DNA of 64,000 nt from Fibrobacterota bacterium (GTDB lineage Bacteria; Fibrobacterota; Fibrobacteria; UBA11236), in contig JAHFCH010000002.1 in NCBI GenBank assembly GCA_023249635.1, positions 1 through 64,000 of the forward strand. Direction: 5' to 3'. Made by a program: the position numbers and the translations under genes. Below the pieces are notes generated by a model, which did no database searches, had not been told where the DNA came from, and worked only from the letters and a program-made list of their open reading frames with translations. This document shows, piece after piece, positions 1 through 64,000 of this stretch. Position 1 is the stretch's first letter. Every line of letters begins with the position of its first letter.

Positions 1-98
1 GTGACGATGTCATAAGCGAAGAAACCCGCGCAGGTAAGCAGCAGAACCGCTCCGCTGGTGAGGAGCATGATGGCCATCAATCGCTGGCGCAGCCGCAT
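1..98 (-). CDS. N-terminus of a membrane-bound sensor protein (partial)
   Basis: Only the first 32 codons are inside the window; the gene continues past the left edge. The ATG lies 9 bases after the TAG stop of the YfiR-family gene on the same strand. The translated start is basic (MRLRQR) and leads into a hydrophobic segment with LLTSGAVLLL and a following FFAYD. This pattern is common at the first transmembrane helix of histidine kinases and diguanylate cyclases with a periplasmic sensor domain. The neighbours, a YfiR-like protein and a TonB-dependent receptor, fit a sensor in the same operon. The output domain is not visible, so kinase or cyclase cannot be decided. Confidence 0.5.
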   Translation of the reverse strand, partial: MRLRQRLMAIMLLTSGAVLLLTCAGFFAYDIV

Positions 99-107
99 CC
101 GCTTAAC

Positions 108-686
108 CTACTTCGCGCCCGGCGAGGAGGTGTCTGCGAGGCGGAGCAGCTTGGAACTGACCGCCAAATGCGCCGCTTGTACGGCTTCCAGGTTGATCTT
201 GAGCCGAACCTTCCCGCTTTCGGTGGCGAAACAGACCATGCCGCCCCGCTGGTTGAAATCGACCGACTCGCCCACGGTAAGGATGTTCCGCCCTTTGAGC
301 GAAGCCAGGATGCCGTCAAGGCGCGATTCTTCCCCGGAGCTGACGAAGAGCACATGGCACGCTTTGATGTCCTCGGTGCGCTTAAAGCGCTTGATCACGA
401 CTGGCCGATCGTGGACCGATTCCCCCTTGACCACCTCGTCCAGGAAGGATTCGAACGGATCGCCCCCGAGGATGCCCACCACCAGGGGTTCCTTAGGGGC
501 GCCAAGGGCGCTATCGGGCCAGTCCACGAATTGGGCGAAGTTGAAGAGGAACACCGCTTTTACGCGGTGCTCGCGGTCGGGTCCCGCATCCGCGAAGGCC
601 AATGCGGGAGCCAACAACAAGAGCAGGACCAGGATCTTTCCTGCCGAAGTGCGTGGTCGCATCCGCCTCCAATTCCCGGGCCGCAT
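108..686 (-). CDS. YfiR family (DUF4154) periplasmic protein
   Basis: The protein has 192 residues. A signal peptide (LVLLLLLAPALAFADA) is followed by family features: KAVFLFNFAQFVDWP near the mature N-terminus, VVGILGGDPF, CHVLFVSS, and a C-terminal GGMVCFATESGKVRLKIN segment ending in SSKLLRLA. YfiR proteins are periplasmic and modulate a membrane partner such as the diguanylate cyclase YfiN; that partner could be the truncated gene just downstream. I chose the ATG at 686 because it overlaps the stop of the upstream receptor gene in a TGATG arrangement, which indicates translational coupling. The longer open frame to 818 runs inside the receptor gene and has no family character. A further ATG at 662 is also possible. 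Confidence 0.85.
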   Translation of the reverse strand: MRPGNWRRMRPRTSAGKILVLLLLLAPALAFADAGPDREHRVKAVFLFNFAQFVDWPDSALGAPKEPLVVGILGGDPFESFLDEVVKGESVHDRPVVIKRFKRTEDIKACHVLFVSSGEESRLDGILASLKGRNILTVGESVDFNQRGGMVCFATESGKVRLKINLEAVQAAHLAVSSKLLRLADTSSPGAK

Positions 687-2626
687 CAAAACCTGCCCGT
701 GACCCTGGCCGCGAAGGATCGCGGTACTTGTTGCCGGTTGGCGGTTGCCGGACCGAATTCGGCGTGCCGCATTTCCGCCAGATCGAAACCGGACAGCGTG
801 ACTTCCAGGTGTTGCCACGCCCAGACTACGGAGAGATCGACCGTGGCGTAGTAGGGCACGACGGGGGTGGGCAATTCGGAAACATAGCGGGCGACGGCGT
901 TAAGCTGGAAACCGTAGGGCAGATCCATCATGGATTGCAGGCCGTATTGGGCCTCAGGATCGTTGCCTTGGGAGCCGGGACTGGAAATATCAGAATGGCC
1001 GGATTGGACGCGGAATTCCTCCTTCAACGCCGTGGCGCCGGCGCGCACTTGCCACCAGGAAAGCGTTTGCCAGCCCAGGGAGAGCTCCACGCCCCTGACC
1101 TCGCCCTCTTCGCCATTCATGAACTCGAAATGGCCCGGGGACGTGACCTCGACGCTGCGTAGGTCATCGTATACGTTATAGAATGCGGATACAGAGGCGG
1201 TAAGATTGGCCATGGGTTGGACGCGCCAACCCGCTTCGTAGGCGGTAAGGATTTCGGAGGCGAAGTCCGGCCCCCCGTCCAGGCTCTGGGTGCCCCCCGT
1301 GGGGGTAGGTACGGTGAAATAAAAATCGGCATCGATGCGGCTGGGCGACCGCACCGCGCGTGATACGGCCGCCCACAGCGTATTCGATTTCCCGGGCGTC
1401 CAGGCCAGGCGACCCGAGGGCATGATCTCGAAACCGGTATAGTCGTTGTGCTCAAGCTTGGAGCCCAAGGTAAGCCGCAGTCGCTCGGGCCAGAGCAGGA
1501 TCTGATCCTGCGCGAAAAGGTTGAACAATTGCAAGTCTTGGTACGGGGGCTTGAAGCTAAGGACCGCACTGTTGCCCACCTGGTCCTGGGAAAGACGGTA
1601 ACCCGCGCCCCAGGTGATCGAACTGCGGGCGGTCAGGGGAAAGCGATGGCTGAAATCGAAATCGAAGGTACGCAAATCCTCCTTGAAGGTCCTGGGGATG
1701 AGCCGGGCAGTACGGTCGGCGAACCCCTGCACGACCACCTCCGAGGCCTCGGACAAGGAGCGTGTCCAACGGGCCAGCACGTATTGGCCATCAATCGCGA
1801 TGGTACCCGGCGCCACCTGGTCCAGATCCCCACCGTAGGCGCTGCCCGTGACCGTAAGCCGATCGGTGGCGCGCGTCAGCCAATCCATGCGGAATCCGCC
1901 GTGGTCGAATCCCCAGCCGTTATCGGCTCGCTTACCGCCGGACAGCTCCATCCCATCCTGATCAACGTGGCGCGCCCACACGTCGTAATACACATTGGCC
2001 GAGGGCCGGCCCCCGTACCGGACCGAGACCAGGTCTTTCATAAAGGTGCCAGCCGCCACCGAGGCATAGGCGCCCTGGGAATTCTCCGCCGACTTGGTCA
2101 CGATATTGATGACGCCGTTTACGGCGTTCGAGCCCCAAAGTGTTCCCCCGGGCCCGCTGATGACTTCCACGCGATCGATCTCGTTGATGGGGAGGTGCTG
2201 GGCGTCCCAGAAAACGCCGGCGTAGAGCGGCGTGTAGAGAGTGCGCCCATCGATCATCACCAGCAACTTATTGGAAAGGGACGCATTCTGCCCGCGCGCG
2301 CTCACCGCCCATTGGCGGCCATCGATGCGGGCCACCTGCAGGTTCGAGGCCAAGCGCAGGACATCGGCCAGGTTGATTGCGCCCGATCGGCGGATATCGT
2401 CCGAAGAAATGACCTGGACCGAGGAGGGGGATTGGGCCAGGTTCTCGGATTGCCGCGAGACCAGGCTGACCTTTACATCCATCAACTCTTCCAGGCTCAT
2501 CTTCTTGAGCTCGGAAGGCGTGGGAAGGGTGTCGGGATCCTGGGCATGCAAAGCGGCGACGGCCAGGAACGCGGCACCCGCCGCCCCAGTCCGAAGCAAC
2601 CGCCAGGAAAGGAAACCTGTCATCAA
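686..2626 (-). CDS. TonB-dependent outer-membrane receptor
   Basis: The protein has 646 residues. A signal peptide ends near LHAQ, followed by SLEELMDVKVSLVSRQ, a stretch typical just before the plug. The plug domain shows PSSVQVISSDDIRRSG, LADVLRLASNLQVAR, VMIDGRTLYTPLYAGVFW, and the classic RVEVISGPGGTLWGSNAVNGVINIV. The remainder is rich in alternating aromatic strands, as in a 22-strand barrel, and ends in an aromatic residue (TGRF). Such receptors import siderophores, cobalamin, metals or glycans; the substrate cannot be read here. The stop overlaps the start of the YfiR-like gene by one base, so receptor, YfiR-like protein and sensor probably form one unit that links outer-membrane sensing to intracellular signalling. 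Confidence 0.93.
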   Translation of the reverse strand: MMTGFLSWRLLRTGAAGAAFLAVAALHAQDPDTLPTPSELKKMSLEELMDVKVSLVSRQSENLAQSPSSVQVISSDDIRRSGAINLADVLRLASNLQVARIDGRQWAVSARGQNASLSNKLLVMIDGRTLYTPLYAGVFWDAQHLPINEIDRVEVISGPGGTLWGSNAVNGVINIVTKSAENSQGAYASVAAGTFMKDLVSVRYGGRPSANVYYDVWARHVDQDGMELSGGKRADNGWGFDHGGFRMDWLTRATDRLTVTGSAYGGDLDQVAPGTIAIDGQYVLARWTRSLSEASEVVVQGFADRTARLIPRTFKEDLRTFDFDFSHRFPLTARSSITWGAGYRLSQDQVGNSAVLSFKPPYQDLQLFNLFAQDQILLWPERLRLTLGSKLEHNDYTGFEIMPSGRLAWTPGKSNTLWAAVSRAVRSPSRIDADFYFTVPTPTGGTQSLDGGPDFASEILTAYEAGWRVQPMANLTASVSAFYNVYDDLRSVEVTSPGHFEFMNGEEGEVRGVELSLGWQTLSWWQVRAGATALKEEFRVQSGHSDISSPGSQGNDPEAQYGLQSMMDLPYGFQLNAVARYVSELPTPVVPYYATVDLSVVWAWQHLEVTLSGFDLAEMRHAEFGPATANRQQVPRSFAARVTGRF

Positions 2627-2666
2627 TCCAACCCCGCCCTTTCGGGAAGCTTACCCCTAACTAACG

Positions 2667-3623
2667 TTATTTCTCCTCCAGGACAAGCATGACCCTTATC
2701 AGGTAGAAACCCCGGGGAACCGTACGCCCCAAATTATCCAAGCCGTTCCAGTGCAATGTGTGCGTACCCGGGGAAACCCCTCCCGAAGACGCTTCGGCGA
2801 TGCGGGTACCCTCCAGGGTGAATAAGGTAAGGACGGCTTCCCCGGCGGCGGGGAAATCCATGCTCCGGTTCCAAGGCGCGCCGTCCCACAGCATGGCAAA
2901 GCCGCTCAGGCTGATGCGTCCGTCGGCCGCTCCCTCCATCCCACCCCGGGAAAGCCCGGTAGCGGCGTCGGCCGCGAAGCAGTAGAAATAGCCGGCGCCG
3001 CCGGTCGATACCAGGTTGGCCTGACTGCATCCGCTCGACGCATGCGCTTCATTCCAAGACGTACTATCAATGTTACCCGCTACCCCGTGGCGATCATGGT
3101 GCCCGAGCATGGCCTTGCCCGTGGTCTCGCTGCTCCAATTGGAACAAGTCATGTCCGCCGCGGCATCATAAGCGGTGCCGTCGGCATGGGTGCCCGTCAG
3201 CATATCGTGCTGGTTCACGGCGTCCCCGCGCCCGGGTACGGCATTACCCGTCTCGGTCAGGGAATTCTCCTTGCTCAGCTTGTTGTTCTTACTGTGGAGA
3301 TCCGCGATGTTCGCCGCCACCTGCAACCCTTTGGCGTTGAACCAGGGGCCGGCCCCGATGCGATCCTTGGCGTTGACGGCGGCGGCGCCGTTCACGGCCT
3401 GCCGGCTCAGGTACGCGCGCCATTCGCGCTTACCCGCGCCCACGGCTTCCGCGAGCTTTTGGCAATGGGCGTCGGCCCCCGCCAGTCCGCCCAGGTTGGC
3501 GCCTTTTCCCATGCCTACGCTGGTAATGAAGAAGCTCAGGGCCGGATTGGACTGGACCTGGGTCCAGGCGCGGTCCGCGCAGGCCAGGGAAAACAATGCG
3601 GCCAAGACGGGCGCTGATTTCAT
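2667..3623 (-). CDS. Secreted protein with endostatin/lectin-like domain and C-terminal FlgD-like module
   Basis: The protein has 318 residues with an N-terminal signal peptide ending near AWTQ. Residues about 30-235 resemble the bacterial version of the collagen XV/XVIII endostatin-like, C-type-lectin-like fold: FFITSVGMGKGANLGGL, DAHCQKLAEAVG, WRAYLS, DRIGAGPWFNAKG, IADLHS and a terminal GYFYCFA. The last 80 residues look like a FlgD-type Ig module (LTLFTLEGTRIAE, THTLHWNGLDNLGRTVPRGFYLIRV), often seen on secreted proteins that are anchored or exported through the outer membrane. The start has a clear Shine-Dalgarno region (AAGGATGAAGGC). It sits 40 bases upstream of the TonB receptor on the same strand, so co-transcription is possible. 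Function is unknown; carbohydrate or surface binding is only an inference from the fold. Confidence 0.75.
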   Translation of the reverse strand: MKSAPVLAALFSLACADRAWTQVQSNPALSFFITSVGMGKGANLGGLAGADAHCQKLAEAVGAGKREWRAYLSRQAVNGAAAVNAKDRIGAGPWFNAKGLQVAANIADLHSKNNKLSKENSLTETGNAVPGRGDAVNQHDMLTGTHADGTAYDAAADMTCSNWSSETTGKAMLGHHDRHGVAGNIDSTSWNEAHASSGCSQANLVSTGGAGYFYCFAADAATGLSRGGMEGAADGRISLSGFAMLWDGAPWNRSMDFPAAGEAVLTLFTLEGTRIAEASSGGVSPGTHTLHWNGLDNLGRTVPRGFYLIRVMLVLEEK

Positions 3624-3756
3624 GCCTTCATCCTTTTTTTCTGCGCCGAAGTACTTCTGCGCCGCAAACTTCCCCGGCAGGAAAAATAACCTCCCCGCCG
3701 GAGGGGAGACGCCTCTATATTAGGGGCGCATGGGTGGTGGGCTCCCAGGGGCTTCC

Positions 3757-4893
3757 ATGCGTATTGCGTTTTCATTTCCGGTTTCCTTTTCTGTTTCGCT
3801 TTCTGGTTCCATATCGGTCCCGGTCTCGGCCTGGGCTTTCCTCGTGGCCTGCTCGCCCGCATGGTCCCAGGACTACGGCTACGCGCAGGCGGACGTTCCC
3901 GTCTCCATCGCGGACAAAGGCGCCAAGGTGACGCCGGTCATGCTCAAGCATCCCGTCACCGGGGCCGCCTTGGGGCTATGCGACGGCTTGGCCGTGGACG
4001 CGGCGGGAAACGTTTTCTTTTCGGAACCCGCGTCCCACAGTATCTACCAGGTTACCCCCGAGGGTAAGGCCTCGGTATTCTACTCCGGCCACGGCGATGC
4101 GCCCAACGGCCTGGACTTCGATCCGCAGGGCCGTCTGGTGGCGGGGGTGCAGGGGGCGCTGCTACGCTTCTCACCCGACGGCAGCCACGATACCCTGGCC
4201 AAGAGCCCGGATTTCAAAACCATCGCCGATCTGGCCATCGGCTCCGATGGCTCCCTCTACGCGACCAATCTGTATGCGGGACATACCCTCTTTCGCGTCT
4301 CCGCCGACGGGAAAACCATCCAGGCCAATGCCTCCGTGGCCAACCCCGATGGCGTTAAATGGCTGGAGTCGAAGAAGATCCTGTACGTATCCGATCGCGA
4401 CGCGCATACCACCTGGCAATTCGACGTGGGCGAAGGCGGGGCCCTTAACAACAAACGGCCCTACGTGCCCGATATCCCCGGGGCCGGAGGCATCGCCATC
4501 GACGAGAAGGGGGACGTGTTCCTGGCCGGGTTTGAGCAAGGGGCCGTGCACGTGTATTCCCCGGGAATCAAGGATCCATTTTTGGGCCATATCCTGGTCA
4601 AGGGCAGCCCCACTCCCAAAGGGAATAACGCCAACCAGGCCTTCGGAGGCCCTGACGGCAAGACCCTCTATATTACCGGGAACGGGGGGCTCCTGCAAAT
4701 CCGCCTCAATGTCCGCGGCCTGGCGCGAACGGTCTCCGTATTTCCGCCGCTACCGCCCGCCAACCGCGCGGGCGCCGCCCCCCGGCTCCGGGTCGCTGGC
4801 GGCCAAGTGGTTTTCCAAGGTATCATGGGGCTGGATTCCCCTCGTAATGCGTCTGGCCGGGCCTTTCCGACCCAGGCCTTACGGGCGCGCTAA
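3757..4893 (+). CDS. Secreted SMP-30/gluconolactonase-like beta-propeller
   Basis: The protein has 378 residues with a long Ser-rich signal peptide ending near PAWSQ. Repeated propeller blades are visible: GLAVDAAGNVFFSEPASHSIYQV, NGLDFDPQGRLV, DLAIGSDGSLYATN, NPDGVKWLESKKILYVSD, GGIAIDEKGDVFLA and GGPDGKTLYITGNGG. This is the pattern of SMP-30/gluconolactonase/LRE-like proteins, some of which are Ca-dependent lactonases. A secreted location is unusual for the metabolic enzymes and common for propellers of unknown substrate. The ATG at 3757 was chosen over the one at 3730 because CAGGGG lies five bases before it, whereas the first ATG has its purine run too close. A short degenerate tail (residues 350-378) lacks propeller character. 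Confidence 0.75.
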   Translation: MRIAFSFPVSFSVSLSGSISVPVSAWAFLVACSPAWSQDYGYAQADVPVSIADKGAKVTPVMLKHPVTGAALGLCDGLAVDAAGNVFFSEPASHSIYQVTPEGKASVFYSGHGDAPNGLDFDPQGRLVAGVQGALLRFSPDGSHDTLAKSPDFKTIADLAIGSDGSLYATNLYAGHTLFRVSADGKTIQANASVANPDGVKWLESKKILYVSDRDAHTTWQFDVGEGGALNNKRPYVPDIPGAGGIAIDEKGDVFLAGFEQGAVHVYSPGIKDPFLGHILVKGSPTPKGNNANQAFGGPDGKTLYITGNGGLLQIRLNVRGLARTVSVFPPLPPANRAGAAPRLRVAGGQVVFQGIMGLDSPRNASGRAFPTQALRAR

Positions 4894-4929
4894 CGCCGGA
4901 ACGTCGCCGGGATCCAGGAGAGCGATGCC

Positions 4930-5886
4930 TTGATCCCTTACCGTCTCTGGGTCCTATTGGCCTACACGCGCATTCCCGGGAACGCGCTGTCCTTCGGAAT
5001 CCGCAAAGCCCTGCGCTGGTCGCGGGGGCAACCCGTCCTGGAGAATGAACCCAAGGAAAACCTGTTCGCCTACCTGATCGATTCCCCCGTCGAAGCGCCG
5101 GCGGACGCGCGCTTGCTGCCGACGGTGGAAGGTATGGCCACAGCGCGCGCCGTGGCCGCAGCCGAAGCCCGTGAAGCGGAGTTGCGGGCGGGCTATCATC
5201 TGGAACCGCTGCACGCGCGCTCCACGGCGGCCCGGTACCGTAAGAATCTGTATCTGATCGACATCCTGGAGCAGGCTGCGGCGGGCTTGGACCTGCCGCC
5301 CCGGAGCGGCGCAACCCTGAAAGCGCTCGACGTGGGATCCCAGGATTGGCATTACGCCTTCGGGCTGGAGCGTTGGCTGCGTTACGGGAACGGCGGCCCG
5401 CGCGCTGCGGAAAAACGGGAGCCGGAAGCCCGGCAGGCGGAACTATGCGGGGTGGAGGTGGACGGGTACGGCATCTACCCCGACCTGCGCTCGCGCAAGG
5501 ATTACGCGCTCGCCTACGCGGACCAGACAGGTAACCCCAAAGTTACCTACGAGGTGCTCGACTTCCGTCGCTGGAAAGGCGCCCCCGTCGATATCCTCAC
5601 CTGGTTCTACCCTTTCGTGACGCGACACCATTTGTTGTTATGGGGCCTGCCCGTAGGGCTTTACGATCCCGCCGGATTGCTGGTGCGTGCGGCCGCGGCA
5701 ATCAAACCGGGCGGGTGGATGCTGGTCTTCGCGCATACGCTCAAGGAACACCTGGCCTTCCGCGCCCTGGCGGAAGCGCAAGGCGGGTTCGACCTGGAGA
5801 AGGAAGGCAATCCGCGCAACCTCCTGGTCGATTTCCACGCCGATGTGGAAGACCGGCGCTACTCGGTGTGGCGCCGCCGGGGCTAG
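4930..5886 (+). CDS. SAM-dependent methyltransferase-like protein
   Basis: The protein has 318 residues and starts at TTG, chosen because AGGAG lies nine bases upstream and the nearby ATG at 4925 is out of frame. The middle shows a Rossmann methyltransferase-like core: LKALDVGSQDWHYAFGLERWL (motif I position, although the usual GxGxG is replaced by VGSQDW), GVEVDGYGIYPD (acidic end of strand 2), and VTYEVLDFRRW. Later segments ILTWFYPFVTRHHLLLWG and IKPGGWMLVF match the strand-4 region and the post-motif LKPGG turn. No signal peptide is seen. The altered motif I leaves open whether it binds SAM. It follows the SMP-30-like gene by 36 bases on the same strand. Confidence 0.6.
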   Translation: MIPYRLWVLLAYTRIPGNALSFGIRKALRWSRGQPVLENEPKENLFAYLIDSPVEAPADARLLPTVEGMATARAVAAAEAREAELRAGYHLEPLHARSTAARYRKNLYLIDILEQAAAGLDLPPRSGATLKALDVGSQDWHYAFGLERWLRYGNGGPRAAEKREPEARQAELCGVEVDGYGIYPDLRSRKDYALAYADQTGNPKVTYEVLDFRRWKGAPVDILTWFYPFVTRHHLLLWGLPVGLYDPAGLLVRAAAAIKPGGWMLVFAHTLKEHLAFRALAEAQGGFDLEKEGNPRNLLVDFHADVEDRRYSVWRRRG

Positions 5887-6046
5887 GCCGAACTTACCCG
5901 TTTTCCTCGGGGGTACCCGTAGCCAAATGGTCTTCGCATCAGCGCCCCTGTTCGGAATGGTTCTTTCCCGCGTGCCCTTGAATGAACGGTTCACCTACCT
6001 CCCAGCCGCGGCATCGCCTATCCGGATCCTCATTAAGGGGACGCGA

Positions 6047-6065
6047 TTTCGGGTCGTTCCCGAAA
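6047..6065. promoter_or_regulatory. Inverted repeat upstream of the ECF sigma gene
   Basis: TTTCGGG and CCCGAAA form a perfect 7-base inverted repeat with a five-base spacer, ending 18 bases before the chosen ATG of the sigma factor gene. It could be an operator or a 5'-leader hairpin. There is no T-run after it, so it is not an intrinsic terminator for the upstream methyltransferase-like gene. No partner regulator is identified. Confidence 0.35.
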
Positions 6066-6083
6066 GGTTGTTACTTTCATTCC

Positions 6084-6665
6084 ATGGAACCCGAAGAAGG
6101 AGATGAAGCCGATAGAAATCAGGTCGTCAATCAGGCTGTGATCGACATGCTGACCGGTAGCCGAATCCTCTTCCGTCAATTTTTGCGTCGCCATGTATCC
6201 GATGAAGCCTTGGCCGATGACCTGCTTCAGCAGGCAACCCTCAACGCGCTTCGGCATGAACGGGATTGGGAAGCCAAGGACAGCATCGTAGCTTGGTTCT
6301 ATCGCATCCTCCGCAACGTTCTGATCGACCATTACCGCTTCCGGTCCTCGGAGGGACGAAAATCGGAGGCGATCGCCTTTTCCCTTTCGGATCGGGATTC
6401 CGATCCTGAAACCGAGATTGCCCGGTTATGCGGCTGTTTCCGCGATCTCCTTCCCTCGCTGAAAACCGAGTACGCGGACCTGATCCGTCGCATCGATTTG
6501 GATGGGGAGAGCCAGGGCCAAGTCGCTCAAGAACTCGGCATTACCGCAAACACGCTTTCCGTCCGCCTGCACCGCGCCCGACAATCCTTGCGTAAAAACC
6601 TGGAACGGACCTGCGGCCTTTGCACGAAACATGGGTGCCTGGACTGCACTTGCGGTCTTGCTTAG
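6084..6665 (+). CDS. ECF sigma factor with metal-binding-type cysteine-rich tail (CorE-like)
   Basis: The protein has 193 residues. Sigma region 2 lies at about 25-90 (SDEALADDLLQQATLNALRH, IVAWFYRILRNVLIDHYR) and region 4 at about 120-172 (LDGESQGQVAQELGITANTL, RLHRARQSLRKNL). It lacks an anti-sigma gene next to it. Instead it has Cys116-Gly-Cys118 in the linker between the two regions and five Cys at 177, 180, 185, 188 and 190 in a short C-terminal tail. This arrangement is known from CorE-type ECF sigma factors (ECF44) of Myxococcus, where the linker Cys and tail bind copper or other metals and switch activity directly. The following copper operon supports that role. The ATG at 6084 begins where sigma homology becomes plausible; the upstream extension to 5982 looks random. 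Confidence 0.88.
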   Translation: MEPEEGDEADRNQVVNQAVIDMLTGSRILFRQFLRRHVSDEALADDLLQQATLNALRHERDWEAKDSIVAWFYRILRNVLIDHYRFRSSEGRKSEAIAFSLSDRDSDPETEIARLCGCFRDLLPSLKTEYADLIRRIDLDGESQGQVAQELGITANTLSVRLHRARQSLRKNLERTCGLCTKHGCLDCTCGLA

Positions 6666-6681
6666 TCCTCGCTAAAGTTGA

Positions 6682-6711
6682 GCCAGAATGGCGGAATAAT
6701 GCCATTCTGGC
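6682..6711 (+). terminator. Hairpin after the sigma factor gene
   Basis: GCCAGAATGGC and GCCATTCTGGC form a perfect 11-base stem with an eight-base loop, starting 17 bases after the sigma factor stop codon. The downstream sequence is GATTTGTCC, so there is only a weak T-run. It may terminate the sigma transcript and separate it from the copper operon promoter, or act as an mRNA 3'-end stabiliser or a protein-binding site. Confidence 0.45.
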
Positions 6712-6767
6712 GATTTGTCCCCAGCCATTCCCTTCGAATCCGGTTTTTTAACGATTCCTCCCGTTGG

Positions 6768-6795
6768 TGTAAGGTTTGCGTCGGACTCCCGTCTG
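6768..6795 (+). promoter_or_regulatory. Candidate ECF-type promoter of the copper operon
   Basis: TGTAAGG and CGTCTG are separated by 15 bases, close to the TGTAAC ... CGTC pattern used by many ECF sigma factors. It lies directly in front of the copper ATPase gene and downstream of the sigma gene hairpin, so the sigma factor encoded at 6084-6665 is the obvious candidate to use it. Transcription would begin near 6800. In that case the ATG at 6807 would be almost leaderless, and the TTG at 6852, with its GGAGG five bases upstream, becomes an attractive start. Confidence 0.45.
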
Positions 6796-6806
6796 TAAGG
6801 ATATCG

Positions 6807-9083
6807 ATGCGGCGTTTTGCCGTGAAACCTTATTTCGATCTGGAGGGCTCCTTGAAGACCCATCGGCACCAAGACGTTAAAGAGGCGGATGCGCACGCCC
6901 ATTGCGGCAACTGCGCCACCCCGCGAATCGGAATGCACCAGACCTTAGGGGCGGTCGAGCACGGGAACCAATGGACATGCCCTATGCATCCGGAAATAGT
7001 CAAGGAATCACCCGGATCGTGTCCGAAATGCGGCATGTCGCTCGAACCCAGGCATCTGGCGATGGGAGAGGAAAAAGCAAATCCCGAGCTCGCGGATATG
7101 CAGCGCCGTTTCGTGGGTAGCGCCCTCATGACCGTACCTCTGGCGGCTCTGGCGATGGCGCACATGCTCCCTTCGATGCGCGTTGATTCGATCCTTAGCC
7201 CGGCTTGGCAGCGTGGCCTCGAGTCGGTCTTCGCCATTCCCGTTGTGTTATGGGGCGGCTTTCCCTTCTTCCAGAGGTTCTGGGCATCGCTTATCCACCG
7301 TAGCCTCAACATGTTCACCTTGATCGGACTGGGAATCGGGGTCGCCTTCCTGTATAGCTTGGCCGCTACTTTGGCCCCCGGCATCTTCCCCGCCTCCTTT
7401 CGTGATGGGCATGGCCAAGTGGGCGTTTACTTCGAGGCCGCCGCAGTGATCGTGACCCTGGTTCTGCTCGGCCAGGTGCTCGAACTCAACTCGCGGAGCC
7501 GAACCGGCGCGGCCATCAAAGCCCTCTTGGGATTGACTCCCAAAACCGCGCGCCGCGTGCGCGGGGACGCCGCCGATGAGGAGATCCCCCTCGCCGACGT
7601 GCGGGTGGGCGACCTTCTCCGCATCCGTCCCGGAGAAAAGGTACCCGTGGATGGAAAGGTGGTTGACGGGTCGAGCGCAATCGATGAATCGATGGTGACC
7701 GGCGAGCCCATGCCGGTGGAGAAGAATTCCGGAGATGCCGTGATCGGTGCCACGCTGAATGGCCGCGGCTCCCTTATCATGAAAGCCGAAAAGGTGGGCT
7801 CCGAAACCATGTTGGCCCAAATCGTACGGATGGTCTCGGAAGCCCAACGCAGTCGCGCGCCCATCCAGAAACTGGCGGACCGGGTTTCCGGTTATTTCGT
7901 TCCAGGAGTCGTGGGCGCCGCGATCCTCACCTTCGCGGCCTGGGCGATTTGGGGCCCGCAGCCTCAATTCGTATATGCGCTGATAAACGCCGTCTCCGTT
8001 CTCATCATAGCTTGCCCGTGCGCGTTGGGTTTGGCGACGCCCATGTCCATCATGGTCGCGACCGGGAAAGGAGCGGCCTCCGGCGTGCTCTTCAAGAACG
8101 CGGAAGCCATCGAGGTATTGAGGCAAGTCGAGGTTCTGGTCCTGGATAAGACCGGAACCCTGACTGAGGGCAAGCCGCAAGTGACCGCCATGGAAGCCTT
8201 ACCGGGATGGAAGGAAACCGATGTGTTACGGTGGGCCGCGGCGCTGGAGCGCAGCAGCGAGCATCCCCTTGCCGAGGCCGTGATCCGATATGCGGAACGT
8301 CCAGGAATCTCCATCCCCAAGGTGGAAGAGTTCCGATCGTTAACGGGGAAAGGCGTGCGCGGCCAGGTGGAAGGCCATGCCGTGGCCTTGGGGAATCTCG
8401 CGCTGTTGCGGGAACTGGGAGTCGATGTAAGCGGCCTTGGAACGCGGACCGACGCGAGACGGACGGACGGTGAGACCGTCCTGTACATGACCGTTGACGG
8501 AGCGGCCGCGGCCTTGTTGGCGATTGCCGATCCGATTAAGCCTTCGGCGCGGGCGGCTATCGCCGAATTGAAGCGGGTGGGCCTGCGGCTGGTGATGCTG
8601 ACGGGGGACGATAAGGTTACTGCCGGAGCCGTCGCGCGCAAGCTGGGCCTGGATGAGGTGATTGCCGATGCCCTTCCGGAAGGGAAGGCCGCAGCGATCA
8701 AAAGGATCCAGGCTCAGGGCAAAAGGGTTGCGATGGCAGGGGACGGCATCAACGATGCGCCCGCCTTGGCCCAGGCTGAGGTCGGCATCGCCATGGGAAC
8801 CGGGACCGACGTGGCCATGCAGAGCGCGGGGGTAACCCTGGTGAAAGGCGACTTGTCCGGCATCGTGCGGGCCCGGAAATTAAGCCAGGCCACCGTGGCC
8901 AACATCCGTCAAAATCTCTTCTTCGCCTTCATTTATAATGCTTTAGGCGTTCCTCTGGCGGCCGGGGTGCTATACCCGTTTTTCGGCATCCTTCTGAGCC
9001 CCATGGTTGCTGCCGCGGCGATGAGTTTCAGCTCGGTTTCCGTAATCGCCAACTCCTTGAGGCTCAAAGGCGTTAGGCTTTAA
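6807..9083 (+). CDS. copA: Copper-exporting P1B-type ATPase
   Basis: The protein has 758 residues as drawn. It pumps Cu(I) (or Ag) from cytoplasm to periplasm. The N-terminus is His/Cys-rich and carries a heavy-metal-binding domain at about 55-82 (CPMHPEIV, then [10 protein letters not shown]) instead of a classical CxxC HMA domain. Membrane helices follow from about 95. The actuator has [14 protein letters not shown]; helix 6 has the Cu-type CPC motif ([12 protein letters not shown], near residue 402). The phosphorylation site is [11 protein letters not shown] near 446, the nucleotide domain has [10 protein letters not shown], and the hinge has [14 protein letters not shown]. The ATG at 6807 has AAGG six bases before it. 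TTG at 6852 has a stronger GGAGG and gives a His-rich start, so it may be the real one. First gene of the copper operon. Confidence 0.93.
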
Positions 9084-9133
9084 GTTGTCCCGCGGAAATT
9101 TAGGATGTAGTTTTCATGCGTAAGGAACAGAAA

Positions 9134-9628
9134 ATGAGGGTTTCGATTTCCGCTCTCAAAACCGGCCGCCTCCTCCCTGGCGCTGCGCTCCTCCTTTCGA
9201 TCCTGTTCCTGACCGGACAGACCTTGAACTGCTGCCGGGTGAATGAAGCCTTTGGCCACAGCCTGAGAGCACTCTTCCATGGCGCAACCGGGTACCAAGG
9301 CGAAGCGATCGCTGCGCATGAAGGAATCGGGGAAGATGCCCACCCGCATTGCCATGGACACCCGTCCGATGAATCAGGTATCCATTCCGTCCCTCAGGAT
9401 TTGGCTGGGGAATCCCATTGGGTGCAAGACGGATCATGCCTATCGGAAAAGTCCATCGCGGGAAAGCCCATGCTGGCGAATGAATTTTCGGGATTGCAAC
9501 TTGAGATACCGGTCTTCGCCCGGATTTGCGAAACCCGGATGCCGCTGCCTGTTTGCTTCCAACGGCCGCGGCCCCAAAACAAGAGCAGCCCTCCGCTCTA
9601 CTTAACAACCCTCCAAATCCTCGTCTGA
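9134..9628 (+). CDS. His-rich secreted or membrane-anchored protein of the copper operon
   Basis: The protein has 164 residues. An N-terminal hydrophobic segment (LLPGAALLLSILFLTG) is followed by LNCCRV and a histidine-rich stretch around EDAHPHCHGHPSDE. The C-terminus ends in PPLYLTTLQILV, a tail type I associate with small proteins placed before TolC genes in metal-efflux operons. I do not recognise a named family. The Cys pair and His cluster suggest periplasmic metal binding, which is inference. The start at 9134 was chosen because TAAGGA lies seven bases before it; an ATG at 9116 six codons upstream is possible. It follows the copper ATPase by 50 bases and precedes the structured gap before the TolC gene. 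Confidence 0.6.
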   Translation: MRVSISALKTGRLLPGAALLLSILFLTGQTLNCCRVNEAFGHSLRALFHGATGYQGEAIAAHEGIGEDAHPHCHGHPSDESGIHSVPQDLAGESHWVQDGSCLSEKSIAGKPMLANEFSGLQLEIPVFARICETRMPLPVCFQRPRPQNKSSPPLYLTTLQILV

Positions 9629-9636
9629 AATACTCT

Positions 9637-9702
9637 CAGGAAGCCTTGGCGGCTTCCTGCTCAAATGGACCTGTGCCGGTTCTGACCGGCGCCTCCGGGT
9701 CC
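9637..9702 (+). other. Structured intercistronic region in the copper operon
   Basis: Two hairpins lie between the His-rich protein gene and the TolC gene. The first is CAGGAAGCC and GGCTTCCTG (nine-base stem, loop TTGGC). The second is nested: GGACC pairs with GGTCC around an inner GCCGG/CCGGC stem. Neither is followed by a T-run. They may mark an mRNA processing or attenuation point that sets the level of the efflux genes apart from the ATPase. Confidence 0.45.
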
Positions 9703-9753
9703 AACTTGCCCCTCCTTTTGTTTTCCTGGTCTCGATTGAAGGAGTGCATTGCA

Positions 9754-10971
9754 ATGCATGTGAATTGGAGAAAAATGGCTGTCCTCGCCCTCCTGGGCGT
9801 TTCCGCTGCGCGGTCGCAAGGCTTGGGGCTGGATAGCCTCATTGGCATGGCTCTGGCGCGCAGTCCGGACGTATCGGCGGGACGGCAACGGATTGAAACC
9901 GCCGCCCAGGAAATCGCCGCGCCATACCCATCCAATCCCTCGTTGGACGTGGATGCGTTCCATAACCTGGGAGCGCCGTCTAAGCCCAAGGCCTCCGCCA
10001 AGCTCTCACAGGAACTCCATTTCGGCGCCCGCAATCGCGCCCATGCCGTGGCGGAATCCAGGGTCGGGGAAGAACGGGAACGGCAGCGGGGGAGGGAGTT
10101 GGATCTCATCTCGGAAATCCGAAGCGATTACTTCGCTTGGCAAATCCTGAACCGGAAAGCGATCCTGCAATCGGAAACGGCGAAGCGGTGGGAAGGCCTA
10201 ACTCGCTTGGCTACCGCCAAGGTGACGGAAGGCCGGGTCTCCCAGGTGGACGAAGCACAAGCGAAATTGAATCTCGCGAAAGCCAAGCAGCGTGAGCTGG
10301 AATTGCGGACGGACAAGGCGCGCCTGGGAATACGTCTGGGTTACCTTGCCGGGGCGTATCCGCTCCCGGATTCCCTGCGCCCGGATCTGCCGGATTCCCT
10401 GCCGGGCCTGGCTTCCCAGGACTCGCTTACGGCATGGGCGCTACAAGCCAATCCCGATCTAAAAACGCTACGGTCGGAACTGGCGACGGGGCAGTCGCGC
10501 ATCGCCTGGGAACAGGGCCAGCGGCTTCCGGTGGTCAGCATCTCGGCGGGTTACGAACGGGAGAGCGACGGGGCCAATCTGATTGGGGCGGGAGTGGAAA
10601 TTCCCCTCGCCTTGTTCAATCGCAACCAGACCGGCATCGCCAGGGCGCGATCCGAACGCAGGGAGACCGAGCTTCGCCAAGTGGCTGCCGAGCTCGCATT
10701 GCGCGCGGAGATCTCCGATGCCGTAGAACAATTGGAGGGCCTGGCGGAGCGCTATCGGAATTACCAAGCGGAGATCCGCGACTTGAGCCGGAAGCAACTC
10801 GCGTTGTCCGAGAAAGGCTTTCGGGAGGGATTGCTCGGCCTCTTCGATTTGTCGCGCGTCCAGGAGGAAGCCCTGGCCCAGGAGTCGGAAGCATTGGAAC
10901 TGCTGGATGCCTATTACCGGATTTGGAATCGCCTGGGAAGGGCGGTAGGAGGAAAAACATGGGAACGCTGA
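9754..10971 (+). CDS. cusC: TolC-family outer-membrane efflux protein (CusC/CzcC type)
   Basis: The protein has 405 residues and is the predicted outer-membrane duct of the tripartite copper efflux system. A signal peptide ends near ARSQG. The OEP-type coiled-coil repeat is seen twice: LIGMALARSPDVSAGRQRIE ... SLDVDAF near the N-terminus and LTAWALQANPDLKTLRSELA ... VVSISAGYERES in the second half, each followed by long amphipathic helices such as SEIRSDYFAWQILN and DAVEQLEGLAERYRNYQ. Length matches the CzcC-like subgroup. The ATG at 9754 has AAGGAG nine bases upstream; the open frame to 9526 overlaps the preceding gene and is spurious. Its stop overlaps the adaptor gene by 13 bases, which indicates coupling. 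Confidence 0.88.
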   Translation: MHVNWRKMAVLALLGVSAARSQGLGLDSLIGMALARSPDVSAGRQRIETAAQEIAAPYPSNPSLDVDAFHNLGAPSKPKASAKLSQELHFGARNRAHAVAESRVGEERERQRGRELDLISEIRSDYFAWQILNRKAILQSETAKRWEGLTRLATAKVTEGRVSQVDEAQAKLNLAKAKQRELELRTDKARLGIRLGYLAGAYPLPDSLRPDLPDSLPGLASQDSLTAWALQANPDLKTLRSELATGQSRIAWEQGQRLPVVSISAGYERESDGANLIGAGVEIPLALFNRNQTGIARARSERRETELRQVAAELALRAEISDAVEQLEGLAERYRNYQAEIRDLSRKQLALSEKGFREGLLGLFDLSRVQEEALAQESEALELLDAYYRIWNRLGRAVGGKTWER

Positions 10972-11924
10972 AGTCGCGGATTGTCTTGGGGCTGGCTCTG
11001 GCCGGCCTCGGTATCGGGATGGGTCAGGCTCATGAGGGCCATGACCATGGCGAGGCGCCGCCGGAACAGACCGCGCAGGGCGGACCAATCGTCCTTTCCG
11101 ACGAGGCCAAGAAGAATCTGGACATCCAAACCGCTGAAGCCAGCGTGCAGGCCATCGAGAAGACGATCAAGGCCTCCGGCATCATCGAAGCCATCCCCGG
11201 ATCGAGGGAAAACGTCGCCAGCAAGATTGCGGGGCGAGTCGTCGAGTTGAGTTCCTCTTTGGGGCAGGTGCGGAGAAAAGGGGATCCCCTGCTGATCCTG
11301 GAAGCGCGGCAATTGTCCGAGTCGCCTATTCGGGTATCCGTGGCCGCTCCGCGTACGGGTAAGGTGGTCAAGCTGAACGTCATCAAGGGGGACGCCGTGG
11401 AAGCGGGCACCCCGCTGCTGGAACTCGCGGATTATTCCGAGGTGTATGCGGTTGCGCGCGTGTTCGAATCGCAGATCGGTAAAATCAGTAAAGGCATGGG
11501 GGCACGCGTGTACTCACCCGTACTGAAAAACAAGGAGATGGCCAGCAAGGTCGATGTGATCGGATCCGAAGTCAATCCCCGGACCCGCACGGTAGACGTG
11601 TGGTTGCGCGTCAAGAATCCCGGTGAGCTGCTCAAGATCAATATGAACGTGAACGTATTCTTCCTTGCGGACAAGGAGGACGAAAGCATCGTCGTGCCCC
11701 GTTCGGCTCTGGTGGGGAGCGGCGGCGAACGGATCGTATTCATCGAGGAAGGGAACAAGTACCTGCGCACGCCCGTGGTAACCGGGATCGAGAACGACAA
11801 GTGGGTCGAGATCGTGGAAGGATTGGCCGCGGGCGATGTAGTGGTGACACAGGGGAATTACCAGTTGCAATTCGCGAAGCCCAAGCCGAGGGCGGGTGCC
11901 AAGAATCCGGCGAAGGCGAAATGA
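10959..11924 (+). CDS. cusB: RND efflux periplasmic adaptor (CusB/HlyD family)
   Basis: The protein has 321 residues. A signal peptide is followed by a metal-binding-like His stretch (AHEGHDHGE). Membrane-fusion domains follow: ASGIIEAIPGSRENVASKIAGRVVEL (lipoyl-like first half), RVSVAAPRTGKVVKLNVIKGDAVEAGTPLLELAD (second half), a beta-barrel with VDVIGSEVNPRTRTVDVWLRV, and a membrane-proximal domain with VVPRSALVGSGGERIVFIEEG and IVEGLAAGDVVVTQG. The helical hairpin is short. The ATG at 10959 is preceded by TAGGAGG with ideal spacing and overlaps the TolC gene. It delivers copper to, and bridges, the inner-membrane pump and outer-membrane duct. Confidence 0.9.
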   Translation: MGTLKSRIVLGLALAGLGIGMGQAHEGHDHGEAPPEQTAQGGPIVLSDEAKKNLDIQTAEASVQAIEKTIKASGIIEAIPGSRENVASKIAGRVVELSSSLGQVRRKGDPLLILEARQLSESPIRVSVAAPRTGKVVKLNVIKGDAVEAGTPLLELADYSEVYAVARVFESQIGKISKGMGARVYSPVLKNKEMASKVDVIGSEVNPRTRTVDVWLRVKNPGELLKINMNVNVFFLADKEDESIVVPRSALVGSGGERIVFIEEGNKYLRTPVVTGIENDKWVEIVEGLAAGDVVVTQGNYQLQFAKPKPRAGAKNPAKAK

Positions 11925-11931
11925 GCGAAGC

Positions 11932-14900
11932 ATGTTGAACGCGATTATCCATTTCTCATTGCGGAATCGCCTCCTGGTGGTAGCCGTCGCCGCCCTGCTC
12001 ATGGTATACGGGGCATTCGTCCTGCGGAAGCTGCCCGTGGACGTATTCCCGGATCTGAATCGTCCTACGGTAACCATAATGACGGAAGCCCCAGGCCTTT
12101 CGCCCGATGAGGTCGAGGCCCTGGTGGTGTATCCCATCGAAACCGCCATGAACGGCGCTACGGGCGTGGATCGCGTGCGCTCCGTCTCCTCACCCGGGCT
12201 CGGATTGGTTTTCGTCGAGTTCGATTGGAAGACGGACATCTACATCGATCGGCAGATCATCGCCGAAAAGCTGCAAGGCATCCGGGAAGGATTGCCGCCC
12301 GCGGTCAATCCCGTCCTCGGCCCTATCAGTTCCATCATGGGCGAGATCATGCTCATCAGTGTGAGCGGGGATTCCGGATCGCCGATGGATTTGCGCACGC
12401 TTGCCGATTGGACGATAAAACCGCGTCTCTTGAGCATTCCCGGCGTCTCCCAGGTGATCGCCATCGGGGGGGACGTGAAGCAATATCACATCTCGGTTTC
12501 CCCCGATAAGCTCCGCCAGACCGGGGTCACCTTGCATCAGGTCGAAGAAGCGGTCCAGCGCTCGAACGCAAACTCCTCCGGCGGGTACCTGGTCCAGGAT
12601 TATACCGAAGCTGTTGTGCGAAATCTGGGCCGCATCCAATCCCTGGACGATTTGAAGAACACGGTGGTCGCTTTCAAGGACGGCCAATCCATCACCCTCG
12701 ACCAAGTCTCCGAGATACGCTTCGGCAGCCCGCAAAAACGGGGATCCGCAGGGGCCAATGCCCGCCCTGCGGTCATCCTCAGCGTTAAGAAGCAACCCGG
12801 CGCGAGCACGCAGGAACTGACCGGTAAAATAGATGCCGCTATCCTTGAGATGAAAAAGAGTATCCCCAAGGATGTCGAAATCAATGCCAAACTCTTCCGT
12901 CAGGCTTCCTTCATTGGCACAGCCATCAAGAACGTAGAGGACGCTCTGCGCGACGGCAGCCTTCTGGTGGTCGTAGTCCTTTTCCTGTTCCTCCTCAATT
13001 TCCGGACCACCTTCATCACCCTCACGGCCATCCCGCTGTCCCTTCTGATCACGGCCTTGGTCTTCAAGTTCTACGGGATTTCCATCAATACCATGACCCT
13101 GGGCGGCTTGGCGGTCGCTATCGGCGAATTGGTTGATGATGCCATCGTGGATGTGGAAAACGTATTCCGGAGGCTCAAGGAAAACCGGCTTCGCCCGCAT
13201 CCGGAACCGGTTCTCGAGGTCATCTTTAAGGCGTCTTCGGAAGTACGGAACTCCATCGTGTTCGCCACCTTGATTGTCGTGCTGGTCTTCGTACCCTTGT
13301 TTTCCCTGGGCGGGATCGAGGGCCGCATCTTCGCGCCGCTCGGCATATCCTACATCGTATCCATCCTGGCTTCCCTGGTTGTATCCCTGACCGTAACTCC
13401 CGCTTTGTGTGCTTATCTGCTTCCCAAAGCGGATTTCCTCAAGAAAGAAAACGATGGCGCGCTGGTTCTGTTCCTGAAACGCTGGAACCGGAAGATGGTT
13501 TTGGAACCGACGCTGAAACACCCCTGGCTGGCCTTATCCACGGCACTGTTGTTACTTGCCATGGCGCTCTCGTCCTTCCCTTTCCTGGGCAAGGAATTCC
13601 TACCGCCCTTCAACGAAGGCACGGCCACCATCAATTTGCTGTCCCCCCCGGGGACTTCCTTGCAAGAATCCGATCGCATCGGCGTTATCGCGGAAAAGCT
13701 CATCCGCCAGGTTCCTGAAGTTGTTTCCACGGGTCGCCGTACCGGTCGCGCGGAGGAGGACGACCATGCCGAAGGTGTCCACTCCTCGGAGATCGATGTG
13801 GATCTCAAACGCAGCAGGCGCAAGCGGGAAGCCATTCTAGGGGACATCCGCGGCCGCTTGGATCAGATCCCCGGTATCGCAGTCAATATCGGCCAACCCA
13901 TATCACATCGCATCGACCACCTATTATCCGGGATCCGGGCACAAGTCGCCATCAAGCTATTCGGGGACGACCTGGGCGTGCTCCGCGAGAAGGCAGAGGC
14001 GATCGAAAAGGAGCTAAAGGAGGTACCTGGCGTAGTGGACCTTTCGGTTGAAAAGCAGGTCCTGGTACCCCAGGTCGCGGTACAGCTGAACCGGGACGAA
14101 CTGAAGCGTTACGGCCTTCAGGCAGGCGAGGTGACAGGTCTGATCCAGACCGCACTGGGCGGGGAAAAGGTTTCCGAGATCCTGGAAGGACAGCAACGCT
14201 TCGCGCTGGTGGTGCTCCTGGAGGAACAGGCGCGCGCCAATCTCGACAGGCTCGGGGAATTGCTGGTGGACCTCCCCAATGGCGAGCAGATTCCCCTCAG
14301 CATGGTAGCTACGGTTGAGCCTGCGTTGGGTCCGAACCAAATCCTGAGGGAGAACGTGCGCCGCCGCATAGTGGTGCAGTTGAACACGAGCGGCCGGGAT
14401 CTGGGATCCGTGGTGGCGGATGTCCAGTCGCGGATCACCTCCAAGGTCAAACTACCGGAAGGGTATTTCATCGAGTACGGGGGACAATTCGAAAGCCAGC
14501 GGAAGGCTACGCGCTTGATTGGCTTGTTGAGCCTATTCTCACTGCTGGGAATGTTCCTCGCCCTATTCATGCATTTCCGTTCTACGGCTTTGGTCGGCAT
14601 GATCCTCCTCAACATCCCCTTTTCGATGATTGGTGCCGTGCTTGCGGTGTGGCTTACGACACGGACTTTTTCCATCGGTTCACTCGTCGGTTTCGTAACG
14701 CTTTGCGGTATATCGGCGCGTAACGGCATTATGATGGTGTCCCATTACCTGCATCTCCTCCGGGAAGAAGGAGAAACCTGGAGCCGAAATATGGTGCTGC
14801 GCGGCGCGCTGGAACGGCTGGTGCCGGTATTGATGACCGCTTTGACCGCGGCGCTGGCCTTGATCCCCCTGATCCTTTCGCCCGGTGAGCCCGGCAAGGA

Positions 14901-15039
14901 GATCCTGTATCCCGTGGCCGTCGTCATTTTCGGCGGACTCATCAGTTCCACCCTCATGAATATCGCGCTGATGCCCACGTTGTTTTGGAACTTCGGCCGT
15001 AAGCCCGTCGCCAGGCTTTTGGAAAAGCCCGCCGGATGA
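11932..15039 (+). CDS. cusA: Heavy-metal RND efflux pump (CusA/CzcA family)
   Basis: The protein has 1035 residues, the full length of an HME-RND proton antiporter with 12 membrane helices. The N-terminus shows RNRLLVVAVAALLMVYGAF and KLPVDVFPDLNRPTV. Helix 4 carries AIGELVDDAIVDVENVFRRL, which matches the AxGxxxDxxxxxxEN signature of the Cu/Ag-specific HME4 group rather than the DFGxxxDGA of Zn/Co/Ni pumps. Other family blocks are GKEFLPPFNEGTATIN and GFVTLCGISARNGIMMVSHY. The ATG at 11932 follows the adaptor stop by seven bases with only a weak purine run (GCGAAG), consistent with coupling; the longer frame to 11896 lies inside the adaptor gene. It powers copper export across the envelope. 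Confidence 0.93.
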   Translation: MLNAIIHFSLRNRLLVVAVAALLMVYGAFVLRKLPVDVFPDLNRPTVTIMTEAPGLSPDEVEALVVYPIETAMNGATGVDRVRSVSSPGLGLVFVEFDWKTDIYIDRQIIAEKLQGIREGLPPAVNPVLGPISSIMGEIMLISVSGDSGSPMDLRTLADWTIKPRLLSIPGVSQVIAIGGDVKQYHISVSPDKLRQTGVTLHQVEEAVQRSNANSSGGYLVQDYTEAVVRNLGRIQSLDDLKNTVVAFKDGQSITLDQVSEIRFGSPQKRGSAGANARPAVILSVKKQPGASTQELTGKIDAAILEMKKSIPKDVEINAKLFRQASFIGTAIKNVEDALRDGSLLVVVVLFLFLLNFRTTFITLTAIPLSLLITALVFKFYGISINTMTLGGLAVAIGELVDDAIVDVENVFRRLKENRLRPHPEPVLEVIFKASSEVRNSIVFATLIVVLVFVPLFSLGGIEGRIFAPLGISYIVSILASLVVSLTVTPALCAYLLPKADFLKKENDGALVLFLKRWNRKMVLEPTLKHPWLALSTALLLLAMALSSFPFLGKEFLPPFNEGTATINLLSPPGTSLQESDRIGVIAEKLIRQVPEVVSTGRRTGRAEEDDHAEGVHSSEIDVDLKRSRRKREAILGDIRGRLDQIPGIAVNIGQPISHRIDHLLSGIRAQVAIKLFGDDLGVLREKAEAIEKELKEVPGVVDLSVEKQVLVPQVAVQLNRDELKRYGLQAGEVTGLIQTALGGEKVSEILEGQQRFALVVLLEEQARANLDRLGELLVDLPNGEQIPLSMVATVEPALGPNQILRENVRRRIVVQLNTSGRDLGSVVADVQSRITSKVKLPEGYFIEYGGQFESQRKATRLIGLLSLFSLLGMFLALFMHFRSTALVGMILLNIPFSMIGAVLAVWLTTRTFSIGSLVGFVTLCGISARNGIMMVSHYLHLLREEGETWSRNMVLRGALERLVPVLMTALTAALALIPLILSPGEPGKEILYPVAVVIFGGLISSTLMNIALMPTLFWNFGRKPVARLLEKPAG

Positions 15040-15096
15040 AGATCGCTTTTTGTCGTCCGGTTCCGTTTTCGTAAATGTTCACTTAAGGAGAAAAAC

Positions 15097-15573
15097 ATGT
15101 TTAAATCGAACTTACCCCTGGTATCCGCCCTGTTTGCGGGAGCATTGTTTGCGACGGGCTCTGTCACGAGGGCAAATGAGGACCACCACGCCAAATCCGA
15201 AAGTCAAACAGGTAGCGTAGCGGCAAACCTCGACCCGGTCCGTGCGGTAATGGACAGCCTGGACAAGGATTTCGCGGCCGACCGCCTCGGGAATGCCCAT
15301 GCCTTGGCCGAGGCCTTGAATGATGCGGTCAAGGATCTGGACAAGGATCCTTCCCTGGATGCCGCCAAGAAAAAGCGCGTACAGGGTTATGTAAAGAACA
15401 TCGCGCATTTCGCGGACGAGATGCATGATGCCGCCGATGCGAAAAACGCTCCAGTGGCGCTCAAATGGGAGAAGAAATTGAAGACGCAGGTGGACTTGCT
15501 GGTCAAGCAATTCGGAAAAGCGAAGACGAGGACGCAACCGGCTGCGCCCGACACGGCGAGTGAAACCAAGTAA
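15097..15573 (+). CDS. Small helical periplasmic protein of the copper operon
   Basis: The protein has 158 residues with a signal peptide ending near VTRAN and a short His patch (EDHHAKSE). The mature part is almost entirely amphipathic helix, with segments VRAVMDSLDKDFAAD, ALAEALNDAVKDLDK, VQGYVKNIAHFADEMHDAAD and WEKKLKTQVDLLVKQFG, suggesting a helical bundle. The His/Met pairs in HFADEMHD could bind metal. I do not recognise a named family. A good AAGGAG lies seven bases upstream of the ATG. It lies between the efflux pump and the multicopper oxidase genes, so a copper-carrier or periplasmic sensor role is plausible but unproven. Confidence 0.7.
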   Translation: MFKSNLPLVSALFAGALFATGSVTRANEDHHAKSESQTGSVAANLDPVRAVMDSLDKDFAADRLGNAHALAEALNDAVKDLDKDPSLDAAKKKRVQGYVKNIAHFADEMHDAADAKNAPVALKWEKKLKTQVDLLVKQFGKAKTRTQPAAPDTASETK

Positions 15574-15588
15574 GGACAGGAGAATCCG

Positions 15589-16800
15589 ATGAAGTCTGCC
15601 CGATACTTCCCGGCCCTGGCATTTTCGGGGATGGCGATTCTTAGCGCATGCAACCGGGACTCGGGCACCAGCCCGCCCGTCGAGGGTGTATTCCAATCCA
15701 AGTACCGACCCGTAAAGCGGGAATACTGGGTGACGACCCAAGTCATCCCGAAATGGGATATGGTGCCCTTGGGCAAAGCGATGATGACAACGGACTCCAT
15801 TGATCCGGCGCGGCGGTATCTGTACCGGGCCATGCGTTACGTGCGGACCGATTCGGTCTGGAAGGTCCTTCCTGTGCCTTCGTGGCAGCAACTTTCCGGA
15901 CCCATCATCCGCGCGACCGTTGGGGATTCGGTCATCGTGCATTTCCGGAATGACCCCGGGTCCGGTATGCCGTTAAGCATGCATCCCCATAATCTCCTTT
16001 ACGACGAAGCGAATGAAGGCGTGTGGCGGGCGGATCGACCGGAAGGGTGGCCCGAGTCGGGAACCGCGGGCGGCGCCGTCAAACCCGGTGGGGAATTCAC
16101 CTATCGGTGGAAGGCCGAAGCGCGCTCCGTCGGCGTTGGGCCATATCATAGCCATTCGTTTCATCCCGCCCAGGAAGTGGCGGCCGGGCTCATCGGTACA
16201 ATTGTCGTGGATGAGCCGCCCGATCACCCCGACTATGTCCGGTTTGATACCACCATCGCCCTAGTCTTCAAGACCTATCTCGCTATGGTGGCAGCTAAGG
16301 ATTCTTCGCTGAAGGACTCAATAAAGGACACTTGCATCCCTCCTCTGATCCCATGGAACGGAGGCTGCCACCCCAAAGATCATGTACCCATGGACCAATG
16401 GCCTGAAAACCGGGTTGATAGTCTGGCGCATGGCGGCGGCCCGGAAGTGAATTCCATCAATGGGACCGCATTCGCAAATCTTGAAGGACTCGCTTTCAAG
16501 AAAGGGCAGAGAGTGCGGTTCGTGGTCTTCGCCATGAACGATGAAGGCACCCAGAACCATACCGTCCATTTCCACGGCGAAATGCTTCGCGAGATGTCGC
16601 GCCGTAATCTCTATAAGGATGTCTTCGACCTGCCTTCCGCCGAAGCGGTCGATCTCATGATGGACGCCGAAAACGCGGGAAAGTGGATGCTCCATTGCCA
16701 TGTCGAGCATCATGCTTCGGAAATGATGGCGATGTATGAAATAACGGACGCAAAGGCCGCACCCGCAGCGGCGAACCCCGACCGTGTGACAAAGAAATGA
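15589..16800 (+). CDS. Multicopper oxidase lipoprotein
   Basis: The protein has 403 residues. A lipoprotein signal ends at Cys21 (AILSAC). All copper-ligand clusters are present: His132-x-His134 (MHPHN), His187-x-His189 (PYHSHSFH), His324-xx-His327-x-His329 (NHTVHFHG), and the His369-Cys370-His371 cluster with His374/375 and Met380 (LHCHVEHHASEM). This gives a trinuclear centre plus a type 1 site in the C-terminal cupredoxin domain. Length is nearer to two-domain laccase-like enzymes than to 500-residue CueO. The likely role is oxidising Cu(I) to the less toxic Cu(II) at the periplasmic face. The usual Trp before the second HxH is replaced by Pro-Tyr. It lies in the copper operon, and its stop overlaps an alternative upstream ATG of the next gene. 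Confidence 0.9.
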   Translation: MKSARYFPALAFSGMAILSACNRDSGTSPPVEGVFQSKYRPVKREYWVTTQVIPKWDMVPLGKAMMTTDSIDPARRYLYRAMRYVRTDSVWKVLPVPSWQQLSGPIIRATVGDSVIVHFRNDPGSGMPLSMHPHNLLYDEANEGVWRADRPEGWPESGTAGGAVKPGGEFTYRWKAEARSVGVGPYHSHSFHPAQEVAAGLIGTIVVDEPPDHPDYVRFDTTIALVFKTYLAMVAAKDSSLKDSIKDTCIPPLIPWNGGCHPKDHVPMDQWPENRVDSLAHGGGPEVNSINGTAFANLEGLAFKKGQRVRFVVFAMNDEGTQNHTVHFHGEMLREMSRRNLYKDVFDLPSAEAVDLMMDAENAGKWMLHCHVEHHASEMMAMYEITDAKAAPAAANPDRVTKK

Positions 16801-16820
16801 ACCCTGGAAAGGAAACGACG

Positions 16821-17408
16821 ATGCGATACGCGATTTCGGCCCTTATGCTTACGGGATTGCTCATGGGTGCCTGCAACAAGAAAGAAGAAGCCAAAACGAA
16901 AGTTCCGGAACCTGCAAAGGCGGAAGCGGCTCCATCCAAGCCGGAATTCGCCACCCCGGATTCCTTCAAGGTAGGGCTCGGGAAAGTCTATGGCGGATAT
17001 TTGCAAATCGGGACAGCCTTGGCCCACGATGATTTCCAGAAGGCCAAGGACGCGTTCCAGTCTATGCACGCCGTGCTGCATATCCTTCCCATCGAAGGCA
17101 TGGATATGGCAGCCAGCGCGAATTGGGATTCGCTCGATGGAAGGCTCATGAAGGTATTGCACCCGATGTCGGCTTCCCCGGACATTTCGACGATGCGCAC
17201 TCACTTTGCCGACTTCACGCCCTTGATGTTGGAAGCCATCGAAAACTTCGGTCTTGTGGGGCCCGATCCCGTTTACCTCTACCATTGTCCCATGGCGCGG
17301 AACAACGAGGGCGCGGACTGGTTGCAGGGCGATAAGAAGCTCCTGAATCCTTTCTATGGCGGGACAATGCCGAAATGCGGCAACCTCGTGGAAGCGGTCA
17401 AGCTTTAG
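16821..17408 (+). CDS. DUF3347-domain lipoprotein of the copper operon
   Basis: The protein has 195 residues. A lipoprotein-type signal ends at Cys (LLMGACNKKEE), then a Lys/Glu/Ala/Pro-rich linker, then a helical domain of the DUF3347 type. The diagnostic end is visible: YLYHCPMARNNEGADWL followed by NPFYGGTMPKCGNLVEA. In other bacteria this domain is found fused to, or next to, CusB-like adaptors, and the Cys-Pro-Met and Met-Pro-x-Cys elements suggest copper binding. The ATG at 16821 is chosen for its AAAGGA seven bases upstream; the in-frame ATG at 16797 overlaps the oxidase stop. It is the last gene of the copper operon and is followed by a terminator-like hairpin. Confidence 0.85.
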   Translation: MRYAISALMLTGLLMGACNKKEEAKTKVPEPAKAEAAPSKPEFATPDSFKVGLGKVYGGYLQIGTALAHDDFQKAKDAFQSMHAVLHILPIEGMDMAASANWDSLDGRLMKVLHPMSASPDISTMRTHFADFTPLMLEAIENFGLVGPDPVYLYHCPMARNNEGADWLQGDKKLLNPFYGGTMPKCGNLVEAVKL

Positions 17409-17423
17409 TGGGTTTCCGGAGGC

Positions 17424-17457
17424 AGGAAACGAATCTTAGGGTGGATTCGCTTTTCCT
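17424..17457 (+). terminator. Terminator-like hairpin at the end of the copper operon
   Basis: AGGAAACGAATC pairs with GATTCG-C-TTTTCCT across an eight-base loop, with two single-base bulges. The inner six bases are perfect and the descending arm ends in CTTTTCC. It starts 16 bases after the last copper gene stop. Confidence 0.45.
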
Positions 17458-17603
17458 GATCGGGGGTACTCTGAGTGAATAGCCTGTTGCCATCGGCACT
17501 CGGGACGAATGAATCTTCATGACGCCCGGGGGCCATTTTTCAATGGTTGCCCACAAGTCATTTGGGGCATGTTAGAACACGACCGGGGTTTCCGGGAGGC
17601 GGG

Positions 17604-17631
17604 AAAGAAAAAGCCCCGCAGGGGCGGGGCT
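17604..17631 (-). terminator. Intrinsic terminator of the outer-membrane-like gene
   Basis: Read on the minus strand, AGCCCCGC and GCGGGGCT form an eight-base GC-rich stem with a four-base loop, followed directly by TTTTCTTT. It begins 26 bases after the stop of the minus-strand gene at 17657-18862. Confidence 0.8.
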
Positions 17632-17656
17632 CCGGAAGAAACGTTGCGGGAAAACC

Positions 17657-18862
17657 TTACCAGACCACCGCGCCGGTGATGCCGAAGGCCATGCCGCTCT
17701 TCACGTAATAGATGATGGGGATATCGATCTTGACCGGGCCCAGGCCCAGGCCGATGCCCGTCATGGCGCGCATGCGCAGGAACGAGGGACCATTGCTACT
17801 GCTTCCGTCGACGACCACGGTAGCCGGTGTGAAGGTGACCTTAGTGGTATCCGATCCTATGGTCGCCTTGGACGTACCCTTCAGCACGATTTTGGCATTG
17901 CCGAAATTGATGTCCGCGCCCAGGCCGGCGTTCACGTTAAGCAAGCCCCATAGGATACCGACCGCGGTATTCACTTCCAGAGGTATGGTATAAGTCGAAA
18001 TATCCAGGCCCATGTCGAACTTGGGCGTGAGCTTGATTTCCGCATCCGGCTTGGCGGCGGTATAGCCCATCTGGTCGAGCAGGGTTTTCTTATCCGCCGA
18101 GTCCTGCGCAGTCGTCGCGCCGGAGAGCACGGCTTCGCGGAAATGCGCGTTCTCGGTGATGGCCTTGGGCTTCACCTCCATATTCAACTTGTCCATCTGC
18201 ATGTAGAATCCGGTTCCCACCGAGATACCGCGCCACTTGACCAACCCGATAAAGCTCTTGGGCTCAAGCACCTTGAAGGCCGCGCCTACGCCGAGAACCT
18301 TGAAATCGAGATCGAAATCGCCCACGCTCTGCTTCAGGCCGCCGTATTTGGCGTTGAGGTAGAGGCCGGGCATCAGGAACTTGGCGTTGATGCCCACGTT
18401 CAGGTAGGTGAACCCCGCGCCGACGCCGGCATAGAGATCGCCCTTCTCCGTGATATCGTCTCCGATCGTCTTGTACGCTTTGGGATCCAGGCTCGGTGCC
18501 TGAACGCCCAGCATGAAGCCGGTGGAGATCGCGAAGAGATCGTAATTCTGGAATCCTTGGAGGGTGGCCGAGTTACTTGAGTACAGGTTGGCATTGGCCA
18601 TGCCCTGCGCCAAGTCCTTCTGTTCCTTGAAGCCTTCGAGGTTCTTGTTCGCGTCCGAAATGGTCTTGTCGAAGGCGGTACCCACTTCGCCGTTCATCTT
18701 GGCTTCGAAATCGGCCTTCATCTGGGCGGTGAAAAGCGGTCCGAGTTGGCTGGTATTGAACTGGACGGTGGGCTTGGTGCCTTTGATGCTTAGAGCATGG
18801 CCGGAAACGCAGGCGGCCGCAAGCGCGAGGACCGAAAGCCCATATACGCGTATTTTCATCAT
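17657..18862 (-). CDS. Outer-membrane-like protein of unknown function
   Basis: The protein has 401 residues with a signal peptide ending near GHALS. The early mature part is helical (AQMKADFEAKMNGEVGTAFDKTI). The rest has many alternating strands and glycines, including YAGVGAGFTYLNVGINAKF, GLYLNAKYGGLKQS, GVGAAFKVLEP, WRGISVGTGFYMQM, NVNAGLGADINFGNA and a final IGLGLGPVKIDIPIIYYV ... GITGAVVW. This suggests a beta-barrel or barrel-like envelope protein with an aromatic C-terminal residue. Resemblance to leptospiral Lsa36-type surface proteins came to mind but I cannot confirm it. AAAGGGAG precedes two adjacent ATGs (18862 and 18859). It ends at a strong terminator. Confidence 0.65.
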   Translation of the reverse strand: MMKIRVYGLSVLALAAACVSGHALSIKGTKPTVQFNTSQLGPLFTAQMKADFEAKMNGEVGTAFDKTISDANKNLEGFKEQKDLAQGMANANLYSSNSATLQGFQNYDLFAISTGFMLGVQAPSLDPKAYKTIGDDITEKGDLYAGVGAGFTYLNVGINAKFLMPGLYLNAKYGGLKQSVGDFDLDFKVLGVGAAFKVLEPKSFIGLVKWRGISVGTGFYMQMDKLNMEVKPKAITENAHFREAVLSGATTAQDSADKKTLLDQMGYTAAKPDAEIKLTPKFDMGLDISTYTIPLEVNTAVGILWGLLNVNAGLGADINFGNAKIVLKGTSKATIGSDTTKVTFTPATVVVDGSSSNGPSFLRMRAMTGIGLGLGPVKIDIPIIYYVKSGMAFGITGAVVW

Positions 18863-18910
18863 TCTCCCTTTGGTTGGGTGATCCCGGTTGCGATCATATT
18901 ATGCCTTTGC

Positions 18911-18940
18911 TACTCGGGGCAAGGGATTTGTCCCCGAGTA
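18911..18940. terminator. Inverted repeat between GNAT and outer-membrane-like genes
   Basis: TACTCGGGG and CCCCGAGTA form a perfect nine-base stem with a 12-base loop, 24 bases downstream of the GNAT gene stop (minus strand). No T-run follows on that strand. It may end the GNAT transcript or lie in the leader of the next minus-strand gene. Confidence 0.45.
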
Positions 18941-18963
18941 CGGCACCCACCGTCCCATGCAAG

Positions 18964-19419
18964 TTACCCTGGGGATTCTCCCTCCGTCCTGGTCTTTTCC
19001 TTGCGGATCATCATCCAGTTTTCCGGTACCGGCAAAGGTCCGAAACCGACCTTGGCGTAAACCGGCTGGGAATCGCGCGTGGCCAGCAGCCAGAGGTAAA
19101 CCTCGGAGAATTCCGGATGCTCCATGACAAAACGTACCATGGCCCCGGCTATGCCCCGAAGGCGGTGGCTTTCCTCTACGTAGACATCCATGAAATAGCC
19201 GAAGCGCGTCTTGTCGCTGGCCACCCGCAGGTAACCTACCTGGGTTCCGGCATGGTAGCAGCCTACGTTGATGGCGGAATTGCGGGCGCCTTTCAGGATT
19301 TCCCCGATTCCGATGCCGGGGGACCAATAGGTGGCCGTCAGCCAGGTCTGCATCCTTGCGAACTCGAGTCGTCCGTAGTCCTCATCGATTTCATACCCGT
19401 CCCCATACTCGCTTCGCAT
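18964..19419 (-). CDS. GNAT family N-acetyltransferase
   Basis: The protein has 151 residues, the usual length of a single GNAT domain. The core is visible: GYLRVASDKTRFGYFMDVYVEESHRLRGIAGAMVRFVMEHPEF, in which MDVYVEESHRLRGIAGAM matches motif A (the acetyl-CoA pyrophosphate loop normally reads Q/RxxGxG/A). It then continues with LWLLATRDSQPVYAKVGFGPL, the motif B segment ending in the YxKxGF element. The substrate is unknown; many such small proteins act on amino groups of small molecules or peptides. No membrane segment or signal is seen. It lies alone on the minus strand. Confidence 0.85.
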   Translation of the reverse strand: MRSEYGDGYEIDEDYGRLEFARMQTWLTATYWSPGIGIGEILKGARNSAINVGCYHAGTQVGYLRVASDKTRFGYFMDVYVEESHRLRGIAGAMVRFVMEHPEFSEVYLWLLATRDSQPVYAKVGFGPLPVPENWMMIRKEKTRTEGESPG

Positions 19420-19478
19420 AGCCGTCCCGTCGTCAATAGTTGCGACACCGGCTAAATAATACTTTCGAGCGCGAGCGG

Positions 19479-20357
19479 CTAACGCGCCAATAGCCAGGTG
19501 CCGGGATTGCGGCGCAGTCGTGTCGCTCCCGAACGGCTTTCCGGAAGGGCCAACACGCGGCCGCGCGCGTCCACGATGTAGGCCGCGCCCGTAAGCGCCG
19601 CCAACGGGTCCGCATGCTGCGCCTTGGGGACGATATGGATCCCGATGACGCCGATCTTCTGCCCGGTGGAATCGTAGGCGTTGTCGGCCGGGATCTGGAA
19701 GCTGCTATTCACCGGTTGGATGTAGATGTTGCGGAAGTTCACGGCGAAGTCGCCCGGGGCATGCAATTGCAGCCCGATGTAGCCTTTGGTCGTCACTTTG
19801 AAGGTGGCATAGGTGAAGCAGGATTTGCCGTTGAGAAGATGCGTTCCCTTGGGCCCGTCCGCGATGATCTCCATCTTCTTCCAGGCGGTTGCGGTGGTGG
19901 CCTCTTTACAGCCTCCCGTGAATCCCAACTCGGTTCCGCGCTCATGGTAGAACGCTCCCGTGCCTCCGTCGGAAATCTCGTATTGGTAACCCATGGCCGC
20001 GTACCCTGTCTTATTCACGATGGTGCTGCGCCACATGATGCCGCTATTCCGGTAGCCGCCGCTGCCGGGCATGCGGCCTTCCAGTTTGAGATGGAAGTCG
20101 CTGTACGCCGAGTCGGTGAAGAGGAAGGTATTCTCCCCATTCATCGCCGTGCCTGCGGCGGGATGGGTTCCCACGATGCCGGCCGTATCCGTGACCTTCC
20201 AGTAGTTGTCAGTGATGCGTCCCTGCCAGCCTTCGAAATCCTTGGTGTCGAACAGGCGCATCCATACGTTGGAGCCTTGCGCGCCGGCGCCCGAGGCCAG
20301 GGCGATGCATGCGGCGATGAAGATGCGTTTGGCGGTGGATCGGTTTTTTGAGTTCAT
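19479..20357 (-). CDS. Secreted DUF1080 (3-keto-disaccharide hydrolase-like) protein
   Basis: The protein has 292 residues with a signal peptide ending near SGAGAQ. The concanavalin-like DUF1080 domain shows its usual landmarks: WMRLFDTKDFEGWQGR at the start, YWKVTDTAGIVGTHP, NTFLFTDSAYSDFHLKLEGRM, NSGIMWRSTI, MGYQYEISDGG, WKKMEIIADGPKGTHLLNGK and GYIGLQLHAPGDFAVNFRNIYIQP. Members hydrolyse 3-keto-sugars or bind glycans. The last 35 residues form a short VDARGRVLALPE ... NPGTWLLAR module like those on several other secreted proteins here. The ATG at 20357 was chosen because the signal peptide starts there; the open frame continues upstream without coding character. Divergent from the alginate-lyase-like gene. 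Confidence 0.85.
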   Translation of the reverse strand: MNSKNRSTAKRIFIAACIALASGAGAQGSNVWMRLFDTKDFEGWQGRITDNYWKVTDTAGIVGTHPAAGTAMNGENTFLFTDSAYSDFHLKLEGRMPGSGGYRNSGIMWRSTIVNKTGYAAMGYQYEISDGGTGAFYHERGTELGFTGGCKEATTATAWKKMEIIADGPKGTHLLNGKSCFTYATFKVTTKGYIGLQLHAPGDFAVNFRNIYIQPVNSSFQIPADNAYDSTGQKIGVIGIHIVPKAQHADPLAALTGAAYIVDARGRVLALPESRSGATRLRRNPGTWLLAR

Positions 20358-20498
20358 GGAAGCCCCCGTATAGAGGTTTTGGGTTCCCGCGCCGCGCTCC
20401 CCGGGATCCGGGGGTAACGCAGCGGTTGCGGTCCGGTCCTTAAGGTATCCCGCCCGGTTTTCCGTGCCCGACATGTCGCCATAGCGGCGGGGAAATTT

Positions 20499-20512
20499 TT
20501 CACATCTGTGAA
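20499..20512. promoter_or_regulatory. Palindrome in the divergent promoter region
   Basis: TTCACATCTGTGAA is a perfect inverted repeat (TTCACA/TGTGAA, two-base spacer) in the 274-base gap between the minus-strand DUF1080 gene and the plus-strand alginate-lyase-like gene. Its position suits an operator serving both. The half-site TTTTTCACATC recurs near 49477, in front of the pilin operon. Apart from this site the 20358-20631 gap shows nothing I can name. Confidence 0.4.
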
Positions 20513-20631
20513 CCGCCTTCGGCCGTTCCGCTCCCGTTTTTGACCCGGTTTTTACCGTTGCCGCACCACGCGATGGCCCGCGCGCGCATAGATTGCCATG
20601 CATGGGACCTCGGTGGGGCGGGGAGTTTGGG

Positions 20632-21996
20632 ATGTTCAAGCTTTCGCATTCGGCGGCCCGGACCGCCTTCGCAGCGCTCCTGGTCTTGCTGGCCGCGTAC
20701 CTGCCGGCGCATTCCTCCGGTTTCCGCCACCCGGGGATTTTCAACAGCGAAGCCGAACTCCAAGTCATCCGCGCGAAAGCGGGAGGAACCGCCCCGCATG
20801 CCATGAAGCAGGGATTGGATCGGCTCCGTTCCTGGTACGGCGCCAATCTCAACTACGCCAACAAACCCGAAGCCACCGTACAGGTGGTCGCCAGCGCGAC
20901 GGGGACCTCGGAGCAGAATTTCCGCGACGCCGGCCACGCGGCCTACGCGCAAGCCTTGGAATGGGTGGCGACCGATGACATACGCTACCGCGAGAAGGCG
21001 CTGGCCATCATCAACGGCTGGGCCGCGGGCTTCAAAGGCATGTCCCACGAATCCAATGATCAGGAAGATTTGGAAGCAGCCTGGGCCCTGCCTACCTGGG
21101 CGGCGGCGGGGGAAATCCTGCGCCATCACGGCACCGGGCCTTCGGCATGGGCCCCGGCGGAGATCGCGAAATTCGAAGCCATGCTTAACGTATTGACGGG
21201 CTACGCGACCATCACCATCGCGCCCCAGAAAAGGACCAATAATTGGGGTACATCTTCGGCCCTGGCCCTGATGGCCGTGGGCGTGTTCGAGGACGACAGC
21301 GCCAAGTTCAAGCTCGGGATGGATTTCCTCAACACGCTCCTGCCGTTCACGGTCGAGAAGACCGGGCTATTGATGGAGACCTGCCGCGATTGCAACCATG
21401 CGGAATACAATCTGCTGGGGATGATGGCCGCCGCCGAGATCGCCTGGAAGCAGGGCATCGATTTCTACGGGAAGACCCTCGACGGGCAGACCACGCCGCG
21501 CCTGCTGATGGGCATGGAGTTCCAGGCCTCGGCCCTGTTGGGCAAGCCGCTTAACGTGGGGCAGTCCTGCGGCGCGCAAAGTTGCGGGGGCGAAGACAAG
21601 CACGCCAACGGATGGGAGATGGGATATAACCATTACCACAACCGCATGCAGCTCGGCGCTCCTGCCACGCTTTCCTTCGTGACCACCCAGAACCGGCCCG
21701 ACGCGCTTTCGGAAGATCATTTCACGGGATGGACCACGCTAACCCACGGCGACCTGGGCGACGTAAGGGATCCCATCGGCATCGCGCGACCGCGCCCTTT
21801 GGCGTCCGAACCCGGTGAGCGTTGGGAAATCTTTTCCATGAATGGCCGCCGCGTGGGAATCCGCAGCGTATCCCGCCCCGATGCGACCACGGCCGAAGGA
21901 CTGGGCTTCGCGCGCGCGCCTTACCTGTTGCGCGCGACCGCTATGGGCGGCTCGGGGCGCATGGCTCCGTTACCCAATCCACTATCCGCGCGCTGA
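20632..21996 (+). CDS. Alginate-lyase-like secreted polysaccharide lyase
   Basis: The protein has 454 residues with a signal peptide ending near PAHS. The mature start HPGIFNSEAELQVIRAKAGG is characteristic of the alginate_lyase family (alpha/alpha toroid). Further family-like blocks are ALEWVATDDIRYREKALAIINGWA, the NNWGTSSALALMAVGVF helix, and the Asn/His/Tyr-rich MGYNHYHNRM where catalytic residues are expected. The C-terminal 60 residues (WEIFSMNGRRVGIR ... PYLLRATAMGG) form a short secretion-type module. Alginate itself need not be the substrate. The ATG at 20632 has GGGGAG seven bases upstream. The 3' end overlaps the convergent gene at 21982-22743 by 15 bases. Confidence 0.8.
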   Translation: MFKLSHSAARTAFAALLVLLAAYLPAHSSGFRHPGIFNSEAELQVIRAKAGGTAPHAMKQGLDRLRSWYGANLNYANKPEATVQVVASATGTSEQNFRDAGHAAYAQALEWVATDDIRYREKALAIINGWAAGFKGMSHESNDQEDLEAAWALPTWAAAGEILRHHGTGPSAWAPAEIAKFEAMLNVLTGYATITIAPQKRTNNWGTSSALALMAVGVFEDDSAKFKLGMDFLNTLLPFTVEKTGLLMETCRDCNHAEYNLLGMMAAAEIAWKQGIDFYGKTLDGQTTPRLLMGMEFQASALLGKPLNVGQSCGAQSCGGEDKHANGWEMGYNHYHNRMQLGAPATLSFVTTQNRPDALSEDHFTGWTTLTHGDLGDVRDPIGIARPRPLASEPGERWEIFSMNGRRVGIRSVSRPDATTAEGLGFARAPYLLRATAMGGSGRMAPLPNPLSAR

Positions 21997-22743
21997 ACCG
22001 CGCGCGAGGATCTCCTCGCGACTGAGGAATTCCAGCTTGGGATAAAGCCCCGTGGTCCGCTCCGACGTCGCCAGCTTCTCCTTCATCGCATCCAGCTTAC
22101 GCAACTCCGCCTGGAGTGACACGATTTCCCGTTCCACCCCGACCGCGGTCAGTCCGCGGATATCGATGGACTTCTTCTCATTGCGCCGGTACCAGGTCTT
22201 ATCCCCCGCATCCAGGCCGGGCACGCTATCCACCAGGCCCCAGACGGGGCGGCCCGTGGTCCTCCCGTGGTTTTCCACCGCCCAGCGCAACTCCACCAGG
22301 TTCATCAGGCGATCCCCCGTCTTCTCGATACGCTCCTGCACCGCTGCGCTGCGTTTCCGCACCGCCTGGTTATGCTCACGGATGGCGGCGCGCTCCTTAT
22401 GCAGATCTTCACGCTCCCGCTTGACATCGAATCCCGGATGGCCTTCCAGGGAGGCGGGATATTTTTCGAAGAACTCCACGTTGCGCTGATGTTGGAACCA
22501 CTCCGGCGACGCGAGATCCTGCACGTCGCGCAATTCCCGTTCGTCCTTGAGCAGGCCGTGGATATACTCCAGCGTTTGCTGTCCGGGAGGATGGAAGGAC
22601 GCCTCCGCATTGGAGAACGCCGGACGGCGCGGCGGTTCGCCGGCATGCGGAAGCACGGGGTCTGGAAGCGGAGAAGTGATGGAAGGCTGGGCGCGCGTCG
22701 AGCGAAGGGGATCGCGCGCATCGGAAGCACGAGGTAAAGACAT
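21982..22743 (-). CDS. Coiled-coil protein of unknown function
   Basis: The protein has 253 residues and is highly charged. The first 50 residues are Pro/Arg/Ser-rich and probably disordered. From about residue 55 long helices dominate: EYIHGLLKDERELRDVQDLAS, REREDLHKERAAIREHNQAV, AAVQERIEKTGDRLMNLVELRWAVE, and REIVSLQAELRKLDAMKEKLATS. There is no signal peptide or membrane segment. I recognise no family. The ATG at 22743 has no Shine-Dalgarno sequence but lies six bases after a TATTAT -10-like hexamer, so it may be translated from a leaderless mRNA. Confidence 0.65.
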   Translation of the reverse strand: MSLPRASDARDPLRSTRAQPSITSPLPDPVLPHAGEPPRRPAFSNAEASFHPPGQQTLEYIHGLLKDERELRDVQDLASPEWFQHQRNVEFFEKYPASLEGHPGFDVKREREDLHKERAAIREHNQAVRKRSAAVQERIEKTGDRLMNLVELRWAVENHGRTTGRPVWGLVDSVPGLDAGDKTWYRRNEKKSIDIRGLTAVGVEREIVSLQAELRKLDAMKEKLATSERTTGLYPKLEFLSREEILARGSARG

Positions 22744-22749
22744 GGGAGG

Positions 22750-22777
22750 ATAATACCAAAGCCCGCCTGCGTCCCAA
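22750..22777 (-). promoter_or_regulatory. Sigma-70-type promoter at the start of the coiled-coil gene
   Basis: On the minus strand TTGGGA and TATTAT are separated by 16 bases. The start codon ATG begins six bases after the -10 hexamer, at the expected transcription start, which implies a leaderless message. Confidence 0.5.
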
Positions 22778-22890
22778 CGCGGTGTTTCCGGATTTCACCC
22801 GGAATGGTTACGCCCGCTTGGCATGCGGCTCGGCTTATTGCTATCTCAACCTTTCCCCATCCTTTTCCACCATCCCATTCCGGAGGATAC

Positions 22891-23859
22891 ATGGCCGCCG
22901 ATCCGATACCCGCCGAAGCCATCGCCGTAATCGATCGCATCTCCAAGTCCCCTCCGGGATACCGGCGTGGCCATGCCCGCGGTCTGGGCGTACGCGGAAC
23001 CTTCCGCGCCTCTTCGGAAGCGAAGACGCTTACGACGGCGGAGCATTTCCAGGGCGGCGCAATCCCATGCGTGGCGCGCTTCTCCAACGCCTCCGCGAAT
23101 CCCTGCGCTCCGGATCGGTTATCGCCCAAGGAAGGCCGCACCCAGGGCCTGGCGGTAAAATTCGCATTGCCCTCGGGAAAGGCCGCCACCTGGGCAGCCA
23201 TCAACATTCCGGTATTCCCGGCGCGCACGCCGGCCGAATTCATGGCGCTCACCGAAGCCCAGGCCCCCAAGGCGGGCGGCAAACCCAGCATGGCAAAATT
23301 ACTGTGGCACGTAATCAGGCACCTGCATATCCTCGTGAGCGTGAAACATATCAAGGCGCTCAAACCGGCGCGCACCTACGGCATGGAAACTTTTTTCGGG
23401 ATCCATACCTATTACCTGATCGATGCCGCCGGCAATCGCAAAGCCTTCCGTTACCGTTGGGCGCCCAGGCTTTCCGGGTCCGCGCTTTCCCCGGAAGAAG
23501 CCGCGGCGCAACCGGAACAATACCTGATGAACGAGTTGCGCGCACGCTTGGGCCAGGGGCCCTTGAGCTGGGATTTGATCGCGCAATTCGCCGAACCCGG
23601 CGACTCCCTGGATGATCCCTCCGTGCTCTGGCCCGTCGGCCGGCGGGAAACCATTCTCGGCAGCCTGAGCCTGGACCGGGTGCACGAGGATCAGGAGGCC
23701 ATCGAGGGCATGGTATTCGATCCCACCGGCGTCGTGGCCGGGCTCGGCCTGTCCGAAGACCCCATCCTGAAATTCCGTTCGCGCGTCTACAGTGAATCCT
23801 ACTCCCGCCGCACCTCCGAGACCCGCACCGCTCCGGCCCCCGCCGATATGGGTCAATAA
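22891..23859 (+). CDS. Small catalase-family peroxidase (SrpA-like)
   Basis: The protein has 322 residues, the length of the short catalase-related haem peroxidases rather than the 480-residue catalases. The distal His lies in YRRGHARGLGVRGTF (near residue 26). CVARFSNASANP holds the distal Asn region, and GLAVKFALPSG follows. The proximal haem ligand is expected in the C-terminal RSRVYSESYSRR, which matches the catalase R-x-x-x-Y pattern. IHTYYLIDAAGNRKAFRYRW is also typical. The role is removal of peroxide with an organic or unknown donor; no signal peptide is seen. The ATG at 22891 follows GGAGG by four bases and begins the homologous part; an upstream ATG at 22804 adds an unrelated stretch. 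Confidence 0.85.
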   Translation: MAADPIPAEAIAVIDRISKSPPGYRRGHARGLGVRGTFRASSEAKTLTTAEHFQGGAIPCVARFSNASANPCAPDRLSPKEGRTQGLAVKFALPSGKAATWAAINIPVFPARTPAEFMALTEAQAPKAGGKPSMAKLLWHVIRHLHILVSVKHIKALKPARTYGMETFFGIHTYYLIDAAGNRKAFRYRWAPRLSGSALSPEEAAAQPEQYLMNELRARLGQGPLSWDLIAQFAEPGDSLDDPSVLWPVGRRETILGSLSLDRVHEDQEAIEGMVFDPTGVVAGLGLSEDPILKFRSRVYSESYSRRTSETRTAPAPADMGQ

Positions 23860-24340
23860 AGACGCGGCAATCGGCCTAGCGCGCCATTCACCCCCCGCGA
23901 CCGTCGCGCTTCCGTAGCGTCGGCGTTACACGACAAAGCCCCGGTCCCGAACGCTCTCTTATTGAGAGCAGAATCTGATCCGGGCTCCCCGCGCCCCTAC
24001 CTGCTCTCCTGGTACATTTCTGATCACTCGAAACAATTCGCACCGGATTTCCGTCTCTTCATGACGTGCAGAATTTCCAGGTGCGGATTAACGCTCGGGG
24101 ATATTTTAAGAACGGCAGTTTACCCGTTTGAGCGCCAGGGACCACGAGGGGTGGAACCGAGCCTCGCCGACTGCAGCGAAGCCGAAGACAAAGTGCCGGT
24201 TGGCCTTTGCCCGTGTCCACTCCTTATGCCCGGCGCGAACGCGTATGCGGTTGGTGCATGGTATTGGGGTTCGGTCATGGGGTGGGGCACCGGCCGCTTG
24301 GCCGGCTAGACCGGTATGGAATATATCGGAGGGGTAGCAA
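23860..24340 (+). other. Long non-coding leader before the fibro-slime gene
   Basis: This 481-base gap holds no convincing gene. It contains a hairpin GCTCTC-TTATT-GAGAGC at 23953-23969 that sits inside an imperfect outer pairing (AGCCCCGG near 23936 with CCGGGCT near 23980), and a second hairpin CCGGCC-GCTT-GGCCGG at 24290-24305 just before the ribosome binding site GGAGGGG. No T-run follows either one. It could be a long regulated 5' leader, but I could not match it to a known riboswitch. Confidence 0.4.
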
Positions 24341-27139
24341 ATGTACGCATGGAAACCTGGAATCATCAACCATACCACCGCCCTCCTGGGTATTGCCTTT
24401 TCGGCCATATTCGCCGTAACGGTCGGAGCACCGGGAGGGGCCTATGCGCAAACTGCCCCCGCCGAGCTCAACCTCAAGGGCAAGGTGCGCGACTTCGTCG
24501 AGGATAACGCCACCGTTACCCCCATTCATCCGCATTTCTACGGCAACAAGCCGCACCAGGCGAATTGCAGCGCCCAGGCTTCCGCCGTCAACATCATCCA
24601 ACCCGACATCGATACCACCAATGCGGTGGGCGATACCTCGGTATTCAAGGGCGACAATCGCGGTCCCAAGTTGATCGTTCCCCTCGACCCCAAGGTCGCG
24701 CAATGCTTCGAACCGGTGGATCGCTTCCCCGATTGGTACAACGACAAGGCCGCCGACGTCAATCGCGCCTTCCTCATCGACATCAAGTTCACGCGCAACC
24801 CGGCCACCGGGGTATACGAGTATTTCGACGACAACTTCTTCCCCATCGACAACGGCAAGACCTTCCGCAACCTGGGCCCCAATGGCACCTTCGGGCATTT
24901 GCTCCCCGCGCCCAATAACATCCACAATTACGGCTTTACCATGGAGTTCCATGCCCGCTTCACCTATTACAAGGGCAAGGGGCAGGTATTCACCTTCCGC
25001 GGCGACGACGACGTATGGGTATTCGTGAACGGCAAGCGCGCCATCGACCTGGGCGGCATGCATCCCGCCCAGGATGCCAACTTCAATCTGGATGACATCG
25101 CCGTCGCCACCGGCCTCAAGGATAGCCTGGTATACCCGCTCGACTTTTTCTTCGCCGAACGGCATACCACCACTTCCAAGCTGCGCATCACCACCACCCT
25201 GGAACTGGAACCCCTCGCCTCCAAGCCCGTCATCGCCCTCGGCCGGTATTTCGAAGGCCAGACGACCGTCAGCATAACCCATTCCGCCGCGGACGCCATC
25301 ATCTATTACACCACCGACGGATCGGTGCCCACCACCTCGTCGCTCAAGTACACCGGCCCCATCACCGTTTCGGCTACCACCGTCATCAAGGCTATCGCGG
25401 TAAGGCCCGGCTACCGCAACAGCGATCCCGACTCCCAGACCTTCACCCGCATGGAAACCGTAGCCACCCCCAAGGCCAATCCCACCGGCCGCATCTTCAC
25501 CGATCCGTTATCCATCGTCCTCAGCGACGCCACTCCCGGCGCCATCATCCATTTCACCCTGGACGGCTCCGTCCCCGATTCCACCAGCCCGGTGTATACC
25601 GGTCCAATCGCGGTTACGGGCACGATCAAGATCCAGGCCAAGGCCTACCTCGCCAATTGGGTTGCCAGCGCCGTGATGACGGAAGTCTATACCGACGCCA
25701 GCACCCTGCCTCCCCCCGTAGCCGATCCCGGCCATGGCGGATTCGTGGGAACCCTCACCGTGAAACTCTCCGTGCCCGGGCATGCCGATGCGCAGATCCG
25801 ATACACCGTCGACGGCAGCGAGCCCACCGCATCCAGCCCCTTGTACAAGGATGCCTTGGTCTTCACCGCGACCACGGTGCTCAAGGCCCGCGCCTTCCAA
25901 CAGGACTGGCATCCCAGCCTGACGATGAGCGAAGACTACGAGCGGCTGGCCGCGACGGTCAAGGCCGTGTACGTCGACTTCAATGGCGACGGCAGCATCG
26001 ACGGCGCCGTCATCCATCTCGACATTCCCGCGGACAAGGTCCCCTCTTCGGTGCGGCTGCTCGATCCTTTCACCAAGGCCCCTCTCGTGGTCGCCTCCAG
26101 CCAGATCGAGAAAAGCGCCGATGGCATGACGCTCACCGTGCGCTTCCCCGAGAAACCTTTCACCGCCGGTACCGCCTTCCCGCCTTCTCTGCTGGGGTCC
26201 TTCCCCAACGTGGCCGGCTTCGCCATGGGCGAGTTCTCCGTGGCCGACTCGGTAGGCCCCGTGCCCGTCAAGGCGGTATCCAACAACAAGAAAACCCCCG
26301 AGGATCGCGCCAGCGTGGAGATCACCTTCAGCGAACCCATCAACCTGTCGGAACTCCGCATCGCTTCGGCTTGGCCTTTCGACATCATCCGCAACGGCGG
26401 TCCCCAGGGCAAACCGGTATTGGTGGAAAGCATCGAACCCGTGTCCGGAAAGCCCAATACCTACCTGTTCACCTTCGTAGTGGAATCCCCGGCGTATCCG
26501 GTATTCATCGACAGCCTGGTGCTGGCCGCCAAGCCCGGGATCCATGACGAAGGCGGCACCGCCGGCATCCCCGGCGGCAAGCGCATTCCGGTTGAAGGCG
26601 TGCCCCAGAAACTCATCAACAATTTCCATATCACCCTGACCAACCCCATCGTTCCCGATCAGGAGGGCGGAGAGACCACCTTACCCCCGGACGTGCGCGC
26701 GAAACCCTTCGCGATCGTGGGCGTCACCTTGATAAGTTCCAACCAGTTGATTTGCCTCGATTGCCGTTCGGGGACGGAAAACATCTTCCTGGGCAACCGC
26801 AAACTGCCGGAGTGGATCATCACCTCGAAGTATGCCTTCCATTACACTTTCACCATCTATGATCACCTGGGCAACTACGTATCCAAGACCGACGGACAGG
26901 TGACGGAAGCCATGATGGCCAAACTGGCGCAGGACAAGGACGGGTTCCGCAGCCTGCGCTTCCGTTGGACGCCGGTTTCGCATAGCGGCGGGGCCGTGGC
27001 GACCGGGGCGTATATCCTCAAGGGCTACGTGATCAACCACAAGGATGAGGCGCAGAAGGGGAGCCAGGGCGAAGACCAGACCCTGGACGGGGCCCAGCGC
27101 GCCGTGTTCGCGACTTTCGGGTACCTACGCCAGCATTGA
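24341..27139 (+). CDS. Secreted fibro-slime protein with three chitobiase-C-like repeats
   Basis: The protein has 932 residues with a signal peptide ending near GGAYAQ. The fibro-slime domain spans about 45-290: [48 protein letters not shown], then [25 protein letters not shown] (Asp222-224) and [11 protein letters not shown]. Three repeats of about 75 residues follow (295-370, 375-450, 458-533), each with a Y/F-T-x-D-G-S-x-P-T core ([30 protein letters not shown]) and the later TVIKAIA-type strand, as in chitobiase C-terminal domains. A Ca-like [10 protein letters not shown] follows near 553. The C-terminus has an Ig-like module ([11 protein letters not shown] ... [22 protein letters not shown]). 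Fibro-slime proteins in Fibrobacter are surface or slime proteins linked to cellulose adhesion; binding to an insoluble glycan is the likely role. Confidence 0.88.
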
Positions 27140-27155
27140 ACCGCGGCCGGCGCAT

Positions 27156-27177
27156 CGGGCCCGGATAGCCGGGCCCG
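27156..27177. terminator. Hairpin between convergent genes
   Basis: CGGGCCCGG and CCGGGCCCG form a perfect nine-base stem with loop ATAG in the 47-base gap between the plus-strand fibro-slime gene and the minus-strand RDD gene. No T-run is present on either side, so it may act as a shared, non-canonical terminator or 3'-end stabiliser. Confidence 0.5.
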
Positions 27178-27186
27178 CCGTCAAGC

Positions 27187-27645
27187 CTACTCCGGCTCTT
27201 TCACGATATCCACCACCACGGTCCCGGACCAGCGGTCGTGCAAGGGAATGCCGCCGCCGTTGGCGCCGAAGATGGACAGCCATTCGAAGGGCAGATGGCG
27301 CAGCAGGGTCCGTCCCGCGATTTGGCCCAGGCTGGGGATGCCGCCGTCGAAGCCGACCACCTTGGTTCCCGTCAGCAGCTTGCCCGGCGAGCGCATGGTT
27401 AGCCCCTCGCAGATCACGTAGTACAGGAAGAATACCGCGATGTTGGTGAAGAAGGCCAAAGCCTGCCCTTGTTCCCAGCGCGCCAGGAAATTCGGGGCGG
27501 TGATTTTTATGCCTTGCATCACCACGTACAGGAACAGGTAATAGCCGAAAGCATCAACCATAACGTTGACGATGCGTTTGGCTTTGCCTGCGGGCCTTAA
27601 GGGTTCGTCGGAGAGGATCGCTTCTTCCATGCCCAAAACATACAC
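27187..27645 (-). CDS. RDD family membrane protein
   Basis: The protein has 152 residues. It has the RDD layout: RIVNVMVDAFGYYLFLYVVMQ (first helix, with Arg and Asp of the family name), FFTNIAVFFLYYVICEGLTM (second helix), the conserved SPGKLLTGTKVVGFDGG loop, then GRTLLRHLPFEWLSIF and HDRWSGTVVV (the later Asp). RDD proteins are small inner-membrane proteins, some linked to ion transport. The ATG at 27645 has TAGGA eight bases upstream; a second ATG at 27630 is possible. It is divergent from the TonB receptor gene, with 20 bases between the start codons. Confidence 0.85.
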   Translation of the reverse strand: MYVLGMEEAILSDEPLRPAGKAKRIVNVMVDAFGYYLFLYVVMQGIKITAPNFLARWEQGQALAFFTNIAVFFLYYVICEGLTMRSPGKLLTGTKVVGFDGGIPSLGQIAGRTLLRHLPFEWLSIFGANGGGIPLHDRWSGTVVVDIVKEPE

Positions 27646-27665
27646 GAATTCCTACAATTGGCGGG

Positions 27666-30068
27666 ATGCCTCGCCTGGCCCCTTTGCGCACGTGCGGGAT
27701 TCCGCTGTTGCTGCTGCTCACTTGGGCCGCCGGGGCCTGGGCCGATGGCCGCATCTCCGGCCGCGTAATCAGCGGGCTAACCGGTAAACCCCTGCCCGGG
27801 GCCACGGTGGAAACCCGGCCGGGCGACCGCGTCGCGCGCTGCGATTCCGCCGGCCGCTTCGTACTCGATTCCCTGCCCCCCGGCGCCTATGATCTTTCGG
27901 TCCACCATCCCGAGCACCTGTCCGGGCTCATCCACAACGTAATCCTGGTGGGCGACCGCGCCGAAGACCGCGAAATCGAACTGCTGCCCATGGCCGTCGA
28001 CCTCGCCGCCAAGCGCGTCGTGGCCGCTCCCGTCCGCAAGATCTACGATATGCCCAACTCCACCCGCTCCCTGGACGCGGAGGAGATCCGCCGCACGCCC
28101 GGCGCCCTCATGGACGTTCAGCGCGTAGTCCAGAAGTTCCCCGGGGTGCAGGCCCGCGGGGATAACGTGAACGAGGTGATCGCGCGAGGCGGGTTCCCCG
28201 GCGAAAACCAATTCATCCTCGACGACATCGAAATCCCCAATCCCAACTACTTCGGCAATCAAGGCACCGGCGGCGGCGTCATCTCCGTCGTCAATCCCCT
28301 GCTGGTCAAGAAGCTCACCTTCAATTCCGGCGCGCCCCCGGCCCGGTACGGCGGCAAAGCCTCATCGGTGTTGGACATTTCCCTGCGGGACGGCAACCCC
28401 GACATGATCCTGGGCGGACTCGATCTCGGCTTCGCCGGCGCGGGCTTCCTGGCCGACGGCCCCTTATGGCCGGGAGCCACCTTCCTGGGATCCTTCCGCA
28501 AGAGCTACCTCGACGTAGTCGCCGAGTTCGAACCCTCCACCGCCATCCCTTCCTTCTGGGGCGGACAGGCCAAGGTGAGCCAGCAGCTCGGCAGCGGCAA
28601 ACTTTCCGCCGACGGCCTGTTCGGCCGCAGTTCCATCCGCATCGAGGATGCCGAGGATTCCTTCGGCGCCGACGGGGACGTGATCGAAGCGGGCGGGGAC
28701 ATCTACGCCACCGGCCTCACCTGGCGGGGCTATGCCGGGGACAAGTGGGAATTCTCCGCCACCGCTTCGGGCACGGGCAACGTGATCGAACGCAAGCAGG
28801 GCTTCGCGGCGGAAAGCGGATTCCGGGCCGAGCGGACCACGGAAGAGTACGACAACGGACTGAAGGGCGAAGCCGACTACTTCGCGGAGAACAAAAGCAA
28901 ATGGAGCCTGGGCGGAGAGGCCCATGCGCTGCAATTCCGGGATGGCAACCGGGCGGCTCCGGATACCCTGAAAGGATACGCGGGGGCTGCCGATAGCGTA
29001 GGGGCGCCCGCCCTGGACGGCTCCGGGAACCCCGTAACCCGCTGGATACCCCCCGGATCGTCCGAGGATTCCTGGCGCGGGGCGATGTACGCTTCGGTAA
29101 ATTTCGCCCTGTCCCCGCGACTGTTCCTGGCCTTGGGGCTGCGCGGGGAAGGCTTCGGGTACAGCGAGGATTTCTCCCTGCAGCCCCGCGCCTCGTTACG
29201 CTACACCCTAGCCGACGATTTCGAAATCGCCGCCGGGGCCGGCCTGCAAAGCCAAGCCCAGAACTTCACCGACTATCTGGCCCGCACGGAAAACTCCAGC
29301 CTCCCCTCCAAGCACGCCGAGGTCTTCTCCCTGGAGTCCCAGAACTATCTGCGTTCCCTCTCCCTGCAACTGGACGTAAGCGCCTACGTCAAAGCCTACC
29401 AGAACCTGATCCTGGATTCATCCCTCTCCGCGGCCCGTCCCTTCGCCTTCCAAGGGTCGGCGGCCCGCCTGGAAGACGGAACCGCCCTAAGCCGGGGGCT
29501 CGAGCTGTATCTGGAACGCAAGCTGGCCCGCCATTGGTTCTTCAGCTTGGCTTACGCGTATTCGATCTCGGAAACCTCTTTCCCCGAGATCAACGGCGGC
29601 AGCGATTATCCTTCCGATTTCGATTATACCCAGCTGGCCAACTTCACGGGAGGCGCCGTATACGATCTGCTGCCCTTGCCCTGGTACCGTTCGCTGCGGG
29701 AAAAAACCTGGTTCAAGGCTTTCTGCTGGTTAGTCCCCTTGGGCGATCGCATGGAAGGATCCCTGCGCTTTCGCTACGCCACGGGGCGGCCGCTCACGCC
29801 GGAAAGCTACGACGCTTCATTCCGGCGTTGGCGCCTGGAAACGGCGGATATCAATTCGGGCCGCTTCCCGGATTATTATTCGCTCGATCTGCGCTTCGAA
29901 CGCCGCATCGGCTACGGCTGGCTGCGTATGATGTATTACTTCGATTTCCAGAACGTCACCGCCCGCAGCAACGTCTTCACCTACATGTACAACGACCGCA
30001 CCGGCAAGCGGGTGACGGTGGGGCAATTGCCCTTCTTCCCCATGGGTGGATTCATCATCGGGTTCTAG
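27666..30068 (+). CDS. TonB-dependent receptor with N-terminal carboxypeptidase-regulatory-like domain
   Basis: The protein has 800 residues with a signal peptide ending near GAWADG. Residues about 27-105 form a carboxypeptidase-regulatory-like domain (GRISGRVISGLTGKPLPGATVE, DSAGRFVLDSLPPGAYDLSV), as in SusC-type and related receptors. The plug follows with RSLDAEEIRRTPGALMDVQRVVQKFPGV, DNVNEVIARGGFPGENQFILDDIEIPNPNYF and GGVISVVNPLLVKKLTFNSG. The barrel ends with the aromatic GGFIIGF. No SusD-like partner is adjacent. The substrate is unknown. Confidence 0.9.
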   Translation: MPRLAPLRTCGIPLLLLLTWAAGAWADGRISGRVISGLTGKPLPGATVETRPGDRVARCDSAGRFVLDSLPPGAYDLSVHHPEHLSGLIHNVILVGDRAEDREIELLPMAVDLAAKRVVAAPVRKIYDMPNSTRSLDAEEIRRTPGALMDVQRVVQKFPGVQARGDNVNEVIARGGFPGENQFILDDIEIPNPNYFGNQGTGGGVISVVNPLLVKKLTFNSGAPPARYGGKASSVLDISLRDGNPDMILGGLDLGFAGAGFLADGPLWPGATFLGSFRKSYLDVVAEFEPSTAIPSFWGGQAKVSQQLGSGKLSADGLFGRSSIRIEDAEDSFGADGDVIEAGGDIYATGLTWRGYAGDKWEFSATASGTGNVIERKQGFAAESGFRAERTTEEYDNGLKGEADYFAENKSKWSLGGEAHALQFRDGNRAAPDTLKGYAGAADSVGAPALDGSGNPVTRWIPPGSSEDSWRGAMYASVNFALSPRLFLALGLRGEGFGYSEDFSLQPRASLRYTLADDFEIAAGAGLQSQAQNFTDYLARTENSSLPSKHAEVFSLESQNYLRSLSLQLDVSAYVKAYQNLILDSSLSAARPFAFQGSAARLEDGTALSRGLELYLERKLARHWFFSLAYAYSISETSFPEINGGSDYPSDFDYTQLANFTGGAVYDLLPLPWYRSLREKTWFKAFCWLVPLGDRMEGSLRFRYATGRPLTPESYDASFRRWRLETADINSGRFPDYYSLDLRFERRIGYGWLRMMYYFDFQNVTARSNVFTYMYNDRTGKRVTVGQLPFFPMGGFIIGF

Positions 30069-30077
30069 AAAGACGCT

Positions 30078-30108
30078 GGAAAAAAGAGGCCCTGGAAAAA
30101 ACGCCTCT
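30078..30108 (-). terminator. Terminator of the DUF4112 gene
   Basis: On the minus strand AGAGGC and GCCTCT form a six-base stem (12-base loop) followed by TTTTTTCC. The stem begins inside the stop codon region of the DUF4112 gene at 30107. Confidence 0.55.
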
Positions 30109-30679
30109 AAAAAAGCAGGCGGGCCAAGGCATAGGCGCCCCAGCCCAAAAGTCCCGCCACGGCCACCACGGCGAGGATGAATAGCGTGGCGAAGGCCCAA
30201 TCGGCCTTGCGCGCGCGACCGGGATCGTCAAGATGGGCGCGCAGCAAATCCACATTGCGCAGGTTGGCCTTCCAGGCAATATCGAAGATGTCCCCCGCCA
30301 AGGGCACGATGCCCAGCACCGAATCCACCAGCACGTTGAAGCCCATGCGCATCAGGGTAACCCGCGGGATACCCAGGCGCGCGGCTTGGATCAGGATGAA
30401 GGAGGAAAGCAGGGTACCGGCGATGTCACCCACGCCCGGGATCAATCCCAGCACGGCGTCCAGGCCGATGCGCAAGCGCGTACCGGGGATGGCAATGCTG
30501 CTGTCGAGCAGCCAGGCCAGTGCCTCCAGGGTTTTCGCGGTTCCCGATCCCGCCCGCGCGGCGCGCGCCTCCCGCTCATCCCAACGACCCACTTCCACGC
30601 GTCCCGAAGCCATGCGATTAAGGTAGGAAGCCGGGTCCAAAGCGGCATGCGCGCGTAACCACTTCGCATTCGTAACCAA
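30107..30679 (-). CDS. DUF4112 membrane protein
   Basis: The protein has 190 residues. The DUF4112 core is clear at about 50-155: LAWLLDSSIAIPGTRLRIGL, DAVLGLIPGVGDIAGTLLSSFIL, IPRVTLMRMGFNVLVDSVLGIVPLAGDIFDIAWKANLRNVDLL. The two G-x-G-D-I / L-A-G-D-I-F-D turns are hallmarks. A C-terminal hydrophobic helix (FATLFILAVVAVAGLLGWGAYAL) anchors it in the inner membrane. Its function is unknown across the family. The TTG at 30679 is chosen because GGGAG lies six bases upstream; an ATG at 30613 would shorten the variable N-terminus. Confidence 0.85.
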   Translation of the reverse strand: MVTNAKWLRAHAALDPASYLNRMASGRVEVGRWDEREARAARAGSGTAKTLEALAWLLDSSIAIPGTRLRIGLDAVLGLIPGVGDIAGTLLSSFILIQAARLGIPRVTLMRMGFNVLVDSVLGIVPLAGDIFDIAWKANLRNVDLLRAHLDDPGRARKADWAFATLFILAVVAVAGLLGWGAYALARLLF

Positions 30680-30857
30680 GGTCTGCTCCCGGTAAAGTCC
30701 GCGTAATCGGGCGTAACCACGTAACCGTGATGCGCAATCCGGCGTTTAACGGGGGCACGGAATGATTCGCGCGGGATAAATTTTCTTTCGCCGATACTGA
30801 CCGGGAGTAACCCGGCGGACCGGGCCGGTGGCCATGGTTACGGCGATGGAGAAGAAA

Positions 30858-31820
30858 ATGCAAGTACCCGGACTTTCCACCCTCACCCGTAAAATCACTC
30901 CCGGCCCCGTCGCCGCCGAAGCGGCGACCACTTCGGCCGCCACCGCCGCCACCCGTCAGGCCACACCGGCCATGGCCGCCGAGCGCGCCGCCGCCGGCAA
31001 AGCGGCCCCCGCCGGACTGGAAGGCGCCCATGCCTTCGCCGATACCTCCGCCGCGCGCGCCGGCGCCGATAAGTCCGGGACCCGTATCTCCGACTCGGGC
31101 CTCAATCTGGGCAACCCTTCCACGGTAAACCACCACAACTCCCTCAACCTCATGTCCGTGTGCAAGGACGCCTACGGCATCGAAAAGGATGCGACCCTGG
31201 TCAAGCCTACCCACACCGAATACCAACGCAGCGTAGGCCATACCCAATTCATGGTCCGGGAGTACGCGGACCACTCGGTCATCACGTACGGCGGTTCGAA
31301 GGAATGGCAGGATTGGGGCCATGACGCCAACGTCGTCAAGACCCCGTATAAGGACATGGGCTGGGTCCACAAGGGCTTCTCCAGCGCCTACGACGAATTG
31401 CTGCCTGAGCAGAACAAGGTGCTGAACAAGAACAAGCCCGTGGTCGTGACCGGCCATAGCCTGGGCGGCGCGACAGCCACGGTAGCAGCCGCGGATCTCA
31501 AGAAGCGCGGCTACGACGTGCACAGCCTCACCACCTTCGGCTGCCCCATGGTGGGCGGCGATAGTTTCAGCGCCGCTTTCAACAAGGCCAATATCCCGGC
31601 CTTCCGTTACGTGAACGCCTGGGATGTGGTGCCGCGTGTTCCCAAGGGAGACTTCCAGCACGTGGGGCAGTCCTTCTTCCTCAGCACCCGCGGGGAGATG
31701 CTACCCAAGCAGCAATCGGGCTGGGAACTGGCGACGAAGCCGTGGGAATTGGCCAACCAGCGCGTGAACTCGCACCATATGGACAACTATATGGCCAACC
31801 TGCAGAAGTACCTCTCGTAA
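30858..31820 (+). CDS. Class 3 lipase-like protein
   Basis: The protein has 320 residues. The alpha/beta-hydrolase catalytic set of lipase class 3 is visible: nucleophile Ser in VVTGHSLGGATATVAA (near residue 201), Asp in YVNAWDVVPRVP, and His in NSHHMDNYM near the C-terminus. The preceding GWVHKGFSSAYDEL is the typical lid/strand region. The first 80 residues are Ala/Thr/Pro-rich and look disordered; no Sec signal peptide or lipobox is seen. The substrate may be a lipid or another ester. The ATG at 30858 was chosen because GGAG precedes it by six bases; in-frame ATGs at 30828 and 30846 lack one. A strong hairpin terminator follows. Confidence 0.82.
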   Translation: MQVPGLSTLTRKITPGPVAAEAATTSAATAATRQATPAMAAERAAAGKAAPAGLEGAHAFADTSAARAGADKSGTRISDSGLNLGNPSTVNHHNSLNLMSVCKDAYGIEKDATLVKPTHTEYQRSVGHTQFMVREYADHSVITYGGSKEWQDWGHDANVVKTPYKDMGWVHKGFSSAYDELLPEQNKVLNKNKPVVVTGHSLGGATATVAAADLKKRGYDVHSLTTFGCPMVGGDSFSAAFNKANIPAFRYVNAWDVVPRVPKGDFQHVGQSFFLSTRGEMLPKQQSGWELATKPWELANQRVNSHHMDNYMANLQKYLS

Positions 31821-31850
31821 AAGCGGAGCCGCCGCAAGGCGGTGCTGCTG

Positions 31851-31887
31851 CCCCGGGGTTTGGGGGAAGCCCCGGGGTTTTCCGTTT
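31851..31887 (+). terminator. Intrinsic terminator after the lipase gene
   Basis: Two copies of the self-complementary CCCCGGGG, 11 bases apart, can pair into an eight-base stem, followed by TTTTCCGTTT. It lies 30 bases after the lipase stop codon. Confidence 0.65.
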
Positions 31888-31985
31888 CCCGAAAGCGTAT
31901 TCCCGGGGTGAACGGAATTTTCCTCCTCGTCCTGCCCGCAATCCCTGCCCGGCGTAGATTTAACTCTGCGCAATAAGGGGATGAT

Positions 31986-33911
31986 ATGCATAGAGCAGAC
32001 CGTGTCTCGGCCTTGGTCGCAATCTGCGCGACTCTGGCTTCCGCCCAGTTCAACCGGTACTCCTGGTCGCTCATGAACGGGATCGAATCCGGTCCCATCA
32101 CCAGTATCGCAGCCGGAGGGGGCGCTCTTATCGCAGCGACCCAACGCCACAACCTTTTCCGTTCGCTCGATAGCGGACGCAGTTGGCGTCCCTTCCCGGT
32201 TGGATCGGGGCTTTTGGCCGAAATACATTACGCCCCACGCGGTAATGCCTTCTATGCCATCCTCGACAGCGGCCTCTACTCGACGTCCCCGCGGGGGGAC
32301 GCGTGGAAAAAAATCCGGGCTCTCGATCCAGGATATCCGGCCCTCAACGGAAACCTTTTCTCCGCCGACGGTAAGGCGCTCATCCTACGGGCATCCGGCA
32401 TAGGTCTCTTCGACATGAGCCTGGACAGCGGCAAAACCTGGAAGGCCGCCAACGGTTCTACCCTCGGCATCAACCCCTTGGCGGTTGTGGCGGATGGGTC
32501 CTGCTTCTACGAATCCGATATGGATTCCCCGGTGATGATCAGTTGCGATCAGGGGAAAACCTGGAGGAAATGCGCCGGGGATACGCTGACGAATTACGGA
32601 TACAGCCTGGTGCAAGGTTCCGGTTCCGTGATCATTGCCGCGGGCAGGGGCCTGTTCCAGACCCCGGATCAAGGCAAAACCCTCAAACCCTGGGGTGGAG
32701 TCATGAACAGGCAGGACCGCGTATGGAAGTTGGTCGCCGCGGAAGACTCCTATTTCGCCTGGGCATACGATCCTAACGGCTTCAACCGCTCCACGGACGC
32801 TGGTGCGACCTGGAAACTGCTTCCGTTCAAGAATGCCTACTACCCGCTGGAATCTCCCGTCGGCATCGCGCAAATCGGAAACACGCTCTTCGCCGCCGCG
32901 GCGAAAGGGGTGCAGGTAAGCCGTGATGGCGGGCTATCCTGGTCGGTGTTGGAATTCGGCCTGATGCACAGCCCGGTGATGGCCTTGGGGGCCCACGGTC
33001 CCCTGTTCCTGGCCTTGACGGCCCAAGGGGTTTTCGTGTCAGCCGATTCCGGCGGAACCTGGGAAAATCCTATTCCCTCGGACGACAAGCGCCGCTGGAT
33101 CGCGTTGGCGGGAGCGGGGACCTTGTTCGCGGCGGGTTCCACCCAGGGTAATGTACTAGTTACCCGTGACATGGGTGTTACCTGGTCCGGGGAGATGGCC
33201 CTTCCCTCGGCCGCCCCCGTGCTCTCGCTGGCCGCGCTCGGCGGCGGCTTGTTTGCGGCGCAGCCGGGCGGATTGCGCTTTTCCCCGGATTCGGGCCGCA
33301 CCTGGACAACCTTGGCGCTACCCGGGGGCGAGCCCCCCAGGCGCATCGCCGCGGGGCGCGGAACCTTGCTTATCGCCACCGATACCCGCATCCTGGAGCG
33401 CTCTCCCTCGGGAACCTACACCGAGCTGGGAGGGGGTTCGGCGCCGCTCCCCAGCCTGGGTCTTTGGTCCATCGACGGGCGGCATTTCGCCGCCGGGGAG
33501 GATGGGGTATTGCGGCGTTGGGACGCGGCCGCGGGGTGGGCGCCAAGACCGGAAGTGAATGGCCACATATTTGGCGTAGCCGGAAGCGGCAAAACCGTTT
33601 TGGCCGTAACTTCGGTAGCCAAATACGTTTCCGTCGATGGCGGCTCCACCTGGACGTCACTCCCCGATGGAACGCTGGGCGAAGAGATCAGGGCGTTGGC
33701 CATGGATGGCCGCACCCTGTACGGCGGTGACGGGAGGGGTGGATTCTGGAAATACGCGATGGAATTCCCGGAACCGCCGGTGGGAATGGCGCGGGCTGGA
33801 AGGACCCGATCCGATCGGAACCTTTCGCCCGCGAAGACGCGGGCATGGAAGGGTCGTGACGCCGCCGGCCGCCGCCGGGGCGCGTTACCTCCCTCCGGCC
33901 CCACTCCCTGA
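31986..33911 (+). CDS. Secreted BNR/Asp-box beta-propeller
   Basis: The protein has 641 residues with a signal peptide ending near LASAQ. At least ten Asp-box-like repeats (S-x-D-x-G-x-x-W) are visible: RSLDSGRSWRP, MSLDSGKTWKA, ISCDQGKTWRK, RSTDAGATWKL, VSRDGGLSWSV, VSADSGGTWEN, VTRDMGVTWSG, FSPDSGRTWTT and VSVDGGSTWTS. They are spaced by hydrophobic strands such as GGGLFAAQPGG. This is the fold of sialidases, VPS10 and photosystem-assembly propellers. The catalytic Arg triad and Tyr of sialidases are not evident, so a binding or scaffold role is more likely. The final 40 residues are Arg/Pro-rich. AAGGGG precedes the ATG. Confidence 0.82.
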   Translation: MHRADRVSALVAICATLASAQFNRYSWSLMNGIESGPITSIAAGGGALIAATQRHNLFRSLDSGRSWRPFPVGSGLLAEIHYAPRGNAFYAILDSGLYSTSPRGDAWKKIRALDPGYPALNGNLFSADGKALILRASGIGLFDMSLDSGKTWKAANGSTLGINPLAVVADGSCFYESDMDSPVMISCDQGKTWRKCAGDTLTNYGYSLVQGSGSVIIAAGRGLFQTPDQGKTLKPWGGVMNRQDRVWKLVAAEDSYFAWAYDPNGFNRSTDAGATWKLLPFKNAYYPLESPVGIAQIGNTLFAAAAKGVQVSRDGGLSWSVLEFGLMHSPVMALGAHGPLFLALTAQGVFVSADSGGTWENPIPSDDKRRWIALAGAGTLFAAGSTQGNVLVTRDMGVTWSGEMALPSAAPVLSLAALGGGLFAAQPGGLRFSPDSGRTWTTLALPGGEPPRRIAAGRGTLLIATDTRILERSPSGTYTELGGGSAPLPSLGLWSIDGRHFAAGEDGVLRRWDAAAGWAPRPEVNGHIFGVAGSGKTVLAVTSVAKYVSVDGGSTWTSLPDGTLGEEIRALAMDGRTLYGGDGRGGFWKYAMEFPEPPVGMARAGRTRSDRNLSPAKTRAWKGRDAAGRRRGALPPSGPTP

Positions 33912-33913
33912 GA

Positions 33914-34216
33914 TCAGGACCCTACTTTGATCAGGAGCATCACGACCAGCACGATGCCGAAGATCGCCAAGAGGGGAAATGCGATCTTTGTGAAAGCCTG
34001 CCGCATCCAGCCCGGCTCGCCTTTTGCGATGGGAGTCACCAGGTAGGGTAAGGCGCCCGTAAACGCGAAGAACACTATCAGCGATCCCATGAACGAATAT
34101 CGCATGAAGGCATGCGTCGGGAAGCGCGCGAGGGTAAGCACGCTGAGCAGCAGGATTACGTAGGCCCCGTAGACCTTGCGGTTGCGGCCTCCCGTCGGTG
34201 TTCCGGGCGCGTTCAT
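33914..34216 (-). CDS. Small membrane protein with three predicted helices
   Basis: The protein has 100 residues with hydrophobic segments at about 16-32 (VYGAYVILLLSVLTLAR), 43-60 (MGSLIVFFAFTGALPYLV) and 76-97 (IAFPLLAIFGIVLVVMLLI). I recognise no family. Its ATG overlaps the stop of the dipeptide epimerase gene by four bases (ATGA), which argues that it is real and translated together with the epimerase. Convergent with the BNR propeller gene. Confidence 0.7.
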   Translation of the reverse strand: MNAPGTPTGGRNRKVYGAYVILLLSVLTLARFPTHAFMRYSFMGSLIVFFAFTGALPYLVTPIAKGEPGWMRQAFTKIAFPLLAIFGIVLVVMLLIKVGS

Positions 34217-35313
34217 ACCGTTACGCTTTCGCAGCGCGCCAGAAAGGCCGGATCGATATCGGCATCGATGCCGGCCCCTTCCCCGGTTTCCAGATCAAAG
34301 CCACGGTAGCGCGCTCCACCCACCACGGGATCTTCCAATTGCCCCAGCAAGCACGTATCCAGATCATAGAAGGCGAAGTTGGCATGCGACATGGCCAAGT
34401 GTACCTTGGCGGTGAGCGCCAACCGGCTCTCCAACATCCCGCCCAACATGCATTTCACGTCGCGCTTACCGGCCTCTTCGGCAATGGCCAGCGCTTCCAG
34501 GATGCCCCCTGACTTGGCCAGCTTCACGTTGATGTAATCGACGGCGCCGGCTTCGATGAGGCGGATGGCGTCATGCCTGTTGAACACGCTTTCGTCCGCC
34601 ATGATCGGCACCGGCGAGATGCGGCGCAGCTCCGGCAGGCGGATATCGTAGTCGTGGTGGATGGGCTGCTCGCAGAACTGGATCGCGAAGGGCGCGATGC
34701 CGCGCAAGGCCGCCGCCGCATCGTCGAAGGACCAGCCCTGGTTGGCATCCGCGCGCAGGACAACCTCGGGACCGGCGGCGTCGCGGATGCGCCGAACGCG
34801 TTCGATATCCTCAGCTACGGTTTTTCCCAGCTTGATTTTCAGGGTGCGGGCGCCTTTGGCCACGGCGACCCGCGCCGCCGCCGCCATCTTTTCCGGCGTG
34901 CCTATCCCCAAAGTCATGTCGGTGACGATGGGCCTGCGCGTCCCCCCCAGGAACCGGTACAACGGCAGTCCCGCCGCCTTGGCGCCCAGATCATGCAAGG
35001 CCATGTCGAAAGCGCTTTTGATGGTGGTATTGAAGGCGATGTGGGCATGGAGATCGGCCATGCGTCCGGGGATGTCGGCGGAATCCTTGCCTTTGACGAG
35101 GCGCGCCAGATCCTGGGCGACGGCAAAGCAGGTGGCCTGGGTCTCCCCTACCAGCATGGGGAAGGCCGAACATTCCCCCATCCCCACCGTCCCATCCTCG
35201 CTATGCATGCGGAGGAAGGTGTTCTGGGCCACCGTGGAAACCTCGGTAGCGATGACGAAGGGCTCCATAGGGAGCGCCAGCTTGAAGATCTCGGTATGCG
35301 ATATCCTGGCCAC
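34213..35313 (-). CDS. Dipeptide epimerase (enolase superfamily)
   Basis: The protein has 366 residues from the proposed start. The enolase-superfamily capping domain includes VGMGECSAFPMLVGETQ and FNTTIKSAFDMALHDLGAKAAGLPLYRFLGG. The barrel carries the KxK acid/base motif in TLKIKLGK, metal ligands in RADANQGW, FCEQPI and MADESVF, and the opposite catalytic Lys in INVKLAKSGG, as in L-Ala-D/L-Glu epimerases and related dipeptide epimerases. These enzymes invert the alpha-carbon of dipeptides, often from peptidoglycan. The start is uncertain: GTG at 35313 is where homology begins; frames extending to 35385 overlap the divergent methyltransferase gene. Coupled to the small membrane protein. Confidence 0.85.
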   Translation of the reverse strand: MARISHTEIFKLALPMEPFVIATEVSTVAQNTFLRMHSEDGTVGMGECSAFPMLVGETQATCFAVAQDLARLVKGKDSADIPGRMADLHAHIAFNTTIKSAFDMALHDLGAKAAGLPLYRFLGGTRRPIVTDMTLGIGTPEKMAAAARVAVAKGARTLKIKLGKTVAEDIERVRRIRDAAGPEVVLRADANQGWSFDDAAAALRGIAPFAIQFCEQPIHHDYDIRLPELRRISPVPIMADESVFNRHDAIRLIEAGAVDYINVKLAKSGGILEALAIAEEAGKRDVKCMLGGMLESRLALTAKVHLAMSHANFAFYDLDTCLLGQLEDPVVGGARYRGFDLETGEGAGIDADIDPAFLARCESVTV

Positions 35314-35340
35314 TTCCCCAAATGTATTAGTTTTCCAGGC

Positions 35341-36846
35341 ATGACGGCTGCATTGGGCAACCACCCCTTCACGCTTTCCAAGCAAGAAACGCGCGCCCTG
35401 GGCGATGCCTTCCGCAAGGCAGGCTTCAGCGAAGACGGCGTCAATGCCGTGCTCGGCCTAAAGACCATGGCCGCCATAAAGGACCTTTCCGGCGAAGTGG
35501 CTTTGGGCCGCACGGCCGAACCCAATGCCCTAAACGCGCTTATCCGCCTGTTCATCATCGGGGCCCCGGTGGGCCGCGCCTTGGCCGAACCGGCCTTGGG
35601 CGGAATCCCGTCGGCGCGGTGGATCGCGGGCGGCGTGCTGAAGGAAGCCGAAGGCAAGCTGTATGCGGCCTTCAAGGTGACGCCCCTCAAGGGCTTGCTG
35701 GTGGCTTTCGACCGTTCCTGGGCCGGTCAAGGCGTGGAAGCGGCCGATCACGTGATGGGTCCCAGCGACAGCGCGCGATTGCTCTCGACCTTATTGCTGC
35801 CCCCGGAAAACGGGAAAGTGCTGGACGTGGGGACCGGATGCGGATACCTGGCCTTCCTGGCCGCCCGCGAAGCTTCCCGCGTGGTCGCCTCCGATCTCAA
35901 TCCGCGCGCCGCCGCCTTCGTGGATTTCAATTCGGCGCTCAACGGTATCGATAACGTGGAAGCCCGGACCGGCTCGGTCTTCGAACCCGTCAAGGGCGAG
36001 CGCTTCGATCTCATCATCTCCAATCCCCCTTTCGTGATCTCCCCGGAAGATCGACTCACATACGCCAATGGCGGGATGAAGGCGGATGGGTTCTGCCGGA
36101 GCATGGCGGGCGAGGCGGCCGCCTATCTCGAAGAGGGCGGACATTTCCAGATGCTGTGCAATTGGATCGAGACCGGCGACCAGGACTGGACCGCGCGCCT
36201 TTCGGCCTGGTTCGCGGTTTCGGGTTGCGATGCCTGGGCCCTGCGCTCTTCCACCACCGATCCGCGCACCTACGCGGAGAACTGGCTGGACCTGGGGCAC
36301 CACGATAAGGAAAACCGCGGCGAACGCATGCGCGCCTGGCTGGACTATTACCGCGAGGAAAACATCGCCTCCATCGGCAGCGGTACCGTGACCCTGCGCA
36401 AACGCGCCGGGAACGATCATTGGTTCCGCGGATTCGACGGACCCGCGCGCCTGGCCGGTCCGGCCGGCGCCGCCATCCGCGAACGCATGCGCGCCCTGGA
36501 TTTCCTCGCCCGCCGCGCCCCGGACGATGCGGCCCTGTTGGCTTCGGTTTTACGGGTCTCCCCCGCCGCGCGCCTGACCCAGGAATGCGTCCCTTCCGCA
36601 GCTGGCTGGGCCTTGGAACAGGCCCAGGTCCGCCTGGTCGAAGGACTCGCCTACAAAGAGGAAATCGACAACTGGTTCGCCGAATTGCTCATCGCGTGCG
36701 ACGGCGCGCGCACTTTGTCCCAGGCGGTCGCCAAGGCCGCCGCCGCCCTGGGCCACTCCGAAGCGGACATCCCGCCCGAGACCACGGAAATCGTCCGGCA
36801 ATTGGTCGATGAAGGTTTCCTGATCCCGCTCGCCGCGGCCCGCTGA
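35341..36846 (+). CDS. Class I methyltransferase (HemK/RlmG-like)
   Basis: The protein has 501 residues. A methyltransferase core lies at about 155-280: motif I KVLDVGTGCGYLAFLAAREA, acidic loop VVASDLNPRAAAFVDFN, and the catalytic-type FDLIISNPPFVISP. An NPPF/Y motif is typical of enzymes that methylate amide or amino nitrogens in proteins or nucleic acids. An N-terminal helical domain (residues 1-150) and a C-terminal domain of about 130 residues (RLTQECVP ... IVRQLVDEGFLIPL) flank it. The layout fits the group of large bacterial methyltransferases annotated as DUF7059/7782 or RlmG-like; exact assignment is uncertain. The ATG at 35341 lies 28 bases from the divergent epimerase start and has no clear Shine-Dalgarno sequence. 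Confidence 0.8.
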   Translation: MTAALGNHPFTLSKQETRALGDAFRKAGFSEDGVNAVLGLKTMAAIKDLSGEVALGRTAEPNALNALIRLFIIGAPVGRALAEPALGGIPSARWIAGGVLKEAEGKLYAAFKVTPLKGLLVAFDRSWAGQGVEAADHVMGPSDSARLLSTLLLPPENGKVLDVGTGCGYLAFLAAREASRVVASDLNPRAAAFVDFNSALNGIDNVEARTGSVFEPVKGERFDLIISNPPFVISPEDRLTYANGGMKADGFCRSMAGEAAAYLEEGGHFQMLCNWIETGDQDWTARLSAWFAVSGCDAWALRSSTTDPRTYAENWLDLGHHDKENRGERMRAWLDYYREENIASIGSGTVTLRKRAGNDHWFRGFDGPARLAGPAGAAIRERMRALDFLARRAPDDAALLASVLRVSPAARLTQECVPSAAGWALEQAQVRLVEGLAYKEEIDNWFAELLIACDGARTLSQAVAKAAAALGHSEADIPPETTEIVRQLVDEGFLIPLAAAR

Positions 36847-36885
36847 CGTTTCCCGAAAACCCTTCCCCGATCCAGGATATCCCCC

Positions 36886-38307
36886 ATGGAAACCCCCGCT
36901 TCCGGCGCTTCCGTCCCGTTCACCGCCTACCAAAAAGGCATGCTTACGCTGTTGTGCAGCGCCATCTGCGTGGTCGTGCTCGACTTCTCCATCGTGAACG
37001 TGGCCCTGCCTTCCATCCAGACCGCCCTCGGATTCAGCGCCTCGGGAGTGCAATGGTTGTTCACGGGCTACGGCCTGGTTTTCGGCGGATTCCAATTGCT
37101 AGGCGGCCGCCTTTCCGATCTCTACGGACGACGCAAGATGTTCCTGACCGGCATGGCCCTGTTCATGCTGGCCTCATTCCTGGGCGGCCTCTCCATAAAC
37201 CCCGCCATGCTGGTGGGCATGCGTTGCCTGCAAGGCCTGGGAGCGGCCTTGCTGGCGCCCGCCGCCCTGGCCTTGTTGATGGGTGTGTTCGAAGAAGGCC
37301 CCGCGCGCAATCGCGCCTTCGGCGTTTGGGGCACGGTGGCGGCGGCAGGCTATTCCATCGGCGTGGTGCTGGGCGGCATCCTCACAGCCTGGATGGGCTG
37401 GCGCTGGATCCTGTTCGTGAACGTGCCGCTCGGCGCGGTGATCCTGGTGGCGGCCTGGCGCAAACTGCCCGAGCCGCCCGCCGCGGCCAAACCCAAGCTG
37501 GACATCCTGGGTAGCGTGCTGGTTACCGTAGGCCTGATGGCGCTGGTCTACGCCTTGGCGCAGGCTCCCGCCCTGGGCTGGTCCTCGTGGGCCACCTGGC
37601 GCATGATGGGCGGGTCCATCATCCTGCTCGTCGCATTCGTGGTCGTGGAGGCCCGTACCGCCGAGCCGCTGATGCCGCTGCGTATCTTCCGGCTACCGGG
37701 CATCGCGGCCGCGAACATGCTCTTCACCTTCATGAGCGCGGCCATGGTCGCCATGAATCTGGTCCTCACCCTGCATCTGCAGCAAGTGCTGCATTTCTCC
37801 CCGTTCTTCACGGGCATGGCCCTGCTGCCCCATGGGCTTTCGGCGACCTACGCCGGTCCCTGGGGTGGCCGCCTGGCAACCCGCTTCGGTCCCAAGCGCG
37901 TATTGGTGTCGGGAATCTCGGTCGGCTTATGCGGCCTGTTGGCCCTGGGCGTATTCCTCTCCACGGACAATACCTTCTGGTACCATATCCTTCCCGCCAC
38001 CGTCCTGCTTTCCTTCGGGATGATGCCGGCCTTCGTGACCTTGACGGTGCTGGCCACTTCCGGCGCCAAGCCGGAGGATCACGGATTGGTCTCCGGCATC
38101 GTGAATACCACGGGGCAATTGGGCGGGGCGTTGGGATTGGCGGTGTTGGTGGCCGTGGCCGCGGGCGCGACCGCGGGCGCCCTGGCACGCGGCGCAAGCG
38201 AGCCGGAAGCCCTGATCGCGGGCTACCGTCTGGCTTTGGAGACGGGCGCCGGTTTCGTGGCGGTGTCGTTGCTGATCGGGATATTCGGCCTGCGCCACCG
38301 CGCCTGA
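36886..38307 (+). CDS. MFS drug:H+ antiporter, DHA2 (EmrB/QacA) type
   Basis: The protein has 473 residues with about 14 hydrophobic helices. DHA2 features are VVVLDFSIVNVALPSIQTALG (motif D1, with the membrane Asp), VQWLFTGYGLVFGGFQLLGGRLSDLYGRRKMF (motif A), LQGLGAALLAPAALALL (motif B region), and AAAGYSIGVVLGGILTAWMGWRWILFVNVP (motif C). Such proteins export drugs or metabolites in exchange for protons. It follows the methyltransferase gene by 39 bases on the same strand with an AGGA-type ribosome site, so the two may be co-transcribed. Confidence 0.92.
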   Translation: METPASGASVPFTAYQKGMLTLLCSAICVVVLDFSIVNVALPSIQTALGFSASGVQWLFTGYGLVFGGFQLLGGRLSDLYGRRKMFLTGMALFMLASFLGGLSINPAMLVGMRCLQGLGAALLAPAALALLMGVFEEGPARNRAFGVWGTVAAAGYSIGVVLGGILTAWMGWRWILFVNVPLGAVILVAAWRKLPEPPAAAKPKLDILGSVLVTVGLMALVYALAQAPALGWSSWATWRMMGGSIILLVAFVVVEARTAEPLMPLRIFRLPGIAAANMLFTFMSAAMVAMNLVLTLHLQQVLHFSPFFTGMALLPHGLSATYAGPWGGRLATRFGPKRVLVSGISVGLCGLLALGVFLSTDNTFWYHILPATVLLSFGMMPAFVTLTVLATSGAKPEDHGLVSGIVNTTGQLGGALGLAVLVAVAAGATAGALARGASEPEALIAGYRLALETGAGFVAVSLLIGIFGLRHRA

Positions 38308-38333
38308 GCGCGGGCTTTCCGGGCCGATAGCCC

Positions 38334-38615
38334 TCAGGCTTTCACGAATTCGATCTTCATCTTGAGAGCCCCGAGGATTTTACGCAGGGTGTTGACCTCG
38401 GGGTTACCCCCTTTGGAAAGGACCTTGTACAGGCTCTCCCGGTTCAGGCCGGCGGCCTTGGCGATTTTGGCGACCCCGCCGTAGGCCAGAACCACGTCCC
38501 GCAGGGCGACCAGGAAGGTGCCCTCGAATTCGTCATTGAAGCAATCCGTAAGGTATCCCAGCGACCTATCAAGGTCCTTCTTTAGGGCGGGGTAGAGGTA
38601 ATTTTTGTAGGGCAC
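38334..38615 (-). CDS. HigA-type antitoxin (TIGR02684-like)
   Basis: The protein has 93 residues. It has the helix-turn-helix antidote pattern: YLYPALKKDLDRSLGYLTDCFN, EGTFLVALRDVVLAYGGVAKIAKAAGLNRESLYKVLSKGGNPEVNTLRKILGALKMKIEFV. This is the family annotated as putative addiction-module antidote, which binds the partner toxin and represses the operon. The GTG at 38615 starts where homology starts and overlaps the 3' end of the toxin gene by 47 bases; the longer frame to 38768 adds a Ser/Lys/Arg-rich stretch read inside the toxin gene. It lies downstream of the toxin, the usual HigBA order. Confidence 0.82.
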   Translation of the reverse strand: MPYKNYLYPALKKDLDRSLGYLTDCFNDEFEGTFLVALRDVVLAYGGVAKIAKAAGLNRESLYKVLSKGGNPEVNTLRKILGALKMKIEFVKA

Positions 38616-38955
38616 GGCGGCGGGATATTCTTTTTTGGTAATCCGCCCAGTATTCCTTGGCTTTTTGGATATCCTTTTCCTGGCTCCTTTTGATCCCCGC
38701 GACGAGGATGATGATGAGCGCTTTGCCTTCCTTACCGCAATAGACTCTGTATCCTGGGCCATATTCAATCCTAAGTTCTAGTAGGGATTCGAAATACTTG
38801 CAATCCCCAAGATTTCCCTTTTCCAAGCGCGCAAGCCGAAGATTAATTACCCGAAAGACCGGCGAATCCCTAATAGATTCCAACCAAGCCAGAAATGGGG
38901 ACTTTCCCGATTCGGTCAGATAGTAAAGGACTTCGAAACCCGATGGTTCAGTCAT
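38569..38955 (-). CDS. RelE/ParE-superfamily toxin (HigB-like, TIGR02683)
   Basis: The protein has 128 residues. The fold is recognisable from SPFLAWLESIRDSPVFRVINLRLARLEKGNLGDCKYFESLLELRIEYGPGYRVYCGKEG and IIILVAGIKRSQEKDIQKAKEYW. The GNLGD turn, the E-L-R-I strand and the YGPGYRVY element are diagnostic for the addiction-module killer family, which cleaves mRNA at the ribosome. The C-terminal 20 residues (RISRRRALQKLPLPRP) extend past the usual end because the frame overlaps the antitoxin gene. The ATG at 38955 was preferred to 38967 because the latter lies inside the inverted repeat thought to be the operator. Confidence 0.82.
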   Translation of the reverse strand: MTEPSGFEVLYYLTESGKSPFLAWLESIRDSPVFRVINLRLARLEKGNLGDCKYFESLLELRIEYGPGYRVYCGKEGKALIIILVAGIKRSQEKDIQKAKEYWADYQKRISRRRALQKLPLPRPKEGP

Positions 38956-38957
38956 AA

Positions 38958-38975
38958 TGTAGCCCATAGGCTACA
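38958..38975. promoter_or_regulatory. Candidate autoregulatory operator of the toxin-antitoxin module
   Basis: TGTAGCC and GGCTACA form a perfect seven-base inverted repeat with a four-base spacer, ending two bases before the proposed toxin start codon. Antitoxins of this type usually bind such a palindrome at their own promoter. Confidence 0.55.
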
Positions 38976-39112
38976 AGAAGTCAACCCGCCAATATCCATG
39001 CCCCAAAATCAAATCCATTCGCGCTCCACCATCCGTGCCCGCACGCACCCCCTCGCCGTGTCGCCGCCCGCCTTGCTACCTTTCCCCTTTCACGCTTCGC
39101 CGAGGAATCCCC

Positions 39113-39532
39113 ATGAAACCCTGGATCCTATTCGCCCTGCTCTCCGCCGTCTTCGCGGCCGCCACCGCCATCCTCGCCAAGATCGGCATCAAGGGCGTGG
39201 ACCCGGATCTGGCCACCGCCGTGCGCACTTCCGTGATCCTCGTCATCGCTTGGGGAATCGCCTTGGCCCGCGGCCAGGCGTCCAGGGTAACGTCCCTGTC
39301 ACGGCATACCCTCTTGTTCCTGGCGCTTTCCGGAGTGGCAACGGGGCTTTCGTGGATCTGCTATTTCCGGGCCTTGCAGGCGGGTAAGGTGACGCAAGTG
39401 GCCCCCATCGACAAGGCCAGCCTGGCCATCACCATCCTGCTGTCGGTAATCTTCCTCGGGGAGGCGCTTACCCTAAAGACCGCCATGGGGGCCGGCTTGA
39501 TTCTGGCGGGCACCTTTGTGCTGATGCGTTAG
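39113..39532 (+). CDS. EamA-family half-size transporter
   Basis: The protein has 139 residues with five hydrophobic helices. It matches a single EamA domain: PWILFALLSAVFAAATAILAKIGIKGVDPDLATAVRTSVIL, then LFLALSGVATGLSWICYFRALQAGKVTQVAPIDKASLAITILLSVIFLGEALT and a final GAGLILAGTFVL. Half-size members of about 140 residues are thought to dimerise to build a full transporter for small metabolites. The ATG at 39113 has AGGA upstream and begins the first helix; the open frame to 39035 has no membrane character. It lies alone between the toxin-antitoxin pair and the sugar dehydrogenase. Confidence 0.85.
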   Translation: MKPWILFALLSAVFAAATAILAKIGIKGVDPDLATAVRTSVILVIAWGIALARGQASRVTSLSRHTLLFLALSGVATGLSWICYFRALQAGKVTQVAPIDKASLAITILLSVIFLGEALTLKTAMGAGLILAGTFVLMR

Positions 39533-39647
39533 TCCGCGAAAAACCGCCGTCTGGGGGCTGGGGCGCTTTCCGCCCCGATTGGGACCGGGCTCGGCGGCCT
39601 GGAGCAGCGGCTCGGCAGTAGCATAGCCATGGTAGCAGGAGGTTCCC

Positions 39648-41132
39648 ATGGCCCCAAATCCATCCCCGTCGCCGTCGCCGATCCGTTCCCTTATCGCCGT
39701 GATCTCGCTCGCCGGCCTTATCCCGGCACGCGCCGAGGTTCCGCCCTTTTTCAAGGTGGATACCCTCGCCGTCGGCATCGGCCGCCCCACCTGCCTTGTG
39801 CACCTTCCCGACGGCCGCATCCTCGTGAACGAACTGGGCGGAAAGATCAAATTGATCAAGGATAAGAAGGGCGAGGCCATTTTCAGCCTCCCGGTCTCCG
39901 GCGCTCCCGAGCAAGGCTTGCTCAAGATGATCATGCATCCCGACTTCGCCCATAACGGATGGCTCTACCTGTATTACTCCACCCCGGACAATGATCACCA
40001 CAATATCGACAGGGTCACGCTGGGCGCCGACAATACCGTCTCCGGCCAGATCAACCTCGCCAAGCTTCCCAAGATCACCAATGTTGGGTTGCATAACGGA
40101 TCCGCCATGGCTTTCGGAAAGGACGGCAACCTTTACGTGGGCCGCGGCGAGGACGTGACCGCGACCTGGGCGCCGCTGTGGAACACCCAGCGGGGCAAGA
40201 TCCTCCGCTTCACCGCAGATGGCAAACCCGCGCCGGGCAATCCGCATTACGATGTCGCGGGCGCGAGCGACGAGGAGAAAAGCATCTGGGCCCGCGGGTT
40301 CCGCAATCCCTGGAGCTTGACCTACGATCCGGCCAGCGGTCGCCTTTTCGAAGGCGACGTAGGCAACCTGCACGAAGAAATCAATGATGTCACCGCCCCC
40401 GATGCGGCCAAGGATTATTGGTACGGGTACGGCCCCGATTATCCCCCGGGCGACGGGGCCAATCCCACCAAGGACGGGAAAACCATCGACCCCCTGTACT
40501 ACTACAATACCGGATCCATCGGCTGCGCCGTCCTCGGCGAATTGCCGCTTACCTCGCCGGCTACGCGCTGGCCGGAAAAGTACAAGAACCGCATCTACTT
40601 CTCCGACTATTGCAACTTCTGGATCCGCTCCGTGCCCATGAAACCGGCGGGGGCGGGAGTGGACGTCAACGTCGACTCGAGCGGAATGGATATCTTCGCC
40701 AAGGCCGGCTTCCCCAACCCGCTGGGGCTATCGCAGGGCATCGACGGGAACATGTATCTCGTGGGTTACGGTAACGGGCAGGTCTATAGGATTTCGTACA
40801 CGGGGACCGACGTCGCCGTACGTCCGGCCTCCCGGTCCGGAAACGCGAAACCCATCTCCGGTGTCAAAGCCGGCCGGAGCGCGGATCTGCTCCTGCCGAT
40901 AAGCGGAGTCGGCCACGTGGGGGTGGGGGGCGCGCGCTTCATTGTGCGGGGAATGGACGGACGGGTTTTGTTCCGGAGCGCGGCCGAATGGAAAGGCCGG
41001 GACGGATTTTCGCAATGGGCCGAAGTGCGTGGCTTCCGAAGGGACGCTCCCGGAGCCGTGCTCTATCGCCTGGAATGGGACGAAGCGGGCGTGGCCCGGA
41101 GCGCCGAGGGTTTACTGGCCATTCTGCCCTGA
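39648..41132 (+). CDS. PQQ-dependent sugar dehydrogenase-like secreted protein (GSDH family)
   Basis: The protein has 494 residues with a signal peptide ending near IPARA. The six-bladed GSDH propeller shows its conserved blocks: GRPTCLVHLPDGRILVNELGGKI, EQGLLKMIMHPDFAHNGWLYLYYS, LHNGSAMAFGKDGNLYVGRGED, KSIWARGFRNPWSLTYDPASGRLFEGDVGNLHEEINDV and YFSDYCNFWIRSV. Known members oxidise glucose or sorbosone with PQQ, or bind glycans without PQQ; which applies is unclear. The last 90 residues (FIVRGMDGRVLFRSA ... APGAVLYRLEW) form the C-terminal module also found on other secreted proteins here. AGGAGG precedes the ATG. Confidence 0.85.
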   Translation: MAPNPSPSPSPIRSLIAVISLAGLIPARAEVPPFFKVDTLAVGIGRPTCLVHLPDGRILVNELGGKIKLIKDKKGEAIFSLPVSGAPEQGLLKMIMHPDFAHNGWLYLYYSTPDNDHHNIDRVTLGADNTVSGQINLAKLPKITNVGLHNGSAMAFGKDGNLYVGRGEDVTATWAPLWNTQRGKILRFTADGKPAPGNPHYDVAGASDEEKSIWARGFRNPWSLTYDPASGRLFEGDVGNLHEEINDVTAPDAAKDYWYGYGPDYPPGDGANPTKDGKTIDPLYYYNTGSIGCAVLGELPLTSPATRWPEKYKNRIYFSDYCNFWIRSVPMKPAGAGVDVNVDSSGMDIFAKAGFPNPLGLSQGIDGNMYLVGYGNGQVYRISYTGTDVAVRPASRSGNAKPISGVKAGRSADLLLPISGVGHVGVGGARFIVRGMDGRVLFRSAAEWKGRDGFSQWAEVRGFRRDAPGAVLYRLEWDEAGVARSAEGLLAILP

Positions 41133-41158
41133 CCCGGAACGAGTTGGCAATGTCTGGC

Positions 41159-42202
41159 TCAGGGATCCGTTCTGCAACCATCGGCCCGGAACCATCGGGT
41201 CGCAACCGATCCGCTGGCGTGAGCGAACACCATCGCGCCCCCGGCCCGCAAGGATATGGGCCCGCGGTGGGACAGGGAATTCCACGGCAGCGTCGCATGC
41301 ACTCCCGTAACCCCTTCCCGATCCGACCATAGCTTTATGGTGGCGGTGGTGGGCGCCTCCCCTGGCTTGGGGAAATAGCTCACGGACAGGGGCTGCAGGG
41401 CGAATCCCGTATAGTGCACGCGTTTGGTATTGCGCGCCATGTCGCACGGGATCTCGGAAGTGGTACCCAGCCAAGCGGCGGAGCCGACGGCATCGATGCG
41501 GAACAAGAGCATGGCATCGGAGGTTTCGCCGCCCAACTTGATCGAGGTCGCCGCGATAGCGATCAGGAAGTGCCCGTCCTCCGTTTCCAGGCCCCCGGAA
41601 AACATGAAGCTGGCGGCGTCGCTATGGGCCTTGGCTTCCGCGAGAAGATCGGCGGTCCAGGCGGTCTTCCCCCGGGCATCGGTGCGCAATGCGAAGAGCG
41701 TCGGCTTGGCGCCCCGGCTGCCACCCCAGCTGTTGATGCAGCTGATCATGCCGCCTTCGCGGGTGGCGATAAAGGTTCCGCGCAGGTACTGCGCCGCATC
41801 AGTATAGAGCGTATCGGTACCCAGGCTATCCCCGGTCACGGCATCCACCGTCAAGATGCGGAAAACGCTTTGGGTCGTTCCCGTCTGACCCACATGCCAT
41901 ATCCGGATAGGGCCCGCAGGGACCCGATTGGCCGAGAAGTGATAGTTGAAGGATTCAGAGTTGTATCTGCGGTTCCACCTGATGCCGTTCGCGGTATCAT
42001 GGCGTTCCAAGGCCATGCCCGATCCTATCGCGGTAGACCACCCGCCGGCGGTGAATCCCGATCCATCTCCTTCTGCCACCCGATGCGGGTATTGGTCCTG
42101 GCTGTTTTCGATGGATGCGAAATCGCAAGCCGGGTTCGGCGTCACGGCCAAGGCGAGGGTTAATAAGCAGAGAAAGGAAACCGGACGTTCGCGGCACGAC
42201 AT
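41159..42202 (-). CDS. Secreted protein of unknown function
   Basis: The protein has 347 residues with a signal peptide (FLCLLTLALAVTPNPAC); the Cys may be a weak lipobox. The mature part has strand-rich segments typical of a propeller or jelly-roll (PAGPIRIWHVGQTGTTQSVFRILTV, GGMISCINSWGGSRGAKPTLFALRTDA, GHFLIAIAATSIKLGG, DAMLLFRIDAVGSAAWLG) but no motif I can name. The ATG at 42202 was chosen because GGAGG lies five bases before it; the frame to 42304 is longer without support. Convergent with the sugar dehydrogenase gene. Confidence 0.65.
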   Translation of the reverse strand: MSCRERPVSFLCLLTLALAVTPNPACDFASIENSQDQYPHRVAEGDGSGFTAGGWSTAIGSGMALERHDTANGIRWNRRYNSESFNYHFSANRVPAGPIRIWHVGQTGTTQSVFRILTVDAVTGDSLGTDTLYTDAAQYLRGTFIATREGGMISCINSWGGSRGAKPTLFALRTDARGKTAWTADLLAEAKAHSDAASFMFSGGLETEDGHFLIAIAATSIKLGGETSDAMLLFRIDAVGSAAWLGTTSEIPCDMARNTKRVHYTGFALQPLSVSYFPKPGEAPTTATIKLWSDREGVTGVHATLPWNSLSHRGPISLRAGGAMVFAHASGSVATRWFRADGCRTDP

Positions 42203-42356
42203 TGGGACCTCCGTGGGAGGGGTGATTCGGGAACCTGGGACGTTTCCTAGGTTAAGCCGAGCGCGATCTTTCGGATTCCACAATGCCGGATAAGTCGGGG
42301 TCAAGACGACTCGGGGAGTCTACGCGCTTTCCGGGACCCGGAAGACCGGGAAAAAA

Positions 42357-42433
42357 TGGGGTGATCGATGGGATTTGAACCCACGACCAGTGGAACCACA
42401 ATCCACTGCTCTACCAACTGAGCTACGACCACC
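42357..42433 (-). tRNA. trnH: tRNA-His (GTG), CCA encoded
   Basis: Read on the minus strand the 77-base cloverleaf starts GGTGGTCG with the extra G(-1) opposite C73, as required for tRNA-His. The D-arm contains AGCTCAGTTGGTAGAGC, the anticodon arm is GTGGA-TTGTGGT-TCCAC with anticodon GTG, and the T-arm is GTGGGTTTGAATCCCAT. The acceptor stem pairs fully (one G-U) and the 3' CCA is present in the DNA, followed by a T-run. Confidence 0.97.
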
Positions 42434-42511
42434 TCGGGTCGCGGTAATTTAGAAACGACGGCAGCTTATGCCAAGCCCGGCGCAGGCGCCACGAGCCTCA
42501 GAATAGGGGTT

Positions 42512-42766
42512 TCAGGCGGATTGAGCGGAGCCGGAAAGGGCGCGGGGCGCGGGAACATCCACACGGATGAATCCGGGTACGCCTGCGATATAGGTCCGGG
42601 TATGACCCTCGACCGGAGTCGAGGCCTTGCGCGGCGGCGGCGGCAACAGCTTTACAGTGAACTGATTGTCGCCGAACTTCCGGTTTTCGCGATACATGAA
42701 TACCGAGAGCCCCAGTAGGAAGAGGGCGAATCCGATGAAGAAGACCGTGGCCGCGTAGGTGAGCAC
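42512..42766 (-). CDS. Small single-helix membrane protein
   Basis: The protein has 84 residues. One hydrophobic helix (YAATVFFIGFALFLLGLSVFMY) is followed by a basic turn and a Pro-rich soluble tail (LLPPPPRKAST). I recognise no family. The GTG at 42766 was chosen because a strong promoter (TGGACA, 18 bases, TATAAT) places the transcription start almost on this codon; the open frame to 42829 would start upstream of that promoter. Translation would then be leaderless. It follows the tRNA-His gene position-wise but reads from its own promoter. Confidence 0.55.
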   Translation of the reverse strand: MLTYAATVFFIGFALFLLGLSVFMYRENRKFGDNQFTVKLLPPPPRKASTPVEGHTRTYIAGVPGFIRVDVPAPRALSGSAQSA

Positions 42767-42772
42767 ATTCCG

Positions 42773-42802
42773 ATTATAGCACCCGGTTTTTCCGTCTGTC
42801 CA
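42773..42802 (-). promoter_or_regulatory. Strong sigma-70-type promoter
   Basis: On the minus strand TGGACA (five of six consensus) and a perfect TATAAT are separated by 18 bases. The GTG start of the small membrane protein begins seven bases after the -10 hexamer. Transcription may continue into tRNA-His, which lies 79 bases beyond the gene's stop codon on the same strand. Confidence 0.65.
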
Positions 42803-42976
42803 TGCGCGGGAACGCACTCTCCGTCCCATCCGGTACGGCCTGGTCTAAAAAGTCGCAACCGCGGGAACCGGAATATTGTTGAGATTTGGGGGCTTTTTTG
42901 GAAAAGTGGAGTGTATCTTTTCCCCTATTCCGGCCGATGGGGATCGAGCCGGATCCGCGTGAAACCGGAGGGGGAA

Positions 42977-45001
42977 ATGAGGGGAATGGTGCCTCGACTT
43001 CAAGGGTTACGTCCCGCCAAGCTCGCCGTCTGGGCTGCTGCTGTGGCCATCGGCGCTTGGATGCTTGCCGGCTGCAATCTCTTCGCGCCCCTGGCCGCCG
43101 ATTCCGACAAGGATCTCACCTACCGCGGGCTGCTCCTTAAGGGCAACCAGGCCATCAATGACGGCGATTACGTCTCCGCCGAAGCCTATTTCCTGCGCGC
43201 CCGCGATCTCAACTACCGCGGTTCGGAAGCCTACCTCTACGCTTCCAAGGCCCTGGTCAGCCGCTTCCACATCGACTACAGCACCCTGAACGCGGAGTTC
43301 AACTCCCGCCGCAACAAGGACGGCAACGGCAAGAAGGGCATTCCTTTCATCGATTCGAATACCAGCATCGAGAAAATCGACAGCACCTATTATCCCGTGG
43401 CCCAGTCGGTGGAAAACCTGGAGCATATCCTCCGCCACCGTAACGACACCGTACTCATCCCGGGCGGCTGGAAGCTGCTCCCGGACGGGGACACGGCGGG
43501 CGATGGCAAGGTTTCCGAAGGCGTGGCCCGCCTCGACCTGGGGCTTTTGCAGACCATCAAAGGCATGCTGGGTCCGTTGGACCTGGATGGGAACAACCAC
43601 GTGAACCGGAAATGCGGTGAGCGCATCTGCCCGGATCTGAACAACACCGCCTGCACCACGTCCGCCGCTTACCTGGCCAAGTGCAAAGATGGCCCTGCCA
43701 GCGAGCTGATCGGCTTCGAGCACTTCAAGGCCCTCACCAAGAGCATCGACATCAACAGCCTGGACACCAAAGATGTCCGCGCCCGCCAGGTCTCGAGCAA
43801 TCCCAACGAGATCAACGATTTCCTCGACAAGATGCAGGGTCCCATCGCCGCCTCCAGCTTCAACCTGGACTCGGTGACCGGCGCCATGAACCAGCACAAC
43901 GAGGCCAAGCTGAGCGGACAGCTCGACGAAATCGTGACCAACATTTCGGACCTGAGCAACTTCCTCTCCTACATGCGCTACGACGATCGCCTGGATAACG
44001 ATTTCGACGATCAGGACAGCTCGGGCAAGGGCCAGCGCATGGTGTGGCATGACTACAACAAGGACGGCGCCATCCTGTTCAACTACGATGATACCGTCAC
44101 CTTCTCGGGCTATACCGGCAAGCCCGAGAACGCCCAGTGCCAGAATATCGGCCATCCCCTGCATCGTTACCTGCACCCGGAGCTGTACGTGAAGTTCACG
44201 GACAGCGCCTGGACCCGGCGCGCCGTGGCCAAGGACGCCTCCAAGAACAGCCGCCAGTCCATCATGATCAAGCATTGCGATACCGTTGCTGTGGGATTGA
44301 TCGTCGACGGGCTGGTGACGGAAGCCCTCAAGCTCAAGCTCCTGACCCAGACCTGCTCGACCTATACCTCCATCCTTAAGTCCACGGTACGGCCGCCCGC
44401 GCGCAGCGATTGGGTTTCGGGAACCTTCGGCATCGACGAAGAGGAATTCGACGATCGCGACAACGATTACGACGGCATCAAGGACGAGGATTCCCGCAAC
44501 GCCCACGGCATGGACGACGATGACGACGCCATTCTCCGCGTGTCCATGATCGGCGTCGCCGGCGAACCCGCCCCCATGGTCTGGCACGAGGCTCCCGGCC
44601 ACGTGAATCAATGCCCCGACATCGACACCCTCAAGGCCATGCTGCCGCCTCCCTTCCAGCGCCAATTCTGCGTGGGCTCCCTGGAGCATCGCATCTACCT
44701 GGCCCAGCATGGCGGCGTCGATTCCCTCAAGGTCTACTACTCCAAGTTCATCGGGGAAGGCGCCTACAAGAACTGCCTGGAGGATTTCGACAAGCTGCCC
44801 GATGCCTATAAGACCGCGGTGGGACTCCGTCTCAATACCGACGCGGCCGTGCAGGACGCCTGCCAGTACAAGCATATCTGGAAATCCGGCGTGCATCCCC
44901 CCAACTCGGAATGGACTTCGGGCGTGTTCGGCGTGGACGAGGAAATCCAGGACGGCGTCGATAACGATGGCGATGGCTGGATCGACGAGGATATCAAATG
45001 A
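42977..45001 (+). CDS. Large lipoprotein with TPR-like start and Asp-rich duplicated C-terminal motif
   Basis: The protein has 674 residues. A lipoprotein signal ends at WMLAGC, followed by a TPR-like helix pair (GLLLKGNQAINDGDYVSAEAYFLRARDL). The middle is unlike any family I know. The C-terminal third holds two copies of a motif: SDWVSGTFGIDEE..., continued by FDDRDNDYDGIKDED, and SEWTSGVFGVDEE..., continued by DGVDNDGDGWIDED. The Asp-x-Asp-x-Asp-Gly spacing resembles calcium-binding thrombospondin type 3 or dockerin-like loops. The ATG at 42977 has GGAGGGGG before it. The gene ends in an ATGA overlap with an outer-membrane protein gene, so the two products probably act together at the outer membrane. 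Confidence 0.75.
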   Translation: MRGMVPRLQGLRPAKLAVWAAAVAIGAWMLAGCNLFAPLAADSDKDLTYRGLLLKGNQAINDGDYVSAEAYFLRARDLNYRGSEAYLYASKALVSRFHIDYSTLNAEFNSRRNKDGNGKKGIPFIDSNTSIEKIDSTYYPVAQSVENLEHILRHRNDTVLIPGGWKLLPDGDTAGDGKVSEGVARLDLGLLQTIKGMLGPLDLDGNNHVNRKCGERICPDLNNTACTTSAAYLAKCKDGPASELIGFEHFKALTKSIDINSLDTKDVRARQVSSNPNEINDFLDKMQGPIAASSFNLDSVTGAMNQHNEAKLSGQLDEIVTNISDLSNFLSYMRYDDRLDNDFDDQDSSGKGQRMVWHDYNKDGAILFNYDDTVTFSGYTGKPENAQCQNIGHPLHRYLHPELYVKFTDSAWTRRAVAKDASKNSRQSIMIKHCDTVAVGLIVDGLVTEALKLKLLTQTCSTYTSILKSTVRPPARSDWVSGTFGIDEEEFDDRDNDYDGIKDEDSRNAHGMDDDDDAILRVSMIGVAGEPAPMVWHEAPGHVNQCPDIDTLKAMLPPPFQRQFCVGSLEHRIYLAQHGGVDSLKVYYSKFIGEGAYKNCLEDFDKLPDAYKTAVGLRLNTDAAVQDACQYKHIWKSGVHPPNSEWTSGVFGVDEEIQDGVDNDGDGWIDEDIK

Positions 45002-46128
45002 AGCCGCCCCTCCTTTCTCTTTCGGCGACGCTTTGCCTGGCTTCCATGCTCATCGGCCGCGGCGCCTACGGCGAAGCCGGTCCCCAATTCCGCGATACCC
45101 ATTCGCAGGCCCTGGGCCGTACCGGCGTGGCCTCATCCCACGGCGGCACCGCCCTGTTCCTGAACCCGGCCGCCTTGGCGCGGGAAACCGGCGGCAGCAT
45201 GGGCCTGTCCCTGGATCTAGGCGTCAACTCGGTCCTAATCGACTACGCGGACTGGGCCAAGAACAATTATAAGTACCTGGACAATATGGACTCCCTGCTC
45301 CAGCGCATCCAGCCGGTGGACAACAAGTGGGCGCCCTTCTCCCAATCGATGCTGTTGTACGGCAACTGGGAAGGCGTAGGGTTCTCGGTACTCTCCGATA
45401 CCCGCTACGATCTGACTTTGGGCAAGGCGGTGGTCACCCCGGTGCCCGGCGTAGGCGCGCTTTCCGATCTCGTTATCACCGCCGGCCGCGGATTCAATGC
45501 CGAGGACGGTTACCGGTTCGGCTTCGCGCTCAAGTACATGTACCGCCTACGTTACGAGGATCGCCTGGTGGGCACCACCGATGACGATTTCTACAAGGTC
45601 AAGCAGGCGTGGGAGAAATCCGGCAACAGCATCAGCGACAAGCTGGCAAAGCTGAGCGTGGCAGGCGACATCGCCGAGACCAAGCAGGGTATCGGCTTGA
45701 ATCTGGGCGCCGAGAAGGACATCGATTCCAGCTGGAGCGCCGGCCTATCCTTACTCGACTTCCCCACCATCCTCGATCAACGCTTCACCCGTCCGGAGAT
45801 CAACCTTGGACTGTCCTATCATCCCCGCATCGATTGGGTCCCGGACCTGGACGATCGGCTGTTGGTAAATCTCGATTGGCAACGCTTCCTCATTCCCGGT
45901 ACTCCGTGGTTCAAGCAGTTGAAGGCCGGCGTGGCCTTCGAGGGCTGGATGAACAATCGTCCGGTGAGCTATATCGGCGTGGGCCTGAACGACGGGTATC
46001 CCACCTTCGGGGTGCGCGTCGGCTATATCGTCTACCTCAGCTACGTATACGTGGCCGAGGAGATCGGTACCTATCCGGGGCAGGAGAAGCTCAGCTTCCA
46101 CAAGCTCATCTTGCAGGCGGAGTTTTAA
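44998..46128 (+). CDS. Outer-membrane beta-barrel-like protein coupled to the lipoprotein
   Basis: The protein has 376 residues with a signal peptide ending near GAYGEA. The mature start, FRDTHSQALGRTGVASSHGGTALFLNPAALARETGGS, closely resembles the N-terminus of PorV/FadL/TraF-type outer-membrane proteins, where 'A-x-x-NPA-L/A' is a hallmark. Amphipathic strands follow to the terminal LQAEF. A helical insert lies around KVKQAWEKSGNSISDKLAKLS. Its ATG overlaps the lipoprotein stop (ATGA). The pair might form an outer-membrane secretion or surface-assembly unit; this is inference from coupling and topology. Confidence 0.75.
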   Translation: MKPPLLSLSATLCLASMLIGRGAYGEAGPQFRDTHSQALGRTGVASSHGGTALFLNPAALARETGGSMGLSLDLGVNSVLIDYADWAKNNYKYLDNMDSLLQRIQPVDNKWAPFSQSMLLYGNWEGVGFSVLSDTRYDLTLGKAVVTPVPGVGALSDLVITAGRGFNAEDGYRFGFALKYMYRLRYEDRLVGTTDDDFYKVKQAWEKSGNSISDKLAKLSVAGDIAETKQGIGLNLGAEKDIDSSWSAGLSLLDFPTILDQRFTRPEINLGLSYHPRIDWVPDLDDRLLVNLDWQRFLIPGTPWFKQLKAGVAFEGWMNNRPVSYIGVGLNDGYPTFGVRVGYIVYLSYVYVAEEIGTYPGQEKLSFHKLILQAEF

Positions 46129-46187
46129 GCCGCCGCTTTCGACCGCCGCTCCGTGGCCGGCTTGCTGCAAACCCGATGGATCCCGAT

Positions 46188-47054
46188 TCAGCCCTTGCGG
46201 GCCAGCTTGTCCAAGATCAGCGAATGCACCATGCGGTTGGAGGCCACGATCCCGTTCTTGAGTACGGGATCGGGATTGCGGTAGTCCAGGCGTTTGCCCT
46301 GCAAATCGGTCAGCCATCCCCCCGCCTCTTCCAGGATCAATTGCGGCGCCGCCATATCCCATAGGCACATGGGATTCTGGGGCGGCGATACGAAGGCGGT
46401 ATAGGCGCCCCGCGACACCTCGTTGATCTTGAGCGAACCATTCATGCGGTGGAAGGGCGGATTGCCCAGGTTGCGCAACAGATCGGTAAGCCCGGGGGAT
46501 TGCCGCCCATGGGAAGTGATGAGGTTGAGTTTGATTTCGGCGTTCACGCGCGCTTCCATCACCTGCCCCAGATCGGGCTCGTTGGCGACAAAGGCGCGAT
46601 ATGCCCCATCCCCTTTGGCCGCGAAATAAATCTCGCCCAGCTCGGGTTTGTAGGTCATGCCCGCCACCGGCTCTCCGCGGATGGCCAGCGCCAGAATCAC
46701 GCCGTAATGCTGACCCTTGCGGATGTAGCTGGAGGTGGAATCGAGGGGATCGAGGATCCAGCAACGCTCGGCCTCGTGCCACGGGGCGGCCGCGGGATTG
46801 AGATGGTAGGTCTCTTCATTCAGGATGGCGTCCCCCGGGAACGCGAGGTTGATCTCGCCGTCCAGGTAGGCCGCGCACTGGTGATCGATTTGCGTGACGA
46901 TGGAATTGTCGGCCTTGTAGGAGACTTCGGTTCCGGTCTCGCGGCCGGTGAGCAGGATTTTGCCCGCCTCCTGGATCACCCGATACATGAACTCGAGTTC
47001 CTGCGCATGCCGCAACGCGGCGAAGACGTGCTGCATGTGGGCTAAAGATAGCAA
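46188..47054 (-). CDS. Inositol monophosphatase/CysQ-like phosphatase
   Basis: The protein has 288 residues. Metal-site motifs of the family are visible: AILNEET (usual G-E-E), CWILDPLDSTSSYI (DPxDxT), and CLWDMAAPQLILEEAGG (WD-x-A/G near the C-terminus). Other typical blocks are DNSIVTQIDHQCAAYL, GVILALAIRGEPVAGMTYKPELGEIYFAAKGDGAY. The enzyme removes phosphate from inositol phosphate, PAP or a sugar phosphate; the exact substrate is open. ATG at 47054 or 47036 is possible; homology starts near the second. Confidence 0.88.
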   Translation of the reverse strand: MLSLAHMQHVFAALRHAQELEFMYRVIQEAGKILLTGRETGTEVSYKADNSIVTQIDHQCAAYLDGEINLAFPGDAILNEETYHLNPAAAPWHEAERCWILDPLDSTSSYIRKGQHYGVILALAIRGEPVAGMTYKPELGEIYFAAKGDGAYRAFVANEPDLGQVMEARVNAEIKLNLITSHGRQSPGLTDLLRNLGNPPFHRMNGSLKINEVSRGAYTAFVSPPQNPMCLWDMAAPQLILEEAGGWLTDLQGKRLDYRNPDPVLKNGIVASNRMVHSLILDKLARKG

Positions 47055-47109
47055 GGATGGGGCCCCGGACCCGGAGCCATCGCAGGCGGGGAAATCGCGG
47101 GTTGGGAAA

Positions 47110-48135
47110 TCAGGGGCTGGGAAGGACGGGCACCATGGCCGGCCGGATACGCAGGCGGCCCAGGAAATCGAATCGGGTCTTCGCGGGCCGCGTCGACATG
47201 GTCGCGGCGGCAGGCGCCGCGATGGCCGTGGACGGCGAAAGGTAGCCGCGTTCCGTCATCCACGTGGCGCAGATGCCGGGCCAAGTCGCGATTTCGGGCA
47301 GATCCGGGGCCCCGGCGACGCCGTTCGCCAAACCGAATCCGTGCGGCCCATGGCTATAGAATTTGGTCTGCGCAGCCACGCCGTGACTGGCGAGGGAATC
47401 GCGGTAGATGAGCGAGTTGTCCACGAGTACCCCGGGGTCATCGCTGGCATGGACCAAAAACGCGGCCGGGGTCTTGGCCGTGACCTGCTTTTCGTTCGAG
47501 AGATAGAAGAGATCTTCGGGGATAGGGCTCGTCCCCAGCAGGTTGGCGCGCGAGCCGCCGTGGGCATAGGGACCTTCCATGGTAATGACGGGATAACCGA
47601 GCACCTGGAAATAGGGTTTGCATCCCTGGCGATCGATGGTATCCGGCGCGGCCGCGTCCCCGTCGTCATAATGGGTGGCGACCGTAGAGGCGAGATGGCC
47701 GCCCGCGGAAAAACCTACGATGCCGATGCGGGCCGGATCGATCTTGAAACGCTTGGCGTTGGCCTTCACGTAGCGCATGGCGCGCTTGGCGTCGTTCATC
47801 TCGATGGGATGGCGATAAGGCGAAACGCGGTACTTGAGCACGAAAGCCGCCACGCCCAAAGTGTTCAGCCACTTGGCCACCTGGTAGCCTTCCTTATCGA
47901 TGGCGAGATGATCATAACCGCCGCCCGGGCAGATGATCACGGAAGTGCCCATCGCCTTTTTCTCGTCGGCGGGGAAAATCGTCAGGGATGGCTTGGATTC
48001 GGCGGTGGTGTCCTTGGCGCCGGGCGCGCCTTTGGGCCATAAAAGTTCCACGGCTTCGGAGGCGCGCGGGGTTTCCGTTTCCAGCGCGACGGCGCAAAGC
48101 AAGGCGACCAGGATGGCCTGCGGAAATGCTTTCAC
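47110..48135 (-). CDS. Secreted alpha/beta hydrolase (acetyl-xylan-esterase-like), paralogue 1
   Basis: The protein has 341 residues with a signal peptide ending near LETETPRAS. Catalytic features are GFSAGGHLAS (nucleophile Ser), HASDDPGVLVDNS (Asp) and HGPHGFGLA (His). The opening LLWPKGAPGA and CPGGGYDHLAIDKEG (oxyanion HGG-like segment) are shared with the two other paralogues in this window. Enzymes of this type are often annotated as endo-1,4-beta-xylanase B-like esterases (BD-FAE family) and deacetylate or cleave side chains of hemicellulose. The GTG at 48135 has GAGGG upstream. Tandem with paralogue 2 on the same strand. Confidence 0.85.
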   Translation of the reverse strand: MKAFPQAILVALLCAVALETETPRASEAVELLWPKGAPGAKDTTAESKPSLTIFPADEKKAMGTSVIICPGGGYDHLAIDKEGYQVAKWLNTLGVAAFVLKYRVSPYRHPIEMNDAKRAMRYVKANAKRFKIDPARIGIVGFSAGGHLASTVATHYDDGDAAAPDTIDRQGCKPYFQVLGYPVITMEGPYAHGGSRANLLGTSPIPEDLFYLSNEKQVTAKTPAAFLVHASDDPGVLVDNSLIYRDSLASHGVAAQTKFYSHGPHGFGLANGVAGAPDLPEIATWPGICATWMTERGYLSPSTAIAAPAAATMSTRPAKTRFDFLGRLRIRPAMVPVLPSP

Positions 48136-48276
48136 TTGTGGGTCCCTCTCCGGCCTAAAGATATACCGGAAGGCTTGCGCGCGTGAGGCGGTTCTTGCCC
48201 TGAAAACGGGGTAGGCCGGGTTTTTGAGGAAGGCTTTACCGCGCGCCAAGCCGCGGGGACCATGCCCCGCCAGCGG

Positions 48277-49332
48277 TCAGGGTTCGCCGCGGGGACGGGG
48301 CAAGCGTCCCATCGCGTCGGAGAATCGGGTTCCCCGCGATCCGGGCCGGATGTAAAGCATTCCATGGCCCGAGTGGCCCGCGATGGCAGGGGAGCCCGCC
48401 GACGCCGCGACGGCGTTTAGCGAAACCGTCTGCTTCAGAAAGCCTTGGGCGGCCAGCCATTTGGCGGCCAGTCCCGGCCAGGTGTTCAACACCGAATCGG
48501 TGGGCGCGCCGCCCTTGCCGTCCGCCATGCCGAAGCCATGCCCGCCATGATCGTAAATCTTGAATTCCGTCGCCACCCCGCGCCGGACCAGGGAATCGTG
48601 GTAGGCCTGGGAATTCTTGATGGGCACCGCGCCGTCGTCGGTGGCATGGAACAAGAAGGCCGGGGGTGTCTTGGAGGTTACCTGCTTCTCGTTGGAAAGC
48701 GAATCGACCAGCATCTGGCTGGGATTGGTGCCCAGCAGGTTGTCCCGCGATCCCATATGGGTAAAGGATTTATCCATGGTGATGACGGGATAACCCAGGA
48801 TGGAAAAAGCGGGACGGCAGCCTTGACGATCGATGCTGTCCTTGGCGGCAGGGTTACCGTCGTCGTAATGCGTGGAGACCGTGGCGGCCTCGTGCCCGCC
48901 GGCCGAGAATCCCAGCACGCCTACGCGCTTGGGATCGATGCCGTACTTGGCCGCGTTATGGCGCACCCAGCGGATGGCCCGCTGCCCGTCGCCCATCTCG
49001 ATGGGATGGCGGTAGCCCGCCGATCCCAAGCGGTACTTTACCACGAAGGTGGAAATCCCCTGGGTGTTGAACCAAAGGGCCGGTTGCTTGCCTTCATGAT
49101 CCATGGCGAGACCCGAATAACCGCCGCCGGGGAAGATCACCAGGGCCGCGCCGTTCACTTTGGACGGGGCAGGATAAGGCGTGATGGTGGGTTTATCCGT
49201 GGCGGCGGTCCCGGTCGCACCGGGCGCGCCATTGGGCCAGAGCAGGATCTCCTGCGCGAAGCCGGAATGCACGGATATCATGATGGCGAAGATCGCCGGA
49301 ACAGCCGCGGACGGCAAGCGGAAATTGGACAT
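48277..49332 (-). CDS. Secreted alpha/beta hydrolase (acetyl-xylan-esterase-like), paralogue 2
   Basis: The protein has 351 residues with a signal peptide ending near SGFAQ. It aligns along its length with paralogue 1: LLWPNGAPGATG, FPGGGYSGLAMDHEG, YRHPIEMGDGQRAIRWVRHNA, GFSAGGHEAAT (Ser), HATDDGAVPIKNS (Asp) and YDHGGHGFGMADG (His). The last 50 residues add an extra segment ending in FSDAMGRLPRPRG, a degenerate D-x-x-G-R secretion module that paralogue 1 lacks. The ATG at 49332 follows GGGGGG by four bases; a GTG four codons upstream is possible. It is divergent from the pilin operon, with 193 bases between. Confidence 0.85.
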   Translation of the reverse strand: MSNFRLPSAAVPAIFAIMISVHSGFAQEILLWPNGAPGATGTAATDKPTITPYPAPSKVNGAALVIFPGGGYSGLAMDHEGKQPALWFNTQGISTFVVKYRLGSAGYRHPIEMGDGQRAIRWVRHNAAKYGIDPKRVGVLGFSAGGHEAATVSTHYDDGNPAAKDSIDRQGCRPAFSILGYPVITMDKSFTHMGSRDNLLGTNPSQMLVDSLSNEKQVTSKTPPAFLFHATDDGAVPIKNSQAYHDSLVRRGVATEFKIYDHGGHGFGMADGKGGAPTDSVLNTWPGLAAKWLAAQGFLKQTVSLNAVAASAGSPAIAGHSGHGMLYIRPGSRGTRFSDAMGRLPRPRGEP

Positions 49333-49525
49333 GTGACCCCCCACGAGCCAAATAATAAGCCGCCGACTTGGGATTGCGGACCGTTTCCTTAACGTTTACC
49401 CGAAAATCCGTGGTTTTTGGGGTTTTTGGTGTTCGGGGCCGGAACGACCGCGGGTTTTTACGCTGACAGCATCATATTTTTCACATCAGTCCTACTTTGG
49501 CGGGTCCGCGCCCCCAGGGAGGATA

Positions 49526-50032
49526 ATGATACGGGATCAGATGCAGTTCAAGAACAACAGCAGAGGCTTAACCCTCTTGGAGGTTTCGGTAGTCGTGGCC
49601 GTGGTCGGTATCCTGGCCATGCTCGGCGTAAATCCCATGAAAAATTACCTGCGCGGCATCGATTTCCGGAATTCCTGCGAGAACATCAAGCGCCTGATCC
49701 AGACCGGGCAATCCCGCGCCATGGCCAACCCGAACATCCACATAGGCATTTATTTCGATCGCGGCTCGACCCCGAACAAAGCCTTCTTGTTCCAGGACAA
49801 GAAGAATCCCACCGACTACAGCTACGACGGAGTTGCCGATCCGGGATACCTGCAGCCGGAAGTCCTCAAGAAGGGCATTACCTTCCAACCCATACCCGGA
49901 CAGCCCGATGAGATCATCTTCCGCGGCGACGGTTCGGCCTGGCAAAGCATGAGGATTTGCCTCACCGATGGTAACCGCAAAGACACCCTGGACGTATTGG
50001 CCAGCACCGGGCGCGTAAGGTTGGGACGTTGA
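49526..50032 (+). CDS. Minor pseudopilin, GspH-like (first gene of pilin operon)
   Basis: The protein has 168 residues. The class III prepilin signal is SRG followed by LTLLEVSVVVAVVGILAMLG: cleavage after Gly14, Leu at +1 and Glu at +5 (Glu19). The globular part includes NIKRLIQTGQSRAMANPN, a GspH-like helix, and a strand-rich C-terminal domain ending in VLASTGRVRLG. It is predicted to assemble in the tip or initiation complex of a type IV pilus or type II secretion pseudopilus. AGGGAGG precedes the ATG. Its stop overlaps the next start (TTGA). Confidence 0.85.
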   Translation: MIRDQMQFKNNSRGLTLLEVSVVVAVVGILAMLGVNPMKNYLRGIDFRNSCENIKRLIQTGQSRAMANPNIHIGIYFDRGSTPNKAFLFQDKKNPTDYSYDGVADPGYLQPEVLKKGITFQPIPGQPDEIIFRGDGSAWQSMRICLTDGNRKDTLDVLASTGRVRLGR

Positions 50033-50442
50033 AGGCGGCGCGCGGGGTTACGGGTAATCCGCAGACCGGACTCACCCTCATGGAGATCCTCATCGCCCTG
50101 GTGGTCATCGGCCTGGGGATAGGCGTCTTCCTCAAGATGGAAGGCAGTTCCGGGAACAGCATGACCGGCAACAGCAAGATGATGCGCGCAGGACAGTTGG
50201 TCGAGAAGAACATCGAATCGGTGCGCATCGGCATCGCGCGGGATACCCTCCTGAACTGGCCCCCCAGGGATACGGGGTTCACCGAGGGCGGGCTCAAGCT
50301 TACGCGCAAGGTCTCGGCCGCGTTCTCCCCCAAGGACGGATCCGCCCTTCCCAACGTACGCAAGGTCGACATGATCGTCACCTGGGGCGCTTTTAAACTC
50401 GATTCCCTGGACGTTACCACCTATGTCACGCGCCGCTTCTGA
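50029..50442 (+). CDS. Minor pseudopilin, GspI/PilV-like
   Basis: The protein has 137 residues. The prepilin motif is QTG followed by LTLMEILIALVVIGLGIGVF with Glu at +5. The rest contains GNSKMMRAGQLVEKNIESVRIGIA, matching the long alpha-helix of GspI/PilV proteins, and a short strand domain. The start is the TTG at 50029, which overlaps the stop of the preceding gene by three bases, so it is translationally coupled. The gene overlaps the next one by 20 bases. Confidence 0.82.
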   Translation: MKAARGVTGNPQTGLTLMEILIALVVIGLGIGVFLKMEGSSGNSMTGNSKMMRAGQLVEKNIESVRIGIARDTLLNWPPRDTGFTEGGLKLTRKVSAAFSPKDGSALPNVRKVDMIVTWGAFKLDSLDVTTYVTRRF

Positions 50443-51217
50443 GAAAGGCTTCTCGCTGATCGAAGTGGTGGTGGCCCTGGCCGCCTCCGGGATCCTCACC
50501 GTGGGCCTGGTGCGTTTCTTCCGCGACTTCAACCGCTCCTACAACATGCAAGAGCAGGTAGGCGACAGGGACATGAATGCGCATTATTCCGTGAAACGGA
50601 TTTCGGAAGCCTTTATGGGAGTGGGTTCCAACCTGCCTTCCGAAGGTTGGACCATGATCTCGCTTCCCGAAGGCAATCCCGGCGCGCGCCTGCTGCTCTC
50701 GGTGAACCCGCGCGGCGGGGTGCAATACCTGGCCGCCCCCCTGGCCTCGGCCGTGGAAGTGCCCATCGACGATCCTAAAGCCTTCGCCAAGGCAACCGCC
50801 GTGCTGGCCGACCCGCAACCCGTTGGGATTCCCACCACCAAGGTCGCCATCGACCTGGGATACAACTCCGACGGATACGTGAAAGGCGTCAAGGAAGGCC
50901 CCCCCGCCATGCTGCGCCTGGCCTCCCCTGTGACCCTGGAGATCGGCGACGCCCTATACGCGTACGATGAACAGGATTTCCGTCTGCAGGACGGCAATCT
51001 TCTCCTGGACGGCAACGTCTTGGCCGAGAATATCCAGGATTTGAAATTCACCATGCTGACGGCGAACCAGAGCGTGACCAATCAATGGTCCGCCATGCGT
51101 TCCGCCAAGATCCAGGTCACGGCGCGCACGCGCACGGCCGATCCCGGTTATGTCCTGAACGGGGGTTACCGCAGCCTTGACCTGTCCATGGACGTGCTGT
51201 TGAGGAACCGCTTATGA
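50423..51217 (+). CDS. Minor pseudopilin, GspJ/PilW-like
   Basis: The protein has 264 residues. The prepilin motif is EKG followed by FSLIEVVVALAASGILTVGLV, with Glu at +5. The helix continues into YNMQEQVGDRDMNAHYSVKRISEAFMGVGSNLP, as in PilW/GspJ proteins, and the C-terminal domain ends with AKIQVTARTRTADP and a strand (SLDLSMDVLLRNRL). It overlaps both neighbours in the operon (20 bases upstream, ATGA downstream). Confidence 0.85.
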   Translation: MSRAASEKGFSLIEVVVALAASGILTVGLVRFFRDFNRSYNMQEQVGDRDMNAHYSVKRISEAFMGVGSNLPSEGWTMISLPEGNPGARLLLSVNPRGGVQYLAAPLASAVEVPIDDPKAFAKATAVLADPQPVGIPTTKVAIDLGYNSDGYVKGVKEGPPAMLRLASPVTLEIGDALYAYDEQDFRLQDGNLLLDGNVLAENIQDLKFTMLTANQSVTNQWSAMRSAKIQVTARTRTADPGYVLNGGYRSLDLSMDVLLRNRL

Positions 51218-52956
51218 ACGATTCCTCCGCCGCGCCCATCCCGGTCTCCGCTCCCGCCCCGCGTGAAGGCGGCTTCATCCTGGTGTTCACCATCCTCATG
51301 CTGCTGGGCATTTCGGCCCTGGCGGTGGGCATGGTCTACAACGCCCATCATGGCCGCGTGGCCGCGCTCAACTACAAGAATCGCATCCGCGCCTTCTACG
51401 CCTCGGACGGCATGCGCGCCCTGTTGGCGCAAGAGGTTCTGGACGGCAATGCCAAACGCTACATCGACGTCTCGATGGCGGGGCAGATCGACGGCGAAGT
51501 GTGGGAAGGGGCCGGCGGCAGCATGGCTGCGCTCAAGGGCGCCATGTCCCACGGTCCCGATCACGTGGACAAATCGCCTTACCTGGGATCGAATTGGAAG
51601 AACAAGACCGACTACGGCGTACGCTGGCGCGGCTACGTGATCCCGCCCGCCACGGGTGCCTACACCTTTTTCGTCCGCGCCGATGATCAGGGCGAATTCT
51701 ACCTCAGCACCGACGATATGCCGGCCAACCTTTCGGCTTCGCCCATCGCCTCGGTGGCCTCCTGGGCCTTCTCCTGGCCCAAATGGGGTTCCGGCGTATC
51801 CAAGCCGGTTTCCTTGAAGATCGGTAAGCGGTACTACTTCGAATTCCTGCATGCGCAGGGCATCGGCGGCGGGTTCGGGCAGGTGGGCTGGAGCGGCCCC
51901 AATTACATGACCGAGCGTCCCATCCCGGGCAAGCGCTTGGCCTCGTACGGTTCGAAGGCGGAGAAATGGGACACCACCAAGGTGGGCAAAGGCCGCGTTA
52001 AATACGCCCTGGCCGAAGCGGGACCCTTGGTCTATACCCTTAACACCGAAGCCATCATGGGCGGCAAAGGCGACACCACTTTCCGATCGCCGCTGAACCA
52101 GACCCTGAGCATGCGCGGCGATAATCCCGCGCCGCCCGAGAGCCTGTGGCAGCGCGTCATCTTCTATGATTTCCATTCCAACGGGAGCAATCCCGAATTC
52201 GACAAGGGCGCCTGCTGCTTCTGGGATGGAACGGTGACCACCGATATGGTCAAGCGCAAGGGACTGCGATACGAGACAGCCAACGCGGCCTATTTCGGGC
52301 TCGATTCCATCGGCAAGCCTGAACGCGGAAGCAACATCCGCTACAATTGCGGCATCGACAAATGGTTCACGGGATGGAAGCCGGGCTGGGAAGTCTGGTA
52401 CAACTACGCGGGCGGGTCGGCCGATTGCACGGAAACGCCCACCCCAGGCAGCGATAGCGCTTTCAAGAACGTGGTCATCAAAGACTCCCTGCTTTTCGTG
52501 CGGCGCGACGATCTGGGCGCCAACGCCTACCAGTTCAAGCACTTCGGCGTGGCCGACGATCCCGCCTTCATGCCCCTGGACAACCGCGGGCTGGGTAACG
52601 AAGGCGTTACGGATCTGGGGGGCGTGCCGAGGAATTACTCCTTCTGCATGGAGATCCACACCAAGTTCGAGCACACTTCCGGCATGAACTTCGAGTTCAA
52701 CGGCGACGACGACGTCTGGCTGTACATCAATGATTCGCTGGTGATGGACCTGGGCTTCGTGCACGTTTCCACCTACGCGACAGTGAGCCTGGACGACCTG
52801 CCGCTCACCTTCGGGGAAACCTATCCGCTGGATTTCTTCTATTGCGAACGTCAGCGCTTCGGATCAAGCATCGACCTGATCACGAACCTGCCGGTGCTGC
52901 TCAAGGCCGGTAAGCCGTCATCGAGCTGGAAGCGCGATTACGGGAATACCGAATAG
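51214..52956 (+). CDS. PilX/GspK-like tip pilin fused to PA14 and fibro-slime domains
   Basis: The protein has 580 residues. A prepilin-type N-terminus is visible: REGG followed by FILVFTILMLLGISALAVGMVY (21-42), where +5 is Phe25, not Glu, as in GspK-type tip subunits. Then RVAALNYKNRIRAFYASDGMRALLA matches the PilX/GspK helix. A PA14-like domain spans about 120-245 (VRWRGYVIPPATGAYTFFVRADDQGEFYLSTDDMPAN, KRYYFEFLHAQG). A fibro-slime domain spans about 313-563 (VIFYDFHSNGSNPEF, SFCMEIHTKFEH, FNGDDDVWLYINDSLVMDLG, YPLDFFYCERQ). The two binding-type domains would be displayed at the pilus tip. ATGA overlap with the preceding pilin gene fixes the start. A stand-alone fibro-slime gene lies 1.6 kb downstream. 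Confidence 0.88.
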   Translation: MNDSSAAPIPVSAPAPREGGFILVFTILMLLGISALAVGMVYNAHHGRVAALNYKNRIRAFYASDGMRALLAQEVLDGNAKRYIDVSMAGQIDGEVWEGAGGSMAALKGAMSHGPDHVDKSPYLGSNWKNKTDYGVRWRGYVIPPATGAYTFFVRADDQGEFYLSTDDMPANLSASPIASVASWAFSWPKWGSGVSKPVSLKIGKRYYFEFLHAQGIGGGFGQVGWSGPNYMTERPIPGKRLASYGSKAEKWDTTKVGKGRVKYALAEAGPLVYTLNTEAIMGGKGDTTFRSPLNQTLSMRGDNPAPPESLWQRVIFYDFHSNGSNPEFDKGACCFWDGTVTTDMVKRKGLRYETANAAYFGLDSIGKPERGSNIRYNCGIDKWFTGWKPGWEVWYNYAGGSADCTETPTPGSDSAFKNVVIKDSLLFVRRDDLGANAYQFKHFGVADDPAFMPLDNRGLGNEGVTDLGGVPRNYSFCMEIHTKFEHTSGMNFEFNGDDDVWLYINDSLVMDLGFVHVSTYATVSLDDLPLTFGETYPLDFFYCERQRFGSSIDLITNLPVLLKAGKPSSSWKRDYGNTE

Positions 52957-52993
52957 GCCGGATCGCTCCCGCGACCGGACCTTTACCGAAAGC

Positions 52994-53959
52994 TCAGGGC
53001 GGGATGAAACCCTGTACGCGCAACCACTTCGCGCATTGCCCCGGCCAAGCCGCCAACTGCGCCTGACCGGGCTCACCGGACTTCTCCTGGGCCAAACCGA
53101 AGGCATGGCCCCCCTGATTGAATGCCAGAAACTCCACGCTTACCCCGGCTTTCCTGAGCGCGTCCGCGTAGGCGCGGCTGTTCGCGAAGGCGACGACGGG
53201 ATCGCCTTCGGCATGCACCACAAAGGCCGCCGGCGCTCCCGGCCCGACGCGTTTTTCTGCCGAAAGTGATTCGGGCAAGGCTGGGGAAGGGTCGCGGCCC
53301 AACAGGTTGTTGCGGGAAGCGCGATGCGTGTAGGGCGCCGCCATGGAGATGACGGGATAAACCAGCATCTGGAGATCGGGAACGCCCGCAAAGCGATCGA
53401 CGCTGTCCCCCGTATTCGGGCGCGGATCCGGCAACACCGACGCCAAGGCGGTGAGATGGCCGCCGGCGGAAAAACCGAGCATACCTACCCGGGCCGGATC
53501 GATGCGGAGGCGGCGGGCATGGGCGCGTACCCAACGCAAGGAGCGGCGCGCGTCCCCCAGTTCCACGGGATGGTGATAGCGGGGGCCCAGGCGATACCGG
53601 AGCACGAAGGCCGTGACCCCCAGCCCATTAAGCCAACGCGCGGGTTCGACGCCTTCCTTCTGCACCGCGAGGATTCCGTAGGCGCCGCCCGGGCATACGA
53701 TGACGGCGGGCGCGATGGAATCGCCGGGACGCGGTTTGGCGGGGAAGCAAAGCAGGGAAGGGCGATCGGATTCCGCACTGCCTACGGCGCCGGGAGCGCC
53801 CTGCGGCCATAGACGTTCAATGCGCGCGCCCGTGGCCGTATCGATTTCGACCCAGGGTGCGGAGGCGGTGCGATGGACCAGGGGACCGGGCTTGCCGGCG
53901 GCGGATATCGCGCAGGCGCAGATCAGGACCGCGCCGACGCTCGCGAACGACCGGGGCAC
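52994..53959 (-). CDS. Secreted alpha/beta hydrolase (acetyl-xylan-esterase-like), paralogue 3
   Basis: The protein has 321 residues with an N-terminal hydrophobic signal (SVGAVLICACAISAAGKPG). It shares the architecture of the two hydrolases upstream of the pilin operon: LWPQGAPGAVG, CPGGAYGILAVQKEG, YHHPVELGDARRSLRWVRAHA, GFSAGGHLTALA (Ser), VHAEGDPVVAFANS (Asp) and NQGGHAFGLA (His). Sequence divergence from the other two is larger. The start is a GTG at 53959 with no clear Shine-Dalgarno sequence, 11 bases after the stop of the tail-anchored protein gene. Convergent with the fusion pilin gene. Confidence 0.83.
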   Translation of the reverse strand: MPRSFASVGAVLICACAISAAGKPGPLVHRTASAPWVEIDTATGARIERLWPQGAPGAVGSAESDRPSLLCFPAKPRPGDSIAPAVIVCPGGAYGILAVQKEGVEPARWLNGLGVTAFVLRYRLGPRYHHPVELGDARRSLRWVRAHARRLRIDPARVGMLGFSAGGHLTALASVLPDPRPNTGDSVDRFAGVPDLQMLVYPVISMAAPYTHRASRNNLLGRDPSPALPESLSAEKRVGPGAPAAFVVHAEGDPVVAFANSRAYADALRKAGVSVEFLAFNQGGHAFGLAQEKSGEPGQAQLAAWPGQCAKWLRVQGFIPP

Positions 53960-53970
53960 GATTACGCGGG

Positions 53971-54405
53971 CTAGTGCGAGAATTTCCAGGCCAGGAACAA
54001 AATGCCCCCGACCACGGCGACCAGGAGCAATACCTTCACGGCAACCGGAATGCCCGACTTGGTCTCTTCATTCAGCCATTCGGGTGGGGCCTGCTGAGCG
54101 TCCCCGGACCGGCCTTCGCCGCCCGGGGCGGGTTCGCCTTCGGCGACGGCGCTGGGCGACGCGGGCGCATCGGATCCGCCGTAGCCCGCATGTTCATGGG
54201 CATAGGCCGAGGTGGCCGATCCGGCCGCGCGCATTTCCGCCAACAAGGCGGATTCTTCCAAGTCATCCATGCCGCGCTTTTGGCCTTCGGCCAGGATCAA
54301 TTTCACCGCCACGTCGGGCCCGTTGGCGCGGCTCGCGGACAGCATCTGGCGCAGCTTCGCGTCGGAGACGTTGGCCAGCTTCGCTTCGAATTCGTTGAGT
54401 TTCAT
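53971..54405 (-). CDS. C-terminally anchored membrane protein of unknown function
   Basis: The protein has 144 residues: an N-terminal charged helical region (LNEFEAKLANVSDAKLRQML), a low-complexity Ala/Pro/Gly/Glu linker (about 70-110), and a single C-terminal hydrophobic helix (VAVKVLLLVAVVGGILFLAWKF). There is no signal peptide, so the N-terminus is probably cytoplasmic. I recognise no family. AAAGGG lies before the ATG. It is the first gene of a possible two-gene unit with hydrolase paralogue 3. Confidence 0.65.
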   Translation of the reverse strand: MKLNEFEAKLANVSDAKLRQMLSASRANGPDVAVKLILAEGQKRGMDDLEESALLAEMRAAGSATSAYAHEHAGYGGSDAPASPSAVAEGEPAPGGEGRSGDAQQAPPEWLNEETKSGIPVAVKVLLLVAVVGGILFLAWKFSH

Positions 54406-54488
54406 CGGCGCCCTTTCACGAGGCCCGGCATGGACTTCCCTCCACGCCGCAAGCCTTCCGATCCCGAGGGGAACCGGTTACGCGCTAT

Positions 54489-54518
54489 AGTGTAGCAAAC
54501 AAAGCAGGACGCTTGCAA
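54489..54518 (-). promoter_or_regulatory. Candidate sigma-70-type promoter
   Basis: On the minus strand TTGCAA and TACACT are separated by 18 bases, about 84 bases upstream of the tail-anchored protein start. The -10 match is partial (TAxAxT). It would drive the tail-anchored protein and hydrolase paralogue 3. Confidence 0.4.
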
Positions 54519-54547
54519 AGGGGGGATTTCGGGGGCGGGAAGCCCCC

Positions 54548-56650
54548 TTAGCGGAGCCCCAGGCCGCGCACGGCGGTCCCCCGGACATAGCCGAATCGCG
54601 CCGTCTGCACCTGGCTGCCCCGCTCCACGTAGTCGCGGGGGTCGGCCCCGTAGGAGAATTCCGCCGTCAGTATGTACGCCCCCGTGGAAATGAGGTTCCC
54701 GTCATGCGAGACGGGAAACCAGGCGAAACGGAGGAGAAACGCGCGCGTTCCGGGATCACGCGCGTCACTGACACGCGCAAGTTTCCCCGACTGCAAGTCC
54801 TCGCGCGTCACGGTGAGCCGCGTCCGGTTCACGTATTGCCCCAGGTTGTCGTATACGATCAGCTTCAGGGTGGCCGGGTGGGAGAGCTTGAAGTCGAATA
54901 CCGCCAGGCCCGGATTCCCTTCCGTGCCCGTGTTCCGCCTAATCCAATCCTCCGCGGTTTCGGGATGCAGGGGGATGTAGTCTTTACGGTCACCCTGGGA
55001 ATCCTTGCTCGTCAGGAGGATGAAGGGATCCTTCACCTGCCCCGCCTTGGGGGGATCCGCCGTGGTCACGCCGCCTTTCTCGGCCCGCAAATCCCCGATC
55101 ACGATGCGCGGAAGTTTCGACTCCACCGGCCGCCACGGATTGGCCGGATGCGCGGGATTGCCCTGGCCATCCTTAACGAGATCGATCCCGGATATCGCGG
55201 TCTTCCAACCCTGCCCCGGCACGTTCGGCGATCCCGGCGCCACGGTGAAAGTCCAGGTTTGCGAACGGCCTCCCGATCCGGAATCGGCGCGCACGGCGAT
55301 TAGATCCACCTGCTTCTCCTTCCCGGTCGCGTCCTGGAACTTGAGCACCGCGGGCGCCCCCACCGTCACCGGTTCGCTGAAGCGGATCTGGATGAGGATG
55401 CCCGGGATATCGCTCAGCGAGGTGTCCTGCACCAGCTTCCAGGCACGGTCGATAACGGGCCCGATGCGGTCGTGGAGCGGGAAGCTCCCGTCGGAAAGCC
55501 CGGCCGCGGGCTCCTTGAAGGTATGCCCCTGGTTGGCCCCATCGGCCTCGTCCCAGCCCGTCACCGGTCGGGTGAAGAAATCGGATTTGGAGACGACGAG
55601 GCATTTCGCGGCGCCGTCCGCAGTAACATCCCAGTTACCCCGTTCCGCCTCCCCGGCCAAATCGAGTTCCAGCGCCGTCGGCGTCCGATCCGGCTGCTTA
55701 TCGAAAGCGATCTCGGCCTTATCGGCGATGCCATCCCCGTCCCGATCGTAGAGCCATCCTTCCACGGCCTTTACCGCCACGGGGTCGACGGGCTTATCCG
55801 AGTTCTTGAGATCCAGGGAGGTGGTGATGGTAAGCCGTGAAGCTTCTACGCGGCGCTCGGCGAAATAGAAATCCAGGAAGCAGGCCTTGCCCTCTTCCAA
55901 GGAAAGGGAATCGATGTTCACTTGCGCGAATTCCGCCGCATGCAGGCCGCCCAGGTCGATGACCAGGCGGTCATTGATGAACACCCATACGTCGTCGTCC
56001 CCGCGGAAGGAGAATTGCTGGCCCGTGCCCTTATGCGCCGTGAACTTGGCGTGGAATTCGAAGGTAAAGCCGTAATTATGCTTCGCCATGTCGATGCCCT
56101 CCGAGGTGCCCGTCTGGCGGTGCCCGAAGGTCTTGGTGACCGAAGGCACCTGGGGCCGCAACCCGGCGAGCTTGTCATCGTCGAGGGGAAAGAAGTCGGG
56201 ATTATCGTAGCTGTATACGGATCCGGTTTTGCTGAAGGGGAGCTCAAGGAAGAAGGCGCGATTGATGGAAGGATCGCGGGTGGTATACCATTCCCCGAAA
56301 CGGCTGCGGAAGCAGTTGGGCGGCATATCGAACCCGGCCTTCAACGCCGGTCCCCTCTCATCGCGATCATAAGGGAGGAAACCCGCGAGCTTGTCGGGAT
56401 TGGCGTCGCCTACGGCAAGGTTTTCCTGGACCGCGCCCTTGGCGGCCGTGGGTTTATCGAAACAGCCCCAGGCCTCCCACCCCCGCGGATCCCAGGTCGG
56501 GTTGAAATCGGGATGCCCCCCGGTCGCCTGACGTGCGCGCAACTCCTCGAAGTCGCGGACCACGCCGGTCAGCACCACGGGCGCCACCAGCGCCTGCCCG
56601 TGGGCCGCCGCCGCGAAAACCATCAACCATATGCTTATCCCGATCCGCAT
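54548..56650 (-). CDS. Secreted fibro-slime protein
   Basis: The protein has 700 residues with a signal peptide ending near AHGQA. The fibro-slime domain spans about 26-277 ([82 protein letters not shown] at 214-236, [12 protein letters not shown]). A Ca-like [12 protein letters not shown] follows, then an Ig/cadherin-like region ([19 protein letters not shown]). The C-terminal module ([14 protein letters not shown] ... [21 protein letters not shown] ... ARFGYVRG) closely resembles that of the fibro-slime protein at 24341-27139. The ATG at 56650 was chosen because the signal peptide starts there after GGGAAAGG. Divergent from the PPIase gene. Confidence 0.87.
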
Positions 56651-56758
56651 ACCTTTCCCCCCGTTGTTCCCCGTGCGACCGCGCTTTTCCGGCGCGGAAT
56701 CTTTTCTAATTTCCCAACCAAGACGCAGTCGTTCCGATTGCATGCAAAGGAGCAACCC

Positions 56759-57922
56759 TTGGCCCGTGGCAAAGTCCGATACTTCGATGCTGTGATTCCG
56801 CTATGCTTCGCCGTTTGCGTTTCGGCCCTGCCGGCCCGTAGCGCCGAGGCCCCCGCGGCGGCCGCAGCCCCCGCGAGCGCGAGCGCGCCCGTAACCGACA
56901 CTTCCAAATCCGCCGTCCGCGGCAAAGCGGCGCCGGCCCCCAAGGAGGCCGCTGCCCCCAAGGAAACCCTGCCTCCCGGCATTTACGCCGAGATTTATAC
57001 GCCCAAGGGTAAGATAACCACGGTCCTGGAAGCGGATAAAGCGCCCCTGACGGTACTCAATTTTGTGGGACTGGCCGAAGGCACCAAGGCTTCGAATAAG
57101 CCCGCGGGAACGCGATTTTACGATGGATTGAACTTCCACCGGGTTGTCCCAGATTTCATGATCCAAGGCGGCGACCCGCAAGGCAACGGCACCGGCGGTC
57201 CCGGCTACCAGTTCGCGGACGAATTCGATGCCACGCTGCGCCATGACAAACCCGGCACGCTCTCGATGGCGAACTCCGGACCGGGAACCAACGGCAGCCA
57301 GTTCTTCATCACCCATGTGCCCACCCCGCACCTCAACGATCGGCACACCATTTTCGGCCACGTAATCACGGGACAAGAAGTGGTCAACGCGGTGGTGGTC
57401 GGCACCCTCATCGACAGCATCCGCATCGAGCGGGTGGGAGCGAAGGCCAAGAAGTTCAAGGCCGACGAAGCGGCTTTCCAGGCCCAGATCAAGAAAAGCG
57501 CCGATGTAGCGGTGGCCAAGCAGAAGAAAGAACAGGAGGCGAATAAGAAAATGGAAGCGCAAACCGAAGAACTGATCAAGAAGGCCACGGCCACACCGTC
57601 GGGTCTCAAATACATCATCACGCATCCCGGCGCCGGGCCCAAACCCGCTTCAGGCATGAACGTCAAGGTCCATTACGCGGGCCGGCTGACCAACGGAAAG
57701 GAGTTCGACAACTCCTATAAGCGCGGCCAACCCATCGACTTCAAAGTGGGCACGGGCATGGTCATCCCCGGCTGGGACGAGGGCATCATGTTGATGCAGA
57801 AGGGCGAGAAGCGCACCCTGATCATCCCCGCCAACCTGGCCTACGGCCCCGAAGGCCGCCCGCCGGTAATCCCCCAGAATGCGACCCTGGTATTCGATGT
57901 GGAGTTGGTCGAGTTCCAATAA
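56759..57922 (+). CDS. Exported peptidyl-prolyl isomerase: cyclophilin-FKBP fusion
   Basis: The protein has 387 residues. A signal peptide ([20 protein letters not shown]) is followed by an Ala/Pro linker, a cyclophilin domain at about 75-227 ([63 protein letters not shown]), a Lys/Glu-rich helix at 235-275, and an FKBP domain at 279-387 ([55 protein letters not shown]). Both active-site patterns look intact. It folds proline-containing proteins in the periplasm. The TTG at 56759 was chosen because AAAGGAG lies six bases upstream and the signal peptide begins there. It overlaps the next gene by 26 bases. Confidence 0.9.
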
Positions 57923-59024
57923 GCCCCCGGTCCCGGCGGCCCGGGCCCTAGCCCTCGCCGCCCTGGGTCCCTTGTTCCTCGCCGCTTGCCTCACGGGCGG
58001 CGGCGGCTCCCCTTCCCGTTCCGTACTCAAGCCGGGCCAGGCCCGCTGGAAGAAAATCTCCGCCTTCGGCCCGCTCTCGGAATATGCGGATTTGGGCCGC
58101 GCCACCTTCTTCACCGCGCAACGGGGCCTGGCCTTATCCGGCCCACCCGGCCGTATCGTTCTCAATCTCACCTTGGACGGCGGCGCCAACTGGCAGGCGC
58201 AAAACCTGGATTCCGCTTGGCGCCTCGAATCCGTCGCGGCGGTCGATTCGGCCTCGGGTTTCCTGGCTTTCTCACTGGCCCCGGACAGCGCCGGCATCAG
58301 TCATTACGGCGTACTGCATACCCTCGATGCGGGAGCTACCTGGAACCGTATGGCCTTCGCGGGCGATTCCGATCTGGCCCTGTTCTACGCAGGCAAATCG
58401 CCGCTGGCGCTGGTCGATCGCGATCCCATGGGAAACGTGGATTTCCTGCTTTCGGAAGATGGCGGCTCGATATGGCGCCCTTGGTCACCGGCGTCCCATC
58501 CCTTCGCACCCAAGAACCTGCTGACCACGCGGCCCATCCACGCCTACTCGGCGGGCAAGGCCCTGGCCGGTTCGGTGGCATTGAACTGGATCGATCTGTC
58601 CACGGGAGCCGTTTCGCGCTACCGTAACTTCCCCGATACCGTGTCCGGGCCCGAGATAGGACCTGCCCTGGCAGGACAAGAATGGATCGCCTTCGGCGGC
58701 TTCGCCATCCGGGACACCCTGAACTGGCCTTTCCTGGTGCAATCCCGGGACGGCGGAAAGGCCTGGGATACCTTGGCGGCCACGCGGTCCGCGCGCATGC
58801 GGGGCATCCGCCTGGACGGCGCGAACGGTTTGGCATACGGTGAAAGCGTCGATCCCGGAATCGGCGATACCTCCAGCGCGCTCTGGATCACCTGGGACGG
58901 CGGCGCCACCTGGTCGGAAAGCTTCACCGACGCCACCGAGACGCCCATTGAAGAAACCGTGTGGGCGGCGCCCGGCATCTGCTACGGATTCAGCCGGGCC
59001 GCCGTATACCGCCTGGAATTCTAG
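57897..59024 (+). CDS. BNR-like propeller lipoprotein
   Basis: The protein has 375 residues. A lipoprotein signal ends in [12 protein letters not shown]. The mature part has Asp-box-type repeats: [56 protein letters not shown]. It resembles the larger secreted BNR propeller at 31986-33911 and ends in an aromatic residue (YRLEF). The substrate is unknown; it probably sits at the outer membrane. The start is uncertain: ATG at 57897 or 57879, both inside the PPIase gene, without a clear Shine-Dalgarno sequence, which suggests coupling with the PPIase gene. Confidence 0.75.
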
Positions 59025-59064
59025 GCCGCCTGCTTTCCGTCCCCGCATTTTTTAAATATTACCC

Positions 59065-60630
59065 ATGGAAAAAACGCCCAGCCCTTCCGCGCGCATCCGC
59101 AGCCTAGCCCGGATTTTCGTCGCCCCGACCTTCCTGGCTTTCTTGGCATTCATGGCACTGGGGGCGCCGGTTTCCGTCCAAGGCAATGCCCTGAAGGATC
59201 ACCTCTCGGTATTCTTCGATATGGAAGCCACCGATTCGGTGGTGGCCCTGGAACAGCTTTCCCCCACCCTGCTCAAGATCACCGTGGCCGATCCCGCTAC
59301 GGGCCAGACCCGCGGCCTCAAGGAAGAGATCGGGGCCAAGCCCATGCAGCGGCTGCTCACCGAGTCGAATGATCTGGGCCTCAAGACCTTGCACTACTCC
59401 GCCGGCGACGATGCCGACGCCTTACCGGCTGCCCCCGCGGACAAAGGCACCGCCCGCAATGATTCGGTCGTAAAGCCCCAACCTCCCGGCGTCATCAAGA
59501 TCGCGCCCGCGCAGGAAAACCCCGCCGCCGCCGAGCCGCCGTCCAAGCCTCCGCGCAGCCTGGCTTCCCAGCGCAAGAACCGCATGTGGTACATCGGCAG
59601 CCAGACCCTGATCAGCACCTACGTGTACGGCCTCTCGGTACCGCTGGCCTTCGACTTCAAAGAAACCAAGACCAAGGTGGCCACGCCCATGATCGTCGCG
59701 CCCTTCGCCTTCGGCACGCATTTCTGGTTCGCCAAGAACCGTCCCTTCGAAGACGCGCATGCCAAGGGTACGGGCTATCTGGGCATCGCGGCCCTGTACG
59801 CGGCCCATGCCATCCCCTTCACGGCCATGTCCTGGGACGATGACACGCCTTGGCGCGTGGCCGCCATGACTACGCTCTTCGCCTATCCCCTGGGCGTGTA
59901 CGGCGGATACCGGCTGGGCGACGCCTATGTCGATCAACCCGGCCGCGTGGACATCCAGCAGAAGTTCGCCTTGGGTTTCGGCCTGCTCGGCTTCTTCTCC
60001 CCCTTCGTCTATTTCCCCGAGGTCAACCAACGCCATCAAGAGGCCATCATCCGCCTGGGCCTGGGGCAGTCGGTGGCGCTGGCCGCGGCCGGCCACTTCC
60101 TGGCCAATGAATACCGGAGCGGCCAGAACATTCCCGACGGCGTGAACACGGGTATCATGGACCATACCGCCTTGGGCGCCGCCGCGGGTCTCGAGGTGGC
60201 GGCCCTCTTCGACGCCTCCTCCGTGCGGCCTTGGTTCGGAACGGCGCTGCTGGGCGGCACCCTCGGATTCATGGAAGGCCTGTTCTATTACCGCAACAGC
60301 TACGACAGCAAGGAACGTGGGCTCTACAATTCCTTGGGTGGCTTGGCGGGAATCCTGGTCGGGGGCGGCATCTCCGTGCTGGCCTTCGACGGCCATAATT
60401 CGGATTACGCCCTCAAGTCCGGCATCACCTCCCTGCTGGTCGGCGGCGCCTGGGTCGGTTACTGGGCCACCAACGCCCTGACGATGGGAATGGAAGACCG
60501 CGGCGCGTCGGGGCCGTCGAATTGGACGGATCGATTGGCGATTAATCCCATCCCTATGCCGGAACCGGTGAGTGTGGACCGGAAAGTGGAACTGCGGTTG
60601 AGAGTGCCGGGAGTGACGTACACGTTTTGA
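59065..60630 (+). CDS. Multi-helix or barrel envelope protein of unknown function
   Basis: The protein has 521 residues. A hydrophobic signal-like segment (FVAPTFLAFLAFMALGAPVSVQG) is followed by a soluble region and a Pro/Ala linker (about 115-165). The rest consists of many Gly/Ala-rich hydrophobic segments (YLGIAALYAAHAIPFTAM, TTLFAYPLGVYGGYRLGD, LGQSVALAAAGHFLANEY, FGTALLGGTLGFMEGLFYY, GGLAGILVGGGISVLAF, SLLVGGAWVGYWATNAL) and a strand-like end (VELRLRVPGVTYTF) typical of outer-membrane proteins. I recognise no family. The ATG has no Shine-Dalgarno sequence; an AT-rich TTTAAATATTA lies just upstream. Confidence 0.65.
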   Translation: MEKTPSPSARIRSLARIFVAPTFLAFLAFMALGAPVSVQGNALKDHLSVFFDMEATDSVVALEQLSPTLLKITVADPATGQTRGLKEEIGAKPMQRLLTESNDLGLKTLHYSAGDDADALPAAPADKGTARNDSVVKPQPPGVIKIAPAQENPAAAEPPSKPPRSLASQRKNRMWYIGSQTLISTYVYGLSVPLAFDFKETKTKVATPMIVAPFAFGTHFWFAKNRPFEDAHAKGTGYLGIAALYAAHAIPFTAMSWDDDTPWRVAAMTTLFAYPLGVYGGYRLGDAYVDQPGRVDIQQKFALGFGLLGFFSPFVYFPEVNQRHQEAIIRLGLGQSVALAAAGHFLANEYRSGQNIPDGVNTGIMDHTALGAAAGLEVAALFDASSVRPWFGTALLGGTLGFMEGLFYYRNSYDSKERGLYNSLGGLAGILVGGGISVLAFDGHNSDYALKSGITSLLVGGAWVGYWATNALTMGMEDRGASGPSNWTDRLAINPIPMPEPVSVDRKVELRLRVPGVTYTF

Positions 60631-60634
60631 AGAG

Positions 60635-60672
60635 GGTTTAAGGTCTAAGCTCTAGTCCTTAGACCTTAAACC
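60635..60672 (+). terminator. Long inverted repeat with TTAAACC repeats downstream
   Basis: GGTTTAAGGTCTAAG and CTTAGACCTTAAACC form a perfect 15-base stem with an eight-base loop, five bases after the stop codon of the envelope protein gene. The 3' side continues as CCTTAAACCTTAAACCTTCCTTT. It likely ends the transcript. The rest of the gap to 60847 is a C-rich pyrimidine tract and an AT-rich patch with a small hairpin (CGAGG/CCTCG at 60765-60780). Confidence 0.65.
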
Positions 60673-60847
60673 TTAAACCTTCCTTTCCCCCCCTTTTCTC
60701 CCCCGCTTCCTCCCCCCACAAACGCCCAACCCAACCCGACAAAACATTCTATTATATGGACATACGAGGTCTGGGCCTCGCGTGTAATCAATCAATTCGC
60801 TCGATTCGGGAAATCAGAAGGATGCAGCAGGAACCGGGTTACCCCGC

Positions 60848-62173
60848 ATGAAGCTGATCGAAGTCATCCAGCCGACTCCGGACGTCATCCGCCTATTCCT
60901 GGAACCGCGGCTACAGGCCGGAAACTTCGTGCTTTCCCTGCTCCAATCCCTGGGGCACGAGAAGGCCAACAACTTCACCAACGTCAATTCATATCTGGAA
61001 TCGTCCCTGGGGGATGCCTACCAGACGCTGGAAGCCATGGGCGGATTCCAGGGGCGGCTGGAGCAGACTTCCCCCCGCGGGGCCAAGTCCGCCGGCGTCG
61101 ACCGGGCCTTGGCCGCCGAATTCTCCGAGCTCAAGGCGCGCGCTCAGGGCAGCCTGGTGGAATTGCACCGCGCCAAGATCAAGCTGAACGATCTCAAAAG
61201 CGCCCTCTGCCGCTTCATCATCCATTACGAATCGCCCACCAAACCGGGCCGGGTCTTCCACTCCGTCGAGGAATGGATGGACGCGGCGGCCCTGGCCGAA
61301 ATGCGCCTGACCCGGAACCTGGCCCCGGATACGGACCGCAACCTGCAACGGCTGCTCGCCCTGTTCATGACCTTCCGTTCCATCGTCTGCTCCTACGACG
61401 GCCCCTCCATGTACATCCGCCAGATCGAGAACTCGCTGGCTTCGGTGGACGCCATCTACGAGAAGATTCGCCTGGAGATGGAGGTGCTCAAGGCCACGCG
61501 TACCCTGGTGGAAACCCGTAAGGAACTTTCCACCGCCAAGCACAACCTCTCCAGCCTGCAAAGCCAGATGCAGGAGAAGGCCGCCAAGGACGAGCAACTC
61601 GCGAGGCTCATGTCCCTGCAGGAGAAATCCACCTTCCCGCAAATCTTCATCATCGGCGTTTGCCTGGTGCTGCTTTCCGGCCTCACGGGTTTCTGGCTGA
61701 TGAAGAACGCCCACGGAGGCAAGCGCGCCGGCAGCGCGGAAGTATTGTCCCAGCGCTCTTGCCGGGAAATCGATCGCCAATTGGAGAAGTCCCCGCGCTA
61801 TAAGAGCCAGGTACTCATCTACCGCAAGTTCGGCCGCGAAGTCTATTTCCGCGCCAACGCCATGACTTGCGAAAAGCTATACCGCCTGGATTCCCTGCAA
61901 ATCGGATCCCTGTCCGATATCCTCAACGCCGATTATGAGGCCGGCGCCCAATCCGAGGCCTCGTACAACGGCCACCGGGTGCTTCAGGTCAAGGAGGTAG
62001 GCATCAACAAGCTGGTGCTCAAGCTGCAGAACCGCACCGCCATCAACATGCCATACAAGGTTAAGGTGCTGGAGCGCGCGACCTTGTTGCGCGCCGTGCT
62101 GCAGCCCGATCCGGACGGGCGCGGCGAGGATATGCTGATCGTGGATCTGGGCCGTATGGCCTCGGCCGAATAA
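60848..62173 (+). CDS. Coiled-coil single-pass membrane protein of unknown function
   Basis: The protein has 441 residues. The N-terminal 260 residues are helical and charged, with coiled-coil segments near 90-120 and 215-265 (LVETRKELSTAKHNLSSLQSQMQEKAAK). One hydrophobic helix lies at about 272-290 (IFIIGVCLVLLSGLTGFWLM). The C-terminal 150 residues form a soluble domain (VLIYRKFGREVYFRANAMTCEKL, HRVLQVKEVGINKLVLKLQ, VLERATLLRAVLQPD). There is no signal peptide. I recognise no family; a membrane-anchored scaffold is a guess. Convergent with the response regulator gene six bases away. Confidence 0.65.
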   Translation: MKLIEVIQPTPDVIRLFLEPRLQAGNFVLSLLQSLGHEKANNFTNVNSYLESSLGDAYQTLEAMGGFQGRLEQTSPRGAKSAGVDRALAAEFSELKARAQGSLVELHRAKIKLNDLKSALCRFIIHYESPTKPGRVFHSVEEWMDAAALAEMRLTRNLAPDTDRNLQRLLALFMTFRSIVCSYDGPSMYIRQIENSLASVDAIYEKIRLEMEVLKATRTLVETRKELSTAKHNLSSLQSQMQEKAAKDEQLARLMSLQEKSTFPQIFIIGVCLVLLSGLTGFWLMKNAHGGKRAGSAEVLSQRSCREIDRQLEKSPRYKSQVLIYRKFGREVYFRANAMTCEKLYRLDSLQIGSLSDILNADYEAGAQSEASYNGHRVLQVKEVGINKLVLKLQNRTAINMPYKVKVLERATLLRAVLQPDPDGRGEDMLIVDLGRMASAE

Positions 62174-62179
62174 GTTTCG

Positions 62180-62578
62180 CTAGGCGGAGGCCGGAGCCTT
62201 CCCCACCACCCGCTCCAGGATTTCCTTCAAGGTCTTCAATTCGTAGGGCTTTCCGATCACGGCCGAGAAGCCGGCGGCGGTGCGCGTTTCCTCATCTTGA
62301 TCGGGATACCCGCTGGAAAGGATTCCCTTGGCATCGGGATCCATCGCGCGCAGGCGCTCCATGGTTTTGAACCCGTCCAGGCCGTCCGGTACCATCCAAT
62401 CGAGGATCACGGCATCGAAGGGCTGCCCCGCGGAACGATGGGAATGGTACAGGGTGAGGGCTTCCTCGCCGTTGCGGGCGGTGATCACCTGGTAGCCGAT
62501 GAATTCCAGCATCTTCCCGGCCACGTTGCGGACGAGGTCTTCGTCGTCCATGACCAGTATCTTTCCCTTTGGCGTCAT
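62180..62578 (-). CDS. Single-domain response regulator
   Basis: The protein has 132 residues and consists only of a receiver domain. Key residues are in place: Asp11/Asp12 (ILVMDDEDLVR), phospho-acceptor Asp60 (AVILDWMVPDG), Ser88 in GILSSGYPD, and Lys110 in AVIGKPYELKTL. With no output domain it probably acts in a phosphorelay or by binding a partner protein; an orphan, since no kinase is adjacent. GGGAGG lies before the ATG. The DWMVPDGLDG variant of the usual D-x-x-M-P loop resembles receivers attached to hybrid kinases. Confidence 0.92.
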   Translation of the reverse strand: MTPKGKILVMDDEDLVRNVAGKMLEFIGYQVITARNGEEALTLYHSHRSAGQPFDAVILDWMVPDGLDGFKTMERLRAMDPDAKGILSSGYPDQDEETRTAAGFSAVIGKPYELKTLKEILERVVGKAPASA

Positions 62579-62648
62579 ACCACCCTCCCTTCTCCAATAT
62601 AGCTTTCCGGACCAGCCTACCCTCGAAATCGGGTGAATTCAATGACTG

Positions 62649-62676
62649 TTGTCTGAATAAGTCACTTTTTTAGAAT
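62649..62676 (+). promoter_or_regulatory. Candidate promoter of the TIGR02147 gene
   Basis: TTGTCT and TAGAAT are separated by 16 bases. The start of the TIGR02147-type gene lies 50 bases after the -10 hexamer. The region between 62579 and 62726 otherwise holds no gene. Confidence 0.45.
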
Positions 62677-62726
62677 TTCATGGTGTGTACCTGCGGGCGG
62701 GGAATTATCCTTGCATAGGCCCGAGC

Positions 62727-63575
62727 ATGGAACCCATCTTCGCATATACCGATTACCGGCGCTACCTGGCGGATTTCTTCGCAGAAAGGAAGCGACTGAA
62801 CAAGCACTTCTCCTTGCGCATGCTGGCGGAACGCTCCGGTTTCAAGGCGCGCGATTACCTTATGCGCGTCATGCGCGGGGACCGGAACCTCTCCCTGGAA
62901 GGCGCCGGTAAGTTGTCTGATTTTTTCCGATTTTCGGAAAAACAGTCCGAGTACTTCCACGCCCTGGTGCTCTTCAACCAAGCGGAAACCACCTCGGCGA
63001 AGGAGCTGCACTTCGCCCGCATGTCCGAGGTGCAAAAGTACGGCGCCCACCAGAAATTGCGCCAGGATCAATTCGAATACCTCACCGCCTGGTACCATAG
63101 CGCGTTGCGGTCCCTGCTGCCCGTGCTGGAACCGAAGCCGGGCCCCGACGGGCAGGAGGATTGGGAGCGGATCGGCAAGCTGCTCGATCCGCCTCTCACC
63201 GCCAAGCAGGCGCGCGACTCGGTGGATTTGCTCCTGCGCCTGGGCCTGCTTTCCCGCGACGGCAAAGGCCGCTATGCCGTTGTCGAACCCGCGCTTTCCA
63301 CCGGGGATGAAGTGGCCGCCCTGGGCGTGGCTTCGTTCCATCGCGCCACCATGGAACTGGCCAAGCGTTCCATCGATCGCCATCCGCCCACGGCACGCGA
63401 TATCAGCGGCATCACCATGAGCATTTCCCAGGACGGCTTCAAGCGCATCAAATCCGAACTGCGCGCCTTCCGCAAACGCATCCTGGCCATCGCCTCCACC
63501 GACGTGGGCGAAGACATGGTCTACCAGCTTAATCTTCACCTCATTCCCATGACGCGGCACCAGGGGTCCCTATGA
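62727..63575 (+). CDS. TIGR02147 family protein (Fibrobacter-type regulator-like)
   Basis: The protein has 282 residues. The N-terminus shows the family pattern: FAYTDYRRYLADFFAERKRLNKHFSLRMLAERSGFKARDYLMRVMRGDRNLS, which reads like a helix-turn-helix. It continues with LSDFFRFSEKQSEYFHALVLFNQA and ends with LAKRSIDRHPPTARDISGITMSISQDGFKRIKSELRAFRKRIL and VYQLNLHLIPMT. The family is expanded in Fibrobacter and usually lies next to a lipoprotein gene, as here; a role as DNA-binding regulator of that neighbour is inferred. The ATG at 62727 begins the conserved part; a GTG at 62685 is possible. ATGA overlap with the next gene. Confidence 0.88.
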   Translation: MEPIFAYTDYRRYLADFFAERKRLNKHFSLRMLAERSGFKARDYLMRVMRGDRNLSLEGAGKLSDFFRFSEKQSEYFHALVLFNQAETTSAKELHFARMSEVQKYGAHQKLRQDQFEYLTAWYHSALRSLLPVLEPKPGPDGQEDWERIGKLLDPPLTAKQARDSVDLLLRLGLLSRDGKGRYAVVEPALSTGDEVAALGVASFHRATMELAKRSIDRHPPTARDISGITMSISQDGFKRIKSELRAFRKRILAIASTDVGEDMVYQLNLHLIPMTRHQGSL

Positions 63576-64000
63576 AAGCATTGCGTAGTATCCCAGGGAG
63601 GATTGGGGCTGCCGCGCTGCCGCGGATTTTGCTGTCCGCCGCGGCCGCGGCCTGGCTGGGCGCCTGCATCCTGGAAAAGGACAATGGCACGGGGGAAGGC
63701 CCGTCCACGGAAACCGGCAACCCCAACCTGAGCGGGAAACTGGTGGATGGCGGCCTTCCCGTATCCGGCACGGTAAAGCTGTTCCGGCTGCCTCCCCATC
63801 CGGCCGTAGGCACGGAGGATACCACCGCCATCCTCAAGCCCACGCTCGTGCGCAGCCTGGCGGTTTCCGCCGACGGCAGGTATCGTTTCGATTCGCTTCC
63901 AAATGCGCTCTACGCGCTGGAAGCCCAGGACGCCTCGGGCCGGAAATTCGCGCTCGTGCCCGACCTCGCCATCGCCGCGCCCAAAGACACCTTGCGGCGC
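63572..64000 (+). CDS. Lipoprotein coupled to the TIGR02147 gene (partial)
   Basis: The first 143 codons are visible before the right edge. The start overlaps the TIGR02147 stop (ATGA). A lipoprotein signal ends in AWLGAC, followed by a Gly/Thr-rich stretch with the element TETGNPN, then a carboxypeptidase-regulatory-like start (LSGKLVDGGLPVSGTVKLFRLPP ... DGRYRFDSLPNALYALEA). Lipoproteins with an E-x-GNP element after the lipobox and such a beta-sandwich repeatedly accompany TIGR02147 genes in Fibrobacter-type genomes. The function is unknown; surface exposure is likely. Confidence 0.75.
   Translation, partial: MKALRSIPGRIGAAALPRILLSAAAAAWLGACILEKDNGTGEGPSTETGNPNLSGKLVDGGLPVSGTVKLFRLPPHPAVGTEDTTAILKPTLVRSLAVSADGRYRFDSLPNALYALEAQDASGRKFALVPDLAIAAPKDTLRR

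Follow-up and report, generated by a model that had tools for sequence, protein, structure and literature searches.

Pilins that carry an additional non-pilus domain are widespread: a 2021 survey of these modular pilins listed over 1,200 proteins in 264 architectures, with pilin plus PA14 among the 15 commonest (Raynaud et al. 2021, PMC8179133). The survey required an N-terminal IPR012902/N_methyl motif, and adhesion has been proven for one modular pilin, PilB (PMC8179133). PilC of S. sanguinis is a glycan-binding pilin (PMC9934059), and both modular pilins of this species, PilB and PilC, bind host ligands and have been modelled at the pilus tip (PMC8179133, PMC9934059). Assembly of type IVa pili and of type II secretion systems (T2SS) is primed by a complex of the H, I, J and K minor pilins, capped by the subunit that lacks Glu5 (PMC10191384), and the beta sheet of GspK is interrupted by an inserted alpha domain (PMC8179133). 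The FimU-PilV-PilW-PilX quartet presents a tip adhesin, PilY1/PilC, and PilY1 is a separate, non-pilin protein (PMC7541494, PMC10191384). Pili and fibro-slime gene sets are both widespread in Fibrobacterota (PMC4704652), and fibro-slime proteins and pili have been proposed to act jointly when Fibrobacter succinogenes attaches (PMC4668043).

The window, i.e. the whole stretch of 64,000 nucleotides analyzed here, from an uncultured Fibrobacterota relative of the fiber-degrading Fibrobacter, encodes a K/PilX-type pilin with PA14 and fibro-slime domains in the same chain, referred to below as window K ( Table 1 ). As in S. sanguinis PilB and PilC, a pilin module bears a foreign binding domain; however, the S. 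sanguinis proteins have N_methyl, Glu5 and a C-terminal graft, whereas window K has a K/PilX host without Glu5 and with no detected N_methyl, a cassette placed within the fold, and then a fibro-slime domain and a conserved tail. It shares with GspK and PilX the position of fourth gene in an H-I-J-K set, the lack of Glu5, a PilX_N-like helix and an extra domain inside the pilin module, yet differs in that in its family the insert is a lectin-type cassette that comes in several unrelated kinds and that a second large domain stands at the end. A minor-pilin quartet presenting a tip adhesin is also what we propose here, the binding modules being part of K itself, unlike in PilY1. With the fibro-slime proteins of F. 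succinogenes, which are linked to cellulose attachment, it has TIGR02148 in common, but those are separate secreted or outer-membrane proteins for which no pilin part is described (PMC4668043, PMC4704652), whereas in window K the two are fused.

Window K works like a modular pilin, with extra non-pilus domains in the same chain, yet it lies outside the definition of the 2021 survey, and since that survey needs N_methyl, which Pfam does not find in K, the protein would probably have been missed. No description of a pilin fused to a fibro-slime domain was found in the open-access literature. The original prediction that no system with this kind of fusion had been described was nevertheless too strong, given the known pilin plus PA14 architecture (PMC8179133) and an adhesive domain on a PilX_N protein from another phylum (see below). 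What is new with respect to the known systems is the K-type host, the exchangeable slot within the fold, the fibro-slime partner and the conserved tail.

The K gene and its minor-pilin operon

Window K is the last of four overlapping minor-pilin genes (49526-52956, +) and forms a single open frame with zero internal stops. Its start lies within an ATGA overlap with the preceding pilin gene, as originally read, and has a GAGGA ribosome-binding sequence ahead of it; a promoter scan found nothing. The N-terminus is prepilin-like, with a leader ending in Gly-Gly (...REGG/FILVFTILMLLGISALAVG) and Phe in place of Glu at residue +5 (Gly20/FILVF...). Alignments of 13 diverse family members show the Gly before the helix to be invariant and Glu5 to be absent, while in the window operon Glu5 has been lost in K only, H, I and J having both Glu5 and N_methyl. 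A class III leader ending in Gly, a hydrophobic helix and no Glu5 are the features of a K/PilX subunit, as is the last place in an H-I-J-K operon, which is also occupied in most related loci.

Neither PilX_N nor N_methyl of Pfam matched window K, even at E 10, and a direct search of the window genome with PilX_N was negative, while several relatives matched PilX_N weakly (E 1.6e-5 to 1.5e-3, all under the gathering cut-off). An N-terminal profile built from other families of the phylum does find window K ( Table 1 ). In a model of residues 1-308, residues 19-76 form one helix, the PA14 domain is confidently predicted and three strands lie at 261-299; the structure models are shallow (7 sequences), with a pLDDT of only about 50-60 in the helix and pilin part. 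A full-length AlphaFold model (pLDDT 51) was discarded for the pilin and fibro-slime parts, the model of residues 1-308 being better, though still shallow. The pilin identity of window K follows from the profile built without its family, the weak PilX_N matches of its relatives, the H-I-J synteny, the Gly without Glu5 and, more weakly, the predicted helix. Together these support the original assignment of residues 17-75 to a prepilin-like N-terminus and a helix of PilX/GspK type, the low-confidence helix also being in line with the original expectation for residues 20-75.

The upstream arrangement recurs in the phylum. Pattern searches of 21 related loci recognized all three of H, I and J in 12, two of them in 6 more and one in a single locus broken by a contig end, mostly at about 1,250, 810 and 10 nt before K; none was recognized upstream of either of the two members in genome G089. 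The coupled H-I-J-K order is present in four families of the phylum. In one genome (G004; L092 4616-8093, -), two fused K genes stand in tandem after one minor-pilin set.

Table 1. Features of window K, of its operon and of the flanking genes (slashes mark the end of the leader).
Feature	Position	Strand	Evidence
H-type minor pilin (FimT/GspH-like), SRG/LTLLEVSVVV, Glu5 present	49526-50032	+	N_methyl E 1.5e-5; weak XpsH/GspH-type matches
I-type minor pilin (PilV/GspI-like), QTG/LTLMEILIAL, Glu5 present, 4-nt overlap with H	50029-50442	+	N_methyl E 1.8e-4; TIGR02523 PilV E 1e-3
J-type minor pilin (PilW/GspJ-like), EKG/FSLIEVVVAL, Glu5 present	50423-51217	+	N_methyl E 2e-5
Window K (K/PilX-type), 580 residues, with PA14 and fibro-slime domains	51214-52956	+	ORF, Pfam/NCBIfam, profiles, model
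Class III leader, residues 1-20, ends at invariant Gly20	51214-51273	+	Sequence; alignments
Pilin helix, residues 21-76, including PilX_N-like NYKxxxxxFYAxDG stretch	51274-51441	+	Leave-family-out profile E 6e-21; model
Exchangeable slot, PA14 domain, residues 92-244	51487-51945	+	Pfam PA14 E 3.3e-20; fold matches to lectin PA14 domains
Three-stranded pilin beta segment, residues 261-300	51994-52113	+	Leave-family-out E 6e-7; strands 261-270, 273-281, 294-299
Extended fibro-slime domain, residues 306-563; GDDDVW at 52702-52719	52129-52902	+	TIGR02148 E 3.4e-29; leave-family-out E 9e-46
C-terminal tail WKRDYGNTE (family W(K/R)RDYGxLD)	52927-52953	+	All full-length family members
BD-FAE-type esterases flanking the pilin operon	47110-48249, 48277-49344, 52994-53959	-	

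Both additional domains that had been read from the sequence, a PA14-like one at residues 120-245 and a fibro-slime one with a GDDDVW core at 313-563, were recovered by family searches. PA14 (PF07691) matches residues 130-237 in Pfam with 72.8 bits against a cut-off of 24, and the strands of the domain span residues about 92 to 244 in the models, whose nearest structures are the sugar-binding PA14 domains of Epa, Flo5 and a Marinomonas adhesin and the PA14 elements of a Clostridium clariflavum anti-sigma protein (6qe7, 6qdi). By analogy with PA14 lectins, Asp157-Asp158 (51682-51687) would sit at the positions of the calcium-site aspartates. The fibro-slime core TIGR02148 covers residues 473-559 in NCBIfam (101 bits, cut-off 45), GDDDVW being residues 497-502. 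Fibro-slime domains of a neighboring window protein and of relatives match PA14 in Pfam, so that window K holds two domains of one superfamily, both probably sugar-binding, on the K/PilX subunit of a complete H-I-J-K operon, as had been proposed. The neighboring protein is a free fibro-slime protein (54548-56755, -) with Pfam PA14 at its residues 177-291 and a weak FlgD_ig-like match at its C-terminus; a further fibro-slime domain occurs at 24923-25204 (+) within a large ORF, and the whole window genome has 24.

Copies, relatives and exchange of the cassette

Three K-fusion genes occur in the window genome (C332, that of the window, C288 and C319) and a further eight in four other genomes of the genus, where a contig end truncates one, giving 10 full-length copies and one contig-cut copy in 5 genomes; none was found in G003, a genome of the same genus. 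The copies form three orthologous groups with 100% bootstrap each. Values of dN/dS between orthologues lie at about 0.13-0.27, those of the window gene being 0.16 and 0.19, with purifying selection across every module and the lowest values over the beta segment after PA14.

Outside the genus, a scan of the phylum with the N-terminal part recovered, from families f9, f10 and f13, proteins 650-760 residues long that have the helix, beta segment, fibro-slime domain and tail of window K and a different domain between helix and beta segment. The family is thus present in four Fibrobacterota families (f1, f9, f10 and f13) and in 16-17 of 168 genomes, with about 20 members of full length and several others split between contigs. 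Its members share one layout: a K-pilin helix, a variable cassette, a short pilin beta segment kept in all members, a fibro-slime domain and W(K/R)RDYG at the C-terminus.

The cassette is an F5/8 type C domain in two members (G065, G071), GH115_C-like in G078 and in two members of G097, and DUF1349-like in G099 (over the Pfam cut-off), G102 (under the cut-off) and G081 (only E 0.06), while those of G089 and G090 received no domain assignment. Leave-family-out profiles, from which family f1 was excluded, recover the helix, beta segment and fibro-slime domain of window K ( Table 1 ) as well as its tail (E 2e-3), while that of the slot is unrelated to it (E 2e4). As profiles from the other families find all parts of window K except the cassette, the slot was exchanged, the swap having taken place between a helix and a pilin beta segment that were retained together with the fibro-slime domain and tail. 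In one G089 protein (C82; L178 1344-3305, -), which keeps the helix and beta segment, the place of the fibro-slime domain seems to be taken by BNR-type repeats, as judged from the sequence itself, and the WKRDYG tail is missing.

The matches listed for free fibro-slime proteins end short of the tail, and no W(K/R)RDYG was found in free fibro-slime ORFs with their end in view, some others being cut by a locus edge; as far as seen, the tail appears peculiar to pilin-linked proteins. A single origin of the pilin-linked fibro-slime domains was rejected (AU p 8e-5, free domains sampled by similarity). These domains are not one clade, indicating a history more complex than a single fusion: the fibro-slime part may have been exchanged too, or free copies may derive from fused ones.

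About 110 genomes of group f3, probably Fibrobacteraceae, yielded no member of the K family; the fibro-slime matches detected there cover the fibro-slime part only. The K fusion therefore does not explain attachment in rumen Fibrobacter, and the link to cellulose attachment in Fibrobacter drawn in the original prediction is not supported. In 24 other genomes and 392 genomes from the phylum of G172 only weak PilX-type matches were found (E 2e-8 or worse), and the family's chassis profile matched the smaller K-like proteins of the window genome weakly and over the helix only. A second family of large PilX-like pilins, of about 500-900 residues with NMPPG near the C-terminus, was also observed (L247-L252: G100 C427, G003 C49, G002 C95, G014 C30, G012 C499 and G002 C66); among the scanned ones, two gave matches to cyanobacterial HpsA.

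A genome from the phylum of Phycisphaera encodes a PilX_N protein (L260 463-1761, -) that also has DUF7305 and an adhesive domain of ice-binding-like type. Like window K, this protein joins a PilX-type helix and an adhesive domain in one protein; unlike it, the adhesive domain is an unrelated one, and there is neither a fibro-slime match nor the tail. Its occurrence in another phylum indicates that adhesin fusions of K/X type are probably broader than the family described here.

Proposed function and alternatives

The genome encodes type IVa pilus machinery, in line with the original requirement for pilus or type II assembly genes: PilB (697 bits, cut-off 675.65) is adjoined by a PilT-type ATPase and a T2SSF (PilC-type platform) protein, and a second PilT lies elsewhere, both PilT being above their cut-offs. 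The immediate surroundings of the window operon show no assembly genes and the genome has five extension-type ATPases, so that the quartet may prime a filament other than this one. The beta-propeller of PilY1 (PF05567) matched neither window K nor any of 16 genomes, and it matched no control genome either. Genes similar in appearance to the esterases that flank the window operon adjoin the orthologous loci L087 and L088, the C288 gene has a BD-FAE protein encoded nearby (L085) and the C319 gene a GH17-like protein, a neighborhood that suits plant polysaccharide.

We consider it likely that window K is the GspK/PilX-type subunit of an H-I-J-K quartet that primes the tip of a type IVa pilus, with built-in carbohydrate-binding domains. 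On the best reading it is a tip-capping subunit that doubles as a polysaccharide adhesin, for which we infer the tip position, the binding and the ligand. Prepilin peptidase would cleave after Gly20; K, lacking Glu5, would cap the fiber as GspK does with GspI and GspJ; and PA14 and fibro-slime would extend outward from the tip to bind polysaccharide, probably of plant origin and in a calcium-dependent manner. PilB would then extend the fiber and PilT retract it, drawing the cell to its substrate. With the adhesin being part of the K pilin itself, a separate PilY1 would not be needed.

The H-I-J-K set is common to T2SS and type IV pili, and the quartet could instead form a type II secretion pseudopilus in which the modules of K remain inside the periplasm or the secretin channel and there recognize or expel polysaccharide enzymes. 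The genome's other pseudopilin operons and its several GspE/PilB-like ATPases would accommodate this, as would the many enzymes secreted by Fibrobacterota. We nevertheless regard such a role as unlikely: two carbohydrate-binding domains fit an outside substrate better than periplasmic cargo, the smaller K-like proteins (about 150-175 residues) of the genome's other pilin operons are better T2SS candidates, and three parallel quartets point to different targets rather than to one housekeeping system. It is also conceivable, and in our estimation quite improbable, that K caps a short or non-retracting fiber that holds the cell or senses contact with polysaccharide. The anti-sigma PA14 elements of C. 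clariflavum among the nearest PDB matches and the lack of a visible assembly gene by the window operon agree with such a function, but PilT-type retraction ATPases are encoded next to PilB and elsewhere, and K has no signalling domain in Pfam or NCBIfam.

The window comes from a draft genome of 341 contigs, in which a frame error or chimeric assembly might have fused a pilin gene to a fibro-slime gene. This had been named as a way in which the original prediction could fail, and we give it hardly any credence: the same architecture occurs in separate assemblies of five genomes, in three copies here, with relatives in three other families, and the genes are under purifying selection. An error of frame or assembly was accordingly rejected on the homologues in other genomes and families.

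Window K is real and conserved, and a candidate modular tip-pilin. With slightly better than even confidence, we extend the tip-capping adhesin reading to several Fibrobacterota lineages, in which a capping K with an exchangeable lectin cassette within its fold, fibro-slime domain and tail would allow the specificity of a retractile pilus to evolve by swapping the cassette, parallel quartets in one cell providing alternative tips. The same subunit with a different cassette in relatives across the phylum suggests a retractable grappling hook with an evolutionarily swapped grip. Modular-pilin surveys requiring N_methyl are predicted to miss K-type adhesins, and the distribution of the family suggests that rumen Fibrobacter would have to attach in another way. 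If the reading is true, the subunit that caps the tip of a type IV pilus can also serve as its adhesin, the cassette in a defined insertion slot being exchanged between lineages, and the older proposal that pili and fibro-slime proteins act jointly on plant polymers would gain a concrete molecule.
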